Positions 1 through 64,000 of a DNA stretch of 64,000 nucleotides are shown here, in pieces (position 1 is the stretch's first letter; each line of letters begins with the position of its first letter). The notes under the pieces were generated by a model, which worked only from the letters and a program-made list of their open reading frames with translations, did no database searches and had not been told where the DNA came from. Source of the stretch: Candidatus Jettenia caeni (lineage in GTDB: Bacteria; Planctomycetota; Brocadiia; Brocadiales; Brocadiaceae); the NCBI GenBank assembly GCA_000296795.1, contig BAFH01000003.1, positions 744,401-808,400 of the forward strand, written 5' to 3'. The translations under genes were made by a program, and so were the position numbers.

Positions 1-30
1 GAATCCACCTTTCCTGGAAATAGTATGGGT

Positions 31-66
31 GGATTCGGCGTAAAAAACAACGCCTTAATCCACCCC
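31..66. repeat. Short extragenic hairpin repeat
   Basis: An inverted repeat, GGGTGGATT ... AATCCACCC, with inner arms GGCGT/ACGCC around an A-rich loop. It lies just downstream of the minus-strand permease gene and could form a terminator-like hairpin, but no T-tract follows on either side. It is one of many palindromic extragenic repeats in this window. Confidence 0.5.
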
Positions 67-132
67 ACTCATACCTTGAAAAAACTGAGAGGACAAAGAG
101 AAGATATCTTCGGTAACTCCTTATTTTCCCTA

Positions 133-1233
133 TCAATCCGGTTTTACCGTATCACCCAGTGTATCCTCAAGGTAAAGCATTTTTACCAATACAATAATGG
201 CAGCCACAAGAGGAGTTGCAAACACGAGGCCCAGAAATCCTAAGAGAACTCCCATTAACACCTGAGCAATAATAACCAGAGCTATTGGTATTGATGTGGC
301 GCGCCGTTCGATATAGGGTGTGATCAAATAGCTCTCGATACCCTGGATAGCGAAGTAAAGGAGTACGATATAGAATGCCTTCATAGGACTTTGCATGAGC
401 GCGAGTAACACGGCCGGTATAGCCGAGAGGATCGGACCTATATTGGGAATGAATGTGAATATCCCGGCGATGAAGCCCAGTGCCATTGCAACAGGTATAC
501 CAAGCAGGTTCAACCCAAGTCCGGTAAATATGGCAATAATAGCCATTGATATAATCTTGCCCACAAGCCACCAAAATAAAGTCTCTTCAACGTTATTCAA
601 AACCTCCTGAGCACGCTTCCGTTTCTTTATAGGGACGAGTTTTACAATACCTTTTATGTAAGATTGGGGATTAATAGAAAGAAATAAACCGACAATTATA
701 ATGATGAGGAAATTTGCTACAAGACCGAATGTCGCTGAAAAAAAGCTGCCGATTTTTGATAATACATTCATTTTTCCAGACATAATCTCGTTGATACTGG
801 GTACTTTTGTAAGGAGTGTCTTGACCCATGTATATTGCATGAGTTGATCTCTGAGCTGTTGTATCGATTGCGGAAGGGTCTGTGCTAATTGGTCAATTTG
901 TTCCGTTACTTTAGGCACAATAAACCAGGTAACTATACCAAAGATGCCGATAAGGCTAAACAAGACTATTATCAGCGATAAGCCGATGGAGAGATGAGTG
1001 TATTTTCTGATAAGATTGCTGAGGCCGCGCAGGAAAATTGCCATTAATGCGCTTGCAAAGATAAGCAAAAGCACATCAATAGTCTTCCAGAATACTAGCA
1101 ATAAGATAATGATGAATGTGCCAATCCCTACTGCTAAGAGAACACGTTGTGCAAAAACAGAACGATTTGTATGCACAGTATCCGGGTCTATCTCCTGGTT
1201 TCTTTGTTCCTGCCCTGCATGCTCTTTATTCAT
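133..1233 (-). CDS. AI-2E family transporter (PF01594-type permease)
   Basis: A 366-residue multi-spanning inner-membrane protein with the AI-2E transporter architecture. There is a hydrophobic pair near residues 28-60, then helices around 65-110. A long soluble stretch (about 110-150) is followed by a second hydrophobic half. That half contains the family-typical segment G-F-I-A-G-I-F-T-F-I-P-N-I-G-P near residue 262 and a C-terminal pair ending in ATPLVAAIIVLVK. Members export AI-2, act as Na+/H+ antiporters or have unknown substrates, so the cargo cannot be named. The start ATG at 1233 is preceded by AGGAG at good spacing. Length is normal for the family. It is transcribed alone; the next minus-strand gene upstream is 630 bp away. 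Confidence 0.9.
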   Translation of the reverse strand: MNKEHAGQEQRNQEIDPDTVHTNRSVFAQRVLLAVGIGTFIIILLLVFWKTIDVLLLIFASALMAIFLRGLSNLIRKYTHLSIGLSLIIVLFSLIGIFGIVTWFIVPKVTEQIDQLAQTLPQSIQQLRDQLMQYTWVKTLLTKVPSINEIMSGKMNVLSKIGSFFSATFGLVANFLIIIIVGLFLSINPQSYIKGIVKLVPIKKRKRAQEVLNNVEETLFWWLVGKIISMAIIAIFTGLGLNLLGIPVAMALGFIAGIFTFIPNIGPILSAIPAVLLALMQSPMKAFYIVLLYFAIQGIESYLITPYIERRATSIPIALVIIAQVLMGVLLGFLGLVFATPLVAAIIVLVKMLYLEDTLGDTVKPD

Positions 1234-1862
1234 AATCCGGATCTCCTCTGCCGGGGAGATTTATTGCAGAGAAATTCCCGTTTCAGAGATTGAGTAGCTT
1301 TTTAGTTAAGGATTGAAATACGGATAGAACTCTCTGCTGGTCTACTATTCAATTCACACATGAGATTGCCCTTGTAGGGCAAGGCTTTAGCCTTGCTCTC
1401 CCATCTGAACATAGAGATGGAGTAGCACAACTCTAAAGGGTTGACCTATCATTACCCACAAGTCCCAGTACACTGTCAACTTAATTTATCATAACGTACT
1501 CTCTCGTATGTGTCATTGCGAGGGGTATTTTCCCGAAGCAATCTCTTTTGAAATGTCCAGGGGATTGCTTCGGACAATAACCCTCGCAATGACACAGCCC
1601 CATGCAGTTGAACCGATACAAATCGTATTATCATGAATCATATTGACAGTGTACCAGATAGGGTGACACGGAAAAACCCTATATACATTTAATCTCCCTT
1701 GATCTCCCTTTAAAAAAGGGGGAAATCCCTTGTTCCCCCCTTTTCTAAAGGGGGGTCAGGGAGGATTAGAGGGGAACAGGGACACATATTGCCCTTTTTC
1801 CAAAGGGATGCTTCCTTTTTTGATGCTATTGCCCTCATAGTATATCTTTCTTCTGAAAGATA
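1234..1862. other. Intergenic region made of palindromic repeats
   Basis: No gene was seen in these 629 bp. The region holds an AGGGCAAGGCTTTAGCCTTGCT palindrome-type repeat near 1376-1400, a TCATTGCGAGGG-type inverted-repeat element (separate entry), and a run of CCCCCTTTTAAAAAGGGGG-type inverted repeats at about 1690-1770. All three families recur elsewhere in the window. Confidence 0.7.
1512..1593. repeat. Element B: GTCATTGCGAGGG inverted-repeat element
   Basis: An 82-bp element starting GTCATTGCGAGGG and ending CCCTCGCAATGAC, with inner arms CGAAGCAATC / GATTGCTTCG around a variable centre. It is close to a perfect long hairpin. Other copies are at 27730-27810, 33219-33299, 53060-53138 and 53951-54029, with a deleted copy at about 56855. 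Confidence 0.85.
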
Positions 1863-3428
1863 TTACTTGTAAAAATTAGTAGACTCAGTTTCTTCGACGG
1901 GTTTATCCAGACAATCTTCTATCATACTGACCTTGAACCGGGTATCACCCTGATCAACTGCCTTAACGACGATCTGCCAACTTGCCTTTGCTTCTGGATC
2001 CAGGGTTGCCAAAGGATCGAATCTTACCGTCTTGCCATCAATGGCTCCTTTCGTCGGACCTGTGGATGATACATACTGCATCGCATCTGCCAGCATGCAA
2101 TCGACCTTGATGTTGGTGCTAACCTCAGAACCCTGGTTGGTTACACTGACCGTGTACGATGTGGTATTACCAACTACGACCGGGTCCTTTGTGTCAACTG
2201 CTTCAAGCAGGAGAGCTGGAACACCCAGCACCTCAGTTGTAACGGCGGCAGAAACAGGCTCTGCGCAGTTAGCCTTAGCTGTTGTTATGCTTTTTGCGCT
2301 CCCCAAACTCTTGGTGAGCAAAGTCATACTGACTTTCCTGGAATCTTGAGGCTGCAGGGTGCCTAAATTCCATTTGATGGTGCCATTTGCTACCGTAGCG
2401 CCTTCACTGGCGCTCTCATAGGACATATTTACCGGTATTGGGTTTTCAATAATCGTGGATGCTGCAGGGCCATCGCCTGTGTTTTCAACCGTAATATCAT
2501 AGGTAGCTTTACGATTGATGTATCTCTTTTCAGGTCCTGATTTTTCAATCGTAAGCACGGGCTGCCTTACAACAATGGTTGTTGGGGCAGACTCAGCGCT
2601 CAAACCGCCTTCACCGACTGCTTTTGCAGCGCTTGTAAACTTGCCGGTCTTATCCGGCCTGACTGTTAACGATATCTCCCGGGTCTCTCCCGGATTTAAC
2701 GTACCAATATTTTCTACCACTTTGGTATCACCTTCCGGCGTTTTCAATCCTGCCGGCAGAGCTTCCTTTATTTCTACATTTTTTACGGCTCCGCTACCGG
2801 TATTGCTTGCGACAATAGTTACCGGAATCGCATCACAAACTAAAGCCTCTGAAGGCGCATGCATGGTAACCGCTAATTTAGGCTGCACGACATTTGTCAT
2901 AAGACAGAGCTGGGGTAAATGATAGGTAACATCGGCGCATATCGGGATTTCCCCTGGTTCTCCGGATATACCGGTGATCCGTATTACTTTTGTTTCCTCT
3001 GGTTCTAAGTCTCCTAAAGACCATTTTGCAGTACCGTTTTTCACGCCTTCCCGCATTGTGGGATCGGAGCTTTTTATCTGGAACTTTTGGGGAAGGTGTT
3101 GAATAACTTCGACATTTCTCACAGGCATCTTCGTAAGGTTAGTTACGGTAACAGAATACTCATAAGGTTGATTTATATTGATTTCTCTCGGTGCGGTTCC
3201 CTCTAAAGAAAGAACGCTGCCTTCAGGAGGGTATGATGCAGTGACTTTCAGTATGTCAGCCCCTTCTTTTGCTTCTTCCTTAGATGGACGTTCTTCTTTT
3301 GTCTCTTCCGTAGAGATATACTCTTCCTTAGATACTGTCTTTTCTTCTTTGCGCTTGCAGCCATACACACTCACTATGATAATTACCAGCAGTAATGAAT
3401 AAAAACTCGCCATTTTCCAACGACTCAT
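1863..3428 (-). CDS. DUF11-repeat lipoprotein
   Basis: A 521-residue exported protein. The N-terminus has a charged start, a hydrophobic stretch and a lipobox-like V-Y-G-C, so lipidation near Cys24 is likely. A Glu/Lys-rich linker (about 26-60) follows, and then four tandem immunoglobulin-like DUF11 domains at roughly 65-175, 180-290, 290-400 and 405-515. They show the typical motifs Y-x-V-T-V-T-N, V-x-V-x-x-x-L-P and W-x-L-G-x-L-x-P. Such repeats occur in bacterial surface or outer-membrane scaffold proteins (for example OmcB-like proteins). GGGAGGT precedes the ATG. The role is probably structural, in the envelope; the binding partner is unknown. Confidence 0.85.
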   Translation of the reverse strand: MSRWKMASFYSLLLVIIIVSVYGCKRKEEKTVSKEEYISTEETKEERPSKEEAKEGADILKVTASYPPEGSVLSLEGTAPREININQPYEYSVTVTNLTKMPVRNVEVIQHLPQKFQIKSSDPTMREGVKNGTAKWSLGDLEPEETKVIRITGISGEPGEIPICADVTYHLPQLCLMTNVVQPKLAVTMHAPSEALVCDAIPVTIVASNTGSGAVKNVEIKEALPAGLKTPEGDTKVVENIGTLNPGETREISLTVRPDKTGKFTSAAKAVGEGGLSAESAPTTIVVRQPVLTIEKSGPEKRYINRKATYDITVENTGDGPAASTIIENPIPVNMSYESASEGATVANGTIKWNLGTLQPQDSRKVSMTLLTKSLGSAKSITTAKANCAEPVSAAVTTEVLGVPALLLEAVDTKDPVVVGNTTSYTVSVTNQGSEVSTNIKVDCMLADAMQYVSSTGPTKGAIDGKTVRFDPLATLDPEAKASWQIVVKAVDQGDTRFKVSMIEDCLDKPVEETESTNFYK

Positions 3429-3480
3429 ACATACCTCCCTTCAAATTACAATGAATTATTAATATCAAATTTTCTCTATA

Positions 3481-4698
3481 CTACTCTTTTTTCTCTTCAC
3501 CTTTTTCTGGCTGAGCCTGAGGTGGTCCCTCTCCTGGAGTCAGGGCATCGATTACCTGTTCTACCACACCTTCCTTTTCTGGCGCAGTTGGTGGTGGCAG
3601 GTTGGCAAATCCTGCGGTTATACCTTCAACGAAGGCATTACGGATAATTCCCAGGATAGTAGGGAGGATTTGTGGATTGGGATCTGTAATAGTACCTTTG
3701 ATAGGAATGATAGTAGCTATCTTTTTTTGCTCCGGTGCATGTTCTGGACTGCTGGAGAAGATTGACAGAGTTGTATCCACAACCTTAGACTTGATCCAGT
3801 CTAAGAAGGAGGGCTTTTCAGGGGCGACATCTACATTATGGAGGACGGGCTTAACTCCGCCGGTAATTTGATTCTTTTCAACTTCAAATGAAACAAAAAG
3901 ATCGACAGTACCCCTTATCGGTTTGAGGTCTGACTGAGCAACGGCGAATTGAGAGAGATCAGTCAGAGCCAGGCCTTTTAGTGCTGTTTTCCCCGTGAAG
4001 TTGAGTCCCTTCTCCCAGGGATTGGCAGAAAGGGAAAAGGTGAGATTCCCTGATTTTTGCAGTATTGCATTAGCGGATACGGTAGTTGGCATATCTTGCG
4101 CCAGTTTTTCCCGTGTGGCAATATTTTTCACCTTTACCTCCATATCATGGAGCCAGATCCGAGGCTGGTTTTCCTCTGTTGCGTCGATAAAAATAATCTC
4201 GGCTTCATTTACCTCTACACGGTCTATGCGCAGGGGCGGAGCTTTTTTGAGTTGTGCGCCTATGTCAGGGATACGCACAGGTTTCTTTTCTTCCGGTGGC
4301 ACTGCCCGCTCCTTCACAACCGTTACTTGGGGATGATCAACATCTACCCGTGCAACCAGGGTTCCCTTCAGGAGCTGTTTCCATACCATGGTAACCTTCA
4401 CCCGTTCTGCAAAAAAGAAAGGCTCATCTGATCTGCCGGCAGGTTCCTCGAAGATCTTGACGCCGGTGATCTCATATCGGGGAGGTATGATTGACAGAGA
4501 TACGTCCTGAAAACTCCCTTTATAATTTTCTAATCCATCGAGTGCCTGCTGAGTAAAGTAGCTGGCTATAGGATCAAGCGCCAGGCGGAAAGCAAAGATC
4601 ACAACTGCGGCAATAGCAATCCATAAGAAGAGTTGTTTATACCAGGTATTGAAAAACTTCTTCTGGTGTTTGCGGGTATCGCTTTTCTGTTCTGACAT
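3481..4698 (-). CDS. AsmA-like / DUF748 domain protein, membrane anchored
   Basis: A 405-residue protein. I place the start at the ATG ending at 4698 (MSEQKS...), because AGGAG lies 7 bases upstream; a longer in-frame start at 4821 would add 41 unconvincing residues. One N-terminal transmembrane helix (about residues 22-42) is followed by a periplasmic region with DUF748-like features. These are the A-L-D-P-I-A-S-Y stretch, a beta-rich AsmA-type repeat with R-x-D-V-D-H-P and V-E-V-N-E-A-E-I motifs, and a Pro/Glu-rich tail. AsmA-superfamily proteins are linked to envelope biogenesis and lipid transport. It lies 52 bp downstream of the DUF11 gene's stop side, on the same strand, but its own ribosome site suggests independent translation. 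Confidence 0.75.
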   Translation of the reverse strand: MSEQKSDTRKHQKKFFNTWYKQLFLWIAIAAVVIFAFRLALDPIASYFTQQALDGLENYKGSFQDVSLSIIPPRYEITGVKIFEEPAGRSDEPFFFAERVKVTMVWKQLLKGTLVARVDVDHPQVTVVKERAVPPEEKKPVRIPDIGAQLKKAPPLRIDRVEVNEAEIIFIDATEENQPRIWLHDMEVKVKNIATREKLAQDMPTTVSANAILQKSGNLTFSLSANPWEKGLNFTGKTALKGLALTDLSQFAVAQSDLKPIRGTVDLFVSFEVEKNQITGGVKPVLHNVDVAPEKPSFLDWIKSKVVDTTLSIFSSSPEHAPEQKKIATIIPIKGTITDPNPQILPTILGIIRNAFVEGITAGFANLPPPTAPEKEGVVEQVIDALTPGEGPPQAQPEKGEEKKE

Positions 4699-4916
4699 GA
4701 TGTGATACTCCTGTAAGTGAGTGCCCCGGTTGCTTACGTATCTGCTATACAAGGAACTCACCGCCTGAAGGGAAATGAGGCGCTTCTCTGGAATATAAAC
4801 TTGGCAGCATTCCAGGCTCAACAGAAGAGAAACGCCTAGTAGGTCGCTTATGGACGCGGCCCGCTCTCTTACCCGGCGCTCTTTAAGAAATTTTATCTTT
4901 TAGAATTTATATCCAT

Positions 4917-5141
4917 TTATACCTTTTTTAAATCCACAGTGCAGTGTGCGCACCGCGTTGCCTTAATGGGAATTGTAGATAAACAATAAGGACAATCTTT
5001 TACCGTAGGCTCATCTGATGTTACCTCTTTCTTGCTCTTGACCCGATTGACTACCTTCACAAGCAGGAATACGACGAAAGCAATAATTAAGAAATTAATT
5101 ACATCATTGATAAACGAACCATAAGCTACAATCGGAATTCC
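4917..5141 (-). pseudogene. mscL C-terminal remnant with zinc-ribbon tail
   Basis: The minus strand reads open for 75 codons with no start. It gives a peptide containing A-Y-G-S-F-I-N-D-V-I-N-F-L-I-I-A-F-V-V-F-L-L-V-K, the second transmembrane helix of the large-conductance mechanosensitive channel. This continues into a tail with C-P-Y-C ... C-A-H-C, a zinc-ribbon seen in some MscL homologues. A TAA stop at 5142-5144 precedes it. Upstream sequence does not encode the first helix in any frame I could read, so the 5' two thirds is gone. Confidence 0.75.
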
Positions 5142-5484
5142 TTATGCAGTAGGCTGAATCTTATATTTACTATAAGTAATGCAACATGCTTGCCAAAGAA
5201 TTCTTGAGGTGAAATTTGTCGCGATAAGGATGGGATTAATATATAAGTGCTTTATAAATAGTTTGTTATAATGATAACATCAGGCATATAACTATTTTCC
5301 ATTCCTGAGATAAATCTTATTTTCGTATGCCCATACATACACATATATTGCCAATTCATTTTAAACAGTTGTCACATAGATATATAAGTCCTGTTTTGTA
5401 AATTTATAAAAATATACGATAAGTCGGTAATTGCATACATTTTATTGCAAACGGGTCTATAAGAATGAGATATGGAATGGAGTA
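5142..5484. other. AT-rich intergenic region, no gene seen
   Basis: About 340 bp of AT-rich DNA between the czcA stop and the mscL remnant. I saw no open frame, no RNA structure and no copy of the repeat families found elsewhere in the window. Confidence 0.6.
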
Positions 5485-8709
<3,225 letters not shown>

Positions 8710-8796
8710 TTATGTGTTCGCATTAATGCTTGCTCTAATCCATAAAGCATCTTTAATCTATCCAAAAACATACCAGATACACCTGAATAGTCAGGT

Positions 8797-10329
8797 TCAA
8801 TGCTCATGCACTGCTCCTGCTTTGCCCAATTCGGCTTTGAGGATAAAGCTATTCTCTGCAGCATACTGCTGGCCCGGTGATATGCCGTGCAATACCTCTA
8901 TCCATTGTTCACCACTCCGGCCTAACTCTAATGGACAAAACTCAAACAGATTACCATACCTCGCAAAAACTCCGGGATGGTCATAGAGCGATTGAATTGC
9001 ATCTGCCGATACTGCTAAAGGTATGGTTATCTCTTCTTGTACGATTTCAACTGTCACGAACAGGCCCGGCCGCCAATGTCCCTCTGTGTTCTGTATAACA
9101 ACCCTTCCTGTGGCAGTTCGTGTTTGCTCCCCGACAAGGGGCCCAAGGTAGGTAAGAGTACCCTTTGTTTTTAGGCCTAACACGTCAGATTTTACCGTAG
9201 CATCTTGCCCGACCCTCACCGCATTGAGATTGCTGGCGTATACGGTAACTTCGGCCCAGACTGTTGAAAGATCTGCAAGGACAAAGATGTCTGCATCGGC
9301 CTCGACCGCCTCGCCGACAGAGATATGTTTTTCAATAACCACGCCGTTGAATAGCGCGCGGATCTCGTATCGGGAAAGATTTTTTCCTGTTTTTTCCGGT
9401 ATGTTTTCTAAATCAGCTTGTGAGAACCCTAAGGTTAATAGTTTTTGTGTAACCTCTTGCAGCTTTATTTCTGCCTCTGCCAGATTCTGCCGGCTTTCGA
9501 GATATTCTTTTTCGGAGGAGATTTTCTGTTTCCAGAGACGCTCTTTCCGTTGAAAAGTTGCTTGTGCCAATTCCAATCGTTTCACGGAAGCCCGATATTC
9601 ACTCTTGATCTCTGCTACTTCATGGCTGTCAAGAATGGCAATAACTTCGCCGTGCTTAACGGTGTCGCCGAGATTTTTATATACCTCTACTACCACGCCT
9701 GATACCCTTGGAACAACATGGATTACCTTGTCTGCATTCAGCTTGATTTCGCCAGGAAATTCGAGTGTGATTTTCATTTGAACAGGACCTGCAGTCTCAA
9801 TAACAATCCCCAGATCGCGTATTAATTCAGGGGAAAGCTCTACCCTTCCTTCTCTTTGGGAATATTCCCATTGGTATGTAGTATCCCTCCATTCCGCTAT
9901 TACTGTGACGTCAAAGGAGTGTGGCTCTTCAATAATCTTATCACCACGAAGATACTCGCCTTCAGGCTGGAAATTAATTACTTCTCTATGGCCGCCAAGT
10001 CTCTGCAGCTCAATGGTTACTTTTACCTCATGAGGGTCAATCCTTTCCCCTTTATCATATACATAGACCCTGAATTGAGGAGGAATACCTTGCTCGTAGA
10101 TCAGAATCTCCATTTGAAAACCCGCCTCTGATACTAATTTTCCTCCATGAGGTCCTCTTGCTTCATCATCTTCCTCATGGTGTAATGCCGTATCTTCATG
10201 AGTATGCTCATGATTCTGTTCTGTTCCTGTTTTCTCCATACGGAGAATAATGAATGCCAGAATAATCCCTACGAGAATAAGCACGCCAATCGCTGAGATT
10301 TTTTTAAAACGAGGTATTGGATTTTTCAT
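8797..10329 (-). CDS. czcB: RND efflux periplasmic adaptor with His/Asp-rich N-terminus (CzcB family)
   Basis: A 510-residue membrane-fusion protein that bridges the CzcA-type pump and an outer-membrane channel. A transmembrane signal anchor (about 12-30) is followed by a metal-binding stretch rich in His, Glu and Asp (H-E-H-T-H-E-D and L-H-H-E-E-D-D). Next come a beta domain, the biotinyl-lipoyl half motif G-D-T-V-K-H-G-E-V-I-A, a helical hairpin at about 235-300, and the second half H-I-S-V-G-E-A-V. A C-terminal beta-barrel/proximal domain ends the protein. It starts 12 bp after the stop of a P-type ATPase remnant, which suggests the operon once began with that gene. Confidence 0.9.
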   Translation of the reverse strand: MKNPIPRFKKISAIGVLILVGIILAFIILRMEKTGTEQNHEHTHEDTALHHEEDDEARGPHGGKLVSEAGFQMEILIYEQGIPPQFRVYVYDKGERIDPHEVKVTIELQRLGGHREVINFQPEGEYLRGDKIIEEPHSFDVTVIAEWRDTTYQWEYSQREGRVELSPELIRDLGIVIETAGPVQMKITLEFPGEIKLNADKVIHVVPRVSGVVVEVYKNLGDTVKHGEVIAILDSHEVAEIKSEYRASVKRLELAQATFQRKERLWKQKISSEKEYLESRQNLAEAEIKLQEVTQKLLTLGFSQADLENIPEKTGKNLSRYEIRALFNGVVIEKHISVGEAVEADADIFVLADLSTVWAEVTVYASNLNAVRVGQDATVKSDVLGLKTKGTLTYLGPLVGEQTRTATGRVVIQNTEGHWRPGLFVTVEIVQEEITIPLAVSADAIQSLYDHPGVFARYGNLFEFCPLELGRSGEQWIEVLHGISPGQQYAAENSFILKAELGKAGAVHEH

Positions 10330-10341
10330 AGTTTTATTTTG

Positions 10342-10539
10342 CTACCTTAATAGTCTTAATCCATTTGCGATAGCCAGCAATCCTCCCAACTCATTAATCA
10401 GGAGCCCGGGCATAAAGTCTATCCATCCAAAAACTGCTATGGGTAAGAGAATGATAATAATAAGAAAGGAAAAGATAATATTCTGGTAGATATTCTTTAC
10501 GGTCCACTGGCCGAGTTCAATAATATCGAGGAATCTTTG
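10342..10539 (-). pseudogene. Heavy-metal P-type ATPase, C-terminal remnant
   Basis: The minus strand encodes 65 residues reading L-D-I-I-E-L-G-Q-W-T-V-K-N-I-Y-Q-N ... and ending G-L-L-A-I-A-N-G-L-R-L-L-R. This is the last transmembrane pair and terminus of CopA/ZntA-like P1B ATPases. Upstream it meets a TGA stop (10540-10542) and then repeat DNA, so about 90% of the gene, including the DKTGT phosphorylation site, is missing. Confidence 0.75.
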
Positions 10540-10895
10540 TCAGAATGCCATGAACACCCCCTAACCCCTCTCAAGAGGGGAATTGGAGAAGTCCCCTCTT
10601 GGGAGAGGATTGAGAGGTGGATAAAAAGTCGTTGGGTTTTGTCTTTTAAAACCCAACCTGAATTTATGTTAAGGAATTTCAATTCCGTAGGGCAATCCTT
10701 TAGGGTTGCTCTTATCCAGGTACATTCCAGCGGAGAAGCAAGGCTAAAGCCTTGCCCTACATTTTGATAAACAAATACTTTCTGGACAACCCCACATCAC
10801 CATCTTTGTTGTGACGATTAATACTCTATCAGGAAAGAACCATAAAAATCAAGACTGGTTATCCATTCACGTTTAGAAGCAACAATACAGATGCG
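10540..10895. repeat. Intergenic repeats (GGGTTTTGTCTTTTAAAACCC and GGCAAGGCTAAAGCCTTGCC families)
   Basis: No gene was seen. The stretch 10541-10660 (CACCCCCTAACCCCTC hairpins and a GGGTTTTGTCTTTTAAAACCC palindrome) recurs inverted at about 59850-59995. A palindrome of the GGCAAGGCTAAAGCCTTGCC type lies at 10738-10760. The repeat block directly abuts the broken P-type ATPase. Confidence 0.65.
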
Positions 10896-13565
10896 CTATC
10901 TCTCCGTTATATCCCTGAATATACCCCCAATTCTGATTGGCTTATCGCTTTCATCATACTCAAGATTACATGTCGTCTCAGAAATGAATCGCTCACCATT
11001 TTTCTTCTTACAATAGGAAACAAAATCTCTCCATACGCCTTCCTCTTTCAATCTCCTGATCAGTTCTTTTCGATCATTGGGATTTACATACACATCCTTT
11101 ACCCGTATCCCAATAACTTCTTCAGGTGAATTATAACCCAGTATTTCTGCTCCTGCCTGGTTGATCCAGGTAAATACTCCATCTTCTGCAGTCTCACACA
11201 CGTATATCCCTTCCTTCAGGGAATTCAGTAATTGCTTGTGCTGTATTTCAGATTTTAATAATTCTTCCTCTAGTCTTTTTCGCTCGCTAATATCCCTGAA
11301 TATTCCATCTATGCGGACGAGTTTTCCTTCCTCATTAACAACAAGATTTGACGTCCGTTCCATGAAAAAGTATTCCCCGTTTTGCCTCTTACATAACGAT
11401 GTAAAACTCTTCAGTATTCCTTCCCTTGTCAGTTTCTCGATGATTTCTCTCCGTTCATCAGGATTCGCATATATATCCTTTACCTTTGTTCCTATCGCTT
11501 GCTCTGAGGATGCATAGCCCAAGATCTCTGCCCCTGCCTGATTAATCCAGGTAAATACCCCGTCCTCTACAGGTTCACACTGATAGATCCCTTCCTTTAA
11601 GGAATTCAGCAGTTGACGATGATGCCTCTCCGATTCCTGTAACTCCTGCTCCAGCTTCTTCCGTTCGGTTATATCCCTGAATATCCCGTCTATCCGGATT
11701 GGATTTCCCTTCTCATCCATCACCACGCTCGATGTCCTCTCCATATGGAACCGCTCGCCATTTTTCCTCTTGCAAAACGAGGCAAATCCCTTCCAAACCC
11801 CTTCCTTCGAGAGCTTTTCTACCACCTTTTTCTGGTCATCCGGATTTACATAAACATCCTTTACCTTAAGTCCAATCACTTCTTCCGGAGATTTATAGCC
11901 AAGGATCTCTGCCCCTGCCTGATTAATCCAGGTAAATACCCCATCCACCTCCGGCTCGGATTGATATACCCCTTCCTTCAGCGAATCAAATAATAACCGG
12001 TATCTCTTCTCTGACTCTATGACCTCCATCTCAGCCTTCTTCCTCTCGGAAATATCCCGGAATACCCCATAAATAGCTGCCGGATTTCCCTTCTCATCCC
12101 TCAGCATACTGCTTGTGCGTTCTGCATAGAAACTCTCGCCGCTTTTCCTCTTACACAGCGATACAAACTCTCTCCAGACCCCATCCTTCTCCAGTTTTCC
12201 ACACAACCGATTCCGGTCTTCCGGGTCGATATAGATACTCTTTACCTTCGTTCCGATTACCTCTTCAGGAGCGCTGTATCCCAGGATCTCTGCCCCTGTC
12301 TTGTTGATGAACGTAAAGACTCCTTCCGCTCCTGGATCTGACTGATACACCCCTTCTTTAATCGAATTGAAGATCTCCCGGTATCTCTTCTCGGAAATGA
12401 TGATCTCTTTTGTCTTCTCATCAAGGGACTTTGCCATAACATTAAATGAGCTTGCCAATTCCCCCAGCTCATCTTCTCTCTGGATGTCTACCCGTTGCGC
12501 TAAATCTCCTGATGCCATTTTCTTGGTCACTTCGGTTAATTTAAGAATCGGCACGGAAAGTTTTTTCCCCACAAGGTATGCTACCATAACAAAGGGAAAT
12601 GCAAGGATTAAGAGCACAGAGCTTACGATATAATTCAGATTATAAGCCGGCCCGTACCCTTCATCTCTGTCGATTTCCGTGATAACGCCCCAATGAAACT
12701 CCGGTAACCAGCGCCATACCCCCAGTACGGTTACCCCGCCGTAATCCTTATAGCCCTGCGCATCAAAGCCGTTATTGCCTGAAATGCACTGTTGTGCGCC
12801 TTCGGTTAATTTTCCTGTTTCCTGGTTAATCAGTTTCAATTCCAGGGCGCATCGCTTTTTTACCAGTCCCATTTCTTTGAGGTGCCCTGCAAATCTTGAT
12901 TCGGTAATCATGTATCCGTCTTTGTTAATAAGGTAGGTTTCTTCCGTCTGTCCTAAACTGAGGCTTAACATTAATTCGCTCAGTTTCAATACATCAATCC
13001 TTAGCGCAACAATACCGATGATATTTCCCTCCCTGTCTTTCAGTGGTGATGAGACCAGCATGTTAGGCAGGCCGAGTTCTTTTTCTCCATACTCATTCAT
13101 AAGGGGAATTTCAGATGGCACTACACTCGATACATAGGTTTTCCCTTGCGCCGCCTCTTTGAAATAATCCATCTGTGAGACATCATTTCCCAATCCTTCT
13201 TCCGATGTAGCAATGGTTACGATCCCTTTATCATTGCTTACCAGTATCCCCTTATACCCATACTCATTCTTTACTACCTCAAGGTACTGAACGATATCAT
13301 GATAGTCCTCATCCTCTTTCGTAATCTTTACACTTTTAGCCATCAAAGGATTATTTGCTATCACACGGGTATTCAGTATTCTTTCCTGCATCCAATTGGT
13401 CACTAACTCTGCCTGTTTGTGTCCCATACCATCAAGGTCCCGTATCAGCACCTCCTGAAGATCTGCCTGTATTCGTGGATAGGCAATAATCTTTAACAGA
13501 ACAAAGGGGAGTATCGTAAACACAATAAGTAAAAGAATAAGCCGGGTTTTAATCGAGATATACAT
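10896..13565 (-). CDS. Cache-HAMP-PAS(x4) sensor protein without an output domain
   Basis: An 889-residue membrane sensor. The start is the ATG ending at 13565, with GGAGAA upstream; the longer in-frame start at 13679 looks non-coding. Transmembrane helix 1 is near residues 7-27. A periplasmic double-Cache ligand-binding region spans about 30-310, with helix 2 near 313-335 and HAMP at about 336-390. Four PAS/PAC modules of about 125 residues follow, each with G-V-F-T-[FW]-I-N ... G-A-E-I-L-G-Y and closing with G-[IV]-F-R-D-[IT]-[ST]-E-R. The protein stops exactly after the last D-I-T-E-R, where a histidine kinase or GGDEF domain usually follows; none is present downstream. It sits between the two metal-efflux loci, which may hint at a role in metal or stress sensing. 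Confidence 0.85.
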   Translation of the reverse strand: MYISIKTRLILLLIVFTILPFVLLKIIAYPRIQADLQEVLIRDLDGMGHKQAELVTNWMQERILNTRVIANNPLMAKSVKITKEDEDYHDIVQYLEVVKNEYGYKGILVSNDKGIVTIATSEEGLGNDVSQMDYFKEAAQGKTYVSSVVPSEIPLMNEYGEKELGLPNMLVSSPLKDREGNIIGIVALRIDVLKLSELMLSLSLGQTEETYLINKDGYMITESRFAGHLKEMGLVKKRCALELKLINQETGKLTEGAQQCISGNNGFDAQGYKDYGGVTVLGVWRWLPEFHWGVITEIDRDEGYGPAYNLNYIVSSVLLILAFPFVMVAYLVGKKLSVPILKLTEVTKKMASGDLAQRVDIQREDELGELASSFNVMAKSLDEKTKEIIISEKRYREIFNSIKEGVYQSDPGAEGVFTFINKTGAEILGYSAPEEVIGTKVKSIYIDPEDRNRLCGKLEKDGVWREFVSLCKRKSGESFYAERTSSMLRDEKGNPAAIYGVFRDISERKKAEMEVIESEKRYRLLFDSLKEGVYQSEPEVDGVFTWINQAGAEILGYKSPEEVIGLKVKDVYVNPDDQKKVVEKLSKEGVWKGFASFCKRKNGERFHMERTSSVVMDEKGNPIRIDGIFRDITERKKLEQELQESERHHRQLLNSLKEGIYQCEPVEDGVFTWINQAGAEILGYASSEQAIGTKVKDIYANPDERREIIEKLTREGILKSFTSLCKRQNGEYFFMERTSNLVVNEEGKLVRIDGIFRDISERKRLEEELLKSEIQHKQLLNSLKEGIYVCETAEDGVFTWINQAGAEILGYNSPEEVIGIRVKDVYVNPNDRKELIRRLKEEGVWRDFVSYCKKKNGERFISETTCNLEYDESDKPIRIGGIFRDITER

Positions 13566-13739
13566 TACTATTTCTCCATAATTACTTTCAAAATTATTCA
13601 ATTTAGGGGCAATTAGTATATCGGTAAACAGATACTGAGTAAACCAAAATAATTTTCTCCTTGTTTTAAAGCAGGTCACTCATTATTATGATAAATTATA
13701 GGAGAGTATTAAAAATATTTGTCATGTAATTTATACAGT

Positions 13740-14099
13740 ATGGGTAAAACTATTTTCCTGAAAAGAGCATTACAAACTATTTTGGTGCTGTGGTTTTTTG
13801 TATGCATATTACCAGGAGATTGCTTATTGTTAGGTTGCGCAGAAAAACATGCATTTCATTGTGCCGGGAATGAATCAGTTACTGTTACTCATAATGCTAC
13901 CGACCCTTCTCTTCCGCAAGATAATTCACACTGCTCCGGTTGTTGTGTACTGTGTATCCATAATTTAGTTATGCATATGAACCAGAACTCTCCGTATACC
14001 TTAGCGGGTTCTTTTTACCGGTTCAAGGCGCCTCTTTTCAAGCAATCCAACACTATCTTCCAAAGTATTATCTATCATCCGCCGCGTTTAACCGCATAA
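13740..14099 (+). CDS. Small exported Cys/His-containing protein upstream of czcCBA
   Basis: A protein of about 119 residues with a signal-like hydrophobic segment (residues 13-35). The mature part holds two cysteines, then C-S-G-C-C-V-L-C and several His, and ends Y-H-P-P-R-L-T-A. This resembles the small Cys/His proteins often encoded ahead of heavy-metal RND operons. The ATG at 13740 starts directly at the signal sequence but lacks a clear ribosome site. A TTG at 13719 in the same frame follows GGAG at longer spacing, so the start is uncertain. I do not assign a named family. Confidence 0.55.
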   Translation: MGKTIFLKRALQTILVLWFFVCILPGDCLLLGCAEKHAFHCAGNESVTVTHNATDPSLPQDNSHCSGCCVLCIHNLVMHMNQNSPYTLAGSFYRFKAPLFKQSNTIFQSIIYHPPRLTA

Positions 14100-14545
14100 T
14101 TCATCTTATAATACTTCATCACAGAAAGATCAAAATATTACTAAAATGCCCGATAAATACGGGGCTAGACGGGCATTGATAGTCATAGACTTTTAATCCG
14201 TGCCAATCATGAAAAAGCAGAATCAATGTAGGGCAAGGCTTTAGCCTCATATGCATGAAGCTAAAAATGTGGAAACGGTGGAGAATAACATAATCCCCCT
14301 TAATCCCCCTTTAGAAAAGGGGGAGATGCATAGTCCCCCTTTTCTAAAGGGGGAAATATTTGATATCTTTGATCAGCTTTAGAAAAGGGGGAAATCCCTT
14401 GTTTCCCTCTTTCTAAAGGGGAGCTTCTTTCTTTTCCCCTCTTTTTTAAAGGGGGGATTAGAGGGGAGCATGGACACGCGCTGTTCTTTTTACAAGGAAG
14501 ATACCTCCCTGTACTTATTTTATTTACGATACGAAAGGCTTTATT
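14100..14545. other. Intergenic region with CCCCCTTT/AAAGGGGG hairpin repeats
   Basis: No gene was seen. A GGCAAGGCTTTAGCC half-repeat lies at about 14227. Several direct and inverted CCCCCTTT...AAAGGGGG units occupy 14290-14470, matching those at 1690-1770, 24440-24478 and 60058-60137. The czcC promoter probably lies in the last 80 bp. Confidence 0.6.
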
Positions 14546-15880
14546 ATGGATACCTATTTTCATTACCAGTCCATTTTTCAAAAAAACAAGACCGTAATTT
14601 ATATTGCGGGGATGTTCCTCTTTATCTGTCTACCCTGCTTTTGGTCAACAGCCCCTGGAGGCGATCCCCTGAATAAAATTGAGGACAGGAATTCTAAACC
14701 AGTAAACAGAAAAATTTCACTCGGGGAGGCTATTGCCATTGCTATTGAAAAAAATCCACAATTGCAATCGGCAAGAGATCAGGTTGATGCTGCAACAGGC
14801 GCTTTACGACAGTCAAAATTGTATCCGAATCCCGTCCTGGATCTTTTGGCTGAAGAAGTCCCTACCAATGAAATTGGGCTAAATCAAAGTCAAAACCTTG
14901 TGGCTATAACCCAGCCAATTATCACCGGGGGTAAGAGGAGACTCGGGATACAGGTGAGTGAGCAGTTAAAAGAGAGGGATACCTTTGAGCGGGATACTGT
15001 TTTGTTACAGGTCATGGCTGATACAAAGAAGGCATTTTACAGGACTATTGCAGATCAGGAAGGGCTTTCCATAGCAAAGGAAACGGAAAAAATTGCAAAA
15101 CAAATTTACGAGAGTGAGAAAGTAAGGTTTGAAGCAGGCGAGGTTCCTGCAACGAATGTCCTCAGGGGGGAAGTAGAACTATCAAAAGCGCGGAACCTTG
15201 TTTTTATAGCAGAGGGAAATCTGCAAAATTCAATAAAGGAATTACTGACAGTAATGGGTATTCCGGAAGAAACCCTTGCCGGTGCGTCGGGAAGGCTTTC
15301 TACAAAACCTGCAGAGTTGTCGCTTCAGGATCTTGAATCCAGGATGAGGAATAATCAACCATTCCTTAAGGTATCAAAGAAGAATATTGAAATAGCGGAA
15401 ACTCAGCTCACGTTAGAGAAGCGGCAAATTATACCTGATATTCTTGTATCCGCTGGTTATAAGCGGCTTAGTCGTGAAGAACTGGATACCGTCCAGCTGG
15501 GTATTGAGATACCCGTTCCGTTTTTTAATCGTAATCAGGGCAACATACAGAGAGGCAAGGCTCTCTCAAAAAAGGCTAAACATGATAATCAATCCGTTTA
15601 CCATGATTTGCTCTCTCAGCTAAAAAGGAATTTTAACTCATACAATGTAGAGAAGAGACGTGTTCTTGAATACAGAGATACTATTCTGCCCAAGGCGGAA
15701 GAGTCACTTATGTTAATTACAAGAGGATATAAAGAGGGTGAATTTGACTATATGGATCTGCTGGATGCCCAAAGAACCTGGGCTGACACGAGGATTTCAT
15801 ACATAGAATCCTTAAAAGATTTAAACCTGTTAATCGCCGATATTGAAAGGCTGGCAGTGACTAAAATAGGGAAACAATAA
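14546..15880 (+). CDS. czcC: Outer-membrane efflux channel, TolC/CzcC family
   Basis: A 444-residue outer-membrane factor, the exit duct of an RND metal pump. A signal-like hydrophobic segment (about 18-34) is followed by two homologous outer-membrane efflux repeats. The first begins near I-S-L-G-E-A-I-A-I-A-I-E-K-N-P (residue 57). The second ends with the family-typical E-F-D-Y-M-D-L-L-D-A-Q-R-T near 405. In between are long coiled-coil helices such as A-R-N-L-V-F-I-A-E. It is the first gene of a plus-strand czcC-czcB-czcA cluster (115 bp to czcB). Confidence 0.9.
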   Translation: MDTYFHYQSIFQKNKTVIYIAGMFLFICLPCFWSTAPGGDPLNKIEDRNSKPVNRKISLGEAIAIAIEKNPQLQSARDQVDAATGALRQSKLYPNPVLDLLAEEVPTNEIGLNQSQNLVAITQPIITGGKRRLGIQVSEQLKERDTFERDTVLLQVMADTKKAFYRTIADQEGLSIAKETEKIAKQIYESEKVRFEAGEVPATNVLRGEVELSKARNLVFIAEGNLQNSIKELLTVMGIPEETLAGASGRLSTKPAELSLQDLESRMRNNQPFLKVSKKNIEIAETQLTLEKRQIIPDILVSAGYKRLSREELDTVQLGIEIPVPFFNRNQGNIQRGKALSKKAKHDNQSVYHDLLSQLKRNFNSYNVEKRRVLEYRDTILPKAEESLMLITRGYKEGEFDYMDLLDAQRTWADTRISYIESLKDLNLLIADIERLAVTKIGKQ

Positions 15881-15995
15881 CATGAGGCGAGATACTTTAT
15901 GTATCGAAACGGCTTCGTTTTCCTTCTGCATCTATTTTCATAATGAGATAGTTATTTTTTTCACCATTTTACCTATTTTTGAGTAAAGGGAATCT

Positions 15996-17330
15996 ATGAC
16001 ATATTTACCAACATATAAAATACGAACGATTACACGGGTAATTATTTTTTTCCTCCTTATGGGAATCCTTCCCCTTGCGAACATCTTTGCGCATCAGGGT
16101 TGTCAGGATACGCATAAAGACGAAATATGCCCTGAGCATGGCGTTTCAGAAAGAGCATGTTCTTCGTGTAACCCTATTATGAAAGGCAATACGTATGAGG
16201 AACTGTTAAAAAAACAATGTGAACATAATATCTCCATCATCGAGTGTGACGGGTGTCGCTATGAGGTTGGAGCCGTTAAGGTTGATACATCGATACTGGG
16301 AGAGGTTATTACCATAAAAGAAGTTGAGTCGTTAGATATCAACGCCTCTCTCATTGCAACCGGTGAGGTACGGCCAAACAGGGACCGTTTTGTTATCGTT
16401 TCTCCCAGAATACCCGGAGTCGTTAAGGAGATGTTTGTAGACTGGGGAGATTATGTGAGGAAGGGGCAGAAACTGGCCCTGTTGGACAGTATAGAGCTTG
16501 GAGAGGCAAGGGCTAATTACACAAAAGCGATGGCGATGCTGAGATTGGCAAAGAAGAATTATTCGAGGGAAAAATCTCTCTATGATCAAAATATTTCTTC
16601 AAAAAAACATTTTCTGGAGGCCGAAAGCGCTTACGAGCAGGCGGAGATAGAGTTAAAAGCGCTAAAAGAAAAGTTACTGCTCATAGGCCAACAGGAACGT
16701 GATATCCGGAATATAACAGAAGATTCTGTTTCTCCGTTCTTTATCCTCACAGCTCCTTTTGACGGTACGGTAATTGAGAAAAATGTTGCCATTGGCGAAC
16801 TGAAGGATGCCTTTACTTCTGTTGTTACCCTCACGGATCTTACCCATTTATGGGTATGGTTTGATGTTTATGAGAAAGATATTCAAAAGGTTAAGATAGG
16901 AAATAATGTAATGATATCGGTAGCCTCTTATCCAGGAGAACAATTTGAGGGTATTGTTACGTATATAGGAGCTGTGGTTGATGAAAAGACACGTACCGTG
17001 AAGGTTCGGGCTGAGGTAGACAATCGCCATGAGAAGTTAAAGCCCGGCATGTTTGCCAGGGTAATGCTCCAACTTTCACCAAAAACAGGTAATAATGCGC
17101 CGGTAATACCAGAGGAAACTGTCCAGACAGACGGGCAAAAACACTTTGTCTTTGTGTCATTTGATAAGGGGTATTTTCTGAGAAGGGATGTAATCCTGGG
17201 ATCCCGGGCAAATGGCTATGTGAAGGTTATCAGTGGCTTAAACGATAACGATCGTGTGGTTGTTAAAGGTGGTTTTCTTCTCAAATCTGAAATTATGAAG
17301 GAAAGGTTTGGGGAGGGGTGCGCGCACTAA
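15996..17330 (+). CDS. czcB: RND efflux adaptor with N-terminal Cys/His metal-binding domain (CzcB family)
   Basis: A 444-residue membrane-fusion protein. After a signal/anchor (about 10-30) comes a putative zinc-binding module with C-Q-D-T-H, C-P-E-H-G, C-S-S-C and later C-E-H ... C-D-G-C. The adaptor core follows: beta domain from about residue 105, lipoyl half W-G-D-Y-V-R-K-G-Q-K, helical hairpin at about 165-230, and second half V-A-I-G-E-L. It ends five bases before the czcA start, so translation is probably coupled. The metal-binding N-terminus differs in type from the His/Asp stretch of the other czcB here, which suggests different metal preference. Confidence 0.9.
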   Translation: MTYLPTYKIRTITRVIIFFLLMGILPLANIFAHQGCQDTHKDEICPEHGVSERACSSCNPIMKGNTYEELLKKQCEHNISIIECDGCRYEVGAVKVDTSILGEVITIKEVESLDINASLIATGEVRPNRDRFVIVSPRIPGVVKEMFVDWGDYVRKGQKLALLDSIELGEARANYTKAMAMLRLAKKNYSREKSLYDQNISSKKHFLEAESAYEQAEIELKALKEKLLLIGQQERDIRNITEDSVSPFFILTAPFDGTVIEKNVAIGELKDAFTSVVTLTDLTHLWVWFDVYEKDIQKVKIGNNVMISVASYPGEQFEGIVTYIGAVVDEKTRTVKVRAEVDNRHEKLKPGMFARVMLQLSPKTGNNAPVIPEETVQTDGQKHFVFVSFDKGYFLRRDVILGSRANGYVKVISGLNDNDRVVVKGGFLLKSEIMKERFGEGCAH

Positions 17331-17334
17331 TCTC

Positions 17335-20300
17335 ATGATCAACAGACTTATCGAATATGGATTAAAGCAGGGATTCCTTGTTATTGTCGTAATATGTGTC
17401 ATTATAGGGCTCGGTTTATACTACATTGTCCATTTGCCGATTGATGCCGTCCCTGATGTTACCACAAATCAGGTACAGATTAATACTGAGGTACCTGGGC
17501 TCGGTCCCGTTGAAGCGGAAAAGCTTATTACGTTTCCTATTGAATTTTCCATGAGTAGTTTACCAGACGTTGTGGAAGTACGCTCCCTTTCAAAGACAGG
17601 GCTTTCTCAAGTCACGGTAATATTTGCTGACTATGTAAACATCTATTTTGCCCGCCAATTAGTTTTGGAACGTTTACAAACGGCAAAAGACCAGCTCCCG
17701 CAGGTTTTCATGGCTCAGCCTGTTATGGGGCCAATTAGCACAGGTCTTGGAGAGATCTATCAGTACGTGATTACTGGTAAGGGCAAAGATGCTATGGAAC
17801 TCAGGACCATCCAGGACTGGATTATCAGACCCAGGCTGCTCACCACACCAGGGGTTATTGAGGTCAATAGTTTTGGTGGTTTTGTAAAGCAGTACCAGGT
17901 GCTGGTAGATCCCCAAAAGCTTATCACCTATGATATCACCCTCCGTCAGGTCTTTGATGCCCTGGCTGCCAATAATGCAAATGCCGGCGGGCAATACATA
18001 GAACATGCCTCAGAACAGTATCTCATAAGGGGAATAGGTCTTATTGATACCATGCAGGATATTGAAAATATCATCGTTCATGCGACGGAAGAGGGCACTC
18101 CCATTTATATAAGAAATGTAGCAGATGTGGTATTAGGTCCTGAGGTGCGCTATGGAGCAGTTACCAAAGATGGTAAAGGAGAGGTCGTTACGGGAATTGC
18201 CATGATGCTCAAGGGTGAGAATAGCCGTACTGTAGTGGAAAGGGTAAAGCAAAAGGTTGAAGAGATCAGGCAAAACCTGCCGGAAGGTGTTGATATCATA
18301 CCATTTTATGATCGGGCTGATCTTGTCAGCAATGTTATTCATACGGTTATTACCAACGTCATCTCAGGTATCCTCCTGATTATTATTGTTCTTACCCTGA
18401 CGGTAGGAAACTGGCGGGTATCACTCCTTGTGGCTTTCTCCGTACCTTTAACGATCTTTTTAACATTCTCAGGTATGTATTATGCAGGGATTGCTGCTAC
18501 AGTAATGAGCGTTGGCTCTCTGGGGTTCGGCAATATTACCGATGGTTCAGTGTGTACTGTGGAAAATATCCTCCAACGCCTTACCCTCAGAAAAAGTAAC
18601 AAGAGTTACAAGGAAACAATACAGCATGCAGCCCAGGAGGTGGGGCGCCCCATCTTCTTTGCCGTGAGCATTATCATTATTATTTATTTGCCCCTCCTGA
18701 CCCTCCGGGGTGTTGAAGGCAAGATGTTTAAGCCCGTGGCACTTACCGTAAGTCTTGCTATGCTCAGTTCCCTTTTTGTTGCCCTGGCCATCATGCCTAC
18801 CCTGTGCTCGCTTAGCTTCAGAAAGGGGACAAAGACAAGGGCGCACACGGAGGAAACGGATAATCGGATAATGCAGTTCTTAAAGAATCGTTACAGGCCG
18901 CTATTACAGAAGGTTGTATCTCATCCCAGGTTAACCTTAAGTATTGCGGCCTCATGTTTCCTTGCAAGTCTTGCTCTTGTTCCCTTTTTGGGTTCAGAGT
19001 TTATGCCCGAATTGGATGAAGGCGCTATTGCAATCAATGTGGTACGCCTGCCCAGTGTTTCTTTAAAGGAATCAGTAGATCTCTCTGCCCTTATAGAAAA
19101 GGCCCTTATGAAGTATCCGGAGGTAGAGACGGTTGTATCCAAGACAGGGCGGCCAGAAATTGCCACAGATCCTATGGGGCAGGAAATTAGTGATGTTTTT
19201 GTGATGCTCAAACCGAAGAAGACGTGGCAGACGGCAAGGACCAAAGAAGGCCTCATTGCCCGTATGGAAGAGGATCTGGAAAAGATACCAGGCATGCGAT
19301 ACAGTTTTTCACAACCCATTAAATTACGGGTTAGCGAGTTGATAGCCGGCGTTCGTTCTGATATTGCCATTAAGCTTTTTGGTGAGGATTTTGAAGTATT
19401 GAAGTCAAAAGCTGAAGAGATTGAACGGGTTGTTACTTCTATCCGGGGAGCTGAAGATGTGAAGGCGGAACAGGTGGCGGGATTACCGGTGATACAAATA
19501 AAGATTAACAGAAGCGCAATTGCCCGTTACGGGATCAACGTATCGGATATACAGGATGTTATTACAACAGCCATTGGCGGCAAGGCTGCATCGCAGGTAC
19601 TGGAAGGTCAGATGCGATTTGACCTTGTGGTTCGTTTCACTGAGGAGGCAAGGAACAACATAGAGGAAATTAAAAATATCCTGATTAGTACCCCAGGCGG
19701 TGTGCGTGTGCCACTTATTCAACTGGCTGATATCTCTCTTGAGGAGGGACCGGCGCAGGTCAGCCGTGAGAACGGGCATCGCCGTATCGTGGTCGAGTGT
19801 AATGTGCGGGACAGGGATATCGGCAGCTTTGTGTCAGAGACGCAGAAGAAGATACAGGAGAGGGTAGATATCCCGTCCGGGTATTACCTCGATTGGGGCG
19901 GTCAGTTCGAGAATATGCAGCAGGCGCGGAATCGCCTCGCAATCGTTATCCCCATTTCCATGGGATTGATTTTCATACTCCTTTATATGAGTTTCCGTTC
20001 TTTTAAAAATGCTGCCCTTATCTATATAAACGTTCCTTTTGCAGCAACAGGCGGGATTGTGGCGCTGTTCTTAAGGAATATGCCTTTAAGCGTTTCTGCG
20101 GGGGTGGGATTTATTTCTCTCTTCGGGCTCTGCGTATTAAACGGCACGGTCATGGTATCGTGTATTAATGAATTTTTGCAAAAAGGAAAAGAGACGAGAG
20201 ATACCGTCGTAGAGGCTGCTACAACACGACTGAGACCTGTCGTGATAACTGTTATAACAGACATTATTGGATTATTGCCGATGACCATGTCTACTGATGT

Positions 20301-20427
20301 AGGGGCTGAGGTACAGAAACCCCTGGCAACCGTGATCGTTGGCGGGGTATGTTTCTCAAGCTTTTTAACCCTTTTCGTGATCCCTTCCCTCTATCAATGG
20401 TTTCCGAAAAGGATTGAGTTTGCATAA
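17335..20427 (+). CDS. czcA: Heavy-metal RND efflux pump, CzcA family, with altered proton-relay motif
   Basis: A 1030-residue RND pump. The ATG at 17335 (MINRLIEYG) is preferred over upstream in-frame codons because it sits five bases after the czcB stop. Features are helix 1 at about 12-30, L-P-I-D-A-V-P-D, the porter domain with T-G-L-G-E-I, and the C-terminal helix bundle. In the usual position of D-F-G-I-I-V-D-G-A-V-V-I-V-E-N it has G-F-G-N-I-T-D-G-S-V-C-T-V-E-N. Thus the second Asp and the Glu are kept, but the first Asp is Gly. In studied CzcA all three acids matter for proton-driven transport, so coupling or substrate may differ. No frameshift was seen. It is clearly diverged from the czcA at 5.5 kb. 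Confidence 0.9.
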   Translation: MINRLIEYGLKQGFLVIVVICVIIGLGLYYIVHLPIDAVPDVTTNQVQINTEVPGLGPVEAEKLITFPIEFSMSSLPDVVEVRSLSKTGLSQVTVIFADYVNIYFARQLVLERLQTAKDQLPQVFMAQPVMGPISTGLGEIYQYVITGKGKDAMELRTIQDWIIRPRLLTTPGVIEVNSFGGFVKQYQVLVDPQKLITYDITLRQVFDALAANNANAGGQYIEHASEQYLIRGIGLIDTMQDIENIIVHATEEGTPIYIRNVADVVLGPEVRYGAVTKDGKGEVVTGIAMMLKGENSRTVVERVKQKVEEIRQNLPEGVDIIPFYDRADLVSNVIHTVITNVISGILLIIIVLTLTVGNWRVSLLVAFSVPLTIFLTFSGMYYAGIAATVMSVGSLGFGNITDGSVCTVENILQRLTLRKSNKSYKETIQHAAQEVGRPIFFAVSIIIIIYLPLLTLRGVEGKMFKPVALTVSLAMLSSLFVALAIMPTLCSLSFRKGTKTRAHTEETDNRIMQFLKNRYRPLLQKVVSHPRLTLSIAASCFLASLALVPFLGSEFMPELDEGAIAINVVRLPSVSLKESVDLSALIEKALMKYPEVETVVSKTGRPEIATDPMGQEISDVFVMLKPKKTWQTARTKEGLIARMEEDLEKIPGMRYSFSQPIKLRVSELIAGVRSDIAIKLFGEDFEVLKSKAEEIERVVTSIRGAEDVKAEQVAGLPVIQIKINRSAIARYGINVSDIQDVITTAIGGKAASQVLEGQMRFDLVVRFTEEARNNIEEIKNILISTPGGVRVPLIQLADISLEEGPAQVSRENGHRRIVVECNVRDRDIGSFVSETQKKIQERVDIPSGYYLDWGGQFENMQQARNRLAIVIPISMGLIFILLYMSFRSFKNAALIYINVPFAATGGIVALFLRNMPLSVSAGVGFISLFGLCVLNGTVMVSCINEFLQKGKETRDTVVEAATTRLRPVVITVITDIIGLLPMTMSTDVGAEVQKPLATVIVGGVCFSSFLTLFVIPSLYQWFPKRIEFA

Positions 20428-20585
20428 GATAGTTTTACCGCAGAGGACACGGAGATAAATAGAGATGCAAGAGGTAAGATGCTTCGATCCAACAGTATTT
20501 TGAGTACCTATAGATAACTTAAGGAGAAATGCTCCGTTGTTATTCTTTTACTATTTACGTTTAATTTTATTTGATGAGGTAAAAA

Positions 20586-20924
20586 ATGGAAAAAATTACT
20601 ATGGTTAAATCACTTCTCTTTTTTATCCTTGCAGGATTTTGCGAAATAGGGGGAGGATATTTGGTATGGCTCTGGCTGCGGGAAGGGAAGAATATCTGGT
20701 ATGGCTTATTTGGAGCAATCGTATTAGTTATGTATGGAATTATTCCAACCTTTCAACCTGCAAGCTTTGGGCGGGTTTATGCTGCTTATGGTGGTGTATT
20801 TATAGTTCTCTCTATTTTCTGGGGGTGGAAGGTTGATAAGATATCCCCTGATACATTCGATCTGATAGGTGCTCTTATAGCCCTCATCGGTGTATGTATC
20901 ATCATGTATTGGCCAAGAGGATAA
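20586..20924 (+). CDS. ynfA: YnfA/UPF0060 family membrane protein
   Basis: A 112-residue protein with four predicted helices and the UPF0060 signatures [26 protein letters not shown] and a terminal [14 protein letters not shown]. The family resembles small multidrug transporters and has been reported to affect efflux of toxic compounds. The ATG at 20586 follows GAGG six bases upstream; an ATG five codons later is also possible. It lies 158 bp after czcA on the same strand, so it may be co-transcribed with the metal pump. Confidence 0.92.
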
Positions 20925-20940
20925 TTTTGGATAAACGAGT

Positions 20941-21014
20941 GAAACAGGGGTAGACAGGATAAACAGGAGAGATGAGACATCTATCTTGCCTGCTTGTTCC
21001 ATCTACCCTGTTTC
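20941..21014. terminator. Hairpin between convergent genes
   Basis: GAAACAGGGGTAGA at 20941 pairs with TCTACCCTGTTTC at 21002, one bulge allowed, to form a long stem. It lies between the convergent ynfA and the minus-strand membrane gene and probably serves as a bidirectional stop, though no strong T-run follows. Confidence 0.45.
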
Positions 21015-21078
21015 ATAAAGATGAAGGAATGGGTCTATAACAAGTTTCTGTGCTTTATCACGACAGCTTTTCTTTTAT

Positions 21079-22047
21079 TCATCGGTAATTACGTTCTGAA
21101 CTGATAGTGCTTTCTGTCTCTGTACGTAAAGCAGCGGTATGAGGCTCGCCTAATTTACCTCCGGCAGCAGCGGCAGCAGCGCCAAGTACTAATCCGACAA
21201 ATAAGAAAATACCTGCTTTAGACGTGGCAGAAGCAGCAACAGCCCCGGCTTCACGCGCTTCTTGTTCTGATTTTGCTTTAAATTCATTCAATTCTTTTTT
21301 AGCATTTTGATAATTCTGTATCCAGTTATCAGCTATTCTGTTAGCTTCCTCATGGCTTTTACCAGTACGGGCTACGATAGCATTTACAACAGCTTCCTTA
21401 TCGATCTTTTTATCCCCATTGCTGAATAACTGATCAATAAGGTTATCGGATTCCGCGCCTGCCGTATTCTGATTCCATTCAGGCTTTTCTGCCGGCATTA
21501 ACAGTGCTCTTGCTTCTCTTTTAATATCGCCTAAATCAACACCGTTTTGAGCAATTTTGTCAGTTGCTTTACCTGCAGCAGCGCCGACTCCTTTACCTGC
21601 TACAGATAAGGTTTGCATGGCAAGACCGCTAATACCGCTTACAATAGAACCGGCAGTTGTTGTAATTAAATAGAACACGACTATGGTAAAAAGGCAAAAT
21701 GTTAGTAAACCGTGTAGTACACTGTCGATTGTTCTTGGAATACCGGCAAGACGCCCTGCTACTAAACCTCCGGCAAAGAGCGCTAACAACATACTAAGAA
21801 TGCCCCAGGCTAATGCGGCTATGCCTAATCCGGCGAAGGGGTTGCTTTCCTGTAATGGGTCTACGGTTCCCATTCCAACTCCTATTCCCAGCAAACTAAG
21901 CATTAATTGAACAACTAATGCTATCACAAGCCCTCCAAATACGGCTCCCCATGAAATCCGTTTGAAAGCTGCTATGCCGCTTTCGAAGTATCCTACCCGT
22001 CTTTCACTTAATCTTCTTTCAGTACCTTTATCGATTAAATTAACCAT
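21079..22047 (-). CDS. Conserved membrane protein of unknown function with central soluble domain
   Basis: A 322-residue protein. The N-terminus is charged (residues 1-25). Three to four hydrophobic segments occupy about 33-55, 72-100 and 112-140, rich in Gly/Ala with G-G-L-V-A-G-R-L-A-G. A helical soluble region with many charged residues spans about 165-265, and one Ala/Gly-rich helix lies near 277-297. The layout resembles small-residue-rich membrane proteins found beside stress genes. It faces the DUF883/CsbD cluster, so an envelope stress role is possible. The function is not known to me. Confidence 0.7.
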   Translation of the reverse strand: MVNLIDKGTERRLSERRVGYFESGIAAFKRISWGAVFGGLVIALVVQLMLSLLGIGVGMGTVDPLQESNPFAGLGIAALAWGILSMLLALFAGGLVAGRLAGIPRTIDSVLHGLLTFCLFTIVVFYLITTTAGSIVSGISGLAMQTLSVAGKGVGAAAGKATDKIAQNGVDLGDIKREARALLMPAEKPEWNQNTAGAESDNLIDQLFSNGDKKIDKEAVVNAIVARTGKSHEEANRIADNWIQNYQNAKKELNEFKAKSEQEAREAGAVAASATSKAGIFLFVGLVLGAAAAAAGGKLGEPHTAALRTETESTISSERNYR

Positions 22048-23381
22048 AACTTCTCCTTTCCTTTAATTAATGGATGAAAAATAGTTATAAAGATAAAAAC
22101 AAAAGTTCTCTTGATGAAAACAACCTGACTTTTAATGACTTTATTGATATGAAGTTTAGTACTATGATGTATTGAAAAAACAGTGGGAAAAGCTGATAGT
22201 CAAATTTCTGTTAACATGCCTATCCGGATGTTTAAATTGTAATCTGAATATCCTGTGCCCTTTCTGATTCCCTCATAATTCTTACCTCTTTTCCAATTTT
22301 CCAAATGAGAAAATTTGATATCGTTATAGAATAGTGCGCAATATGTGTACCATGAGAGTACAAACACCAGTAAATAAAAACAAAAAACTAAAAAAGTGGA
22401 GATGATACCCTGCATGGACAAATAATCCCTGCACACCGAGATAGGGTCTACCCTGCCACCCAATGTCATTACGATGCAATGATGGATAAATTCCAGACAT
22501 GAATATGCACTTCGCAGACAGCCTCTTAGCACTTTTACCATTCCCTTAATAAAAATGCTTAATGACATTACCCTGAATGTAACAGAGTACACTTCTCATC
22601 TGATACACATCTGTGACATGGCACATCCTGTCGGTTTTGGTTAAAGTTTTTATTCCTCGTTTATTCAACAATATTATTTTGTAGTTAGCTCCATCGAAAG
22701 AACCAGAGAAAATCAGTACATCAATATTTCTTAAAGAAAGATGCATGCAATTACCTACCAGGAGTATGTTTTTACCAACATATAAGCTGTAACATATGTT
22801 TATGTGCAGCAATCGCTTAGATACGATAAAGATAAATTCTGTATCTATATACATACGGAAAATACGATCTACCTTTCCTGATTAAAAATAAAATAATAAA
22901 TACCGTATTTGAATGTAATAGATAGCTATTTAAATAGTTACATATGAATTTTATTCTTATAAAAATTTCCCGGTGCGTAGCTTCTTTAGCAGGCATGTTG
23001 TTTGTACTATACGAGATAAGCTTTCTTGATGGCATGTTGTAAATACAGCATGAGCTTTTTGGAATCAATGATTATGAATAGAGATCGTGGGAGATAAGGA
23101 TTTATTTTCAAGTTCCGGCATATGGTTCAGGACTGGTGTCCGCCTGTTCCTGTTGTACGAAGGTTAGGCGTTAGGATACAATAAAAGATTGATGTAGAAA
23201 AGTTTCTCAACATCTTTACAAAGAAAGACGATCGTTAGGGCGATGGAATAACATACTTATGAAAAGAAGAGGTTGCAGATTAACTCCTCGGATTATAAGC
23301 AAAGGGACTTCCGCCATACTCCCAATCCCATTGGCGGGCATCCCTCCTCTTCTATCATAAAAATAAAAGGAGATTTTACTT
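22048..23381. other. 1.3-kb AT-rich gap, no convincing gene
   Basis: Short minus-strand open frames occur (22200-22592, 22546-22854, 22817-23068, 23216-23560), but they lack ribosome sites, have odd composition and match nothing I recognise. No repeat family of the window was found here. It likely carries the promoters of the two divergent stress genes and could hold an unrecognised small RNA. Confidence 0.5.
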
Positions 23382-24002
23382 ATGCCATTAAAGAAAGAAG
23401 GCTTAAAAAGCCCGGGTACCAGAAAGCGGCGCGAGAGTAAAATGATAAGAAAAAATGAAAAAAAAGGAGATAAACATAGAGAGCAACGCGAAAAAAGAAG
23501 CGATGAGAAAGCCATAGCAAAACAACGCATAAGAAAGACAGGAAGTTCAAAAGGTAACAAAACGAAGAGGAAAGGAGCTGGCGTTATGAGCGATCAGACT
23601 GAAGAGGGTCGGCAAGAGGATACAGACGATCTTAGTAAAGAGAAAAAGGGTGGTAGTGCGAAAGAGCCACAAGGACAAGGCGATTCATCAAAAATAAACG
23701 AAGCGCTTGAATTTCTCAATGAGGAAGCGAAGGGAAAGAAAGAGGAGATCAATCGATTGATTAGTGAGAAATATTCTGCTATGAAAGGCATTATGATCAG
23801 GGCAACAGGTACAAGTGAAGTGATGGAAAAAATAAAACACGATATGAGCGAGGCTATGGCAGGCGGAGAAGAGAAATTGAAAGAAATGACAACGGATATT
23901 GACAAAAAAATTCATGAAAATCCATGGTTATATATAGGTATTGCCGCTGCCGGAGGGTTTTTGCTGGGCTATGTGATTGCCGGAAATAAAAATCAGACAT
24001 AA
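23382..24002 (+). CDS. DUF883 (ElaB/YqjD-like) protein with basic N-terminal extension; two in-frame starts
   Basis: A 206-residue protein. Residues 1-66 are extremely basic (Lys/Arg runs) and have the look of a nucleic-acid or ribosome-binding tail. From the Met at residue 69 the protein is a standard DUF883 member: acidic, then E-A-L-E-F-L-N-E-E-A-K-G-K-K-E-E-I-N-R-L, a coiled coil, the motif I-H-E-N-P-W-L-Y-I-G-I-A-A-A-G-G-F-L-L-G-Y and a short tail, giving a C-terminal membrane anchor. E. coli YqjD is anchored this way and binds ribosomes. Both the ATG at 23382 (AAAGGAG) and the ATG at 23586 (AAAGGAG) have strong ribosome sites in the same frame. A long and a short form may therefore both be made. 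Confidence 0.8.
   Translation: MPLKKEGLKSPGTRKRRESKMIRKNEKKGDKHREQREKRSDEKAIAKQRIRKTGSSKGNKTKRKGAGVMSDQTEEGRQEDTDDLSKEKKGGSAKEPQGQGDSSKINEALEFLNEEAKGKKEEINRLISEKYSAMKGIMIRATGTSEVMEKIKHDMSEAMAGGEEKLKEMTTDIDKKIHENPWLYIGIAAAGGFLLGYVIAGNKNQT
23572..23588 (+). promoter_or_regulatory. Internal ribosome binding site and second start of the DUF883 gene
   Basis: AAAGGAG, then eight bases, then ATG, inside an open reading frame that already has a good start 204 bp upstream. The second start begins the conserved DUF883 domain exactly. This is either the only real start, with an upstream in-frame peptide read through by chance, or a genuine dual start. Confidence 0.6.
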
Positions 24003-24021
24003 GGAATAGTTAGGGGGTATT

Positions 24022-24411
24022 ATGAAAACCAGGCAAACGATTTTCAATTATCTTTTATGTATGGCAACGGACCTTGTAAGGAAATATCACCAAACATCAT
24101 TAGGTTTTGCAAAAATCAAAGCGGTATTTTATTACGTCAAGGCCATTAAAGTCGTAAGGTCGGTCTATATTGGCATATTTCTATTCATCCTCAGTTTCAT
24201 TGTAATGATTAATGGTTTTATGTTTCTGCATGTTTCATTCCTTTATTATTTCCCTTTGAGTAAAGAGGTAAAAACCTTAATTATATTTTCGCTCGGTATT
24301 TTCTATTTCGTGATCCCAATAGGAGCGCTTTTCTACTTTACTTCACAAAAAGTCTGGATGAAGCTTTCAAAGGCCAATAAGCTGGTAGATAAGGTTCTTG
24401 ATAGGGGCTGA
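24022..24411 (+). CDS. Small membrane protein, holin-like (YqjE position)
   Basis: A 129-residue protein with two strong helices (about 46-70 and 83-107) joined by a short loop, and charged ends. It lies 19 bp after the first DUF883 gene. In enterobacteria yqjD (DUF883) is followed by the holin-like yqjE, and this protein has the matching size, topology and position, but I see no decisive sequence signature. Ribosome site: AGGGGG upstream of the ATG. Confidence 0.6.
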   Translation: MKTRQTIFNYLLCMATDLVRKYHQTSLGFAKIKAVFYYVKAIKVVRSVYIGIFLFILSFIVMINGFMFLHVSFLYYFPLSKEVKTLIIFSLGIFYFVIPIGALFYFTSQKVWMKLSKANKLVDKVLDRG

Positions 24412-24439
24412 TGATTAAGTTTGCGTATAGGATTAATCT

Positions 24440-24478
24440 TGTATAAATCCCCCTGTAAAAAAGGGGATTCAGGGGTGT
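24440..24478. repeat. CCCCCTTT/AAAGGGG hairpin repeat
   Basis: AATCCCCCTGTAAAAAAGGGGATT forms an inverted repeat between the holin-like gene and the next DUF883 gene. It belongs to the hairpin family at 1690, 14290 and 60058. Confidence 0.55.
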
Positions 24479-24575
24479 ACATTAGCTTTAACACACCCTC
24501 CATTTCCTCTTGTTAGAGAGGAGCTTAAAGGTTTGCTATCAAAAAGGCAGCCTGATTGAGAAAGGAGAATGTTGT

Positions 24576-24998
24576 ATGGGTAACCAGGCAAAAGGAGGTC
24601 AGAAGTCGGGTGTAAATGTCCTCAACAATCCAGCAGAAGCTATTGGCACAAAAGAAGCGAAAGAGCAGAGAGGCCCTGAGAAAATTACCGAAGTAATTGA
24701 TTTACTGAACGAGGCAGTACAGGAAAAAAAAGAAGAATTTAATCGGTTGATTACTGAAAAATATTCACATATCAAAGATATGGTGAGTGGAGTGACAGGT
24801 GAAAATAAGATAACGGAGAAGATAATCCATAACGTAAGCGAGGCCCTGTTAGGCGGAGAAGAAAAGTTAAAAGGAATGACGGCAGACATCGATAAAAAAG
24901 TTCGTGAGAATCCATGGTTATATTTAGGCCTTGCTGCAGCAGGTTTTTTCCTGTGGGGTTATATGACACACGGTTCTAAATCTCCGGAAGAGAAATAA
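24576..24998 (+). CDS. DUF883 paralogue 2
   Basis: A 140-residue DUF883 protein, starting at the ATG 24576 with AAAGGAG upstream; an in-frame start at 24510 would add an unrelated 22 residues. A polar head is followed by the coiled-coil region L-N-E-A-V-Q-E-K-K-E-E-F-N-R-L and G-G-E-E-K-L-K-G-M-T-A-D-I-D-K-K-V. The anchor is R-E-N-P-W-L-Y-L-G-L-A-A-A-G-F-F-L-W-G-Y. It is a close paralogue of the genes on either side, evidently from tandem duplication. It is predicted to sit at the inner membrane with its head in the cytoplasm. Confidence 0.85.
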   Translation: MGNQAKGGQKSGVNVLNNPAEAIGTKEAKEQRGPEKITEVIDLLNEAVQEKKEEFNRLITEKYSHIKDMVSGVTGENKITEKIIHNVSEALLGGEEKLKGMTADIDKKVRENPWLYLGLAAAGFFLWGYMTHGSKSPEEK

Positions 24999-25049
24999 CA
25001 GAAGAGAAAAATTTTTTAAAACAAAATACCTACGAAAGGGGATGTTATT

Positions 25050-25394
25050 ATGAATGAACAGACGAAAGAGACTTCGAAAGATAAGTTAAATGTTGATGAA
25101 GCGCTTGAATTCCTTAATAAGGAAATAAAAGGGAAAAAGGATGAGATTAACCGGTTGATTAGTGAAAAGTATTCAAATCTTAAGGAGACTATGAGTCAAT
25201 GGTACCCGAGCAAAGAGACACTGGGAAAAGCAAAACACAAAGTGACAGAGACTGTAGCCAGTGGACAGGAAAAGGCAAGAGAGATGGCGACAGGTGTCGA
25301 TACAAGGGTTCGTGAAAATCCCTGGACATCGGTAGGTATTGCTGCTGCCGCCGGTTTCCTTTTAGGCTATGTTTTTGAAAGTCGCAAACGATAA
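25050..25394 (+). CDS. DUF883 paralogue 3
   Basis: A 114-residue protein, the shortest and most canonical member of the cluster. It shows E-A-L-E-F-L-N-K-E-I-K-G-K-K-D-E-I-N-R-L, then a helical stretch rich in Lys/Glu, T-R-V-R-E-N-P-W-T-S-V-G-I-A-A-A-A-G-F-L-L-G-Y and a basic tail. The ENPW motif marks the start of the membrane anchor. AAAGGGG precedes the ATG. It lies 51 bp from the previous paralogue, likely in the same transcript. Confidence 0.88.
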   Translation: MNEQTKETSKDKLNVDEALEFLNKEIKGKKDEINRLISEKYSNLKETMSQWYPSKETLGKAKHKVTETVASGQEKAREMATGVDTRVRENPWTSVGIAAAAGFLLGYVFESRKR

Positions 25395-25480
25395 AACAAA
25401 AATTTTGGTTGTACATGGGTAATGCAAGGGTATGAGAAGTAACTCTGAAACAAGAAATTCATGGGAAAGGAGAATGTATT

Positions 25481-25915
25481 GTGGGTTATCAAGTCAAAGA
25501 GAATCCCAAATGCGGTAGAGATGTCCTGATCAGTCCGAGAGAAAGCCGTATTGCAAAAAAAGCGAGGGAACATCGCGGCACTTGGAAAATACAGGAAGCG
25601 CTTCAGTTGCTGAATGAAGCAGCAGAGGAAAAGAAGGAAGTGCTTGGTCATTTACTTGCCGAAAAATATTCTCATGTAAGAGAAGTTATGTATGAGGCAA
25701 CAGAATCGTATAGAGAAGTGGTACAGGAAAAGAGACAGAGTTTTAATGAAGCCGTAGCGGATGGAAAGGAAAGAATACAAGAACTGACAACAGATATTGA
25801 CAAAAGGGTGCATAATAATCCCTGGTTATTTTTAGGCATGGTAGCAGTGGGTTTCTTCCTTTCCGGTTATATGATGAGTGGCTCCATGCGTTCAGAAGTA
25901 AAGTACCGGTGTTAG
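25481..25915 (+). CDS. DUF883 paralogue 4 (GTG start)
   Basis: A 144-residue protein, GTG start preceded by AAAGGAG. It has a basic head, L-N-E-A-A-E-E-K-K-E-V-L and a coiled coil. I-D-K-R-V-H-N-N-P-W-L-F-L-G-M-V-A-V-G-F-F-L-S-G-Y forms the anchor, where the usual Glu before Asn-Pro-Trp is Asn. It shares the M-G-x-Q-x-K start pattern of paralogue 2, so these two are probably sister duplicates. Confidence 0.85.
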   Translation: MGYQVKENPKCGRDVLISPRESRIAKKAREHRGTWKIQEALQLLNEAAEEKKEVLGHLLAEKYSHVREVMYEATESYREVVQEKRQSFNEAVADGKERIQELTTDIDKRVHNNPWLFLGMVAVGFFLSGYMMSGSMRSEVKYRC

Positions 25916-26065
25916 ATTAAGGTGAAAGGAAGTGATTTTTTCAGAGAGTACAAATTCTGAAATCTCTCAGGATAAGGGGATGAAAAGATGACTGAAAATT
26001 GTAATAAACAGAAAATATTTCATAAAAAATGTTAATGAAATCAGAAAGAAAGAGAGGAAGGCAAT

Positions 26066-26224
26066 ATGGCAACAAAAAAGTATCTACGAGGATTAGATGA
26101 TGATGAAATAGAGGGATATGAGCGTATAAGAGAACATTTTCATAAGAAAAATAGATATCGGAAACAGGCGGCAAAGAAATTAAGGGTTAAACAACAGTAT
26201 CATTATCATGATGAAGAATATTAA
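26066..26224 (+). CDS. Small charged protein of unknown function (52 aa)
   Basis: The ATG at 26066 follows GGAAGG and opens a 52-codon frame: a short N-terminus, an acidic patch (L-D-D-D-E-I-E-G-Y-E), a basic centre (K-K-N-R-Y-R-K-Q-A-A-K-K) and a His/Asp/Glu/Tyr tail. It is not membrane-bound. Its position between DUF883 and CsbD genes and its own ribosome site argue that it is real. I do not recognise a family. Confidence 0.6.
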   Translation: MATKKYLRGLDDDEIEGYERIREHFHKKNRYRKQAAKKLRVKQQYHYHDEEY

Positions 26225-26297
26225 AAATGATACGAGTTGGATGCTGTGCCGCTTATCTGAGATTTAAAATTTTTAAGCAAGAAGGGAGACTGGGAAT

Positions 26298-26519
26298 ATG
26301 AATAAAGATATCTTTCAGGGAAAATGGAAACAATTAAAGGGTGAGATAAAACAACGCTGGGCAGATCTTACCGACGATGATATCATGGGGATTGAGGGAA
26401 AGAGTGATAAATTGGCAGGCATTTTACAAGAGAAATATGGTTATTCCAGGGAGCAGGCAGAAGAGGAAGTTGATCAGTTTCTCGACTTGTATGCTGATGA
26501 AAGCAAGGAAAAGAGATAA
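26298..26519 (+). CDS. CsbD family stress protein
   Basis: A 73-residue protein matching CsbD throughout: F-Q-G-K-W-K-Q-L-K-G-E-I-K-Q-R-W-A-D-L-T-D-D-D at the start, I-E-G-K-S-D-K-L-A-G-I-L-Q-E-K-Y-G-Y-S in the middle and an acidic Glu/Asp tail. CsbD proteins are induced by general stress in many bacteria; the mechanism is unknown. The ribosome site GAAGGGAG precedes it. It is part of the stress island. Confidence 0.93.
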   Translation: MNKDIFQGKWKQLKGEIKQRWADLTDDDIMGIEGKSDKLAGILQEKYGYSREQAEEEVDQFLDLYADESKEKR

Positions 26520-26567
26520 AAGTATGTAAATGTTAAAGTTTTAAAATAACTGTAGTGGAGGAAGAAT

Positions 26568-27014
26568 ATGGATATTTATCAATTGTTAAAAAAAGATCAT
26601 AGTAAGGTTAAGGATCTGTTTAAAAAGATAAAAGGGAAAACGAAGACCGCTCAGGAACCTCAGGAGGATTTCTTTTCAGAGATTGAAAAAGAATTGCATA
26701 TGCATATGGAAGGTGAAGAGAAATTATTCTATCCGGCTCTTGAGCAGGATGAGACTATGCGGGAGGATATACTTAAGTCGTATGAGGAACATCATGTTGT
26801 CAAAAGAATAATCGAAGACATGGGTAAAATATCAAGAGATGATGAGAAATGGGCTGCTAAGTTAATAGTGTTAAAAGAGATTGTAACCCACCATATTAAG
26901 GAAGAGGAAAGTGGCTTGTTCAAAAAGGCGCGTAAAGTTTTAAATAAAGAACAGGCGCAAGAGATGTGCAATCGCTTTGAGGAAGAAAAGAAGAATGTCT
27001 ATCAAATGGCTTAA
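26568..27014 (+). CDS. Hemerythrin HHE cation-binding domain protein
   Basis: A 148-residue helical-bundle protein with the ligand pattern of hemerythrin-like proteins. His near residue 11 lies in L-K-K-D-H-S-K-V. H-M-H-M-E-G-E-E-K-L-F-Y-P-A-L falls in the middle, then E-E-H-H-V-V-K-R and T-H-H-I-K-E-E-E-S-G-L-F. These His/Glu residues would bind a di-iron centre, so oxygen, nitric oxide or iron handling is plausible. It is cytoplasmic. The ribosome site GGAGG precedes it, and it follows CsbD by 48 bp, probably in the same transcript. Confidence 0.92.
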   Translation: MDIYQLLKKDHSKVKDLFKKIKGKTKTAQEPQEDFFSEIEKELHMHMEGEEKLFYPALEQDETMREDILKSYEEHHVVKRIIEDMGKISRDDEKWAAKLIVLKEIVTHHIKEEESGLFKKARKVLNKEQAQEMCNRFEEEKKNVYQMA

Positions 27015-27045
27015 AATATTCTGAAAGAGTTCACGGCATAAAAAT

Positions 27046-27061
27046 GATAGCGCGCGCTATC
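27046..27061. promoter_or_regulatory. Perfect 16-bp palindrome GATAGCGCGCGCTATC
   Basis: A perfect palindrome lies 32 bp after the hemerythrin stop and 79 bp before the next gene. No T-tract follows, so a simple terminator is unlikely. It could be an operator for the downstream lipoprotein. Confidence 0.35.
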
Positions 27062-27139
27062 GTGTACACATCTGTTTACGTCAATAAAAATTCTCCACAA
27101 ATTTCAAAAGAGAAAAAATAGCACAGGAAGGATTTTACA

Positions 27140-27601
27140 ATGCAACAAGGTAAATTTTTCATGATTTTACTCAGTATTTTAAGTATAGGCCTATGTGCTT
27201 CATGTAAAAAGCATTATCAGCATGACCATGAGATAGCAAAAGAAGGTGTTGTCCCTCTTGAAAGGGTAAGAGAAGAGACAAAAGAATCTCTTGAAATTAC
27301 AACGGATTACACAGATCAACAAAAAGAAGAATATCAACGGCTTATAGAATCTAAGCTGAGGGAATACGATAGCATTGTAAGCGAATTAAATGCGAAATCT
27401 GCAAATCTTAAGGCGGAAACCAGGGTCAAGTATATTGACAAAAGGGCAGAATTTGAGCATAAGAAACATGCTGCCTATGAGAAGTTAAAGGAATTAAAAG
27501 TAGGAAGTAGTAAATCCTGGAAGGATGTAAAGATGCAATTAGACGGTTCTATGGCCGATCTGGCGCTTTATTATGACAGGGAGTTTTCCCAGTTTCGGTA
27601 A
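27140..27601 (+). CDS. Lipoprotein with coiled-coil domain (sll1863-like stress protein)
   Basis: A 153-residue protein with a lipoprotein signal: hydrophobic residues 5-20 ending in L-C-A-S-C, lipidated Cys about 22. A His-rich patch (K-K-H-Y-Q-H-D-H-E) follows, then a long charged coiled coil from about residue 60 to 140 with E-Y-D-S-I-V-S-E-L-N-A-K and S-W-K-D-V-K. The pattern recalls the sll1863-type stress proteins, usually encoded beside DUF883/CsbD genes. I infer this from pattern and context, not from a firm signature. Confidence 0.65.
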   Translation: MQQGKFFMILLSILSIGLCASCKKHYQHDHEIAKEGVVPLERVREETKESLEITTDYTDQQKEEYQRLIESKLREYDSIVSELNAKSANLKAETRVKYIDKRAEFEHKKHAAYEKLKELKVGSSKSWKDVKMQLDGSMADLALYYDREFSQFR

Positions 27602-27642
27602 CTTAATTGCAGAGGAATTTTCATTGTATGTAAGCGGTTTTC

Positions 27643-27850
27643 AGGGTGGCACAGACAAACGATCCTTACAGGGATATGCCCCCGTTCAAGGCGTACGGGG
27701 ACATGGTTTATCCGTGTTGTGTTTAACGTGTCATTGCGAGGGTAGTGTCCGAAGCAATCTCTTGCATAGTTGAGAAAAGATTGTTTCGGGAAAAAACCCC
27801 TCGCAATGACAAATACTCCAGAACCTCTTATGGTAAATTATGTTGACAAG
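27643..27850. repeat. Repeat block: element D fragment plus element B copy
   Basis: Element D-type sequence (GGTGGCAC ... GGGGACATGGTTTATCCGTG) is followed by a full element B copy at 27730-27810. The whole block is about 85-90% alike to 33165-33320, including the sequence after element B (AATACTCCAGA[AG]CCTCTT). Confidence 0.75.
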
Positions 27851-27888
27851 GGATCAGGATATAGTTGCATAATTTTGGAGAATAGAGT

Positions 27889-28428
27889 ATGAACCGATTC
27901 GTAATGCCCTATGGTATTCTGTGCTTTCCGGTATTTTTCCTTACAGGCTTTGGAAATTTTCCTAAAGAGACTTTTTTACCTGAACTAACGCAGGCAAAAG
28001 CAGAAGCAGGAACTCATACATCTCAGACAGAGCCAGCCCTTCCGTGTGAGCCTACCCCTTCTGATGTATTAGGCCCGTTTTATGAGCCAAACGCACCGGA
28101 GCGGGTAACTGTTGGTAAGGGCCATGTGCTGAGCGGTGTTGTCCGGTCAAGTAAGGATTGCTCACCCCTTGAGGGTGTACGTATCGAACTTTGGCTGGCT
28201 GGTCCTGATGGTAAATACAACGATAATTACCGTGCCACAATGTTTTCCAAGAAAACCGGGGAATACAGATTTGAAAGCCATTTTCCCCCCCCTTATTCCG
28301 GCAGACCCTCACACATTCATATAAAAGTTGAGGCAAAAGGCTACCATCCATTGATCACACAATTCTATCCTCTCCAGGGACAGCTTGAGAGTAAATTCGA
28401 TCTTGTATTAATCCCTGTTAATCTATAA
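27889..28428 (+). CDS. Exported intradiol ring-cleavage dioxygenase-like protein
   Basis: A 179-residue protein with a hydrophobic N-terminal signal (about 8-24). A single beta-sandwich domain of the intradiol dioxygenase fold begins near C-E-P-T-P-S-D-V-L-G-P-F-Y. The likely iron ligands are kept: Tyr in N-Y-R-A-T-M-F, Tyr in P-P-Y-S-G-R-P, and the H-I-H pair in S-H-I-H-I-K-V. Secreted single-domain members of this family exist in many bacteria without a known catechol pathway, and no aromatic-degradation gene is nearby, so the substrate is unknown. The gene is bracketed by two repeat segments that are contiguous elsewhere (33.2-33.45 kb). Confidence 0.85.
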   Translation: MNRFVMPYGILCFPVFFLTGFGNFPKETFLPELTQAKAEAGTHTSQTEPALPCEPTPSDVLGPFYEPNAPERVTVGKGHVLSGVVRSSKDCSPLEGVRIELWLAGPDGKYNDNYRATMFSKKTGEYRFESHFPPPYSGRPSHIHIKVEAKGYHPLITQFYPLQGQLESKFDLVLIPVNL

Positions 28429-28440
28429 AGCTTAAGGAAC

Positions 28441-28600
28441 AGGAGTTAATGCAGGGCAAGGCTTTAGCCTTGCTCCCCTGTCTGACCATGCACGGTGGGT
28501 AGTAAACCGAAAGGTTTGCCCTGCGGAAATGAAATCCCTAACCAGGAAACGAGGGTACACGATAACTCTCATAAAAGTATCTATAGAATGTTTTTTTGGA
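28441..28600. repeat. Repeat block flanking the dioxygenase gene
   Basis: It contains the GGCAAGGCTTTAGCCTTGCT palindrome at 28453-28476 and a stretch (GTCTGACCAT ... AAACCGAAAGGTTTGCCC ... ATAACTCTCATAA) that is repeated with about 85-90% identity at 33350-33450. Confidence 0.7.
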
Positions 28601-28690
28601 TTCAGGCTTCCATACTGGTTTAATCGGGAACTCTTGAATCAGCAAAGTTGCCGCCAGAGAATTTCTTATTTTATAACACAGGAGGAAAGA

Positions 28691-28846
28691 ATGTTAAAGA
28701 AATTTAAGTGCCATCTTGCAATTGTTGTAATGATAGCTGGTATGGTAAACAGTACATTTGTTCGTCCGGTCATGGCACAGCAAAATAAAGTTCTCTTTCC
28801 GTGTTTTAATCATGTTATCTTTAGCAGGCAAGGTATCGTTCGTTAA
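28691..28846 (+). CDS. Orphan signal-peptide ORF (51 aa), possibly a gene remnant
   Basis: ATG preceded by a strong AGGAGG. The frame encodes a clear signal peptide (M-L-K-K-F-K-C-H-L-A-I-V-V-M-I-A-G-M ending P-V-M-A-Q) and only about 20 residues beyond the predicted cleavage site. The strong ribosome site suggests it was, or is, expressed. The short unconserved-looking tail suggests a truncated gene for a larger secreted protein. Confidence 0.4.
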   Translation: MLKKFKCHLAIVVMIAGMVNSTFVRPVMAQQNKVLFPCFNHVIFSRQGIVR

Positions 28847-28895
28847 CTATTGGTGTCTATGCCTGGAGGCACCGTATGAAATGGAGGTTATGATT

Positions 28896-29372
28896 ATGAG
28901 GAAGAGTATAAGTGTTATTGCTTTATTGAGTATTTTCTGTCTATTCATAAGTTCAATACATGTGATACAGGCAGGGGAAACTGGGAAAGAGTCTGGAGTA
29001 TCAAAGAAGGAGTTAAAGGAGCAGATGAGAAAGAAATTGCAGAACGCCCAGGAATTGCTTGAGGGCGTTGTTGTTGAGGATTTTGGAAAGATCGAGAAGA
29101 GCGCTGATAATCTTGTGGCAGTATGTGAAACGGTAGGCTGGACCGAAGAGAAGACAAAAGGTAAGTTCGAGACTCACGATACAGAATTCCATGAAATTGC
29201 GCAAGAACTCGCAACTCTGGCAAGAGATAAAAATCTGGAAGGTGTGCAAAATAAATATACTCATATGGTTATGATTTGTATAGATTGTCACCAGCATATC
29301 CGGGATGTCGAAGCACCGGAGAAATATCCAGGTGGCACACAAGAGGGTCGGTATTTGCGCAAAGAAAGATAG
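28896..29372 (+). CDS. Cytochrome c'-like (class II) mono-heme protein
   Basis: A 158-residue exported protein: signal peptide to about residue 25 (V-I-Q-A-G), a Glu/Lys-rich helical bundle, and one C-terminal heme motif C-I-D-C-H followed by Q-H-I-R-D. A heme site near the C-terminus of a four-helix protein is the hallmark of cytochrome c'/c556-type proteins, which bind NO or transfer electrons in the periplasm. The start could be the ATG at 28890 or 28896; GGAGG lies just upstream. Other in-frame starts further upstream look non-coding. Confidence 0.75.
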   Translation: MRKSISVIALLSIFCLFISSIHVIQAGETGKESGVSKKELKEQMRKKLQNAQELLEGVVVEDFGKIEKSADNLVAVCETVGWTEEKTKGKFETHDTEFHEIAQELATLARDKNLEGVQNKYTHMVMICIDCHQHIRDVEAPEKYPGGTQEGRYLRKER

Positions 29373-29420
29373 TAAATAAGCCCTGAATGTAATGGACAAA
29401 AGAACAGAAAGGAGAGAAAT

Positions 29421-29858
29421 ATGTTACGGAGATTAAGAATACCATTCAGTATCATAGTTGTAGTTGTATCGTGTTATGTCATGAATTTTACGGGATTAAA
29501 AGCTGCTCAGGCAGATGAAATGTCAAAATCGGGAAATCCGCATGGAGGTAATTGTTGCGATTCTCATGGAAGTAAATGTAAATCATACGGCTGCGGGCAC
29601 TCCCATGATGGAGATTATGCATCTGAAATGTTTGCGCTGGTGCATTGCGCGAAAAAGGAACTGTTAAAGGAAAAGATGAAGGCACATCTTGAGGCAAAAA
29701 TAGGGGAGAAATTAGATAAAGTAGCAGAGCTTTTTGTTAATGCCATGATGGATAAGTATAAGGAAATGAGGAAATGTGAGAAAAAACATGATGAGTATGA
29801 GCAAAAACTAAAAGAGATCTTTAAAGAAGATGAAGGAAGAGGAGAACAAGGGCAATAA
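29421..29858 (+). CDS. Secreted Cys/His-rich metal-binding-type protein
   Basis: A 145-residue protein with a signal peptide ending near K-A-A-Q-A. The following stretch is rich in potential metal ligands: N-P-H-G-G-N-C-C-D-S-H, K-C-K-S-Y-G-C-G-H-S-H-D. The C-terminal half is an amphipathic Lys/Glu helix region. It is probably a periplasmic metal chelator or sensor; I know no named family. It lies 48 bp after the cytochrome, with GGAGAG as ribosome site, so the two likely form an operon. Confidence 0.65.
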   Translation: MLRRLRIPFSIIVVVVSCYVMNFTGLKAAQADEMSKSGNPHGGNCCDSHGSKCKSYGCGHSHDGDYASEMFALVHCAKKELLKEKMKAHLEAKIGEKLDKVAELFVNAMMDKYKEMRKCEKKHDEYEQKLKEIFKEDEGRGEQGQ

Positions 29859-29867
29859 GCTCTATAG

Positions 29868-29896
29868 GGAGGGAGAGGTTTGAAACCTGTCCCTCC
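29868..29896 (+). terminator. Stem-loop after the Cys/His-rich gene
   Basis: GGAGGGAGAGGTTT pairs with AAACCTGTCCCTCC around a one-base turn, with a mismatch in each arm. It lies 10 bp after the stop codon. The T-tract is weak. Confidence 0.5.
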
Positions 29897-29901
29897 GTGT
29901 T

Positions 29902-29987
29902 CTATCGTATCCGAATGATGAAACCGAACATATCCTCAACTGAAGAAAGATTCCCCTTCTGTTCGGTTTCATCTATTGGATACTATA
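29902..29987. repeat. Element A: GATGAAACCGAACA inverted-repeat element (short form)
   Basis: Terminal arms CTATCGTATCCGAATGATGAAACCGAACA and the near-inverse TGTTCGGTTTCATC-TATTGGATACTATA, with about 28 bp between. It is the 'empty' form of the element; the copies at 52966-53201 and 53858-54088 carry an element B inside. Confidence 0.8.
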
Positions 29988-30030
29988 ATTTCCAGGAACG
30001 AAGAGAAAGAAATCGGAGAAGGGGCAGCGC

Positions 30031-32733
30031 CTATTCCACAATCACAATGAGATGGTTATCATTCTGAAAGACCTTATGTACCAGACGCTTTAAATCTTGC
30101 GGGGTAACTTTCTTCAATCGTTCGTTATACTGGTCATCTGCTTCAGGTGTATTACCATCGAGTAGCTCCATGCTTATGTAATAGGCCTGGTTCACACGAT
30201 CCAACCGCCTCATACCGCGGCGTCCGATAGCGGCATTAATAGTTCTTTGCACTTCATCTGCCTCAAAGGTTGCTTTCCGTATATGGGATATCTCTTCCTG
30301 AATACCCGTAATGGCACGCTTGATATTTTCTGGTCGGGTACCCATGCTAATCGTGTACCAATGAGCATCCCGGTATTTTCCAAGCTGTATGCCAATCGTA
30401 TAGGCGAGCCCTTGTTTCTCACGGAGGTTGAATGCAAGCCGGTCAGAAAAAAGATTTCCCAAAATATTTACTGCAGGCTTGTCTTCTTCCTTCATCTCAA
30501 ACGTATTTGCAAGAGCGATATACGATTGTGGTTTGCCTATCTTTTCGTGTACTGTAGTGCCGAGCTTACCAAACTGTGGTGTAAATTCCGGTGGTTGCCA
30601 TCCAGCCTCTCCCCATGTACTGCTGAAGTAATTTTTAACTACCTTCATTACCTCCTCTATGGGAAGGTTGCCTGAGATGACCAGCATCAAATTTGCAGGA
30701 TTATACAACGTGCGGTGAAATGCTTGTACCTCATGCAGTTGAAGTTTTTCCAGCCTTTTTGTATCGCCCAGTAACCAGCCGAAGCCGGGATTTCTTATGA
30801 ATAGGTTATCGTATAAGAGCCGATAAGCAACCGCTCCTGTGCTCATAGCATCAGTGGCAGAAAGTGGTATAACCTGTTTTTTTGCCTGGTCAAAGGCCTC
30901 TTTTGTGAGTTTTGGCTGTGATACCATTTCAGCAAGCAACTCTAGTCCTTTTTCGAAAAAGGTATCGATTGATTTCAAGCGAATATAAGCAAATTGTGGT
31001 GTATGGTAATAATCATCGAAGGGGATATAGGGATTGTCATGTACCTTCAATTCGGCGCCAATAGACTCAAACTCCTGGTAAAGCGCCTTGCCCGGATGCC
31101 TGTCTGTTCCGCCTTCAAGGAGCATCCGCTGTAAAATCTCCGTCATTCCCCATGCATCTTTTCCCTCGCTCAGGCCTCGTTCCTTCGCGAGCAGATGAAT
31201 GCCGGTAACCCGGCTATCCTTATTTTCTTTTACCGCTACGGTTAAGCCATTTACCAGGGTTTCCCTGTGGTATTGATTGAGCGACTGAGCTTTGGTGATG
31301 TCAGGAATCTGAAGTGGAGGTGACATGAGAGTAACCATAGGTATCCGGTCTCGCAGATAGTGTTCTGCTGCTTTCCGGATAGACAATGGTGTTACCTGCA
31401 GCGCCTTATCCATATAATCCAGAAGAAACGGGTAACCGCCTGCTACAAGATAGTTTGATTTCATCATGGCATAGTAGTGCAGTTGCTCCAGTAAATAAAT
31501 CTCTTGTGTCTGTTGTGCTATCAGGGCTGATGATATTTCGTTGGCAGGAATAGCATTTTTTGCCATATTCTGTACGGACTGTGTAATTAATTCAACCACA
31601 CGGTCCACATCGGTATTCAGAGGGAGTTCTGCAGAAATTTGCAAGGTAGAAAAATCACGATTAAAATCCAGACTTGCGCTGATGGTGTTAACCATATCCT
31701 TGTAAGGTTCCTGGTTGAAAAGCATCTCCAGGATGGAGTTTTCTTTACTACCAAGAAATTCTGTCAGGAATCCTAATGAAGCGAAGTCTACGGAAGCTGG
31801 CGGCGGCAGGAGATAGGTCATGGTAAGATACTGCTGGTTGTCGGGAAATTTCCCTACACCATGTGCCCGAACGATACGGAAATGTGATGGCTGTTTCAGT
31901 TGGATGGACTCGTGGTCGGGAAGCGGTCCTGGCGGATACAGGCCGTATTTTTCTTTAACCAGTTCCAGCATCTCCGCGGTTGTAAAATCACCAATTACCA
32001 TCAAGGTCATATTGTTCGGTACATACCAGGTTTGGTAATAGGTCAGCACCCGGTCTCGTTTTAAATGTGAGATAGTGGAGACCGTTCCCAGTATAGGACG
32101 TTCATAAGGTGTATCGGTATAAAAAGTTCGCTGGGAATGATTCTGTACCTGGTACGTTGGCTGGTTTGCACTTTTTCCAATTTCTTCAATAACGATGCCA
32201 CGCTCTTTCTCAAATTTTTCAACAGGCAGGGTGGAATTAAACAGCATATCTGCCTGGATATCCATTCCCTGGGCGATATACTCTTTCGGCATGAGAATCA
32301 TATAATTCGTGTGGTCTGTGGTAGTATGGGCATTATTGTAGCCGCCGTAAAAATCTATTTCGCTATATATCTGTTCCTGGGTACGTTTTTTTGTGCCATT
32401 AAAAAGCAGATGTTCAAGAAAATGGGCTGATCCATTACTGGCGGCATCCTCATTACGGCTGCCGGTTTTAACGATAGTAACCGCTGCGATCATGGGATTG
32501 GCATGGTTTTCAATAAAGATGACCTCCATGCCATTATCGAGATAAAATACCGAGGCCTGTTGTGTTCTCTGAAACAGATCAGATGCCTTGTTTTCTCTAT
32601 GTTCGCCATAGCACATATAACTTATGAGAAAGAACAGCGCCAGAATGGTGATACAGTTTTTCAACCCTCTTTTCATTTTTTTCATAAAATATACAGGTTT
32701 CAACAAGCGACAAAATTTGCGAATACATACCAT
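30031..32733 (-). CDS. Exported M16 family zinc metallopeptidase (two-lobed, PqqL/YmxG-like)
   Basis: A 900-residue protein. A hydrophobic signal/anchor near residues 27-43 is followed by two M16 repeats. The first carries the inverted zinc motif H-F-L-E-H (about residue 105) with the second-shell Glu in G-I-V-I-E-E-I. The second repeat (from about residue 490) lacks the zinc motif, as is normal. M16 proteins degrade peptides in the periplasm or at the membrane. The ATG at 32733 has GAGGG seven bases upstream; a later Met at 32685 sits at the start of a classical signal peptide and is an alternative. The gene stands alone. Confidence 0.88.
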   Translation of the reverse strand: MVCIRKFCRLLKPVYFMKKMKRGLKNCITILALFFLISYMCYGEHRENKASDLFQRTQQASVFYLDNGMEVIFIENHANPMIAAVTIVKTGSRNEDAASNGSAHFLEHLLFNGTKKRTQEQIYSEIDFYGGYNNAHTTTDHTNYMILMPKEYIAQGMDIQADMLFNSTLPVEKFEKERGIVIEEIGKSANQPTYQVQNHSQRTFYTDTPYERPILGTVSTISHLKRDRVLTYYQTWYVPNNMTLMVIGDFTTAEMLELVKEKYGLYPPGPLPDHESIQLKQPSHFRIVRAHGVGKFPDNQQYLTMTYLLPPPASVDFASLGFLTEFLGSKENSILEMLFNQEPYKDMVNTISASLDFNRDFSTLQISAELPLNTDVDRVVELITQSVQNMAKNAIPANEISSALIAQQTQEIYLLEQLHYYAMMKSNYLVAGGYPFLLDYMDKALQVTPLSIRKAAEHYLRDRIPMVTLMSPPLQIPDITKAQSLNQYHRETLVNGLTVAVKENKDSRVTGIHLLAKERGLSEGKDAWGMTEILQRMLLEGGTDRHPGKALYQEFESIGAELKVHDNPYIPFDDYYHTPQFAYIRLKSIDTFFEKGLELLAEMVSQPKLTKEAFDQAKKQVIPLSATDAMSTGAVAYRLLYDNLFIRNPGFGWLLGDTKRLEKLQLHEVQAFHRTLYNPANLMLVISGNLPIEEVMKVVKNYFSSTWGEAGWQPPEFTPQFGKLGTTVHEKIGKPQSYIALANTFEMKEEDKPAVNILGNLFSDRLAFNLREKQGLAYTIGIQLGKYRDAHWYTISMGTRPENIKRAITGIQEEISHIRKATFEADEVQRTINAAIGRRGMRRLDRVNQAYYISMELLDGNTPEADDQYNERLKKVTPQDLKRLVHKVFQNDNHLIVIVE

Positions 32734-33454
32734 AGACTTTCCCTCACTTTTCTCGTTATTACGAATGACTCCCTGAATATTCGACAGATTTTTATTTACA
32801 GCTTTTTATAGGGGAGTGCATGTATTCTATCAATGACTTGCCGGGAATCAAAACAAAAACGGCACAGGAATTTTTTCCGGAAGATTGTCGGGAAGGGTTT
32901 AGGGTAAAGGAAAATACATTCTTCGGCTTGTATGGATACATTTTTCAGTAGCTATAGATATCTTAAAGAGAAACACTCCTGGCCATTGTTCTCTCATTTA
33001 CGGCCTCTTCTCATGAGAAAACAGGAGTTAATGTAGGGCAAGGCTTTAGCCTTGCTCTTTCCGTCTGATCCTATATGTATCAAGGTATTATTTAGCCACG
33101 GTGGCACTGACAAACTTTGTTTGTCAGTGTATGATATTGCCTGTTCGCTCCGGTATTGAAACAAGCACGGACAAACGATCCCTCCAGGGACATGGTTTGT
33201 CCGTGTTGTGTTTAACGTGTTATTGCGAGGGTAGTGTCCGAAGCAATCTCTTGCATAGTTGAGAAAAGATTGCTTCGGGAAAAAACCCCTCGCAATGATA
33301 AATACTCCAGAGCCTCTTGTTGTAAATTATCTTAATGCATATGCCGTCTGACCATACACGGGGAGGTAGCAAACCGAAAGGTTTGCCCCACGGAAATGAA
33401 ATTCCTAGCCAGGAAAATGAGGATATACCATAATTCTCATAAGGGTATCTATAC
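32734..33454. other. 720-bp intergenic repeat cluster
   Basis: No gene was seen. From left to right it holds a GGCAAGGCTTTAGCCTTGCT palindrome (33032-33056), an element D copy (33100-33205), an element B copy (33219-33299) with point changes at both ends, and the AAACCGAAAGGTTTGCCCC segment (33350-33450). The last three match, in order, the two flanks of the dioxygenase gene at 27.6 and 28.5 kb. Confidence 0.75.
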
Positions 33455-34195
33455 TTACCGATTTGGCGGTAGATCCGTCCTTAACTTCCTGATAATAGTA
33501 TCCACAAAGTCTTTATCAAGCCATCTGACCAGATTTGTTCGTTTGTATATACCGAGAGTCTTTGAGGTATAGTTCATTCTGTCGATAAGGATGCTGCCGG
33601 TATAAGGACGTATCCTCTCTAAAAGTGCCTCAGGGTTCATAGGCAGAATCGGGGCTATAAATGCATAGGTCTTTATGCCACTATCATGAAGCGCTTTTAG
33701 GGCCTGAATTCTCATGTCAATGGATGGTGCATGTGGCTCAAAAATATTCCGGATCGCTTCGTTATCAGTTGGAATGGTGATGCCAACCTCTCTGTCTTTA
33801 AATTGCTTTATCAGGTCCATATCCCTCAAAACCAGGGGGGATTTTGTGAGTATATCTATAGGGAACTGATACGGTAAAAGAGCTTCAAGGCACTGCCTTG
33901 TGAGTTTGTATTTTGCCTCAATGGGCTGGTAGGCATCCGTTACGGAGCTAATGATAATAGTACCCCGTGCTGCTCTTTTCATCTGTTTTTTGAGAATTTC
34001 CGGTGCGTTTATCTTAACATCCACAAAACTTCCCCACTTCTCGGTATGGCCGGTATACCTTTTCATGAATGTTGCGTAACAGTACCTGCAGCCATGAGAG
34101 CAGCCTACGTAGGGATTGATACAGTAGTCAATACCGGGAATGCCTGATTTACTAAGAACGGATTTAACAGTTTTTTCCTGAATGATTAAGCTCAT
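33455..34195 (-). CDS. Radical SAM protein, SplB-like (Rv2578c-type)
   Basis: A 246-residue protein with the radical-SAM cysteine motif C-S-H-G-C-R-Y-C (C-x3-C-x2-C) at residues 32-39, preceded by N-P-Y-V-G. S-S-V-T-D-A-Y-Q-P-I-E lies near residue 100 and I-L-T-K-S-P-L-V-L-R-D near 138, all typical of the group related to spore photoproduct lyase. Members are shorter than true SplB, and most have no known substrate. A DNA-repair role is possible but unproven. It lies 133 bp after the Uup gene on the same strand. No clear Shine-Dalgarno sequence was seen. Confidence 0.85.
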   Translation of the reverse strand: MSLIIQEKTVKSVLSKSGIPGIDYCINPYVGCSHGCRYCYATFMKRYTGHTEKWGSFVDVKINAPEILKKQMKRAARGTIIISSVTDAYQPIEAKYKLTRQCLEALLPYQFPIDILTKSPLVLRDMDLIKQFKDREVGITIPTDNEAIRNIFEPHAPSIDMRIQALKALHDSGIKTYAFIAPILPMNPEALLERIRPYTGSILIDRMNYTSKTLGIYKRTNLVRWLDKDFVDTIIRKLRTDLPPNR

Positions 34196-34328
34196 ATGAT
34201 AATTTTAACACAGGAAAGATAGTATTGTCACTGGGTTACTGAAACAGAGAACTGCCCACATAATGTGGTGCAACCGGGGACGATTTAACCAATTCTGTAG
34301 TGGGATTGAGCAGAGTGAAACCCAATAA

Positions 34329-36134
34329 TTAAAACTTTTCCAAAGTCTCCCATCGTTGATAAGCCTCAGCCAATTCGCATTCCAGGGATGATACCCTGGC
34401 CTTGATATTTGCAATCTCGTCTTTCCCTTTTTGATAAAACAGGGGGTCGCCCATAACCTGATACAATTGCTGTTGCTCTGTTTCCAGGATTTCAATACGC
34501 TGCGGTAAAGTCTCAAGTTCACGTTGTTCTTTAAAACTAAGCTTGCGGGGTCGTTCACATTGTTTGCGGAAAGATTCTGTCTTCGATGAGGTTTTCTCCA
34601 GGGTATTTTTCTTTTTTCCTTCGCTCTGGCGTTGCCAATCGTCATACCCGCCAATATACTCATTCACCTTTCCTTCTCCTTCAAACACAAGGGTACTGGT
34701 TACTACATTATTGAGGAAGGTTCGGTCGTGGCTGACAAGGAGGAGTGTGCCCTGATAATCTAAAAGTAATTCTTCCAACAGCTCTAAGGTCTCCAGGTCC
34801 AGATCATTTGTGGGTTCATCCATCACAAGGACGTTGGATGGTCTGGAAAATAGCCGCGCCAGAAGGAGACGATTGCGCTCTCCGCCTGAAAGGGCATTTA
34901 CAGGGATGCGTGCACGGTCGGGAAGGAACAGAAAATCCTGCAAATAACTGATAACGTGCCGTGGTTTACCGTTAAAGGTAATGAAGTCGTTCCCGTCTCC
35001 TATATTATCAAATACCGATGCATCCTCTTTCAATTGAGCGCGGAGCTGGTCAAAATAGGTAATGTTGAGACGAGTGCCATGCCGCACATTACCCTGTTGG
35101 GGAATCAATTCTCCCAGCAGAAGCCGCAAAAGTGTGGTCTTCCCCGATCCATTGGGGCCAATTATCCCTATCTTATCGCCCCGCATAATTGCTGCAGAAA
35201 AACCTCTGATAATCGGTTTGGCATTATAGCTATACGTGGCGTCTTCAACCTTTATCACGAGTGCACCGGAGCGATCAGCTTCCTGGGCCTGCATGCGCAC
35301 CGTACCCATGACCTGCCTCCGTTCCTGCCGGGCCCTGCGCATATCTTCCAGCGCCCGTACCCGCCCTTCATTTCTGGTGCGCCGCGCCTTGATTCCTTGC
35401 CGGATCCATATCTCTTCCTGTGCCAATTTCTTATCAAAAACAGCATGCTGACGTTCTTCTGCGTCAAAGACTGCCTGTTTGCGCACCAGAAAGGTCTCAT
35501 AATCACACGCCCAGTTTGCCAGATTTCCCCGGTCAAGTTCAATAATGCGGGTAGCCAGTTTCTTCAGAAACGTACGGTCGTGGGTAACAAAGAGTATCGT
35601 TCCGCCATAACGCAGAAGGAACTCCTCCAGCCAGCCGATAGAATCAACGTCCAAATGGTTCGTCGGCTCATCGAGTAACAGAATATCAGGATCGCATACC
35701 AATCCTCTGGCAAGTAACACCCGGCGTTTAAGGCCGGAGGAAAGGGTATTGAACTCAGTATTACCATCTAATTGCATCTGCGAGATTACCTTTTCGACCT
35801 GATGCTGCTTTTTCCATCCCTGATCTCTGTTTTGTATGGATTGATAACGATCTGATACCTTTAGCCCATCGGATACAACATCGGACACGGTTCCGCGCAA
35901 TTCTCCGGGAATTTCCTGAGAAAGATATGCGGTATACATCCCCTTTTGACGGACAACCTCGCCTGAATCGGGCAGCAGATCTCCGTTGATCAGTTTTAGC
36001 AGAGTAGACTTGCCTGCGCCATTGCGACCAAGAAGGCACACCCTCTCACCCCGCTCTATCTGCAAATTCACCTGTTCAAGTAATAAAGGCCTTCCAAAAC
36101 CCATACTTACATCCTGTAAGCTTAACAATGCCAT
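34329..36134 (-). CDS. uup: ABC-F ATPase, Uup family
   Basis: A 601-residue cytoplasmic protein with two ABC ATPase cassettes and no membrane segments. Walker A motifs are G-R-N-G-A-G-K-S-T (about 36) and G-P-N-G-S-G-K-T-T (about 323). The signatures are L-S-S-G-L-K-R-R and L-S-G-G-E-R-N-R, and the Walker B motifs are L-L-L-D-E-P-T-N-H-L-D and L-V-M-D-E-P-T-N-D-L-D. The C-terminal 80 residues form a Lys/Glu-rich coiled coil typical of Uup. Such proteins act on ribosomes or branched DNA (transposon excision control in E. coli). The LSSG form of the first signature is common in this family. Confidence 0.92.
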   Translation of the reverse strand: MALLSLQDVSMGFGRPLLLEQVNLQIERGERVCLLGRNGAGKSTLLKLINGDLLPDSGEVVRQKGMYTAYLSQEIPGELRGTVSDVVSDGLKVSDRYQSIQNRDQGWKKQHQVEKVISQMQLDGNTEFNTLSSGLKRRVLLARGLVCDPDILLLDEPTNHLDVDSIGWLEEFLLRYGGTILFVTHDRTFLKKLATRIIELDRGNLANWACDYETFLVRKQAVFDAEERQHAVFDKKLAQEEIWIRQGIKARRTRNEGRVRALEDMRRARQERRQVMGTVRMQAQEADRSGALVIKVEDATYSYNAKPIIRGFSAAIMRGDKIGIIGPNGSGKTTLLRLLLGELIPQQGNVRHGTRLNITYFDQLRAQLKEDASVFDNIGDGNDFITFNGKPRHVISYLQDFLFLPDRARIPVNALSGGERNRLLLARLFSRPSNVLVMDEPTNDLDLETLELLEELLLDYQGTLLLVSHDRTFLNNVVTSTLVFEGEGKVNEYIGGYDDWQRQSEGKKKNTLEKTSSKTESFRKQCERPRKLSFKEQRELETLPQRIEILETEQQQLYQVMGDPLFYQKGKDEIANIKARVSSLECELAEAYQRWETLEKF

Positions 36135-36277
36135 GCATGTCCTCCCGACATAATTTTTTCACCCATTCCTGAAAATATTCAGCGAAAAGTATTTCGTAAT
36201 AATTTTACCAGCAATGTCCTGAAACGCAAGGTTTGGCTGCATAAAATTGTTTTTACCTTTGTAAGTTATATATAAAC

Positions 36278-36300
36278 AGTATATATTTATGGTATATACT
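36278..36300 (+). promoter_or_regulatory. Likely VapB operator: AGTATATA-N7-TATATACT
   Basis: A perfect 8-bp inverted repeat with 7-bp spacer lies 16 bp before the vapB ATG, overlapping an AT-rich promoter-like region and followed by GGGAGG. VapB antitoxins usually bind such palindromes to repress their own operon; that this one is the site is inference. Confidence 0.6.
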
Positions 36301-36315
36301 ATAGGGAGGTGAAAC

Positions 36316-36561
36316 ATGAAGACTGCAAAACTTTTTAAAAATGGCCAGAGCCAGGCAGTGCGATTGCCAAAGGAGTTCAGATTCGAAGGTGATCGTGTGT
36401 TTATCAAAAAAGAGGGTAACATAGTGATCCTTATTCCTGAAAAAAAGACATGGGATACCCTTATCAAGAGCCTTGAAAAATTTTCTGGTGATTTTATGAG
36501 TGAAAGAACTCAGCCTGAAACGCAGAAGCGGGAGGACCTATTTGATGAAGTTCATGCTTGA
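36316..36561 (+). CDS. vapB: VapB-type antitoxin (AbrB/SpoVT fold)
   Basis: An 81-residue protein. The N-terminus K-T-A-K-L-F-K-N-G-Q-S-Q-A-V-R-L-P-K-E-F-R-F is the swapped-hairpin DNA-binding domain of VapB/MazE-like antitoxins. The C-terminal half, with W-D-T-L, F-M-S-E-R and acidic residues, is the flexible toxin-binding tail. GGGAGG precedes the ATG. It overlaps vapC by 17 bp (stop at 36561, vapC start at 36545), the usual coupled order. Confidence 0.92.
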   Translation: MKTAKLFKNGQSQAVRLPKEFRFEGDRVFIKKEGNIVILIPEKKTWDTLIKSLEKFSGDFMSERTQPETQKREDLFDEVHA

Positions 36562-36946
36562 TACGAATATCTGCATTTACCTCATCAAATGCCGGTCCGA
36601 GAAAATTATAGAGCATTTAAAAAAACATACCGCAGGCGAAGTAGGCATTTCTTCTATCACCCTTGCAGAACTTCGGTACGGTGTAGCCAAAAGTCAGCAC
36701 AGGAAACAAAACAGAATTGCCCTTGAATCATTTGTTCTGCCTCTTGAAATTGCCTCTTTTGATGAAAAGGCGGCAGAGATGTATGGAATCATCCGTTCAC
36801 AACTTGAGAAGGCCGGTAAGCCCACAGGCTCTCTGGTCACCTTAATAGGGGCGCATGCCCTGAGTGTCGGCGTAACCCTTGTTACTAATAATATCAGGGA
36901 ATTTAAGCATATAAAGAGTTTAAAGGTCGTGGATTGGACTGCCTGA
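36545..36946 (+). CDS. vapC: VapC-type PIN-domain toxin with substituted catalytic Asp
   Basis: A 133-residue PIN-domain RNase toxin. The start is the ATG at 36545, with GGAGG upstream inside vapB. Catalytic positions: Asp in M-L-D-T-N-I-C (present) and Glu in T-L-A-E-L-R-Y-G (present). The third acid, normally in P-I-G-P-x-D-x-x-I-A-A-H-A, reads P-T-G-S-L-V-T-L-I-G-A-H-A, so Asp is Val (GTC where GAC is expected). The final T-N-N-x-x-E-F is intact. The PIN active site binds Mg2+ or Mn2+ through these acids, so activity is probably weak or lost. Otherwise the gene is full length. Confidence 0.9.
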   Translation: MKFMLDTNICIYLIKCRSEKIIEHLKKHTAGEVGISSITLAELRYGVAKSQHRKQNRIALESFVLPLEIASFDEKAAEMYGIIRSQLEKAGKPTGSLVTLIGAHALSVGVTLVTNNIREFKHIKSLKVVDWTA

Positions 36947-36969
36947 GGAGTTTGAAAGGGTAAATCTGG

Positions 36970-37014
36970 ATGACGGGAAGGATTAGCCTCGATACAAATA
37001 TCGTAAAAAGTTAA
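36970..37014 (+). pseudogene. Vestigial start of a second PIN-domain gene
   Basis: ATG opens 14 codons reading M-T-G-R-I-S-L-D-T-N-I-V-K-S then TAA. This matches the first residues of many VapC toxins (x-x-L-D-T-N-I-V). It begins 24 bp after the vapC stop and has a weak GGG ribosome site. The remainder of the PIN domain is absent before the convergent gene ends at 37036. Confidence 0.4.
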
Positions 37015-37035
37015 CACAACGAATGTATGAGAGAA

Positions 37036-37404
37036 CTAAAACTGATAACCCATTGATACCCAATAATGCCAATCTTCAATTGCCTGCCTTGTTTCATCGG
37101 TAACTGAGATACCTTTCAACTGTGATAAAGGTACAGCCAATTTCTGTTTCTCCCATTGGATTTCAACGAACATCTCATGCATACATTCTTCCTCCGGTGC
37201 CATGCCTGTTACCTCAACAATCTCTCCTGTCTTTAGTGGCGAAATACTCCTTTTCGCAGTGCATTTTGCTTTACATGGGAATGCAAGATTATCTTCAAGA
37301 TAATAGTACCATCCCATTGCACGTTCTTCTTCGTGATAGGCATCAACAATTATTTCCATATCTATACGATGTTCTCTTATTGTATCCTTTTTTACACGCG
37401 ACAT
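37036..37404 (-). CDS. Calcium-binding protein, SSO6904-like (PF11535 type)
   Basis: A 122-residue protein. R-I-D-M-E-I-I-V-D-A-Y-H-E-E-E-R-A-M-G-W-Y-Y-Y-L-E-D lies near the N-terminus, with F-P-C-K-A-K-C-T-A-K-R-S-I-S-P-L and V-T-G-M-A-P-E-E-E-C-x-H-E-M-F-V-E-I-x-W next. The pattern is that of the small calcium-binding family named after SSO6904. The start at 37404 has GGGAG six bases upstream; the ATG at 37410 would sit on top of that site. Its promoter, ribosome site and first codons are duplicated at 38807-38915. It is cytoplasmic; the role is unknown. Confidence 0.8.
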   Translation of the reverse strand: MSRVKKDTIREHRIDMEIIVDAYHEEERAMGWYYYLEDNLAFPCKAKCTAKRSISPLKTGEIVEVTGMAPEEECMHEMFVEIQWEKQKLAVPLSQLKGISVTDETRQAIEDWHYWVSMGYQF

Positions 37405-37495
37405 AACCATCTCCCTATGAGAACTTAATCTTATCTCTTATGCCGGATTGCTTGGAAACTGAGTGAATTGCTCTATCTTGAATAGATTAATAAAA
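37388..37495. repeat. Promoter/start region duplicated at 38807-38915 (copy 1)
   Basis: About 105 bp, covering the first codons, ribosome site and upstream region of the SSO6904-like gene, recurs at 38807-38915 with about 90% identity (shared runs such as ACTGAGTGAATTGCTCTATC). Confidence 0.8.
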
Positions 37496-37675
37496 ATAAT
37501 GTTCACCTGAAACAATCTCCATGGTTTTATCATCTCTGTCTTTTCACTGTTTTTTCTTGACTTCCCTATTTGCCTCTGATAAAAAACAAAAACTGTATAA
37601 TAATTTGTTAGATGACTACTTAATCAAAGCCAAAAAAATTATTTATAAAAATACTTACAAAGAGAGGAGATAAAA

Positions 37676-37897
37676 ATGAATGTGAAGGATATTCCCGAAA
37701 TTAAGAAATTAAGCACTGCAGAAAAAATCTTACTGGTAGAGGATCTGTGGGATAGTATCGCTGCAGATGAATCCGTTGTACCTGTTCCGCAGAGCCACAT
37801 GGAAGAGTTGGAAAGAAGGTTAAATGGCTACGAATCTACCCCGGGAAATTTATTATCTCTTGAGGAGCTTCAAACAAGAATCGAAAAAAGAAAATGA
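37676..37897 (+). CDS. Addiction-module antitoxin (PF09720/TIGR02574 type)
   Basis: A 73-residue protein. L-S-T-A-E-K-I-L-L-V-E-D-L-W-D-S-I-A-A-D-E is the core of the addiction-module family paired with RelE/ParE-like toxins. The tail with E-L-E-R-R-L-N-G-Y and L-S-L-E-E-L-Q-T-R-I continues the pattern. AGAGAGGAG precedes the ATG. It overlaps the toxin start by 4 bp (ATGA), which supports a functional pair. Confidence 0.9.
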   Translation: MNVKDIPEIKKLSTAEKILLVEDLWDSIAADESVVPVPQSHMEELERRLNGYESTPGNLLSLEELQTRIEKRK

Positions 37898-38217
37898 CAT
37901 ATATCCTGCGTTTTCTCCCTGAAGTTGAGGAGGATGTCTTTGGTGGATATATATGGTATGAGACTAAGTCGGTTGGACTTGGCGAGGAATTCCTTCGGAT
38001 CTTTTATGCCTGCGTTAATGAAATTTCACATGATCCTTTACTTTGTCCAAAGGTTTATAGCGAATTTCGCCGCCGTCTGCTGAGAAGATTTCCATACGCT
38101 ATTTACTTTAAAATAGAAAACAACCAGATTATTGTATTTGGTCTCTTCCATTGTGCACGTGATCCTCATACCGTCAGAACGCAACTACGAAATCGCGATG
38201 AAACAAAAAGCCTTTGA
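37894..38217 (+). CDS. RelE/ParE-type toxin
   Basis: A 107-residue protein. R-F-L-P-E-V-E-E-D-V-F-G-G-Y-I-W-Y-E lies at the N-terminus, followed by the helical pair G-L-G-E-E-F-L-R-I-F. The conserved core is R-R-R-L-L-R-R-F-P-Y-A-I-Y-F-K-I-E-N-N-Q-I-I-V-F-G-L-F-H-C-A-R-D-P. This is typical of ParE toxins of the gyrase-poisoning or mRNA-cleaving RelE superfamily; which of the two cannot be read from sequence. It overlaps the antitoxin by 4 bp. Length is normal. Confidence 0.9.
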   Translation: MTYILRFLPEVEEDVFGGYIWYETKSVGLGEEFLRIFYACVNEISHDPLLCPKVYSEFRRRLLRRFPYAIYFKIENNQIIVFGLFHCARDPHTVRTQLRNRDETKSL

Positions 38218-38533
38218 TATGTGGTCCCGGTCTTAAGTCACATTGACAAGAATTGTTGAACGTGCAGGGTCATAAGTGTTTGAGGACCTTCATATTTTAT
38301 AGTGATCAACGACTGAAACCGAACGGTAAGAGAAATCATGATTATGGTATAAGGTATTTTTTCTTTCTCAATCCCAAAGGGATGTCATGATTATAGGAAA
38401 ACAGAAAAAAGATTTTCAACCCTGAAGGGGTGATATGAGAAACTTGCGTATTGGTGTCATCCCTTCGGGGTTTTTTATTCGTGGTTGTTCATTGTCCTAA
38501 TGTTAAGCATATTGAATACTTTCCGTATTGTGA
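38218..38533. other. Intergenic region with element A half and element C hairpin
   Basis: No gene was seen. A half copy of element A (GACTGAAACCGAACG) lies at about 38300-38330. At 38376-38475 is element C: an ACCCTGAAGGGGTGATATG arm and a GTCATCCCTTCGGGGT arm, similar to 54885-54945. Confidence 0.6.
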
Positions 38534-38655
38534 TTGTTGAGTTTACTCCTCATACTGTGTATGATGGCGAACCACAAGGCTAATCGAGCTCTCAAGGAAG
38601 TGCAAGCGTTTATCAATAAACTTCGGAATGCCGAGGCCATCTCCGGTCATCCTCC

Positions 38656-38820
38656 TTACGACCTCTTCTTCTCCCACGCGAATGAAGGTACAGTATTCTT
38701 CAGTGGGGAGAAATCCAGCAGTGCAGTACCTGTCTCCATGCTTTGCTTGGAGCGGTTCCGAATGCTGAACAGGCAGGCTACCGTGCCGTAAAGAAGGTAT
38801 TCCAGTTTTACACACGACAT
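38656..38820 (-). CDS. Hypothetical chimeric ORF under a duplicated start region
   Basis: A 54-residue frame. Its ATG, GGGAG ribosome site and upstream region are the duplicated start region of the SSO6904-like gene (M-S-C-V-K versus M-S-R-V-K). After codon 5 the sequence is unrelated: L-E-Y-L-L-Y-G-T-V-A-C-L ... W-E-K-K-R-S. The local DNA is GC-richer than its surroundings. A plus-strand frame (38534-38791) covers the same DNA, and neither gives a recognisable family. It may be a mere fusion relic. Confidence 0.3.
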   Translation of the reverse strand: MSCVKLEYLLYGTVACLFSIRNRSKQSMETGTALLDFSPLKNTVPSFAWEKKRS

Positions 38821-38915
38821 AACCTCTCCCTACAAGAACTCAATCTTACCTCTTATGCCAGATTGCTTGAAAACTGAGTGAATTGCTCTATCTTGAATAG
38901 ATTAATTAAAAGAGG
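38807..38915. repeat. Promoter/start region duplicated from 37388-37495 (copy 2)
   Basis: About 90% identical over about 105 bp to the start and upstream region of the SSO6904-like gene, same orientation. The identity ends within the first codons of that gene, so only the regulatory part was copied. Confidence 0.8.
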
Positions 38916-39141
38916 TTTAAATAGAAAGATTAAAGATCATAATTCATGGCCCTCAATGTCAATGGGCAAGTACGCCATTAATCTGGACATCCCTGGTATC
39001 AAAAGACCTTTCAGCTAATGAGTATCACATGGTTGCATATATATGATAAAGTATGGTATGTTATCTCTATTAAGGTGTGTTTTTAAGTTTTTTGTGGTTT
39101 ATGTTTCGTTTGTTTAAAATAGTATTGAGTAAGAGAATATT

Positions 39142-39906
39142 ATGGCCGATAAAAGCAATATAGAATGGACTGACGCAACTTGGAATCCTGTTATTGGATG
39201 TACTAAAGTAAGCAGGGGATGTGAGCATTGCTATGCAAAACGGTTCTCAGAGCGCTTCCGTGGAGTAAAGGATCATCCTTATCAGCAAGGGTTTGATTTA
39301 AAGCTATGGCCGAGTCGTTTAAATTTACCGTTTGAGTGGAAACGCTCTCGCTATATTTTTGTTAATTCCATGAGCGACCTCTTTCATGAGAGCATTCCCC
39401 GTGATTTTATCTCACAAATTTTTGACACTATGGAGAAAGCGCGATGGCATACTTATCATATCTTAACGAAGCGTAGCTCTAGAATGAGAGATTTTATAAA
39501 TGATCGATATAGAAACTCGTCTGTACCTTCACATATCTGGCTCGGAGTATCTGTTGAAGAACGTTCTGTTTTATCACGAGTTGGACATTTACAACAGACT
39601 AATTCAAACGTTCGATTTCTTTCCTTAGAACCATTGTTAGAGCCTCTCGACAAACTCGATCTTAAAGGAATACACTGGATTATTGTAGGTGGAGAAAGCG
39701 GTCCAAGGTTTCGTCCCCTTAAGACGGAATGGGTTCGAGAGATTCGAGACCAATGTAATGAAAAAGGTGTCGCTTTCTTTTTCAAACAATGGGGTGGGAT
39801 TCGACCGAAGTCTGGTGGAAATCTACTTGATGGTCGTATTTGGAATCAATATCCTAATCTGACCGAAGTTATTATATCTCGGTTTAATATCGGTTATCTT
39901 AAATAA
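39142..39906 (+). CDS. DUF5131 (phage Gp37/Gp68-like) three-Cys-motif protein
   Basis: A 254-residue protein. S-N-I-E-W-T-D-A-T-W-N-P-V-I-G-C lies at the start, and the cluster motif C-T-K-V-S-R-G-C-E-H-C-Y-A supplies three cysteines (C-x6-C-x2-C). V-N-S-M-S-D-L-F-H-E and G-G-E-S-G-P-R-F-R-P complete the family hallmarks. The fold is thought to be radical-SAM-like and the function is unknown. The family is usually next to a TcmP partner gene, and a truncated one follows immediately. No good ribosome site is visible. It is found in phages and islands, consistent with the adjacent restriction system. Confidence 0.9.
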   Translation: MADKSNIEWTDATWNPVIGCTKVSRGCEHCYAKRFSERFRGVKDHPYQQGFDLKLWPSRLNLPFEWKRSRYIFVNSMSDLFHESIPRDFISQIFDTMEKARWHTYHILTKRSSRMRDFINDRYRNSSVPSHIWLGVSVEERSVLSRVGHLQQTNSNVRFLSLEPLLEPLDKLDLKGIHWIIVGGESGPRFRPLKTEWVREIRDQCNEKGVAFFFKQWGGIRPKSGGNLLDGRIWNQYPNLTEVIISRFNIGYLK

Positions 39907-40676
39907 CTGGATGTTTTCACGAGAAACTATCCGTTGTATTAGATAATTTGGATAAAAAGCAGGTACAGATAGCTCCTACTTTTGCTTTTATAGACCCGTT
40001 TGGCTTTTCAGGTGTGCCTTTTGCGCTAATTAAAAGATTGCTGAGCAAGCCACGTTGCGAAGTATTAATAACATTCATGGTAGATTCGATTAACCGATGG
40101 ATAGATCATCCCGATCAACAGATAACAGATCATATTTCAGAATTGTTTGGGACATCCGATTGTTTTGATATTATTAAGCAATCTCCCGATCGCATTGCCG
40201 CTTTGTGTAATCTCTACCAAGAGCAACTCAGAAGGGAGGTAAAATACGTCAGGTATTTTGAAATGCTGGACTACGATAATCGAGCCATTTACTATTTATT
40301 TTTCGCAAGTAATCATCGCCTTGGCTATGTAAAAATGAAAGAGACAATGTGGGAAGTTGATTTAAAAGGTGAATTCCGATTTTCGGACGCGACTAATCCT
40401 TATCAAACAGTTTTTTTCGAGCTAGATCCCACTGATACTTTATGGCCTATTCTTCGAGGACATTTTACTGGGCAAGAGGTTTTAACTGATTCTATACTTA
40501 AATTCGTTGAAGAAGACACTGCATTCCTGGAAACACACATGAAAGCTACCTTAAAGAGGCACCTGGACGAAAATTTGCCCTCTGTGGAACGCATTACGGT
40601 ACGACCAGAAAAGCAAAACGGTAAGAAGTGGATAAAGGGAACTTTTCCCTCAGGTGTATTTATAAAATTTCCGTAG
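39903..40676 (+). pseudogene. Truncated three-Cys-motif partner gene (tcmP), 5' part missing
   Basis: The frame is open from 39903, after a TAA at 39900-39902. It reads H-E-K-L-S-V-V-L-D-N-L-D-K-K-Q-V-Q-I-A-P-T-F-A-F-I-D-P-F-G-F-S-G-V-P and on to a normal C-terminus. The match to TcmP proteins starts in mid-protein. Their N-terminal part of roughly 100 or more residues, with the methyltransferase-like glycine motif, is missing, and no ATG is available (only a TTG at 39948). The remnant overlaps the DUF5131 stop. It is possibly still translated by coupling, but it cannot be a complete enzyme. Confidence 0.75.
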
Positions 40677-40715
40677 ATGGCTATGAAGCTTCTTGTTTTC
40701 TATTTATAAATCCAG

Positions 40716-41909
40716 TCATAGCTTACCTCGAAATGCCTTGTCAAGGATTGAGGGCAGCAGGGCATCAAGCTCGGCTTCTATTTCAGCCTGAAGGTATTTG
40801 AGGTGGTCTGCCTTTGCTTGAATGCTATCTAAGTAGGCAACGATTTTGCGCTGTTCGGAAATAGGCGGAAGGATTAAATTGACTCGCAGAAGATTTCTTT
40901 CGTTTATTGCTGGGTAATGCCCTCCCTTCATACTCTCAGTACATTGATCAACAAAATAATTAGAAAACATTTGGTATAGTAAGAATTTAGGCTCGATATC
41001 AGTATGGCAAGAAAATACTGCAAAACCTGTTGAACATATTTGATTGTCAAGTTCGGAAGGAATAATTGTAAAGCTTTTCAGATTTGGACGTACGGTTGAC
41101 ATAACAATATCGTCTTGCCGTATAACTCTCCGTGCTCTGGATGGAGCATCGCGTCCTAATAGTATCTGTGTATTTAATATACGCCCTGTGCCTCCTTCCA
41201 CATTAGAAATATCGAGATATTGAAATTCGTCATTAGGATTCGTATTCGCCGGGTTACGTGTTTCTCGGTTCAATTCAATCGGGCTTTCTCTAATAGGTAA
41301 GACAGTCCATTTTTTCTGTTCATTATTGAAGAATTTAGTCATTTCTGCACACAATAGTGCTTCGGTTTCTTTCATTACTTGCTGCCGCAGCCTGCATGCC
41401 TCCTCGATCTTAGCAGCCAGTTCCTCAATCTTCACCACAATGCGGCGCTGCTCTGGAAGAGGGGGAAGAGGGATTTGCATAGCAAGGAGTTTCTCTTCCT
41501 TTAGCCGGTTTCGACTTGTAGGTGTTCCACCAGTGCTCAACCCAAGGGCTTCTTCCCAAACTACAGCACGACTGAAATAATGCCATAAATACTGAGCATC
41601 AATCCGTTCTGGATTTACTTTAAAGCAAGGAAACTCGTTTGATACGTAGCAACTATGGTTTTCATCTGTTGCAACGGCAAAAGAACCTTTCCAGGCGAAA
41701 AGGCGGTTATATACAAAATCGCCCTTTTCAACACGATAGACCTTATTAGCCTGAATCTCTGATCCTGATTTGATATCTTTTACGTACAGCCCCTTAGCAT
41801 ACCAGTGTGCTCCAAGAATGCGGTACTCCTTCTCAGTGTCAACAGATTCTGGCCTACTGACAGGTATTAGTAATTCTCTTAAAGGTACTCTAGGGAAGTT
41901 TTTAGTCAT
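40716..41909 (-). CDS. hsdS: Type I restriction-modification specificity subunit HsdS
   Basis: A 397-residue subunit that selects the DNA target of the HsdRMS complex. Two target-recognition domains (about 5-150 and 205-335) are each followed by a conserved helical spacer with the motif P-L-P-P-L-P-E-Q-R-R-I-V and P-P-I-S-E-Q-R-K-I-V. This is the usual two-half layout with a bipartite recognition site. It overlaps the preceding DUF1016-type gene by 4 bp (ATGA) and ends the operon. The recognition sequence cannot be read from the protein. Confidence 0.92.
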   Translation of the reverse strand: MTKNFPRVPLRELLIPVSRPESVDTEKEYRILGAHWYAKGLYVKDIKSGSEIQANKVYRVEKGDFVYNRLFAWKGSFAVATDENHSCYVSNEFPCFKVNPERIDAQYLWHYFSRAVVWEEALGLSTGGTPTSRNRLKEEKLLAMQIPLPPLPEQRRIVVKIEELAAKIEEACRLRQQVMKETEALLCAEMTKFFNNEQKKWTVLPIRESPIELNRETRNPANTNPNDEFQYLDISNVEGGTGRILNTQILLGRDAPSRARRVIRQDDIVMSTVRPNLKSFTIIPSELDNQICSTGFAVFSCHTDIEPKFLLYQMFSNYFVDQCTESMKGGHYPAINERNLLRVNLILPPISEQRKIVAYLDSIQAKADHLKYLQAEIEAELDALLPSILDKAFRGKL

Positions 41910-42601
41910 TGCATCCGCTCTCTTGCGGGTTCAATTTTGTAAATTGAATCCTTAGAGTTTGCACATCCAAAGTAGCTTATAGTATTCTTAAATTCAAAGT
42001 GCTCTGGAAATATCGAAATAAAGGGTTCAGGTTGCAAACCTGAACCCGTAAGGTGTTGGAGTCTCGTTGCAAGTTCAGCCAGATATGATTTTGCAGACAC
42101 TATCTGCGATTTTTCTGACAATGTCTGAAGATATGGTTTTCCAGCGAACTCATATTTTGATTCGCCAGACACCGTCTGGCTAATCTGGTTATGGCTCATA
42201 CTCATGGATACTCCAGACGATGTCTGGAATATTTGAGATGGGTTATTGCTATTCAATTGTCCAGACGGTGTCTGGACAATTGTAGAGTAAGCCAGATAGA
42301 AGGAACGCATTTGAAAAAGATTACTACGCCCGAATCCACGTCCGAACTTTTTAGTCAAGTCTATGGCTAGATGATCGATAAGTTTCTTTCCGTAATCGGC
42401 TTTGCCGATCCCACCTTGTTCATACTCCACAATCCTTCTCCCAATTTCCCAATATGTGGCTGTCATAATGGTATTGATAGTACGTACTGAGGTTCTGCGT
42501 GCTGATTCGAGCAGGTCAACGACCTCGGATAGGATGGCATCATAGCTTTTTGTGGTGGTGCGGTTATTGATTGGAACGGTTTTCTTTGAATTCTTTTTCA
42601 T
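41906..42601 (-). CDS. DUF1016 N-terminal domain protein with repeat-filled middle, nuclease domain absent
   Basis: A 231-residue protein. Residues 15-110 match the DUF1016/YhcG N-terminal domain (T-Y-W-E-I-G-R-R-I-V-E-Y-E-Q-G-G, F-G-R-G-F-G-R-S-N-L-F-Q-M-R). Next come degenerate 16-residue repeats with the core Q-T-x-S-G (starting at V-Q-T-P-S-G, F-Q-T-S-S-G, S-Q-T-V-S-G and L-Q-T-L-S-E). The last 35 residues are unrelated to the PDDEXK nuclease half expected in full YhcG proteins. The gene overlaps hsdM by 4 bp at its start and hsdS by 4 bp at its end, so it is translated as part of the restriction operon. It may be an accessory or regulatory protein. Confidence 0.75.
   Translation of the reverse strand: MKKNSKKTVPINNRTTTKSYDAILSEVVDLLESARRTSVRTINTIMTATYWEIGRRIVEYEQGGIGKADYGKKLIDHLAIDLTKKFGRGFGRSNLFQMRSFYLAYSTIVQTPSGQLNSNNPSQIFQTSSGVSMSMSHNQISQTVSGESKYEFAGKPYLQTLSEKSQIVSAKSYLAELATRLQHLTGSGLQPEPFISIFPEHFEFKNTISYFGCANSKDSIYKIEPARERMQ
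42093..42282. repeat. Iterated CCAGAC-NNN-GTCTGG palindromes, 48-bp period, inside the DUF1016 gene
   Basis: CCAGACACCGTCTGG, CCAGACGATGTCTGG and CCAGACGGTGTCTGG start at 42165, 42213 and 42261, exactly 48 bp apart. The last is extended to a 13-bp-arm palindrome with CAATTG at both ends (42254-42282). Weaker versions lie near 42114 and 42093. Each encodes the Q-T-x-S-G peptide core of the 16-residue repeat. Confidence 0.85.
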
Positions 42602-44148
42602 GGTTTTATGCCTTCTGCCAGAATCTGTTTGATCTCATTCATGATTTCTGCAATTCTGAGTTCTTTCCTAAGGATGGACTCAACTAATTGCTCTGGCGGC
42701 AGGTGTTCTAAATCCTGCTTACCGTTTGGGTTTTTGACGTCAAGGTTATAACCGTTTTCGATGATCTTCCCGGCAGAAACCTTCCACGCATGCTCATTTT
42801 CCCGTCTGTCCTTCCACCACTCAATAACCGGTTTAAATTCCTCAAACTGCATGGGCTGCGTTTTGGTATACTGCTTCCGGCCTTCAGGTAAGGGTATCTC
42901 GTAATACCAGATTTCTCTGGCAGCGCCATCCCGTTCAAAAAATAGCAGATTTGTAGGAATTCCTGTATAAGGCGCAAAGACGCCGTTGGGCAGGCGTACA
43001 ATGGTATGCAGATTAAACTCTTCCAGTAGTTCTTTTTTGATGCGGGCACACACGCCGTCCCCAAACAGGGTACCATTAGGAACGACGATGCCGCATCTAC
43101 CACCTTTTTTTCCACCTATTGGCCTTCTCAATTTTCTCATTATCAATTGAAGAAAAAGCAGCGCCGTCTCGGCGGTCTGTTTGTCCTCCGGAAAATTCGA
43201 AAGTATCCCTCGTTCCTCTTCTCCTCCAAATGGCGGATTGGTAAGTATGACATCCACTCTATCCTTATCCCCTATTTCCCTTAATGGGAAACGGAGTGAA
43301 TTCCCTGGATCTATTTGTGGATACTCAAGGCCGTGAAGGAGTAGATTCATCTGACATAGTAAATAGGGTAGTGGTTTTGCATCTGCGCCAAAAATTGACT
43401 CCTTCTGTAATTTCCGAACATTTTCTGTCCTTTTGCACTGTTTCCTGAGATGTTCAAATGTCTCAACCAGGAATCCTCCCGTACCACAGGCAGGATCGAG
43501 CACTACGTCGCCTAGCCTCGGATCTGTTACTTCAACCATGAAACGGATTACCGAACGAGGCGTGTAGAATTCTCCTGAATCTCCTGCGGTATCTCTCATC
43601 TCTTTTAGCATGGTCTCATAAAGATGAGATAAGGTATGGATTTCTTCAGAAGCGGTGAAATGGATGTTGTTGACTTTATTCATAACATCACGCAGGAGAT
43701 ATCCGTTAACCATACGGTTTATTGTCCCCTTAAATACCGTGGCAATTACATCGCGCCTGTCACCTCCGTTTGCACCGTGTAAATCCCTCAAGTAGGTAAA
43801 TAGACCCGGTCCGATTGTTCCATCAGGCCTGCTTGTTTCCTCGTTGTTTATAAATGCGATGAGTTCATCTCCGGTAATTCCATCCTCTTTTGCAGCCCAA
43901 TCCCTCCATCGATAGGGAGGTTCGATTGCCGGCTTAAACTTTTTTCCTTCAAGTGTTGCCTCGGTTTCCCTCATCTTCTCCATATCATCGAGGAATTTTA
44001 AGAACAGTATCCAGGTGAGCATTGGGAGGCGGTCCAGGTCGCCATTTAAACCCTTATCCTTGCGCATAATATCACGCGCAGATTTGATTAAACTGCCAAG
44101 CTGCTGCGCTGTAGTTTTTGGCGTTTCGGTTTTTGACTTTCGTGCCAT
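42598..44148 (-). CDS. hsdM: Type I restriction-modification DNA methyltransferase HsdM
   Basis: A 516-residue N6-adenine methyltransferase. The N-terminal helical HsdM domain (about 10-150) is followed by the SAM-binding motif D-P-A-C-G-T-G-G-F-L near 220 and the catalytic N-P-P-F-G-G near 308. The C-terminal region contacts HsdS. It forms the M2S modification complex, and with HsdR the restriction complex. Its stop overlaps the DUF1016-type gene by 4 bp. It starts 318 bp after hsdR, a gap filled with repeat-like DNA, so it may have its own promoter. Confidence 0.94.
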   Translation of the reverse strand: MARKSKTETPKTTAQQLGSLIKSARDIMRKDKGLNGDLDRLPMLTWILFLKFLDDMEKMRETEATLEGKKFKPAIEPPYRWRDWAAKEDGITGDELIAFINNEETSRPDGTIGPGLFTYLRDLHGANGGDRRDVIATVFKGTINRMVNGYLLRDVMNKVNNIHFTASEEIHTLSHLYETMLKEMRDTAGDSGEFYTPRSVIRFMVEVTDPRLGDVVLDPACGTGGFLVETFEHLRKQCKRTENVRKLQKESIFGADAKPLPYLLCQMNLLLHGLEYPQIDPGNSLRFPLREIGDKDRVDVILTNPPFGGEEERGILSNFPEDKQTAETALLFLQLIMRKLRRPIGGKKGGRCGIVVPNGTLFGDGVCARIKKELLEEFNLHTIVRLPNGVFAPYTGIPTNLLFFERDGAAREIWYYEIPLPEGRKQYTKTQPMQFEEFKPVIEWWKDRRENEHAWKVSAGKIIENGYNLDVKNPNGKQDLEHLPPEQLVESILRKELRIAEIMNEIKQILAEGIKP

Positions 44149-44466
44149 AGGAATTTATTTTTCATTCAGTAAAAATTTACCACGGATAAACACGGAATAT
44201 TACAACGTGGCGAGGCCACAACCAAAAAGATTTTAACCACGAAGAACACGAAGTTCACGAAGAAAAACTTTGCTAAAGAAGCAAGATTTATAAATTTGTA
44301 ATACTTCAATAAAGACAACCCCGTAGGGGTGAAATATACGCAGCTAAAACACAAAATATGAGAATAAAGCGCCAGAGGAGTGATATGGTGCTGAGTATGG
44401 TAAAACGTATTTTTAATATTTTCAGCAAAAATTTTAATTAAATCTTGTAAATCCTGTGAATCCTGT
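44149..44466. other. Intergenic region between hsdR and hsdM
   Basis: No gene was seen. It contains an AACCACGAAGAACACGAAG-type direct-repeat stretch (about 44235-44262) and a half copy of element C (ACCCCGTAGGGGTGAAAT at about 44319). A minus-strand promoter for hsdM is expected near the right part. Confidence 0.5.
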
Positions 44467-46827
44467 CTAATTTGAGTATATGAGATTTTGCAATTCTTCA
44501 AGGCTATTTCTTAGCGCTGTTGGTCCACCAAACAGCCCGGAGATTTCCATAAGATTCCCATACCGTGATATAGGCGGTATTTTAAAGATATTCATATCCG
44601 TAAGCTGTTCAATTCCGTAATCTATGTACTTATCAAGGACTTCGTTTAAGATGTGTCTTGCTTCATCTCCAAATTTTTCAAAGAAATCCTTCTTCTCCTT
44701 GAGAACCCTTTCTGCGCGTTCTCTTCGAGTACGCAGTGGGGCATTGTATGCAACGTGGCATAAAAGGTCAAAAGGGTCTGCATTGTATTGTTTTGTGGCC
44801 TCGGCTAATTGTTCAAAGGTGATTCCTTTATCCTTCAGGATAGATAGTATTTGCTGGCGTTGATCAGCATTGCTCCACTTCGGATAAAAATCTGCAGCAG
44901 ATGTGTACATGCTCCTTAACTCTCGTGCCGTGTAATCGGTATATTTAATAACATCGAGTCTTTTGCCCTGAGAATCAAGCTCATAGACAATATCTGCCAC
45001 AATTTCAACGGAGCCTCCATGTACATAGTATTTCCTCGGCATTCCTTCTGAATCATCGGACATCGGTGGATCATGAACAGTAGATTCGGTTTCTTCTGTG
45101 GATCCATTTTCTGGTAATTCTTCGGTAGTCTCTGCAATGATATTGCCATTTTGATCGATTTCTTCCTCTGTAATCATAGCTGGCTCACCATCAAACTCCG
45201 GGTCTGCAAATAAACGTGTTGCACTGCCTGTATAATCGAGTATCGTAAAATAGAGTTTGCCATAGTCATCCCGAACACGCGTCCCACGGCCAATAATCTG
45301 TTTAAAATCTACCATAGAGTTAATAACCTTAAATAGTACGATATTTTTACAGGTTGGCGCATCAATTCCTGTTGTTAAAAGTTGTGAAGTGGTTAGTATG
45401 ACGGGTGTTTTGGTCTCGATCTCCATAAATTTATCAAGATAGCCCCTTCCTACACTGCCTTCTTCGGAAACTACCCTGCAAACATAGTCAGGATGCTGTT
45501 GTGCAATATCCAGATTACCATTATTAAGTGCCTTCCGCATATCTTCGGCATGTTCCTGATCGACACAGAATACAATAGTCTTTGCAAATCTATCGGTTTT
45601 CATTAAGAAGCCGGTAAGATGTTTTGCCACTGCCTCGGTACGGGCTTTTAATGAAACAACTCGCTCAAATTCATTCGTTCCATAGATACCATCGGGAATT
45701 TCCCGACCGTATTTGTCCAACTCTCCTCTTGTTGGACGCCAGCCAGTTGCGTCAACATTTGGTACAATACGGTGAACGCGGTACGGTGCCAGGAAACCGT
45801 CTTCAATACCTTGTCTCAGACTGTAAATATAAACTGGATTTCCAAAATACCGATAGGTATCTCTGTTATCCTCTCTGAGGGGTGTTGCTGTCATACCTAT
45901 CTGATATGCTGGCTCAAAATATTCCAGTATTTCACGCCAATTGCTTTCATCTTTGGCGCTACCTCTGTGACATTCATCAACAAGAATGAGATCAAAAAAG
46001 CTTCTCGGATATTGTTTATAAAGACCCGGTCTTCGTTCATCTTTTGCAATTGCCTGATATGTTGAAAAATATATCTCCCTGCTTTTGACAGGTTCGCCTT
46101 GAATCCTCCATCTTGCATCACCAAAAGGAGCAAAGGTCTTATCTTTCGGATCATCAATGAGAACATTTCTATCTGCAAGGTAGAGTACCTTTGGGTGTCT
46201 GTGTTCCCCAGTTCTGTTCCACCGGGTATGCCACAGTTTCCAGATGATTTGAAATGCTATGTATGTCTTTCCTGTACCCGTTGCCAGAGTCAGCAGAATC
46301 CGGTTCTTGTTTTGGAGAACAGCCTTAATAGCACGGTTAATTGCAATTTCCTGATAGTACCGGAGGGTTTTGCCGGGCAGGGTATTGCATGGTGTAAGAA
46401 GCCTTTCAGTAACCTCAGGTAGTATACTCTCGGATTGGCTAAGCCTTACCCATAGTTCGTCTGGAGTCGGGAAGTCTTCTAGATCAGTATCTTTACCGGT
46501 AATAAAATCATGCTCAATAATCCCTTTGCCATTTGTGGAGTATGCGAATTTCAAACCAAGAATTTCTGCATATTCCTTTGCCTGCTGTAATCCATCGCCG
46601 GGTGTTTTATATACGGACTTTGCCTCGATAACAGCAAGGGTAAAACCCCTTCTGTATTTGAGTAAATAATCGGACCTTTTCTGTTTCTTTCGAAAGCATT
46701 TATCTCCAGTAATGACAATCCTGCCATCGGTAAAAGTTTTCTGTTCGCTGATTTGATCATCGTTCCAGCCAGCAGTATAGAGCTTTGGTAGGACATATTT
46801 TCTGCAGGTATCGGCTTCGGTCATCAT
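44467..46827 (-). CDS. hsdR: Type I restriction endonuclease subunit HsdR (EcoEI-like)
   Basis: A 786-residue ATP-dependent translocase/nuclease. The N-terminal nuclease core includes D-Y-L-L-K-Y and A-V-I-E-A-K-S near residues 53-70. The helicase motifs are Walker A T-L-A-T-G-T-G-K-T (about 181), DEAD-like V-D-E-C-H-R-G (about 276) and M-T-A-T-P-L near 305. Motifs V/VI include T-G-I-D-A-P and Q-I-I-G-R-G-T-R. The C-terminal part is the EcoEI-type R domain. An acidic low-complexity linker lies near 565-600. Length is normal, with no frameshift. No strong ribosome site was seen; Met1 or Met2 may start. Confidence 0.93.
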   Translation of the reverse strand: MMTEADTCRKYVLPKLYTAGWNDDQISEQKTFTDGRIVITGDKCFRKKQKRSDYLLKYRRGFTLAVIEAKSVYKTPGDGLQQAKEYAEILGLKFAYSTNGKGIIEHDFITGKDTDLEDFPTPDELWVRLSQSESILPEVTERLLTPCNTLPGKTLRYYQEIAINRAIKAVLQNKNRILLTLATGTGKTYIAFQIIWKLWHTRWNRTGEHRHPKVLYLADRNVLIDDPKDKTFAPFGDARWRIQGEPVKSREIYFSTYQAIAKDERRPGLYKQYPRSFFDLILVDECHRGSAKDESNWREILEYFEPAYQIGMTATPLREDNRDTYRYFGNPVYIYSLRQGIEDGFLAPYRVHRIVPNVDATGWRPTRGELDKYGREIPDGIYGTNEFERVVSLKARTEAVAKHLTGFLMKTDRFAKTIVFCVDQEHAEDMRKALNNGNLDIAQQHPDYVCRVVSEEGSVGRGYLDKFMEIETKTPVILTTSQLLTTGIDAPTCKNIVLFKVINSMVDFKQIIGRGTRVRDDYGKLYFTILDYTGSATRLFADPEFDGEPAMITEEEIDQNGNIIAETTEELPENGSTEETESTVHDPPMSDDSEGMPRKYYVHGGSVEIVADIVYELDSQGKRLDVIKYTDYTARELRSMYTSAADFYPKWSNADQRQQILSILKDKGITFEQLAEATKQYNADPFDLLCHVAYNAPLRTRRERAERVLKEKKDFFEKFGDEARHILNEVLDKYIDYGIEQLTDMNIFKIPPISRYGNLMEISGLFGGPTALRNSLEELQNLIYSN

Positions 46828-47111
46828 ATGTGCTTCTGATTGTAAGATTTTATTACTTTTAAAGGTAACAGATATGGAATTATTGCTGAGTTAAAGTAGC
46901 AGACTCGTTATCTGACGTCAAGAATTTTATAAAATTTAAAATGGAAATATACGGCGTATTACATTTACTCGACAAAGGGGGAGAAATAAGGTAGGCTATG
47001 ACATAAAGAGGTTGTGTTGAATAGTAACATTGATTCATAAAACCGTAGGGAGGGGATTAAAACTTACGAAAAATAACATTTATTGCCACCTGACGATTCA
47101 AGGGTATTGGA

Positions 47112-47891
47112 ATGGAAATTCATATCATGATAGGGCTTATTTTAAGTGCGGTGATAGGAATAACCCTGGGTCTTATTGGTGGCGGCGGTTCGATCATTGC
47201 CCTATCGATTCTGATTTATATTATAGGCATTAAAACCCATCAGGCAATTGTCATGTCATTGGCTGTGGTGGGGGTGGTGAGCTTAATTGGCGCCGGGCTT
47301 CACAGTCAGCGAGGCTCAGTGAAGTTAAGGGCTGGAATACTTTTTAGTGGAGTGGGGATGGTGGGCGCCTACCTTGGCTCTCATGTAACACACCAGCTTT
47401 CATCCATTGCATTGCTTCTCTCATTTTCTTCTCTGAAGATGGTTATTGGTGTATTGCTATTAATGAAAAGATACACCAACCAAAATACCATTGCTTTACA
47501 GAGCCGAAGTAAGTTGAAGGAGGTGTTAACGAGTTTAATAATAGGTTTTTTGACAGGGTTTCTTGGAGTAGGTGGCGGCCTTACGATTATGCCTGCACTT
47601 ATGATCTTCCATGGCCTTTCTTCAAAAGACGCTATTGGTACATCACTTCTTATTGTTACAGCACATTGCGGCGCCGGGATGCTCGGTCATCTCCATTACG
47701 GAAATATTGATTTCCGTATGCTGATGTTAATCACCATCATCGCTATCGATGGTACACTTATTGGTACTGCCCTTTCATATCGTGCCTCTCTGGCAAGCTT
47801 AAAAAAGTGGTTTGTTGTTTTTGTCATTGCGGTAGCGTTATTTATAACGGTCAAGAATTATATAGCCCTGTATAAACAATTGTCAAACTAA
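47112..47891 (+). CDS. TauE/SafE family sulfite/sulfonate exporter-type permease (copy 1)
   Basis: A 259-residue membrane protein with about eight helices in two homologous halves, each beginning with the glycine-rich signature: G-I-T-L-G-L-I-G-G-G-G-S near residue 14 and G-F-L-T-G-F-L-G-V-G-G-G near 145. TauE/SafE proteins export sulfite, sulfoacetate or related organosulfur anions. The ATG at 47112 has no strong ribosome site. A close paralogue follows at 48231. Together with the rhodanese at 53 kb there is a mild sulfur theme in this section. Confidence 0.9.
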   Translation: MEIHIMIGLILSAVIGITLGLIGGGGSIIALSILIYIIGIKTHQAIVMSLAVVGVVSLIGAGLHSQRGSVKLRAGILFSGVGMVGAYLGSHVTHQLSSIALLLSFSSLKMVIGVLLLMKRYTNQNTIALQSRSKLKEVLTSLIIGFLTGFLGVGGGLTIMPALMIFHGLSSKDAIGTSLLIVTAHCGAGMLGHLHYGNIDFRMLMLITIIAIDGTLIGTALSYRASLASLKKWFVVFVIAVALFITVKNYIALYKQLSN

Positions 47892-48230
47892 CACATGGGG
47901 CAAAACAGCAGGTGGCCGGGAGAAAGCATGTGTGGTTGTGAAATGAATATATTCTCATATGATTTTGCAAATGCTTTATCCCTACGTGTATTGTAATTAC
48001 TCAAAATAAGGCACAGACCTGACCCGGAAGTTTTCCGAAAAGGTTACCCGGTAAAGGTCATTACGGGCAAGCGAGATGTCAGAGCAAAGGTGGATACCAT
48101 GTTTCAGGCTCTCCTTCTTTGTAATGATATGATGCTCCTTTTTGGATAGCCCTTGTTCATAATACCCTTACGGCCCAACAGTATTTTGAGTACCTGCGTA
48201 TGAGTAATAGAATTGAAGGGGAACATACAA
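47892..48230. other. Intergenic region with an unidentified coding relic
   Basis: No complete gene was seen. A plus-strand frame without a start (about 47997-48149) reads P-E-V-F-R-K-G-Y-P-V-K-V-I-T-G-K-R-D-V-R-A-K-V-D and looks like a piece of a real protein, but I cannot name it. Confidence 0.35.
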
Positions 48231-48944
48231 GTGGAGATGTATCTGATTGCAGGATTTATCTTGAGCGCAGTGATGGGGATAACCCTTGGTCTCATTGGTG
48301 GCGGTGGTTCGACTATTATGGTGCCGGTTTTAGTTTACGTTATGGGCATTGGAGCTCATCAGGCAATTGGCATGTCACTGGCTATTGTTGGGATGACAAG
48401 CCTTGCCGGCGTAGGGCTTCACTACCGGCAGGGGACGGTCAAGGTAAAAACCGGGGCATTCTTTAGCATATCCGGTGTGGTTGGAGCTTATGCTGGTTCG
48501 TATCTGACGTATCTGCTTTCACCTGCTGCGCTGCTTCTTTCATTTGCCGTGCTGATGATTCTTGTCAGTATCGCAATGTTATTCGAGCGAAGCGATGACC
48601 GGGACGTAATTACCCATCAGGACCAGAGCAGGTTGAAAACATTGGCGGCAGGTTTGATCGTAGGTTTACTAACAGGATTTCTTGGTGTAGGCGGTGGTTT
48701 TCTTGCAGTGCCTGCGCTGGTATTCTTCTGCGGTCTTTCGATGAAGGACGCTATTGGCACGTCTCTTCTGATTATTGCAGTTAATTGCGCTGCGGGGTTG
48801 GCTGGTCATTTGCGTTATGGGAGCTTCGATGTCCGGATAACAATGCTGGTAACGATAATCGCTATAAGCGGCGCCTGTATCGGCACGGCCCTTTCCCATC
48901 ATATATCTGCGGCGAGTTTGAAAAATGGTTTGCTGCCCTGGTAA
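48231..48944 (+). CDS. TauE/SafE family permease (copy 2), 3' end frameshifted
   Basis: A paralogue of the preceding permease. The GTG at 48231 is chosen because V-E-M-Y-L-I-A-G aligns with M-E-I-H-I-M-I-G of copy 1 and GGGGAA lies eight bases upstream. G-I-T-L-G-L-I-G-G-G-G-S and G-F-L-T-G-F-L-G-V-G-G-G are both present. At 48921-48925 a run of five A replaces the six needed to keep frame. The current frame ends in N-G-L-L-P-W and TAA at 48944. The alternative frame continues K-W-F-A-A-L-V-I-A-V-A-I-F-L-I-V-K-N-Y-K-A-L-L to 48994, which matches copy 1. The last helix is therefore lost unless the A-run slips or is a sequencing error. Confidence 0.85.
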   Translation: MEMYLIAGFILSAVMGITLGLIGGGGSTIMVPVLVYVMGIGAHQAIGMSLAIVGMTSLAGVGLHYRQGTVKVKTGAFFSISGVVGAYAGSYLTYLLSPAALLLSFAVLMILVSIAMLFERSDDRDVITHQDQSRLKTLAAGLIVGLLTGFLGVGGGFLAVPALVFFCGLSMKDAIGTSLLIIAVNCAAGLAGHLRYGSFDVRITMLVTIIAISGACIGTALSHHISAASLKNGLLPW

Positions 48945-49007
48945 TTGCAGTTGCGATATTTTTAATTGTGAAGAATTACAAAGCACTGTTGTAAAGTTTT
49001 CAGAGTT

Positions 49008-49032
49008 GCCTGGCAAGGCTAAAGCCTCGCCC
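49008..49032. repeat. GGCAAGGCTAAAGCCTCGCC palindromic repeat
   Basis: A copy of the GGCAAGGCTWWAGCCTTGCC palindrome family lies just after the second TauE gene. Others are at 1376, 10738, 14227, 28453, 33032 and the split copy at 59634/59762. Confidence 0.7.
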
Positions 49033-49209
49033 TACTTTCTTTTCCGATGTGTTTGGGTTAAGAGACAGGATACGGAAACATCTGTTCGACAAAAGGCGAG
49101 AAATAGGGTATTATTCCATAAAATACTTGTTTCATAAGAGTGCTTTTGTATGTTTTGTGGTTATTTTTATCATACTTATAATTCAAAATAAATACGGAGA
49201 ATGAATGCT

Positions 49210-52200
49210 ATGGATCGAAAGACAATAACCGTTGACGGCTGCACGGCGTGTGCACATGTGGTGCATGCTGTTAATGAAATTATTACGATTTATCCCATAA
49301 CTCCTTCATCACCTATTGCGGAGATCTGTGATGCAAAAACTGCCGATGGTCAGGTGAATATATGGGGGATGGTGCCAAAGGTATGTCAGATGCAATCGGA
49401 GTCGGGTGTTGCCGGTGCGGTTCACGGTTCTCTCACCACCGGTGCGCTTGCCACCACGATTTCAGCCTCCCAGGGTTTATTGCTCATCATTCCCAATATG
49501 TACAAGATCGCAGGCGAACTTACCTCTACCGTATTTCACGTAACCGCCCGTTCTCTGGCATGTCAGGGATTATCGATATTTGGAGACCATTCAGACGTAA
49601 TGGCTGCAAGAAGTACGGGTTTTGCCATGCTGTGCTCTCAAAATGTCCAGGAGGCAATGGATTTTGCTTTAATTGCACAGGCTGCCACGCTTGAATCAAG
49701 AGTGCCATTTCTGCACTTTTTCGATGGCTTCAGGACTTCTCATGAGGTCCGGAAGATTGAAGAGGTGAGTTTTGATGATATGCGGGCGATGATCGATAAC
49801 GACCTGGTTATTGCTCACCGGATGAGAGGACTCACTTCTGACCGGCCGAATATACGCGGCACTGCCCAGAACCCGGATGTATATTTCCAGGGCAGAGAAA
49901 CGGTAAACAAATATTATAACGCTGCTCCGGGTATTATCCAGAAGGCAATGGACAAGTTTGCTGGTATAGCCGGCCGCAGATACAAACTCTTTGATTACTT
50001 CGGCGACCCTGATGCTGAACGTGTCATTGTTACTATGGGCTCTTCTGGAGAAACGGTATTACATACGATTCACGCGTTAAATGCACAAGGGGGGAAATTA
50101 GGTCTCGTCCAGGTAAGACTTTTCCGCCCTTTCGATATAGACGCTTTTGTCGGTAGTTTACCGAAGAATGTCAGGGCAATTGCCGTCCTTGACCGCACGA
50201 AGGAACCGGGCGCGATTGGTGAACCATTATATCTCGATGTAAGGACTGCTATTGGCGAGGCGATGGAGAAAGGATTGGTCACGTTTGGAAATTATCCAAC
50301 GGTTGTTGGCGGCCGCTACGGGCTTGGATCAAAAGATTTTACTCCTGCTATGGTAAAGGCTATAGTCGATAATATTTCACAGAAGAGGCCAAAGAATCAC
50401 TTTACGATAGGTATCCATGATGATGTTACGGGTACCAGTCTTGAATATGATGAGTCGTTCTCTATAGAAGGAAGCGGTGTCTTTCGTGCCTTATTTTATG
50501 GATTGGGTTCTGATGGTACGGTCAGCGCCAACAAGAATACTATTAAGATTATAGGGACGGAAACGGATAATTATGCGCAGGGTTACTTCCTTTACGACTC
50601 GAAGAAGTCAGGAGCTATGACCGTATCCCATCTCCGTTTTGGAAAGGATGAGATTGGTCATCCCTATCTCCTTCCAAAAGCAAATTTCATTGCATGCCAT
50701 AATCCCGTATTTCTGGAAAAAATTGACATGCTATCCCATGCGGATACCGGCGCAACCTTTCTGCTCACGACCTCACGAAATAAGGACGAGATCTGGGATA
50801 CTTTACCCGTTGAGGTGCAGGAACAACTTATTTCCAGGAGAATGAAGTTCTCTATAATCGATGCCAGCGCCATTGCAGAAGAGCTTGGGCTTGGCGCGAA
50901 GATCAACATGATTATGCAGACCGCATTTTTTGTTATTTCAGGGGTCATCCCAAAGGAAGATGCGATTCAATCGATCAAGTCTGAGATTAAAAAGACGTAT
51001 GCAAAAAAGGGTGAGGAAGTGGTGAAATTAAATTATGCAGCAGTAGACAAGGCAATCCAGAGCATTGCAGAGGTAGTGGTGCCTGACAAGGTTACCAGCA
51101 AGGTCAGAATGCGTGCGATCGTACCTGAAGATGCGCCTGATTTTGTCAAGCGTGTAACTGCAAGGATGATTGCCAATAAAGGGGATTCCCTGCCTGTTTC
51201 GGCTATGCCTGACGATGGCACCTGGCCAACGGGAACTACACAGTATGAGAAAAGGAGTATAGGAACTGAAATACCTGTTTGGGAGCCTGATATTTGCATA
51301 CAGTGTGGCCAGTGTTCTTTTGTATGCCCCCATGCAACGATCAGGATAAAGGCATATGACCCTTCATTATTACAGAACGCACCCTCCACGTTTCAATCTA
51401 TTGATGCTACCGGCAAGGAACTCAAGGGACTTAAATTTACCGTTCAGGTAGCGCCTGAAGATTGTACCGGTTGCGGTTCGTGTGTATTTACGTGCCCTGC
51501 ATATAAAAAGGACGCAGAAGGAAAAAAGATTCCGGATTTCAAGGCAATCAACATGAGACTTCAGGAGCCGCGGCGGCGTGTAGAGGCTGAAAATTATAAG
51601 TTCTTTCTCAGTTTGCCTGAGCTTGATCCGGCTAAGTATAAGGTTACAACCGTGAAAGGAAGTCAGTTCTCAAAACCACTCTTTGAGTATCACAGCGCAT
51701 GTGCCGGCTGCGGAGAAACCCCATACATAAAATTACTTACCCAGCTCTTTGGTGATCGGTTAGTTATTGCCAACTCTACGGGTTGTTCTTCGATCTACGG
51801 TGGAAATTTGCCAACAACCCCCTATACAAAAAGGGATGACGGCAGGGGACCTGCCTGGTCGAACTCATTGTTTGAAGATAACGCCGAATTTGGTCTTGGT
51901 ATGAGACAGACGGCAGATAAGTTTTGTATGCAGGCACGGGAATTCATAGACAGACTTGCTACAAATCCTTCATATGCAGATGCAAAAGGGTTATTTGACT
52001 CCATAAAAAATGCCGATCAGTCAACTCAGGAAGGTATCGAGGCACAGCGTGCCCGTGTTGAGGAATTGAAAAAGAGAGTATCGAAAGATAGTTCCATTGA
52101 GGCAAAGCATCTCCATTCTCTTGCCGATTATCTTGTCAGGAAATCAGTATGGGCAATTGGGGGGGATGGATGGGCATACGATATTGGTTATGGGGGCTTA

Positions 52201-52797
52201 GACCATGTCCTGGCTTCCGGTGAAAATATAAAGATTTTGATTCTGGATACAGAAGTCTATTCAAACACGGGCGGTCAGATGTCCAAGTCAACCCCTTTAG
52301 CAGCTATGGCCCAGTTTGCAGCAGGTGGAAAGAGAACTCCGAAGAAGAATATTGGTATGATCATGGCTACGTACGGAAATATCTACATTGCACAGGTAGC
52401 CTTTGGGGCTAACCAGATACAGACAGTGAAGGCAATCTCTGAGGCTGAGGCGTATCATGGACCTGCATTGATTATTGCCTATTCAACCTGCATAGCACAC
52501 GGTATTGAAATGAGCAAAGGGGTTGAAGCTATGAAAAAAGCCGTTGCCTGCGGCCACTGGCCCCTGTACCGCTATAATCCGGTACTGGAAAAAGAAGGTA
52601 AGAATCCTCTCGTTATTGATAGCGAAGAGCCAACGATTTCTTTTGAAGAGTATGCTTATAATGAGAACCGATATCGGTCGCTAAGAGCAAGTAATCCGGA
52701 ACTGGCAGCAGCCCTCATGAAGGAGGCCGGGGCTGATGTAAAAAGGCGGTGGATACTTCTCAAGCATATGGCAGCGTGGTCTCCGGGCAATGCTTAA
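49210..52797 (+). CDS. nifJ: Pyruvate:ferredoxin (flavodoxin) oxidoreductase, single-chain
   Basis: A protein of about 1195 residues that interconverts pyruvate plus CoA and acetyl-CoA plus CO2 with reduced ferredoxin or flavodoxin. Domain order: the N-terminal domain with Y-P-I-T-P-S-S-P-I-A-E; domains II/III; two [4Fe-4S] motifs C-I-Q-C-G-Q-C-S-F-V-C-P and C-T-G-C-G-S-C-V-F-T-C-P near 695 and 755; and the thiamine-diphosphate domain. The last begins with C-A-G-C-G-E-T-P-Y, a cluster ligand region, and includes G-D-G-W-A-Y-D-I-G-Y-G-G and E-V-Y-S-N-T-G-G-Q. The ATG at 49210 is preferred, since GGAG lies about ten bases upstream and is too close to the ATG at 49201. Length is normal. It indicates anaerobic or oxygen-sensitive carbon metabolism, possibly CO2 fixation via acetyl-CoA. 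Confidence 0.96.
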   Translation: MDRKTITVDGCTACAHVVHAVNEIITIYPITPSSPIAEICDAKTADGQVNIWGMVPKVCQMQSESGVAGAVHGSLTTGALATTISASQGLLLIIPNMYKIAGELTSTVFHVTARSLACQGLSIFGDHSDVMAARSTGFAMLCSQNVQEAMDFALIAQAATLESRVPFLHFFDGFRTSHEVRKIEEVSFDDMRAMIDNDLVIAHRMRGLTSDRPNIRGTAQNPDVYFQGRETVNKYYNAAPGIIQKAMDKFAGIAGRRYKLFDYFGDPDAERVIVTMGSSGETVLHTIHALNAQGGKLGLVQVRLFRPFDIDAFVGSLPKNVRAIAVLDRTKEPGAIGEPLYLDVRTAIGEAMEKGLVTFGNYPTVVGGRYGLGSKDFTPAMVKAIVDNISQKRPKNHFTIGIHDDVTGTSLEYDESFSIEGSGVFRALFYGLGSDGTVSANKNTIKIIGTETDNYAQGYFLYDSKKSGAMTVSHLRFGKDEIGHPYLLPKANFIACHNPVFLEKIDMLSHADTGATFLLTTSRNKDEIWDTLPVEVQEQLISRRMKFSIIDASAIAEELGLGAKINMIMQTAFFVISGVIPKEDAIQSIKSEIKKTYAKKGEEVVKLNYAAVDKAIQSIAEVVVPDKVTSKVRMRAIVPEDAPDFVKRVTARMIANKGDSLPVSAMPDDGTWPTGTTQYEKRSIGTEIPVWEPDICIQCGQCSFVCPHATIRIKAYDPSLLQNAPSTFQSIDATGKELKGLKFTVQVAPEDCTGCGSCVFTCPAYKKDAEGKKIPDFKAINMRLQEPRRRVEAENYKFFLSLPELDPAKYKVTTVKGSQFSKPLFEYHSACAGCGETPYIKLLTQLFGDRLVIANSTGCSSIYGGNLPTTPYTKRDDGRGPAWSNSLFEDNAEFGLGMRQTADKFCMQAREFIDRLATNPSYADAKGLFDSIKNADQSTQEGIEAQRARVEELKKRVSKDSSIEAKHLHSLADYLVRKSVWAIGGDGWAYDIGYGGLDHVLASGENIKILILDTEVYSNTGGQMSKSTPLAAMAQFAAGGKRTPKKNIGMIMATYGNIYIAQVAFGANQIQTVKAISEAEAYHGPALIIAYSTCIAHGIEMSKGVEAMKKAVACGHWPLYRYNPVLEKEGKNPLVIDSEEPTISFEEYAYNENRYRSLRASNPELAAALMKEAGADVKRRWILLKHMAAWSPGNA

Positions 52798-52965
52798 AAT
52801 CATCAAAGTGCAAAGGGTACAATAAATAGCCGCCTTATCTTTTGAGATGCTTTTATGCAAATTTTGGAAAATGCATAAGAACAAAACCGCTTTTCCATAT
52901 TTTTGGCATAGATTTTGATGTTTAAATTGTACCAAAATTAGTGCTATAGTGATTAACGATTGAAA

Positions 52966-53201
52966 CTATAGCATCCAGGAGATGAAACCGAACAGAATGT
53001 GGCAAAAGTTAATCTTTCGTTGTATGCAGGTGTAGGGAACATACGGAATCCTTAAACATGTCATTATGAGGGGTTTTTCCGAAACAATCTCTTCTGAAAC
53101 ATGCAAAGGATTGCTTCGGACACTACCCTCGCAATGACATCGGGACAGTCTTTCCTCTGTTGAGGAGAGGATATGTTCGGTTTCATACTTGGAATACTAT
53201 A
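52966..53201. repeat. Composite repeat: element A interrupted by element B (copy 2)
   Basis: The left arm carries GATGAAACCGAACA at about 52982, and the right arm TGTTCGGTTTCATA...AATACTATA ends at 53201. In between, at 53060-53138, is a complete element B (GTCATTATGAGGGG ... CCCTCGCAATGAC). It lies directly upstream of the rhodanese gene, so it may contribute to that gene's promoter region. Confidence 0.8.
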
Positions 53202-53279
53202 AACAATATATTTCGGAGGAGAAGCATGTGTTTGGTCGTTTGAGAATGTACAATTCAAAAAATAAGGAGGTAGACAATT

Positions 53280-53618
53280 ATGATACAACCTATACGTATT
53301 ACCCCGGAAGAAGCTCATAAAAAACTTGAATCTCATGAGGCCATTCTTGTATGTGCATATGAGGATGATGTAAAATATAAACAAATGCAGTTGCAAGAGG
53401 CAATTTCGCTCAGAGAATTTAAATCCAGGCTTCCTTCACTTGCTAAGGACAAGGAAATTATTTTCTATTGTGCCTGACCGAATGAAAACAGCGCTGCCGG
53501 TCAGGCAGCAAAATATATTGAGCAAGGATACAAAAATGCAAAGGCTCTTGGCGGTGGTGTTGAGGCATGGAAAAAGGCAGGGTATCCGATGGTTCATGCA
53601 AGTAGCTATTCGAAATAG
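53280..53618 (+). CDS. Rhodanese-like sulfurtransferase, probable selenoprotein (in-frame UGA at 53475-53477)
   Basis: AAGGAGG precedes the ATG. Read through the TGA, the gene encodes 112 residues forming one complete rhodanese domain: I-R-I-T-P-E-E-A-H-K-K-L at the start, A-I-L-V-C-A-Y and I-S-L-R-E-F. Then come I-I-F-Y-C-A-[UGA]-P-N-E-N-S-A-A and G-G-G-V-E-A-W-K-K-A-G-Y-P at the end, stopping at TAG. The UGA lies two residues after the catalytic-loop Cys (residue 64), where relatives usually have Cys in C-A-C-P-N-E. Sequence after it is conserved and in frame, and a hairpin with the features of a bacterial SECIS follows at once. A simple nonsense mutation would leave an inactive 65-residue fragment. 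Rhodanese-type selenoproteins have been predicted in other bacteria. Sel genes are not in this window. Confidence 0.8.
53493..53509 (+). promoter_or_regulatory. Putative bacterial SECIS hairpin
   Basis: The stem GCTGCC (53493-53498) pairs with GGCAGC (53504-53509) around the loop GGTCA. The loop starts 21 nt after the UGA. Bacterial SECIS elements place a short hairpin with G in the first loop positions about 16-37 nt after UGA. The well-studied E. coli fdhF element has GGUCU at its tip, so the GGUC core is shared. Confidence 0.75.
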
Positions 53619-53642
53619 AATGTAATGTTGAGAAAATTTAAC

Positions 53643-53684
53643 AGGAATCGTTATTATCGGGAACTGGAAAATCGATCTGAGTTG
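53643..53684 (+). pseudogene. Fragment of a DUF488 gene, 42 bp identical to the gene at 59.4 kb
   Basis: A 42-bp stretch is identical to the reverse complement of 59365-59406 and encodes [14 protein letters not shown], a core segment of the DUF488 protein there. The identity stops abruptly on both sides. Confidence 0.75.
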
Positions 53685-53857
53685 ACGGTAACTGTTTGTG
53701 CGGCTGCTCGTAGAATTTTCCAAAAAGCCCTAAAAATGAATGCAAGTGTACAAAAAACTTCATGTAATGTATAGAAATTTCAATGTTTGTTGAAATTACA
53801 GAACACTGTCGGGGTTTAGAATCCTGACAGTGTTAATTTCCGTAATATAATAAATTT

Positions 53858-54088
53858 ATAGTATTCAATAGATGAAACCGAACAGAATAGGGAGAAGGTT
53901 GAGTCTTTGGCTAATAAGTAAGTGTATGAAATGCAGAGGATTCTGAAAATGTCATTGCAAGGGTAGTGTCCGAAGCAATCCCTTGAATAGTTCAGAAGAG
54001 ATTGCTTCGGAAAAGACCCTCGCAATGACAGACTGGGGAATCTTTCTTCATCTGATGATATGTTCGGTTTCATCATTTGGATACTATA
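53858..54088. repeat. Composite repeat: element A interrupted by element B (copy 3)
   Basis: Outer arms TATAGTATTCAA-TAGATGAAACCGAACA and TGTTCGGTTTCATC-ATTTGGATACTATA enclose a complete element B at 53951-54029. The layout is the same as copy 2, with flanking spacers of similar length, so the nested form moves or is copied as one unit. Confidence 0.85.
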
Positions 54089-54322
54089 TCTATAAGTTTA
54101 ATCGTAGTTGCTCAAAATACTGTTGGATCGTAAGGGTTGTATGGATAAGGGCTGTCCAAGAGGGTAATAGGCAGTATCGTATCATCGCCATGGCGGAGGA
54201 CTGAAGCATCTTAATCCCCCTTTAAAAAACATATCCTTACCCACATCTTTAGAACACTATGAAGAGATGTTTTGCCGGGGGTGTCCCTCTGGAAATTTTT
54301 ATTCTCTGTAAGCCTCTTCCCG

Positions 54323-54445
54323 GGTGGCACTGACAAACTCTGTTTGTCAGTGTGGTATATTCCCTATCCATGGGTGTATTCGAACACCACGGACAAACCA
54401 TGTCCCCGTTCAAGATATACGGGGACATGGTTTGTCCGTGCCACC
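54323..54445. repeat. Element D: GGTGGCAC...GTGCCACC palindromic element
   Basis: A 123-bp element with terminal GGTGGCAC / GTGCCACC, a left hairpin TGACAAACTCTGTTTGTCA, and a right hairpin GACAAACCATGTCCCCG / CGGGGACATGGTTTGTC. Related copies are at 33100-33205 and, partially, 27643-27716. Confidence 0.8.
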
Positions 54446-54884
54446 TTGTTTCGTCTTATCGCACTACTCAAATTTATCTCTCTGACTTGTGGGTAAAGAT
54501 AAGTTTAAAAAAGGGGGAAATGTAGGTATTTCTTTCGTTTCGGAAAGAGGAAAGAGAATTAACAATTCCTGTATTTCCTCCTTCTTGACAGATCTTCCCA
54601 AGCCCTGCCTTTTCAAAACATTCACCTATCTCCTCCTTTTCTCAATCATTCATACGTCTCTTCCTTTTCTAAAGGGGGATCAAGGGGGATTACTTCTTCT
54701 TTGCCTTGCTCGCAATAACTGTGAAAAGATAACCTTTGGACAACTTCCGAGTCTGGTTTGCACCTTATTTTGAGTAATTACGTTTAATCAATCTCATACT
54801 TTGTATCACGCACATTTTCTCTACTATCAGGATCTTGAAAGATAATCTTTGATTTTGACAGGTACGAAAAAGCAGAAAAAGGCC

Positions 54885-54945
54885 GTTTAACCCCGAAGGG
54901 GTGACATAGGATATCTGTGTTGAGGTATCATCCCTTCGGGATTTG
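54885..54945. repeat. Element C: AACCCCGAAGGGGTGACAT hairpin element
   Basis: The left arm AACCCCGAAGGGGTGACAT and right arm TATCATCCCTTCGGGAT form nested hairpins. It is similar to 38400-38470, with a half copy at about 44319. Confidence 0.7.
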
Positions 54946-54964
54946 ATGATATGGTAATATTTTC

Positions 54965-56502
54965 TCTAGCGTGACTTTACTAAAGTAAAGCCGAAGCAAA
55001 GTCATAAGATATTGACATATAAGGAGAAGATGAGCAATTTGAGTGTATACACTGATATATAGAGCAATAAGGGGAAAAGGATGTGATAGGAGAGGAGAGT
55101 AGGATTAAGCAAATATATCCAATAATTATCAGATGGACGTCATTGACCCAAAAGAAATACCTTTCATCGAAGAAGAGATAATCAAAGTGCTCCTTGATAA
55201 ACAGCAAATAAATCTTGATACCTTGCTGTGTGATACGAGTAATTTTTTTACCTACATTGATTCTGGCAACAGGCAGTGCGATGTTGCCCGGAGGGGATAT
55301 AATAAACAAAAGAGAATGGACTTGAAGCAGTTTGGATTATTTCTTTTAGTTTCCCGTCAGGATCAAATTCCCCTTTTTCATAAGATATATCAGGGAAATC
55401 TTTCAGATAGAACGATTTTTCAAGAGCAATTCAGAGATATGGTAAATCGATTTAAAGCCATTTCCGGCTCATTAGAGGACATAACCCTGGTATTTGACCA
55501 GGGAAATAACTCCAAGAAGATATTACAAGAGGTAAACAGCACAGTGAGTTTTGTCGGCTCTGTATCACCCTATCACCAGAGGTCTCTTATAGAAGAGGCC
55601 AATAGATCGATGAGCAAAATACAGGTAAAGGATCGTAGTGTTGATTGTTGTCGGATAAGAACCAACCTTTGGCAGATGGATCTTACGGTAGTGGTATATA
55701 TTTCCGAGAAACTTCGGCAGGGACAACTCAGAGGAGTTGAGCAAAGCATAAAGAAACTCTTTGAAAAACTCAAGGGTATTCAGGAAAAAATCAAGGCACC
55801 GACTCAAAGAGGTAAAAAGAGAGACCGTGAGGAGTTAGAAGCGAGAATAACAGCACTCATTGCTTCTTCCGTACCGGAGGGTCTTATTGACTGGCGTATT
55901 GAAGATGGGAAAAGAGATGCATTTGAACTGGACTTTTGGATAGAGCAAGAGCGGTTTGAGTATTTGAAAGAACATTGGTTTGGGCGTCGTATAGTAATCA
56001 CCAACCGTCATAAATGGGATACAGAGGAGATTATCCTGGCTTATTGGGGACAACATAAGGTGGAATATGTTTTTAAAAATCTTAAAAATCCCTTTCACTT
56101 GGCAGTGCGGCCGCAGTATCACTGGACAGACCAGAAGATTGAAGTTCATGGATTTATTTGGGTGCTTGCATTTCTTCTGGGCATGATTGCTTATAAAAGA
56201 GCCAAAGAAAAAGCACGTTTCCAGGGCTCAATCTCTACACTCCTGGAGAAACTCTCATCGATAAGGCTTGCAACATTCATTGAAGGCCCTTCAGAGAAAT
56301 CGAAAGGGAAATATAAGACAACTCAACATCTTGAAGAAATGGATGAAGACCTTTTAGCTCTTGTAAACGCTCTAGGAATATCTCATGCACTAGAAAAGTC
56401 TTCAATCCCTTTCAGTGTATACAACTAAAAAATTCGCTTTCCTCATATATCTCAACACCTTAGGACTTTATTTTGACTTTACTTTAGTAAAGTCACGCTA
56501 GA
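54965..56502 (+). mobile_element. IS1634-like insertion sequence with 26-bp perfect terminal inverted repeats
   Basis: The left end TCTAGCGTGACTTTACTAAA... (54965-54990) is the exact inverse of the right end at 56477-56502, 26 bp in all. The terminal repeats themselves contain the palindrome CTTTACTAAAGTAAAG. The element is about 1.54 kb and holds one transposase frame. I could not see a target-site duplication with certainty. Confidence 0.85.
55133..56428 (+). CDS. IS1634/IS4-superfamily DDE transposase, apparently N-terminally shortened
   Basis: A 431-residue frame. The likely catalytic acids are Asp in L-L-C-D-T-S-N-F (about residue 34), Asp in L-V-F-D-Q-G-N-N-S-K-K (about 124) and Glu near V-E-Y-V-F-K-N-L-K (about 310), as in IS1634-type enzymes with a beta-strand insertion. 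The C-terminal H-G-F-I-W-V-L-A-F-L-L segment is typical. Family members usually have about 100 or more extra N-terminal residues. Only 168 bp separate this start from the IS end, and the frame has a stop just upstream, so the DNA-binding N-terminus seems lost. There is no good ribosome site. The copy is probably defective. Confidence 0.82.
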   Translation: MDVIDPKEIPFIEEEIIKVLLDKQQINLDTLLCDTSNFFTYIDSGNRQCDVARRGYNKQKRMDLKQFGLFLLVSRQDQIPLFHKIYQGNLSDRTIFQEQFRDMVNRFKAISGSLEDITLVFDQGNNSKKILQEVNSTVSFVGSVSPYHQRSLIEEANRSMSKIQVKDRSVDCCRIRTNLWQMDLTVVVYISEKLRQGQLRGVEQSIKKLFEKLKGIQEKIKAPTQRGKKRDREELEARITALIASSVPEGLIDWRIEDGKRDAFELDFWIEQERFEYLKEHWFGRRIVITNRHKWDTEEIILAYWGQHKVEYVFKNLKNPFHLAVRPQYHWTDQKIEVHGFIWVLAFLLGMIAYKRAKEKARFQGSISTLLEKLSSIRLATFIEGPSEKSKGKYKTTQHLEEMDEDLLALVNALGISHALEKSSIPFSVYN

Positions 56503-56508
56503 ATCATT

Positions 56509-56748
56509 TCATTCTTTATTCCTACAAATTCTAAAGGAACTGCATTGAAAATAGCCTGCGTACACCATTGAAGAGCTGGTACAAGAAGCAATGATATGGA
56601 TGCGTGGGACAGGAGCATGACCTTTGGCTTCAAACCTGGCAATGGCTCGTGGGCTTACTCTTAAGAGTTCACTCATCTGTGCTTGACTAAGTTCGGCTTT
56701 TTCGCGTAAAAATTTTATGTGTTTTCCTAATATAGATAACTCTCCAGT
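56509..56748 (-). pseudogene. XRE-type HTH regulator remnant next to the IS end
   Basis: The minus strand is open for 80 codons without a start. It reads L-G-K-H-I-K-F-L-R-E-K-A-E-L-S-Q-A-Q-M-S-E-L-L-R-V-S-P-R-A-I-A-R-F-E-A-K-G, a standard Cro/CI-type helix-turn-helix. TAA precedes it and no ATG, GTG or TTG is suitably placed. The C-terminal part is degenerate and ends 7 bp from the IS right end, so the gene appears broken on both sides. Confidence 0.6.
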
Positions 56749-56834
56749 TTATATAGCGTTGTAAATATGCTATATATTTATGCCAAAAGTTGCCGAAAAA
56801 TAAAATTTACTTTTTTCGTACAAGGATGTATTAT

Positions 56835-56918
56835 GCTATGGAATTTCTAAAAATGTCATTGCGGGGTAGTCTTTCCTCTGTTGAGGATATGTTCAGTTTC
56901 ATCCTTGAAATACTATAG
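56835..56918. repeat. Element A copy with internal deletion
   Basis: Starts CTATGGAATTTC, contains the first bases of element B (GTCATTGCGGGGTAG), then jumps to the right arm of element A (GTTCAGTTTCATCCTTGAAATACTATAG). It is a deletion derivative of the composite A/B form, located just before the riboswitch. Confidence 0.7.
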
Positions 56919-56927
56919 CAAGCATTA

Positions 56928-57026
56928 CGATAAAGGTAAACCCTGAGTGATCAGGGGGCGCAAAGTTAAGGATCTCTGATAAACCCACAAAGAGCAGATA
57001 GCAGGAAGATAGCCTTACTGCCGAAG
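56928..57026 (+). ncRNA. GEMM-I family cyclic-dinucleotide riboswitch aptamer
   Basis: The pattern matches the GEMM-I/c-di-GMP-I aptamer: AAAGGTAAACC, then a hairpin CCTGA-GTGAT-CAGG with a GTGA-type tetraloop, then the conserved GGCGCAAAG, then a second arm with AGGATCTCT ... AGAGCAG. It closes with GATAGCC and CTGCCGAAG, complementary to the 5' strand. The base just before GGTAAACC is A; in the Vc2 riboswitch the matching G (G20) recognises one guanine of c-di-GMP. An A there is associated with the GEMM-Ib (3',3'-cGAMP-responsive) group, but my alignment of that base is by eye. Confidence 0.75.
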
Positions 57027-57066
57027 ATTTTTTTTCAATAAATATCTTTGCAGTAAGGCTTTTTTG
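57012..57066 (+). terminator. Intrinsic terminator overlapping the riboswitch 3' strand
   Basis: GCCTTACTGC (57012-57021), which closes the aptamer, is perfectly complementary to GCAGTAAGGC (57050-57059), followed by TTTTTTGTTTT. The two pairings exclude each other: with ligand the aptamer holds the 5' strand and transcription goes on; without ligand the terminator forms. A genetic ON switch is thus predicted. Confidence 0.8.
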
Positions 57067-57157
57067 TTTTATGGGTATTCCTGAATGTTTATGGAGTATA
57101 ACGATAGAGTACCGTGATACTCTATTTCCTGTAAAATTTTTAGAAGGGAGGTCTTAG

Positions 57158-58226
57158 ATGAAAGGCGCGTGTCGTGTCGTGTCGTGTCGTGTCATTTTTG
57201 TCTGTTATTTTTATCTTTATCTTATTCTTGCAGGTGACGCCTGCCGGGGCACAGGTTGTATACGAGTATGGCTTCGAAAGTGAATGGAGTGGTTGGAGTG
57301 CAGATCAAGGTATTTGGGATGTGGGTCAACCTACTCCGCCTTCACCTGTTGCTCATGGTGGTTCAAGGTGTGCAGGAACGGTTTTGGATGGTAATTATCC
57401 TATGACTAATCCTAGTCGTCTTATCAGTCCTTCAGTTAGGCTTCCTAACGTAAGCGGTGACGAAGAGGTACATCTGCGTTTCTGGCAATGGTTCTCATAT
57501 ACGCCTAATGATGCTGGGTATGTCCAGATTTCTGTTCAAGATGATACAACGGGTGCATGGTCAGATTGGGCAAATATAAGTAATGCTATATGGGGAACAT
57601 CCGCTGGATGGTCATTGATGGATTTAGATCTTACTGCTTATGCAGGTAAAGAAATAAGGATTGGATTTTGGCATACTATTGTTTATGCTTATGAGAACTT
57701 GGGTTAGTATATAGACGACATCCAGATCACCGGTGTCGTTCCTTCTGCACCCTATATAGATGTTACCTCCCTTCCTGACTTGAACGGCAACGGTTCACCT
57801 GAGATTGCAGGATTGCGTGTGAAACTGAGCGGTATTCCGCAAGTTATCATAAAGGATAATACCACAGAGGTAACGATCAGGAAGATAAAGTTCTTTGGTC
57901 CTACCTATACGCCTAAGGCCCTGACGACAGTTCCGGATGTGAATAGCAATGGTATTCCTGAACTAGCCGTCCTGGGAGTGGATAAGGAAGGTAATGTAAT
58001 CGTACAGAGAAGGGATGCAAGCAACCCGCAATTAGAGATGAATATAACATTTTTCGATTCGAATTTCAGACCTGAGGGAATAACTTCAATGCAGGACATT
58101 GATGGTAATGGCATACCGGAAATAGCGGTGCTGGCGATAAGAAAGTCAGATGGCGTCGCACAGGTACGGATCAGAGATGCAGTTACGAGAGTGTTATTAA
58201 AATCAATCAACTATCCAAGAAATTAG
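57158..58226 (+). pseudogene. Riboswitch-controlled secreted protein gene (MAM/CHU-like plus Asp/Asn-Gly repeats), out of frame at a pentamer repeat and with one stop codon
   Basis: ATG at 57158 with AGGGAGG upstream. From 57174 the second frame encodes a hydrophobic signal (S-F-L-S-V-I-F-I-F-I-L-F-L ... P-A-G-A-Q). A beta-sandwich domain follows (Y-E-Y-G-F-E-S-E-W-S-G-W-S ... A-Y-E-N-L-G, then Y-I-D-D-I), and then three repeats with D-[LVI]-[ND]-x-N-G-[NI]-P-E-[IL]-A. Two lesions are visible. The ATG is out of frame with the body because five GTGTC units (57169-57193) follow it. A TAG at 57705-57707 stands where relatives have Trp in G-W-Y-I-D-D. A weak GTG start at 57174 could bypass the first. 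It is probably a surface protein gene in decay or phase-off. Confidence 0.7.
57169..57193 (+). repeat. (GTGTC)5 pentanucleotide tandem repeat in the coding start
   Basis: Five perfect GTGTC units start four codons after the ATG at 57158. The signal peptide and mature protein are in another frame. Three or six units would bring ATG and body into one frame. With three units the start would read M-K-G-A-C-R-V-V-S-F-L-S-V and give an ordinary signal peptide. Confidence 0.85.
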
Positions 58227-58372
58227 CCGTTCACGTTGCAAGAATCCAAGTGAATTTCTTTTCCCTGAATAGAGGGAAATTCAAAGCGGGGGTACGGTGC
58301 CCCGTGCCCCTGCGAGCTACTACCTTGTCCAGATAGTTTTTGACCATAGACCTCATGAACAATTCTTTCGTC

Positions 58373-59170
58373 TTATTTGAGCGCCTCGCTTTGTTCGCTT
58401 TCCCACTGCAGGAAGTTATCCATGTCGGTCTTGACTGATTTCACTACAAATGCAATAACAGCCATATCATCAAGGTAACCAATTACGGGAATAAAATCCG
58501 GCATAACGTCAACGGGAGAAACAAAATAGATAATGGCAGCTATCGATAAAACGATCGATTCCCACGGGATTTCCTTATAATCGCCGCGAATGTAAGCCCG
58601 TACCATCCGGATTAGCGCTGAAAGGTATTGCCATGCCTGGCTAACAGGTCCCTGCTTCTTACGTTTTGTTTTTTTGACTGCTTTATCAAGGAGTTTTTTC
58701 GTTTTCTCCGGGTTATGTGCGTATATTTCTGCCTTATGCCTGGCTCTTTTGAACTCTTTTGATGTCAGCACATTGCCGACCTTCCTGAATATTCCGAATC
58801 TTCCGGCCAGGTAGTCTTTTACTACGGGTTTTCTTTCAATCTTTACCCCGAAGTAAATAAGAACAAGATCGGAGGATGCCGTGTTAATAATACTATGGAT
58901 CTCTCCGGGTTCGACCGCAATACAAACACCCTTTTCAACCGGGTATTCCTTATCATCGATTCGGACAATTCCCTTACCCTCTTCGAAAAAGAAGATTTCA
59001 TACCTGTCATCGTGGGTATGGGAACCAGCTATTTGGCCAGGTGTGATGCGCGCCTGAGAAAAACCCGTTACATTAGGTATTTCATCCTTCTTCAGCAACA
59101 CCTTTTTCTTTATTTCAGGGTTATGGGATACACCTTCCTCTGGCAGGTCTGAAAGTGATACAATTTTCAT
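58373..59170 (-). CDS. Cupin-YkvA (DUF1232) fusion protein
   Basis: A 265-residue protein. Residues 35-110 form a cupin barrel with G-S-H-T-H-D-D-R-Y-E-I-F-F-F-E-E-G-K-G and P-G-E-I-H-S-I, giving three His and one Glu as likely metal ligands. A basic linker (about 140-175, K-K-T-K-R-K-K) follows. Residues 180-260 match YkvA/DUF1232: a helix pair with I-Y-F-V-S-P-V-D-V-M-P-D-F-I-P-V-I-G-Y-L-D-D. YkvA domains are usually stand-alone small membrane-associated proteins. The fusion suggests a metabolite- or metal-sensing head on a membrane tail. It lies 68 bp after the DUF488 gene on the same strand. Confidence 0.8.
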   Translation of the reverse strand: MKIVSLSDLPEEGVSHNPEIKKKVLLKKDEIPNVTGFSQARITPGQIAGSHTHDDRYEIFFFEEGKGIVRIDDKEYPVEKGVCIAVEPGEIHSIINTASSDLVLIYFGVKIERKPVVKDYLAGRFGIFRKVGNVLTSKEFKRARHKAEIYAHNPEKTKKLLDKAVKKTKRKKQGPVSQAWQYLSALIRMVRAYIRGDYKEIPWESIVLSIAAIIYFVSPVDVMPDFIPVIGYLDDMAVIAFVVKSVKTDMDNFLQWESEQSEALK

Positions 59171-59238
59171 ATTCTATCTTAATCCTATAGAAGTTTTTAT
59201 TTTGACGGGATGGACAAAATATTGCATTTTGTCCTTCC

Positions 59239-59595
59239 TTATTCCTTACTTCGCCTTTTCTCCAGGTATTCCTTGAGGGCGACTGCGTTATTAAAGCTCT
59301 TATTTTTAGCAGCAAATACGAGAGTCAATGCGCCTTCGCCGGCCTTCCTCACAAGTTGCTCCACCAACTCAGATCGATTTTCCAGTTCCCGATAATAACG
59401 ATTCCTGAATTCTTCCCATTTCTCGGGGTCGTGACCAAACCATTTCCGAAGCTCGCTGCTTGGTGCAATCTCCTTGAGCCAGGAATGAATGTGTGCTTTT
59501 TCCTTACTAACACCGCGAGGCCATATCCGGTCTACCAACACCCGGTAGCCGTCATCTTTCGAAGGGGCATCATAAGCTCTTTTTAAATAAATCAT
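59239..59595 (-). CDS. DUF488 family protein (YeaO-like)
   Basis: A 118-residue protein: [16 protein letters not shown] near residue 18, [12 protein letters not shown] near 53, and V-F-A-A-K-N near 92, all hallmarks of the YeaO/DUF488 family, whose function is unknown. A 42-bp part of this gene is copied exactly at 53643-53684. GGAGGATA lies upstream of the ATG. Confidence 0.9.
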
Positions 59596-59640
59596 ACCGG
59601 AAATCTATCCTCCTTAGTGCTGTTGTAGGGCAAGGCTAAA

Positions 59641-59758
59641 CAGGCTGGCCGAGAATTGTTTTTACGGATCAAGCTATACTATAATATTGATTAACTATTG
59701 CAATAAGAGCAACATATAGCATATGTTGCAGGTAGCAATTGAATTCCCGGACAGCCTG
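59641..59758. mobile_element. 118-bp MITE with 4-bp target duplication, inserted in a palindromic repeat
   Basis: The 118-bp insert begins CAGGCTGGCCGAGAATT and ends with the near-inverse AATTCCCGGACAGCCTG, and is flanked by TAAA on both sides (59637-59640 and 59759-59762). Removing it and one TAAA restores GGGCAAGGCTAAAGCCTTGCC, a standard copy of the local palindrome family. It has no coding capacity. The interior has a GCAACATA/TATGTTGC hairpin. Confidence 0.85.
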
Positions 59759-60228
59759 TAAAGCCTTGCCTCCCCATCTGAATAGGCGATCGGAGATAGC
59801 ACAATCCCGAAGGGTCGCCCTACAGAAGAAAATTCCTATCCATTAATTAGATTGGGTTTTAAAAGACAAAACCCAACAGCCTTTTACCCACCCCTAAATC
59901 CCCTCCCGAGAGGGGACTTTTCCCGACCGGGTCGAGAACTAGCTTTTATTCCCCTCCTGGGAGGGGTTAGGGGTGGGTTCATTCCCATAGGCATCAAGCT
60001 AAGAATCCGTTTCCATAAAAAGGAGGTATCCCTTTGGAAAAAGAGCCATGTTTGTCCATAATCCCCCTTAGCCCCCCTTTTCTAAAGAAAGACTTCCTTT
60101 TTCCCCTTTTTTAAGGGGGATCAAGGGGGATTACAACAACATCCTGGTACCGCTTTGATATTGGATACAGAAGATTGTAAGATTACTTCAGTCGTTCTTT
60201 CTTCACAATTTAGAGGAGAGGCATCCTG
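59759..60228. other. Intergenic repeats
   Basis: No gene was seen. It contains the right half of the split GGCAAGGCTAAAGCCTTGCC palindrome. A GGGTTTTAAAAGACAAAACCC palindrome with CACCCCTAAATCCCCTCCC hairpins (59850-59990) is inverted relative to 10541-10660. CCCCCTTT/AAAGGGGG repeats occupy 60058-60137. Confidence 0.65.
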
Positions 60229-61131
60229 TTATGCCAGAGATTTAGCACATCGGAAGCCGATCGTATCGTTTTTGTAAGTAGGTTCATCATAATCCCGATT
60301 CGCACATCGGATATGAACTACACCAGACCCATTCCACGAGCCTCCCCGCAATACCTTACATGCGTTCAGAAACCCACTGGTTGCTGAAGGTTTTAATTCA
60401 TAAATAGAGATGCCAACCTCTTCGGGTCTTCCGAAGTAGGGATTTTCCTCTGCTATAACCGGCCCTTGTGGATCTTTATGAGGAGCATGCTCATAATAAT
60501 GACTATCATACCAATCAGCCGTCCATTCCCACACATTTCCTGCCATGTCAAAACATCCGCAGACACTTTGTCCTTGCGGGAATTGAGTAACCGGAGTCGG
60601 TTTTTCAATCTTTAACTCAGCGCAATTCAATTTTGTTTTATCGAAGACATTACCCCATGGATAGATCCTGCCATCCATTCCACGGGCGGCCTTTTCCCAT
60701 TCTGCTTCAGTAGGCATCCTTTTCCCCGCCCATTTCGCAAAAGCCTCAGCCTCATACCACGAAATATTTACAACGGGACAATCTTGCTGCCCGCCCTGCA
60801 GAATAGTGTCAAGATCACCACTATCCAAAGGATTTGTCTGTGAGATAAACTGCCATCCGGCATCTGACCAGAATAATTTTTGCGTATAACCCCCGGATTT
60901 GATAAATTTCTTGTATTGGGCATTCGTGACCGGATACTTGTCTATAAGATAAGCGCTTAAGTAAACTTCTCTTTGAGGAAATTCGTTATATAACCGGTCA
61001 ATCTCGATAGTATGATCAAGGTCTAATAATGTATCGATATCCTTCTTTGTACTTCCCATGAGAAATGGCCCTTCGGGGATAAGTATCATACCGTCGGGAA
61101 CAGATTGTTTTTCTTCAGGTATTTTAATCAT
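60229..61131 (-). CDS. SUMF1/formylglycine-generating-enzyme-domain protein (lacks FGE cysteines)
   Basis: A 300-residue protein that is almost wholly a SUMF1 domain: P-E-G-P-F-L-M-G-S, K-Y-P-V-T-N-A-Q-Y, P-V-V-N-I-S-W-Y-E-A-E-A-F-A-K-W, R-M-P-T-E-A-E-W-E-K-A-A-R-G, G-N-V-W-E-W-T-A-D-W-Y and L-R-G-G-S-W ... G-F-R-C-A. The Cys pair used by true formylglycine-generating enzymes in the G-G-S-W region is absent (N-G-S-G-V-V-H-I-R-C-A-N-R). It is probably a non-oxidase member such as those with binding or sulfur-transfer-related roles. No signal peptide. It lies 7 bp after the small gene upstream. Confidence 0.88.
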   Translation of the reverse strand: MIKIPEEKQSVPDGMILIPEGPFLMGSTKKDIDTLLDLDHTIEIDRLYNEFPQREVYLSAYLIDKYPVTNAQYKKFIKSGGYTQKLFWSDAGWQFISQTNPLDSGDLDTILQGGQQDCPVVNISWYEAEAFAKWAGKRMPTEAEWEKAARGMDGRIYPWGNVFDKTKLNCAELKIEKPTPVTQFPQGQSVCGCFDMAGNVWEWTADWYDSHYYEHAPHKDPQGPVIAEENPYFGRPEEVGISIYELKPSATSGFLNACKVLRGGSWNGSGVVHIRCANRDYDEPTYKNDTIGFRCAKSLA

Positions 61132-61138
61132 AAGAGAT

Positions 61139-61408
61139 TCAAAACATTTCCGCTAATTTTTTTGATATTATTGCAAGATTTCTATCTTTGGTCAGGTACT
61201 CCACCTCGTGCGGGTTTACTTTTAAATCGATAAGTATTTTCCTGATATTTTTCCATCCGGATTCTCTCTTTTTCTCATTGGATTCTAAATATAAATTTGA
61301 GACGAGTTCACCTAACTTTTGTATAAGCCGAAGATCTTTATTCTCATAAAAATTCCTGATTACCTTTCTCTGGTATGGCGTATATCCTTTCACATCCTTC
61401 TGATCCAT
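61139..61408 (-). CDS. Small helical protein of unknown function (89 aa)
   Basis: An 89-residue soluble protein rich in Lys, Glu and Leu, predicted all-helical: Y-T-P-Y-Q-R-K-V-I-R-N-F-Y-E-N near residue 9, W-K-N-I-R-K-I-L in the middle, and L-T-K-D-R-N-L-A-I-I-S-K-K near the end. GGAGAA precedes the ATG. Seven base pairs separate it from the SUMF1 gene, so the two form an operon. I recognise no named family. Confidence 0.7.
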   Translation of the reverse strand: MDQKDVKGYTPYQRKVIRNFYENKDLRLIQKLGELVSNLYLESNEKKRESGWKNIRKILIDLKVNPHEVEYLTKDRNLAIISKKLAEMF

Positions 61409-61659
61409 CTCATTTCTCCACGTTATCGTATTTCCTTTAAGTTAAAAATAAATCTTCGCTCTTTCTGTAAATGGGCTAATAATTATGAGGCCAACCTCTG
61501 CATCAGGGTCTACAGAATAATTCGGGAAATCGTACTTACAGAAAGAATCCTTGAAATGATTGTAGGTTTACCCATATAATAATATCATAATTTTACCTTA
61601 TTGCAGCAGAAAAAAGAGGTAGTTCTAAAATTTCAGATTAAGAATTAACTAAAAATTTC

Positions 61660-62421
61660 ATGAAGGTGACGTTTCTCGGTACCGGTACCTCTCATGGCAT
61701 TCCCATGATTGCCTGCAACTGCAAGGTTTGTACCTCTGATAATCCAAAGAATAAGCGGATGCGCACCTCTGTGCTTGTTCATAGTAATAGCTCCAATATC
61801 CTCATCGATGCTCCGCCGGAATTAAGACTTCAGTGCATTAAAAACAATGTTACAAAGCTCGATGCAGTGCTCATCACTCATGCTCATGCTGACCATATAT
61901 TTGGTTTGGACGATATCCGGCGATTCAATATAGTGCAACGTATGGATATGCCTATTTATGGCACGGCCAGTACTCTTGATACCATACGAAATGTCTTCTC
62001 CTACGTATTCAATGGAGAACGGGATAGTGGTGGTTTTAAGCCGAGATTTTCCCTGAATGTTATACATGGTAGTGTAAAAATAGGCAACCTTTCTGTTGCG
62101 CCTATAGAGGCTATTCATGGCGATGGACAGGTGACAGGTTACCGGTTTGAGAAATTTGCTTACATTACTGATGTCAATGATATCCCTGCCGAATCACTGG
62201 AAAAGCTCAGAGGGCTGGATGTGCTCGTATTAGGGGCATTGCGCTATATTCCTCATGCAAAACACTTTAGTATTGAGCAGGCATTGTCTATCGTTGAGAA
62301 ATTAAGGCCACACAAGGCATACTTTACCCATATGTGCCACGATATCGAACATGAAGAGGCTAATCGTAAACTTCCATCAGGTGTTGAATTTGCATTTGAT
62401 GGGCTTATGATTGAAGTTTGA
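61660..62421 (+). CDS. MBL-fold metallohydrolase (PhnP-like)
   Basis: A 253-residue enzyme: M-K-V-T-F-L-G-T-G-T-S-H-G-I-P at the start, C-x-C-x-x-C cysteines near 24-29 as in PhnP-type structural zinc sites, I-L-I-D-A-P-P-E-L-R, the metal motif T-H-A-H-A-D-H-I-F-G-L-D-D near 73, Y-I-T-D-V-N near 167, and T-H-M-C-H-D near 226. It probably hydrolyses a cyclic phosphodiester or a related substrate in the cytoplasm. The gene stands alone. No strong ribosome site was seen. Confidence 0.9.
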   Translation: MKVTFLGTGTSHGIPMIACNCKVCTSDNPKNKRMRTSVLVHSNSSNILIDAPPELRLQCIKNNVTKLDAVLITHAHADHIFGLDDIRRFNIVQRMDMPIYGTASTLDTIRNVFSYVFNGERDSGGFKPRFSLNVIHGSVKIGNLSVAPIEAIHGDGQVTGYRFEKFAYITDVNDIPAESLEKLRGLDVLVLGALRYIPHAKHFSIEQALSIVEKLRPHKAYFTHMCHDIEHEEANRKLPSGVEFAFDGLMIEV

Positions 62422-62479
62422 TTGAAAATTATTATAGAAGAAAGTAATTCCATTTTAACACATTAAAAGGAGATAAGAA

Positions 62480-62605
62480 ATGTTGAAGAAGATTGGTATT
62501 ATAATGACTTTTATTAGTGTTGTTAGTGTATTCATAGTGTGCGCAGGTTGCCATCACGGTGATCATTGCTGTCAAACAAAATTGCAAAGACCCTTATCTG
62601 AATGA
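62480..62605 (+). CDS. Tiny Cys/His-rich lipoprotein (41 aa)
   Basis: ATG after AAAGGAG. The frame is 41 codons: hydrophobic segment residues 4-21, a lipobox-like V-C-A-G-C, then H-H-G-D-H-C-C, a dense metal-ligand cluster, and a short tail ending L-S-E. The strong ribosome site and intact signal argue for a real gene. It would be a lipid-anchored metal-binding peptide. Confidence 0.6.
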   Translation: MLKKIGIIMTFISVVSVFIVCAGCHHGDHCCQTKLQRPLSE

Positions 62606-62851
62606 TATTGTGTTTGGGTTTTAAAAAAAATTCTATTGACAGGTAATTTATTTTTGTTATAGTTTTCACAAAAATTTATATATTTTTCTTTATTGTGAGA
62701 ATTGTTATTCGTTTGAGATTCCCACCTTCGCTATCAGATAATTGCGCCTTTAATGAAAGTATGGGGCAATAGTGAATGAAATAATTTGATGTCGAATTTA
62801 GTTTTTAGAGCATTTTTCCTTTCATCAGAATCAGTCCTGCCTAAGGTTCGT

Positions 62852-64000
62852 ATGAGAATGTATACCTCATTCATACAGTGCATATGCGTATACCTGTCGA
62901 TTCTTTCTCCTTTTCTTTTTATAAATACCCTTTCAATTGCTGAATCAGGCGAACAGTCTATGCGCAAGGCTGCTATTTTTGTGGAAAATCGGGCTGGCAG
63001 CGCCTTTCATGATAAAGTACCTGTGCTGGAGGATTTCATTACCAGTCGTATAACGGAGAAAGGATTCAGTGTACTCAGCCGGGAAGTCGTGATCAATAGC
63101 CTGAATAATTATCCTGCACAAGAACCGAAGGGTTCTGATGAAGAGTTAAAGGATTTTATCAATGCCGTGCAGCTTCTGAAAGCCTCATTAACTAAAGATC
63201 AAAAAGGTTTGGAGGAGAGGGTATCGGGTGCAGGACTGGACAAACTCCTCAGTAAAGAAACTTCTGTTTTGCGATTAACGCAGATGATAGGTGCAGATTA
63301 TATCGTTGTGGTTTCCCTGGCTTCCCTTGGCACGGAAAAGAAAGCATTTAAAGGCTACGGGGTGGAAACCATGAATCTCATTACTCATGTACGAATAAGT
63401 TATAAGATTCTCGATAGTGTATATGGTGGGACTTTGGTTGCAGATACTGTCAGGGTGAGTAAATCTTTGCGTTCTACAGAAAGCAGCCGCAGCGAGGACA
63501 GCGATATGATCAATGGACTATTGGATGATGCGGCAGTTAAGGTTGCAGAAGGTTTAGACAAAAAACACCTTGCCCAACCTCCTCCGGGACGTAACCTTGT
63601 TGAAATTACGATTGCTTGCGGGATGCAGGATTTAGCCCAGTTGCCAATAAGCATTCCTGATGTTCGATTGACAGAAAACGGTACCGTGATAATTGAAAAG
63701 GACGCATTGGAAGTACAAGCGCTGGATGTTACTGTTGAACTGAATGGAACGGTTATTGGTTCTGCCCCCGGCGTTTTTAAGGTGCCTCAGGGACTCAGTA
63801 AAATTCGCCTTTCCCGTGAAGGGTTTAAGGATTGGGAGCGGACAATCAATATCATTGAAGGGCAGAAACTAAAGGTAGCCTTGCAGATGCATGAGACCGG
63901 ATATGCGCGATGGAAAGATAATACTGCATTTCTCCAGGATTTGAAAAATGGAGAGAAACTGACAGATGCCACAGTCGAATTGATAAAAGGGGGCGCACAG
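62852..64000 (+). CDS. Exported PEGA-like domain protein, runs off the window end
   Basis: An open frame from the ATG at 62852 to the last base (383 codons so far). The signal segment S-I-L-S-P-F-L-F-I-N-T-L-S-I-A-E is followed by a domain with A-A-I-F-V-E-N-R-A-G, G-F-S-V-L-S-R-E and I-G-A-D-Y-I-V-V-V-S-L, the pattern of proteins that probe for TolB-like or CsgG-like oligomers. From about residue 290 comes a PEGA-type stretch (V-E-L-N-G-T-V-I-G-S-A-P-G-V-F-K-V-P-Q-G-L-S-K-I-R-L-S-R-E-G-F). An in-frame ATG at 62789 is less likely. The end of the gene is not visible. Confidence 0.75.
   Translation, partial: MRMYTSFIQCICVYLSILSPFLFINTLSIAESGEQSMRKAAIFVENRAGSAFHDKVPVLEDFITSRITEKGFSVLSREVVINSLNNYPAQEPKGSDEELKDFINAVQLLKASLTKDQKGLEERVSGAGLDKLLSKETSVLRLTQMIGADYIVVVSLASLGTEKKAFKGYGVETMNLITHVRISYKILDSVYGGTLVADTVRVSKSLRSTESSRSEDSDMINGLLDDAAVKVAEGLDKKHLAQPPPGRNLVEITIACGMQDLAQLPISIPDVRLTENGTVIIEKDALEVQALDVTVELNGTVIGSAPGVFKVPQGLSKIRLSREGFKDWERTINIIEGQKLKVALQMHETGYARWKDNTAFLQDLKNGEKLTDATVELIKGGAQ

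Follow-up and report, generated by a model that had tools for sequence, protein, structure and literature searches.

Single-domain rhodaneses of the E. coli GlpE and YgaP type carry the ordinary active-site signature, an Asp-x-Arg motif together with a six-residue loop. The E. coli fdhF-type SECIS, which serves selenocysteine (Sec) insertion, has a short stem, and its loop starts with GGUC and lies about 20 nt downstream from the UGA. Rhodanese domains with a Cys-x-Sec (CxU) motif have been catalogued as rhodanese-like form 3, with TKB26178.1 as the representative (PMC13188914), and are also listed as COG0607 form 2 (PMC9312934). Rhodanese forms 1, 2 and 4 (UxxS or UxxG) and TsoB (UxxxxU), a rhodanese/DsbD fusion, likewise contain a Sec-bearing rhodanese domain but use other Sec motifs; none of the rhodanese selenoproteins in that catalogue contains U-x-U (PMC13188914). 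The CxU form is also represented in NCBIfam by NF041203 (rhodanese_LYCAU, 'rhodanese-related (seleno)protein'), whose members consist of a single rhodanese domain with Cys-x-Sec in the active-site loop.

We analysed a rhodanese gene within a 64,000-nucleotide stretch of the Candidatus Jettenia caeni genome (the window), which the first-pass annotation had interpreted as encoding a selenoprotein. The host is an anammox planctomycete with a 4.09 Mb genome. The reading frame extends from an ATG to a TAG on the forward strand (53280-53618), with a Shine-Dalgarno-like AAGGAGG (53264-53270) 9 nt upstream of the start codon. Translation revealed a single internal TGA (53475-53477) in what is otherwise one complete rhodanese domain. 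Reading through this codon gives a protein of 112 residues with Sec at position 66, which matched the Pfam Rhodanese family (PF00581) with 37.3 bits against a gathering cut-off of 22.2. The AlphaFold2 model of the 112-residue protein had a pLDDT of 89.7 and a pTM of 0.84, and its top structural matches were experimentally solved rhodanese structures, including GlpE and BH2092. The protein resembles the GlpE/YgaP-type enzymes in its fold (GlpE TM 0.74 by query) and catalytic Cys, but those proteins are without Sec. A contig of Ca. Jettenia ecosi contains a copy whose protein is 88% identical. From the conservation of the UGA, the Sec machinery of the host, a conserved and co-varying SECIS hairpin and the rhodanese fold, we conclude that UGA 53475-53477 is almost certainly decoded as Sec. 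Standard annotation would split such a gene into two truncated pieces or miss it altogether.

NF041203 was the best family match of the Jettenia rhodanese, although its score of 71.5 bits was below the curated cut-off of 115; ordinary rhodanese paralogues scored about the same (65-73 bits), and a search of 392 planctomycete genomes returned no sequence above the 115-bit cut-off. The CxU motif of NF041203 is present as FYCAU in Jettenia and as FYC[AGDKN]U in its relatives. However, residues 25-27 of the Jettenia protein (Cys25-Ala-Tyr27, within LVCAY; 53352-53360) occupy the place of the ordinary Asp-x-Arg, which is retained by acidobacterial and some planctomycete members (L060, L061, L063, L097 and L118), among them the members nearer to NF041203 (L060, L061 and L097). 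Judged by these motifs, the Jettenia rhodanese belongs to a separate subfamily whose hallmarks are LVCAY and, in most members, FYC[AG]U. The CxU kind of rhodanese selenoprotein as such had already been predicted and catalogued. What we add is the anammox setting, SECIS covariation at silent sites and relatives with a U-x-U motif. The open-access literature that we searched yielded no account of a selenoprotein in an anammox bacterium.

The first-pass annotation had placed the TGA in the active-site loop at a position where Cys is common. The loop assignment was borne out, although the codon lies two residues beyond the canonical catalytic Cys rather than at it. The Cys residues of ordinary rhodanese paralogues, with loops HCAAGVRS and YCARGKRS, align with Cys64 (TGT, 53469-53471), and Sec66 follows two residues later, such that the two residues form a Cys-x-Sec pair. 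In one gapless profile alignment, the GlpE Cys was instead placed against the Sec column. We favor Cys64 as the canonical catalytic Cys on the basis of its position after the strand and of single-Cys relatives with FYCRS, FYCDS or FYCDR. The Sec66 loop, CAUPNENS, is about two residues longer than those of the ordinary paralogues and is without Arg or Lys, and the genome's own ordinary paralogue has DVR where the selenoprotein has Cys25-Ala-Tyr27. Thus, in place of the Asp-x-Arg and basic six-residue loop of the classical rhodanese active site, this protein has Cys-x-Tyr and a longer loop.

These features bear on the type of reaction that the protein would catalyze. One alternative is that the selenoprotein acts as an ordinary sulfurtransferase, carrying a persulfide on Cys64 while Sec66 merely tunes its reactivity. 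The rhodanese fold is consistent with this role, as is retention of the canonical Cys64 in the CxU, CxC and single-Cys relatives. However, the ordinary paralogue (CAAGVRS) has basic residues that are missing from this loop, Cys-x-Tyr stands in for Asp-x-Arg, and most relatives keep a Cys or Sec at the +2 position, a combination that fits a redox pair better. We therefore consider the ordinary sulfurtransferase role rather unlikely. Because the active site combines Cys-x-Sec with loss of the loop Arg and of Asp-x-Arg, redox chemistry on thiols or persulfides is more probable than classical thiosulfate transfer, which suggests that Cys64 and Sec66 constitute a thiol/selenol redox pair rather than the active site of a thiosulfate:acceptor sulfurtransferase. 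Such a pair would most likely alternate between its reduced form and a selenenylsulfide joining Cys64 and Sec66, and this cycle may reduce or pass on sulfane sulfur (persulfides) or else reduce disulfides, with Cys25 as a possible additional thiol.

The same codon was TGA in all three genomes of the genus and in another 11 from the family, in which it followed codons for CA, CG or CD; seven of these 11 contained a near-full frame with no other stop. TGA-bearing homologues were also present in Desulfobacterota, Nitrospirota, Acidobacteriota and other Planctomycetes. Among 41 homologues, the Sec column was TGA in 30, Cys in eight and another residue (Ser or Arg) in three, which is the mixture of UGA and Cys that had been anticipated for a Sec position. 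This distribution also bears on the possibility of a decaying gene whose TGA arose by nonsense mutation or sequencing error. The TGA does break the frame, three family members (L029, L033 and L035) contain an additional TAA within the frame that was matched, perhaps because these copies are decaying or were affected by assembly, and one homologue, described below, has a TGA at the neighboring Cys with no hairpin. However, the same TGA occurs repeatedly in separate genomes of the genus, the family and several phyla, an intact domain continues past the codon and a conserved hairpin accompanies it, making either explanation very improbable. The family-wide conservation of the Sec codon suggests that selenium serves sulfur or thiol redox chemistry in anammox bacteria, and growth media and proteome searches for these organisms should allow for selenium and Sec.

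Downstream from the UGA, the sequence contains exactly the hairpin that the first-pass annotation had described, with a perfect 6-bp stem (GCTGCC, 53493-53498, and GGCAGC, 53504-53509) and a GGTCA loop (53499-53503) that begins 21 nt from the UGA. Published constraints for bacterial SECIS (bSECIS) elements specify a loop of 3-9 nt with a G in its first two positions, a stem of 4-16 bp, a spacing of 16-37 nt and a minimum free energy (MFE) of -7.5 kcal/mol or lower (PMC13188914). The 5-nt GGUCA loop, 6-bp stem, 21-nt spacing and MFE of -12.4 kcal/mol of the Jettenia hairpin are all within these limits. As in the fdhF-type SECIS, a short stem presents a GGUC-starting loop about 20 nt past the UGA; unlike that element, the Jettenia hairpin is a single 6-bp stem with no predicted lower helix. 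In four of the five members that were named above for keeping Asp-x-Arg, CGTGC or CGTGT replaces the GGTC of the loop. An Rfam search with the hairpin identified no relevant family, and only chance matches were returned, the majority of which fell on a palindromic repeat close by. Three of 200 dinucleotide shuffles folded as well as the native sequence (z -2.5), and so by folding of the single sequence the hairpin is only moderately unusual, which is too weak as proof. The argument for a SECIS therefore rests on comparative data.

The four inner pairs of the stem were present in one fixed register in all 30 TGA homologues, whereas none of the 11 non-TGA homologues contained them (Fisher p=3e-10, an inflated value because the test overstates the independence of related homologues). 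Resampling of synonymous codons predicted the inner stem in only 4.6 of the 30 TGA homologues. In an alignment of 27 sequences, 95.7% of the pair cells were paired, and this value fell to 19-58% when the partner was slid by 1-3 bases. The covariation score was 0.358 compared with a shuffled mean of 0.176, and 15 cells were changed on both sides compared with 3.5 in shuffles; none of 500 shuffles was as high by either measure. Two of the co-varying pairs, +18/+30 (TA, CG or TG) and +21/+27 (CG, TA or AT), join third positions of codons. The exchanges at these positions are thus both coupled and silent, and protein constraint does not explain them. Together, absence of the stem from the Cys forms and silent covariation would be hard to explain by anything other than a SECIS element. 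These results uphold the earlier argument that chance would not bring the TGA and the hairpin together. The tree of this family, which is based on about 100 residues, was poorly resolved and too weak for a precise count of Sec/Cys exchanges; its well-supported branches offered only one independent Sec/Cys contrast, which was in agreement.

All four sel genes were found in the Jettenia genome, as the selenoprotein reading had called for. The profile scores of selA (552 bits) and selB (390 bits) were both above the cut-off, and the two genes adjoin each other with about 140 bp between them. The score of selD was 363 bits, and selC encodes a tRNA-Sec with a TCA anticodon. The selD gene (G000:C2:339579-340505, L076) itself has a TGA in frame within the active-site motif CGGU (TCGGUAGK), and its product is a second predicted selenoprotein of this genome, of a well-known kind. 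Although an in-frame TGA with coding sequence beyond it would look the same if UGA stood for Trp or some other residue, or if the genetic code had changed, we regard such reassignment as scarcely credible, since homologues that lack the TGA mostly have Cys in its place and in no case Trp, the genome contains the full Sec pathway, and the UGA is followed by a SECIS hairpin that is missing in the Cys forms. With Sec as the preferred reading, translation would proceed to UGA 53475-53477, the hairpin (53493-53509) would recruit SelB carrying Sec-tRNA(Sec), Sec would be inserted at position 66, and translation would then continue to the TAG.

Five relatives contained two in-frame TGAs, in the Cys64 and Sec66 columns, and thus a U-x-U motif. 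These were found in Nitrospirota (L053) and in several planctomycete families (L088, L092, L093 and L098), and all of them had the hairpin. One shared hairpin lies 27 nt from the first UGA and 21 nt from the second, and both spacings are within the 16-37 nt range. One genome (G081) contained both a CxU copy and a UxU copy. It is therefore probable that Sec-x-Sec active sites exist, with UGA-NNN-UGA being decoded via a single SECIS hairpin; if so, Sec would occupy both the catalytic position and its partner in a single rhodanese loop. The literature searched, which was mostly open-access, contained no description of a U-x-U rhodanese. A single fold thus offers a natural series of Cys-x-Cys, Cys-x-Sec and Sec-x-Sec forms in which the SECIS comes and goes with Sec, making these rhodaneses a good system for studying Sec gain and loss and the role of Sec in the rhodanese loop. 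The U-x-U protein from Nitrospirota also contains a C-terminal YHS-like stretch that scored 27.7 bits, just below the Pfam cut-off.

The homologue with a TGA at the neighboring Cys (L037, genome G023) differs from the U-x-U forms. Its first Cys codon is TGA, its second position is Cys, and it has no hairpin. This TGA is probably a plain nonsense mutation, indicating that such changes also arise in this rhodanese family. Several homologues also continue in frame into other domains. In L037 and L036 (genome G031), the Cys form runs on into the beginning of an N-acetyltransferase domain, with a Pfam match in L036. In L089 and L090, from two related planctomycetes with genomes of 9-10 Mb, a CxC rhodanese is followed in frame by CBS domains, which matched Pfam in L089.

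Inspection of the gene neighborhood in other phyla revealed no functional link to the rhodanese, as the neighbors were unrelated genes for FBPase, HsdM, an NAD-binding protein, a citrate transporter, a sigma-54 regulator and GAPDH. Elsewhere in the window, a 431-aa frame (55133-56428) resembles an insertion-sequence transposase by eye, with no Pfam match at E 1e-4. The Jettenia rhodanese gene is flanked on either side by a copy of a MITE-like element (52967-53201 and 53857-54088). This element is about 235 bp long, with terminal inverted repeats of about 28 bp (TATAGTATTC...GATGAAACCGAACA) and an inner palindrome, and it had 75 matches in the genome when the inner palindrome was counted on both strands. 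In the relatives within the genus, a MITE-like copy was present on at least one side of the rhodanese gene.
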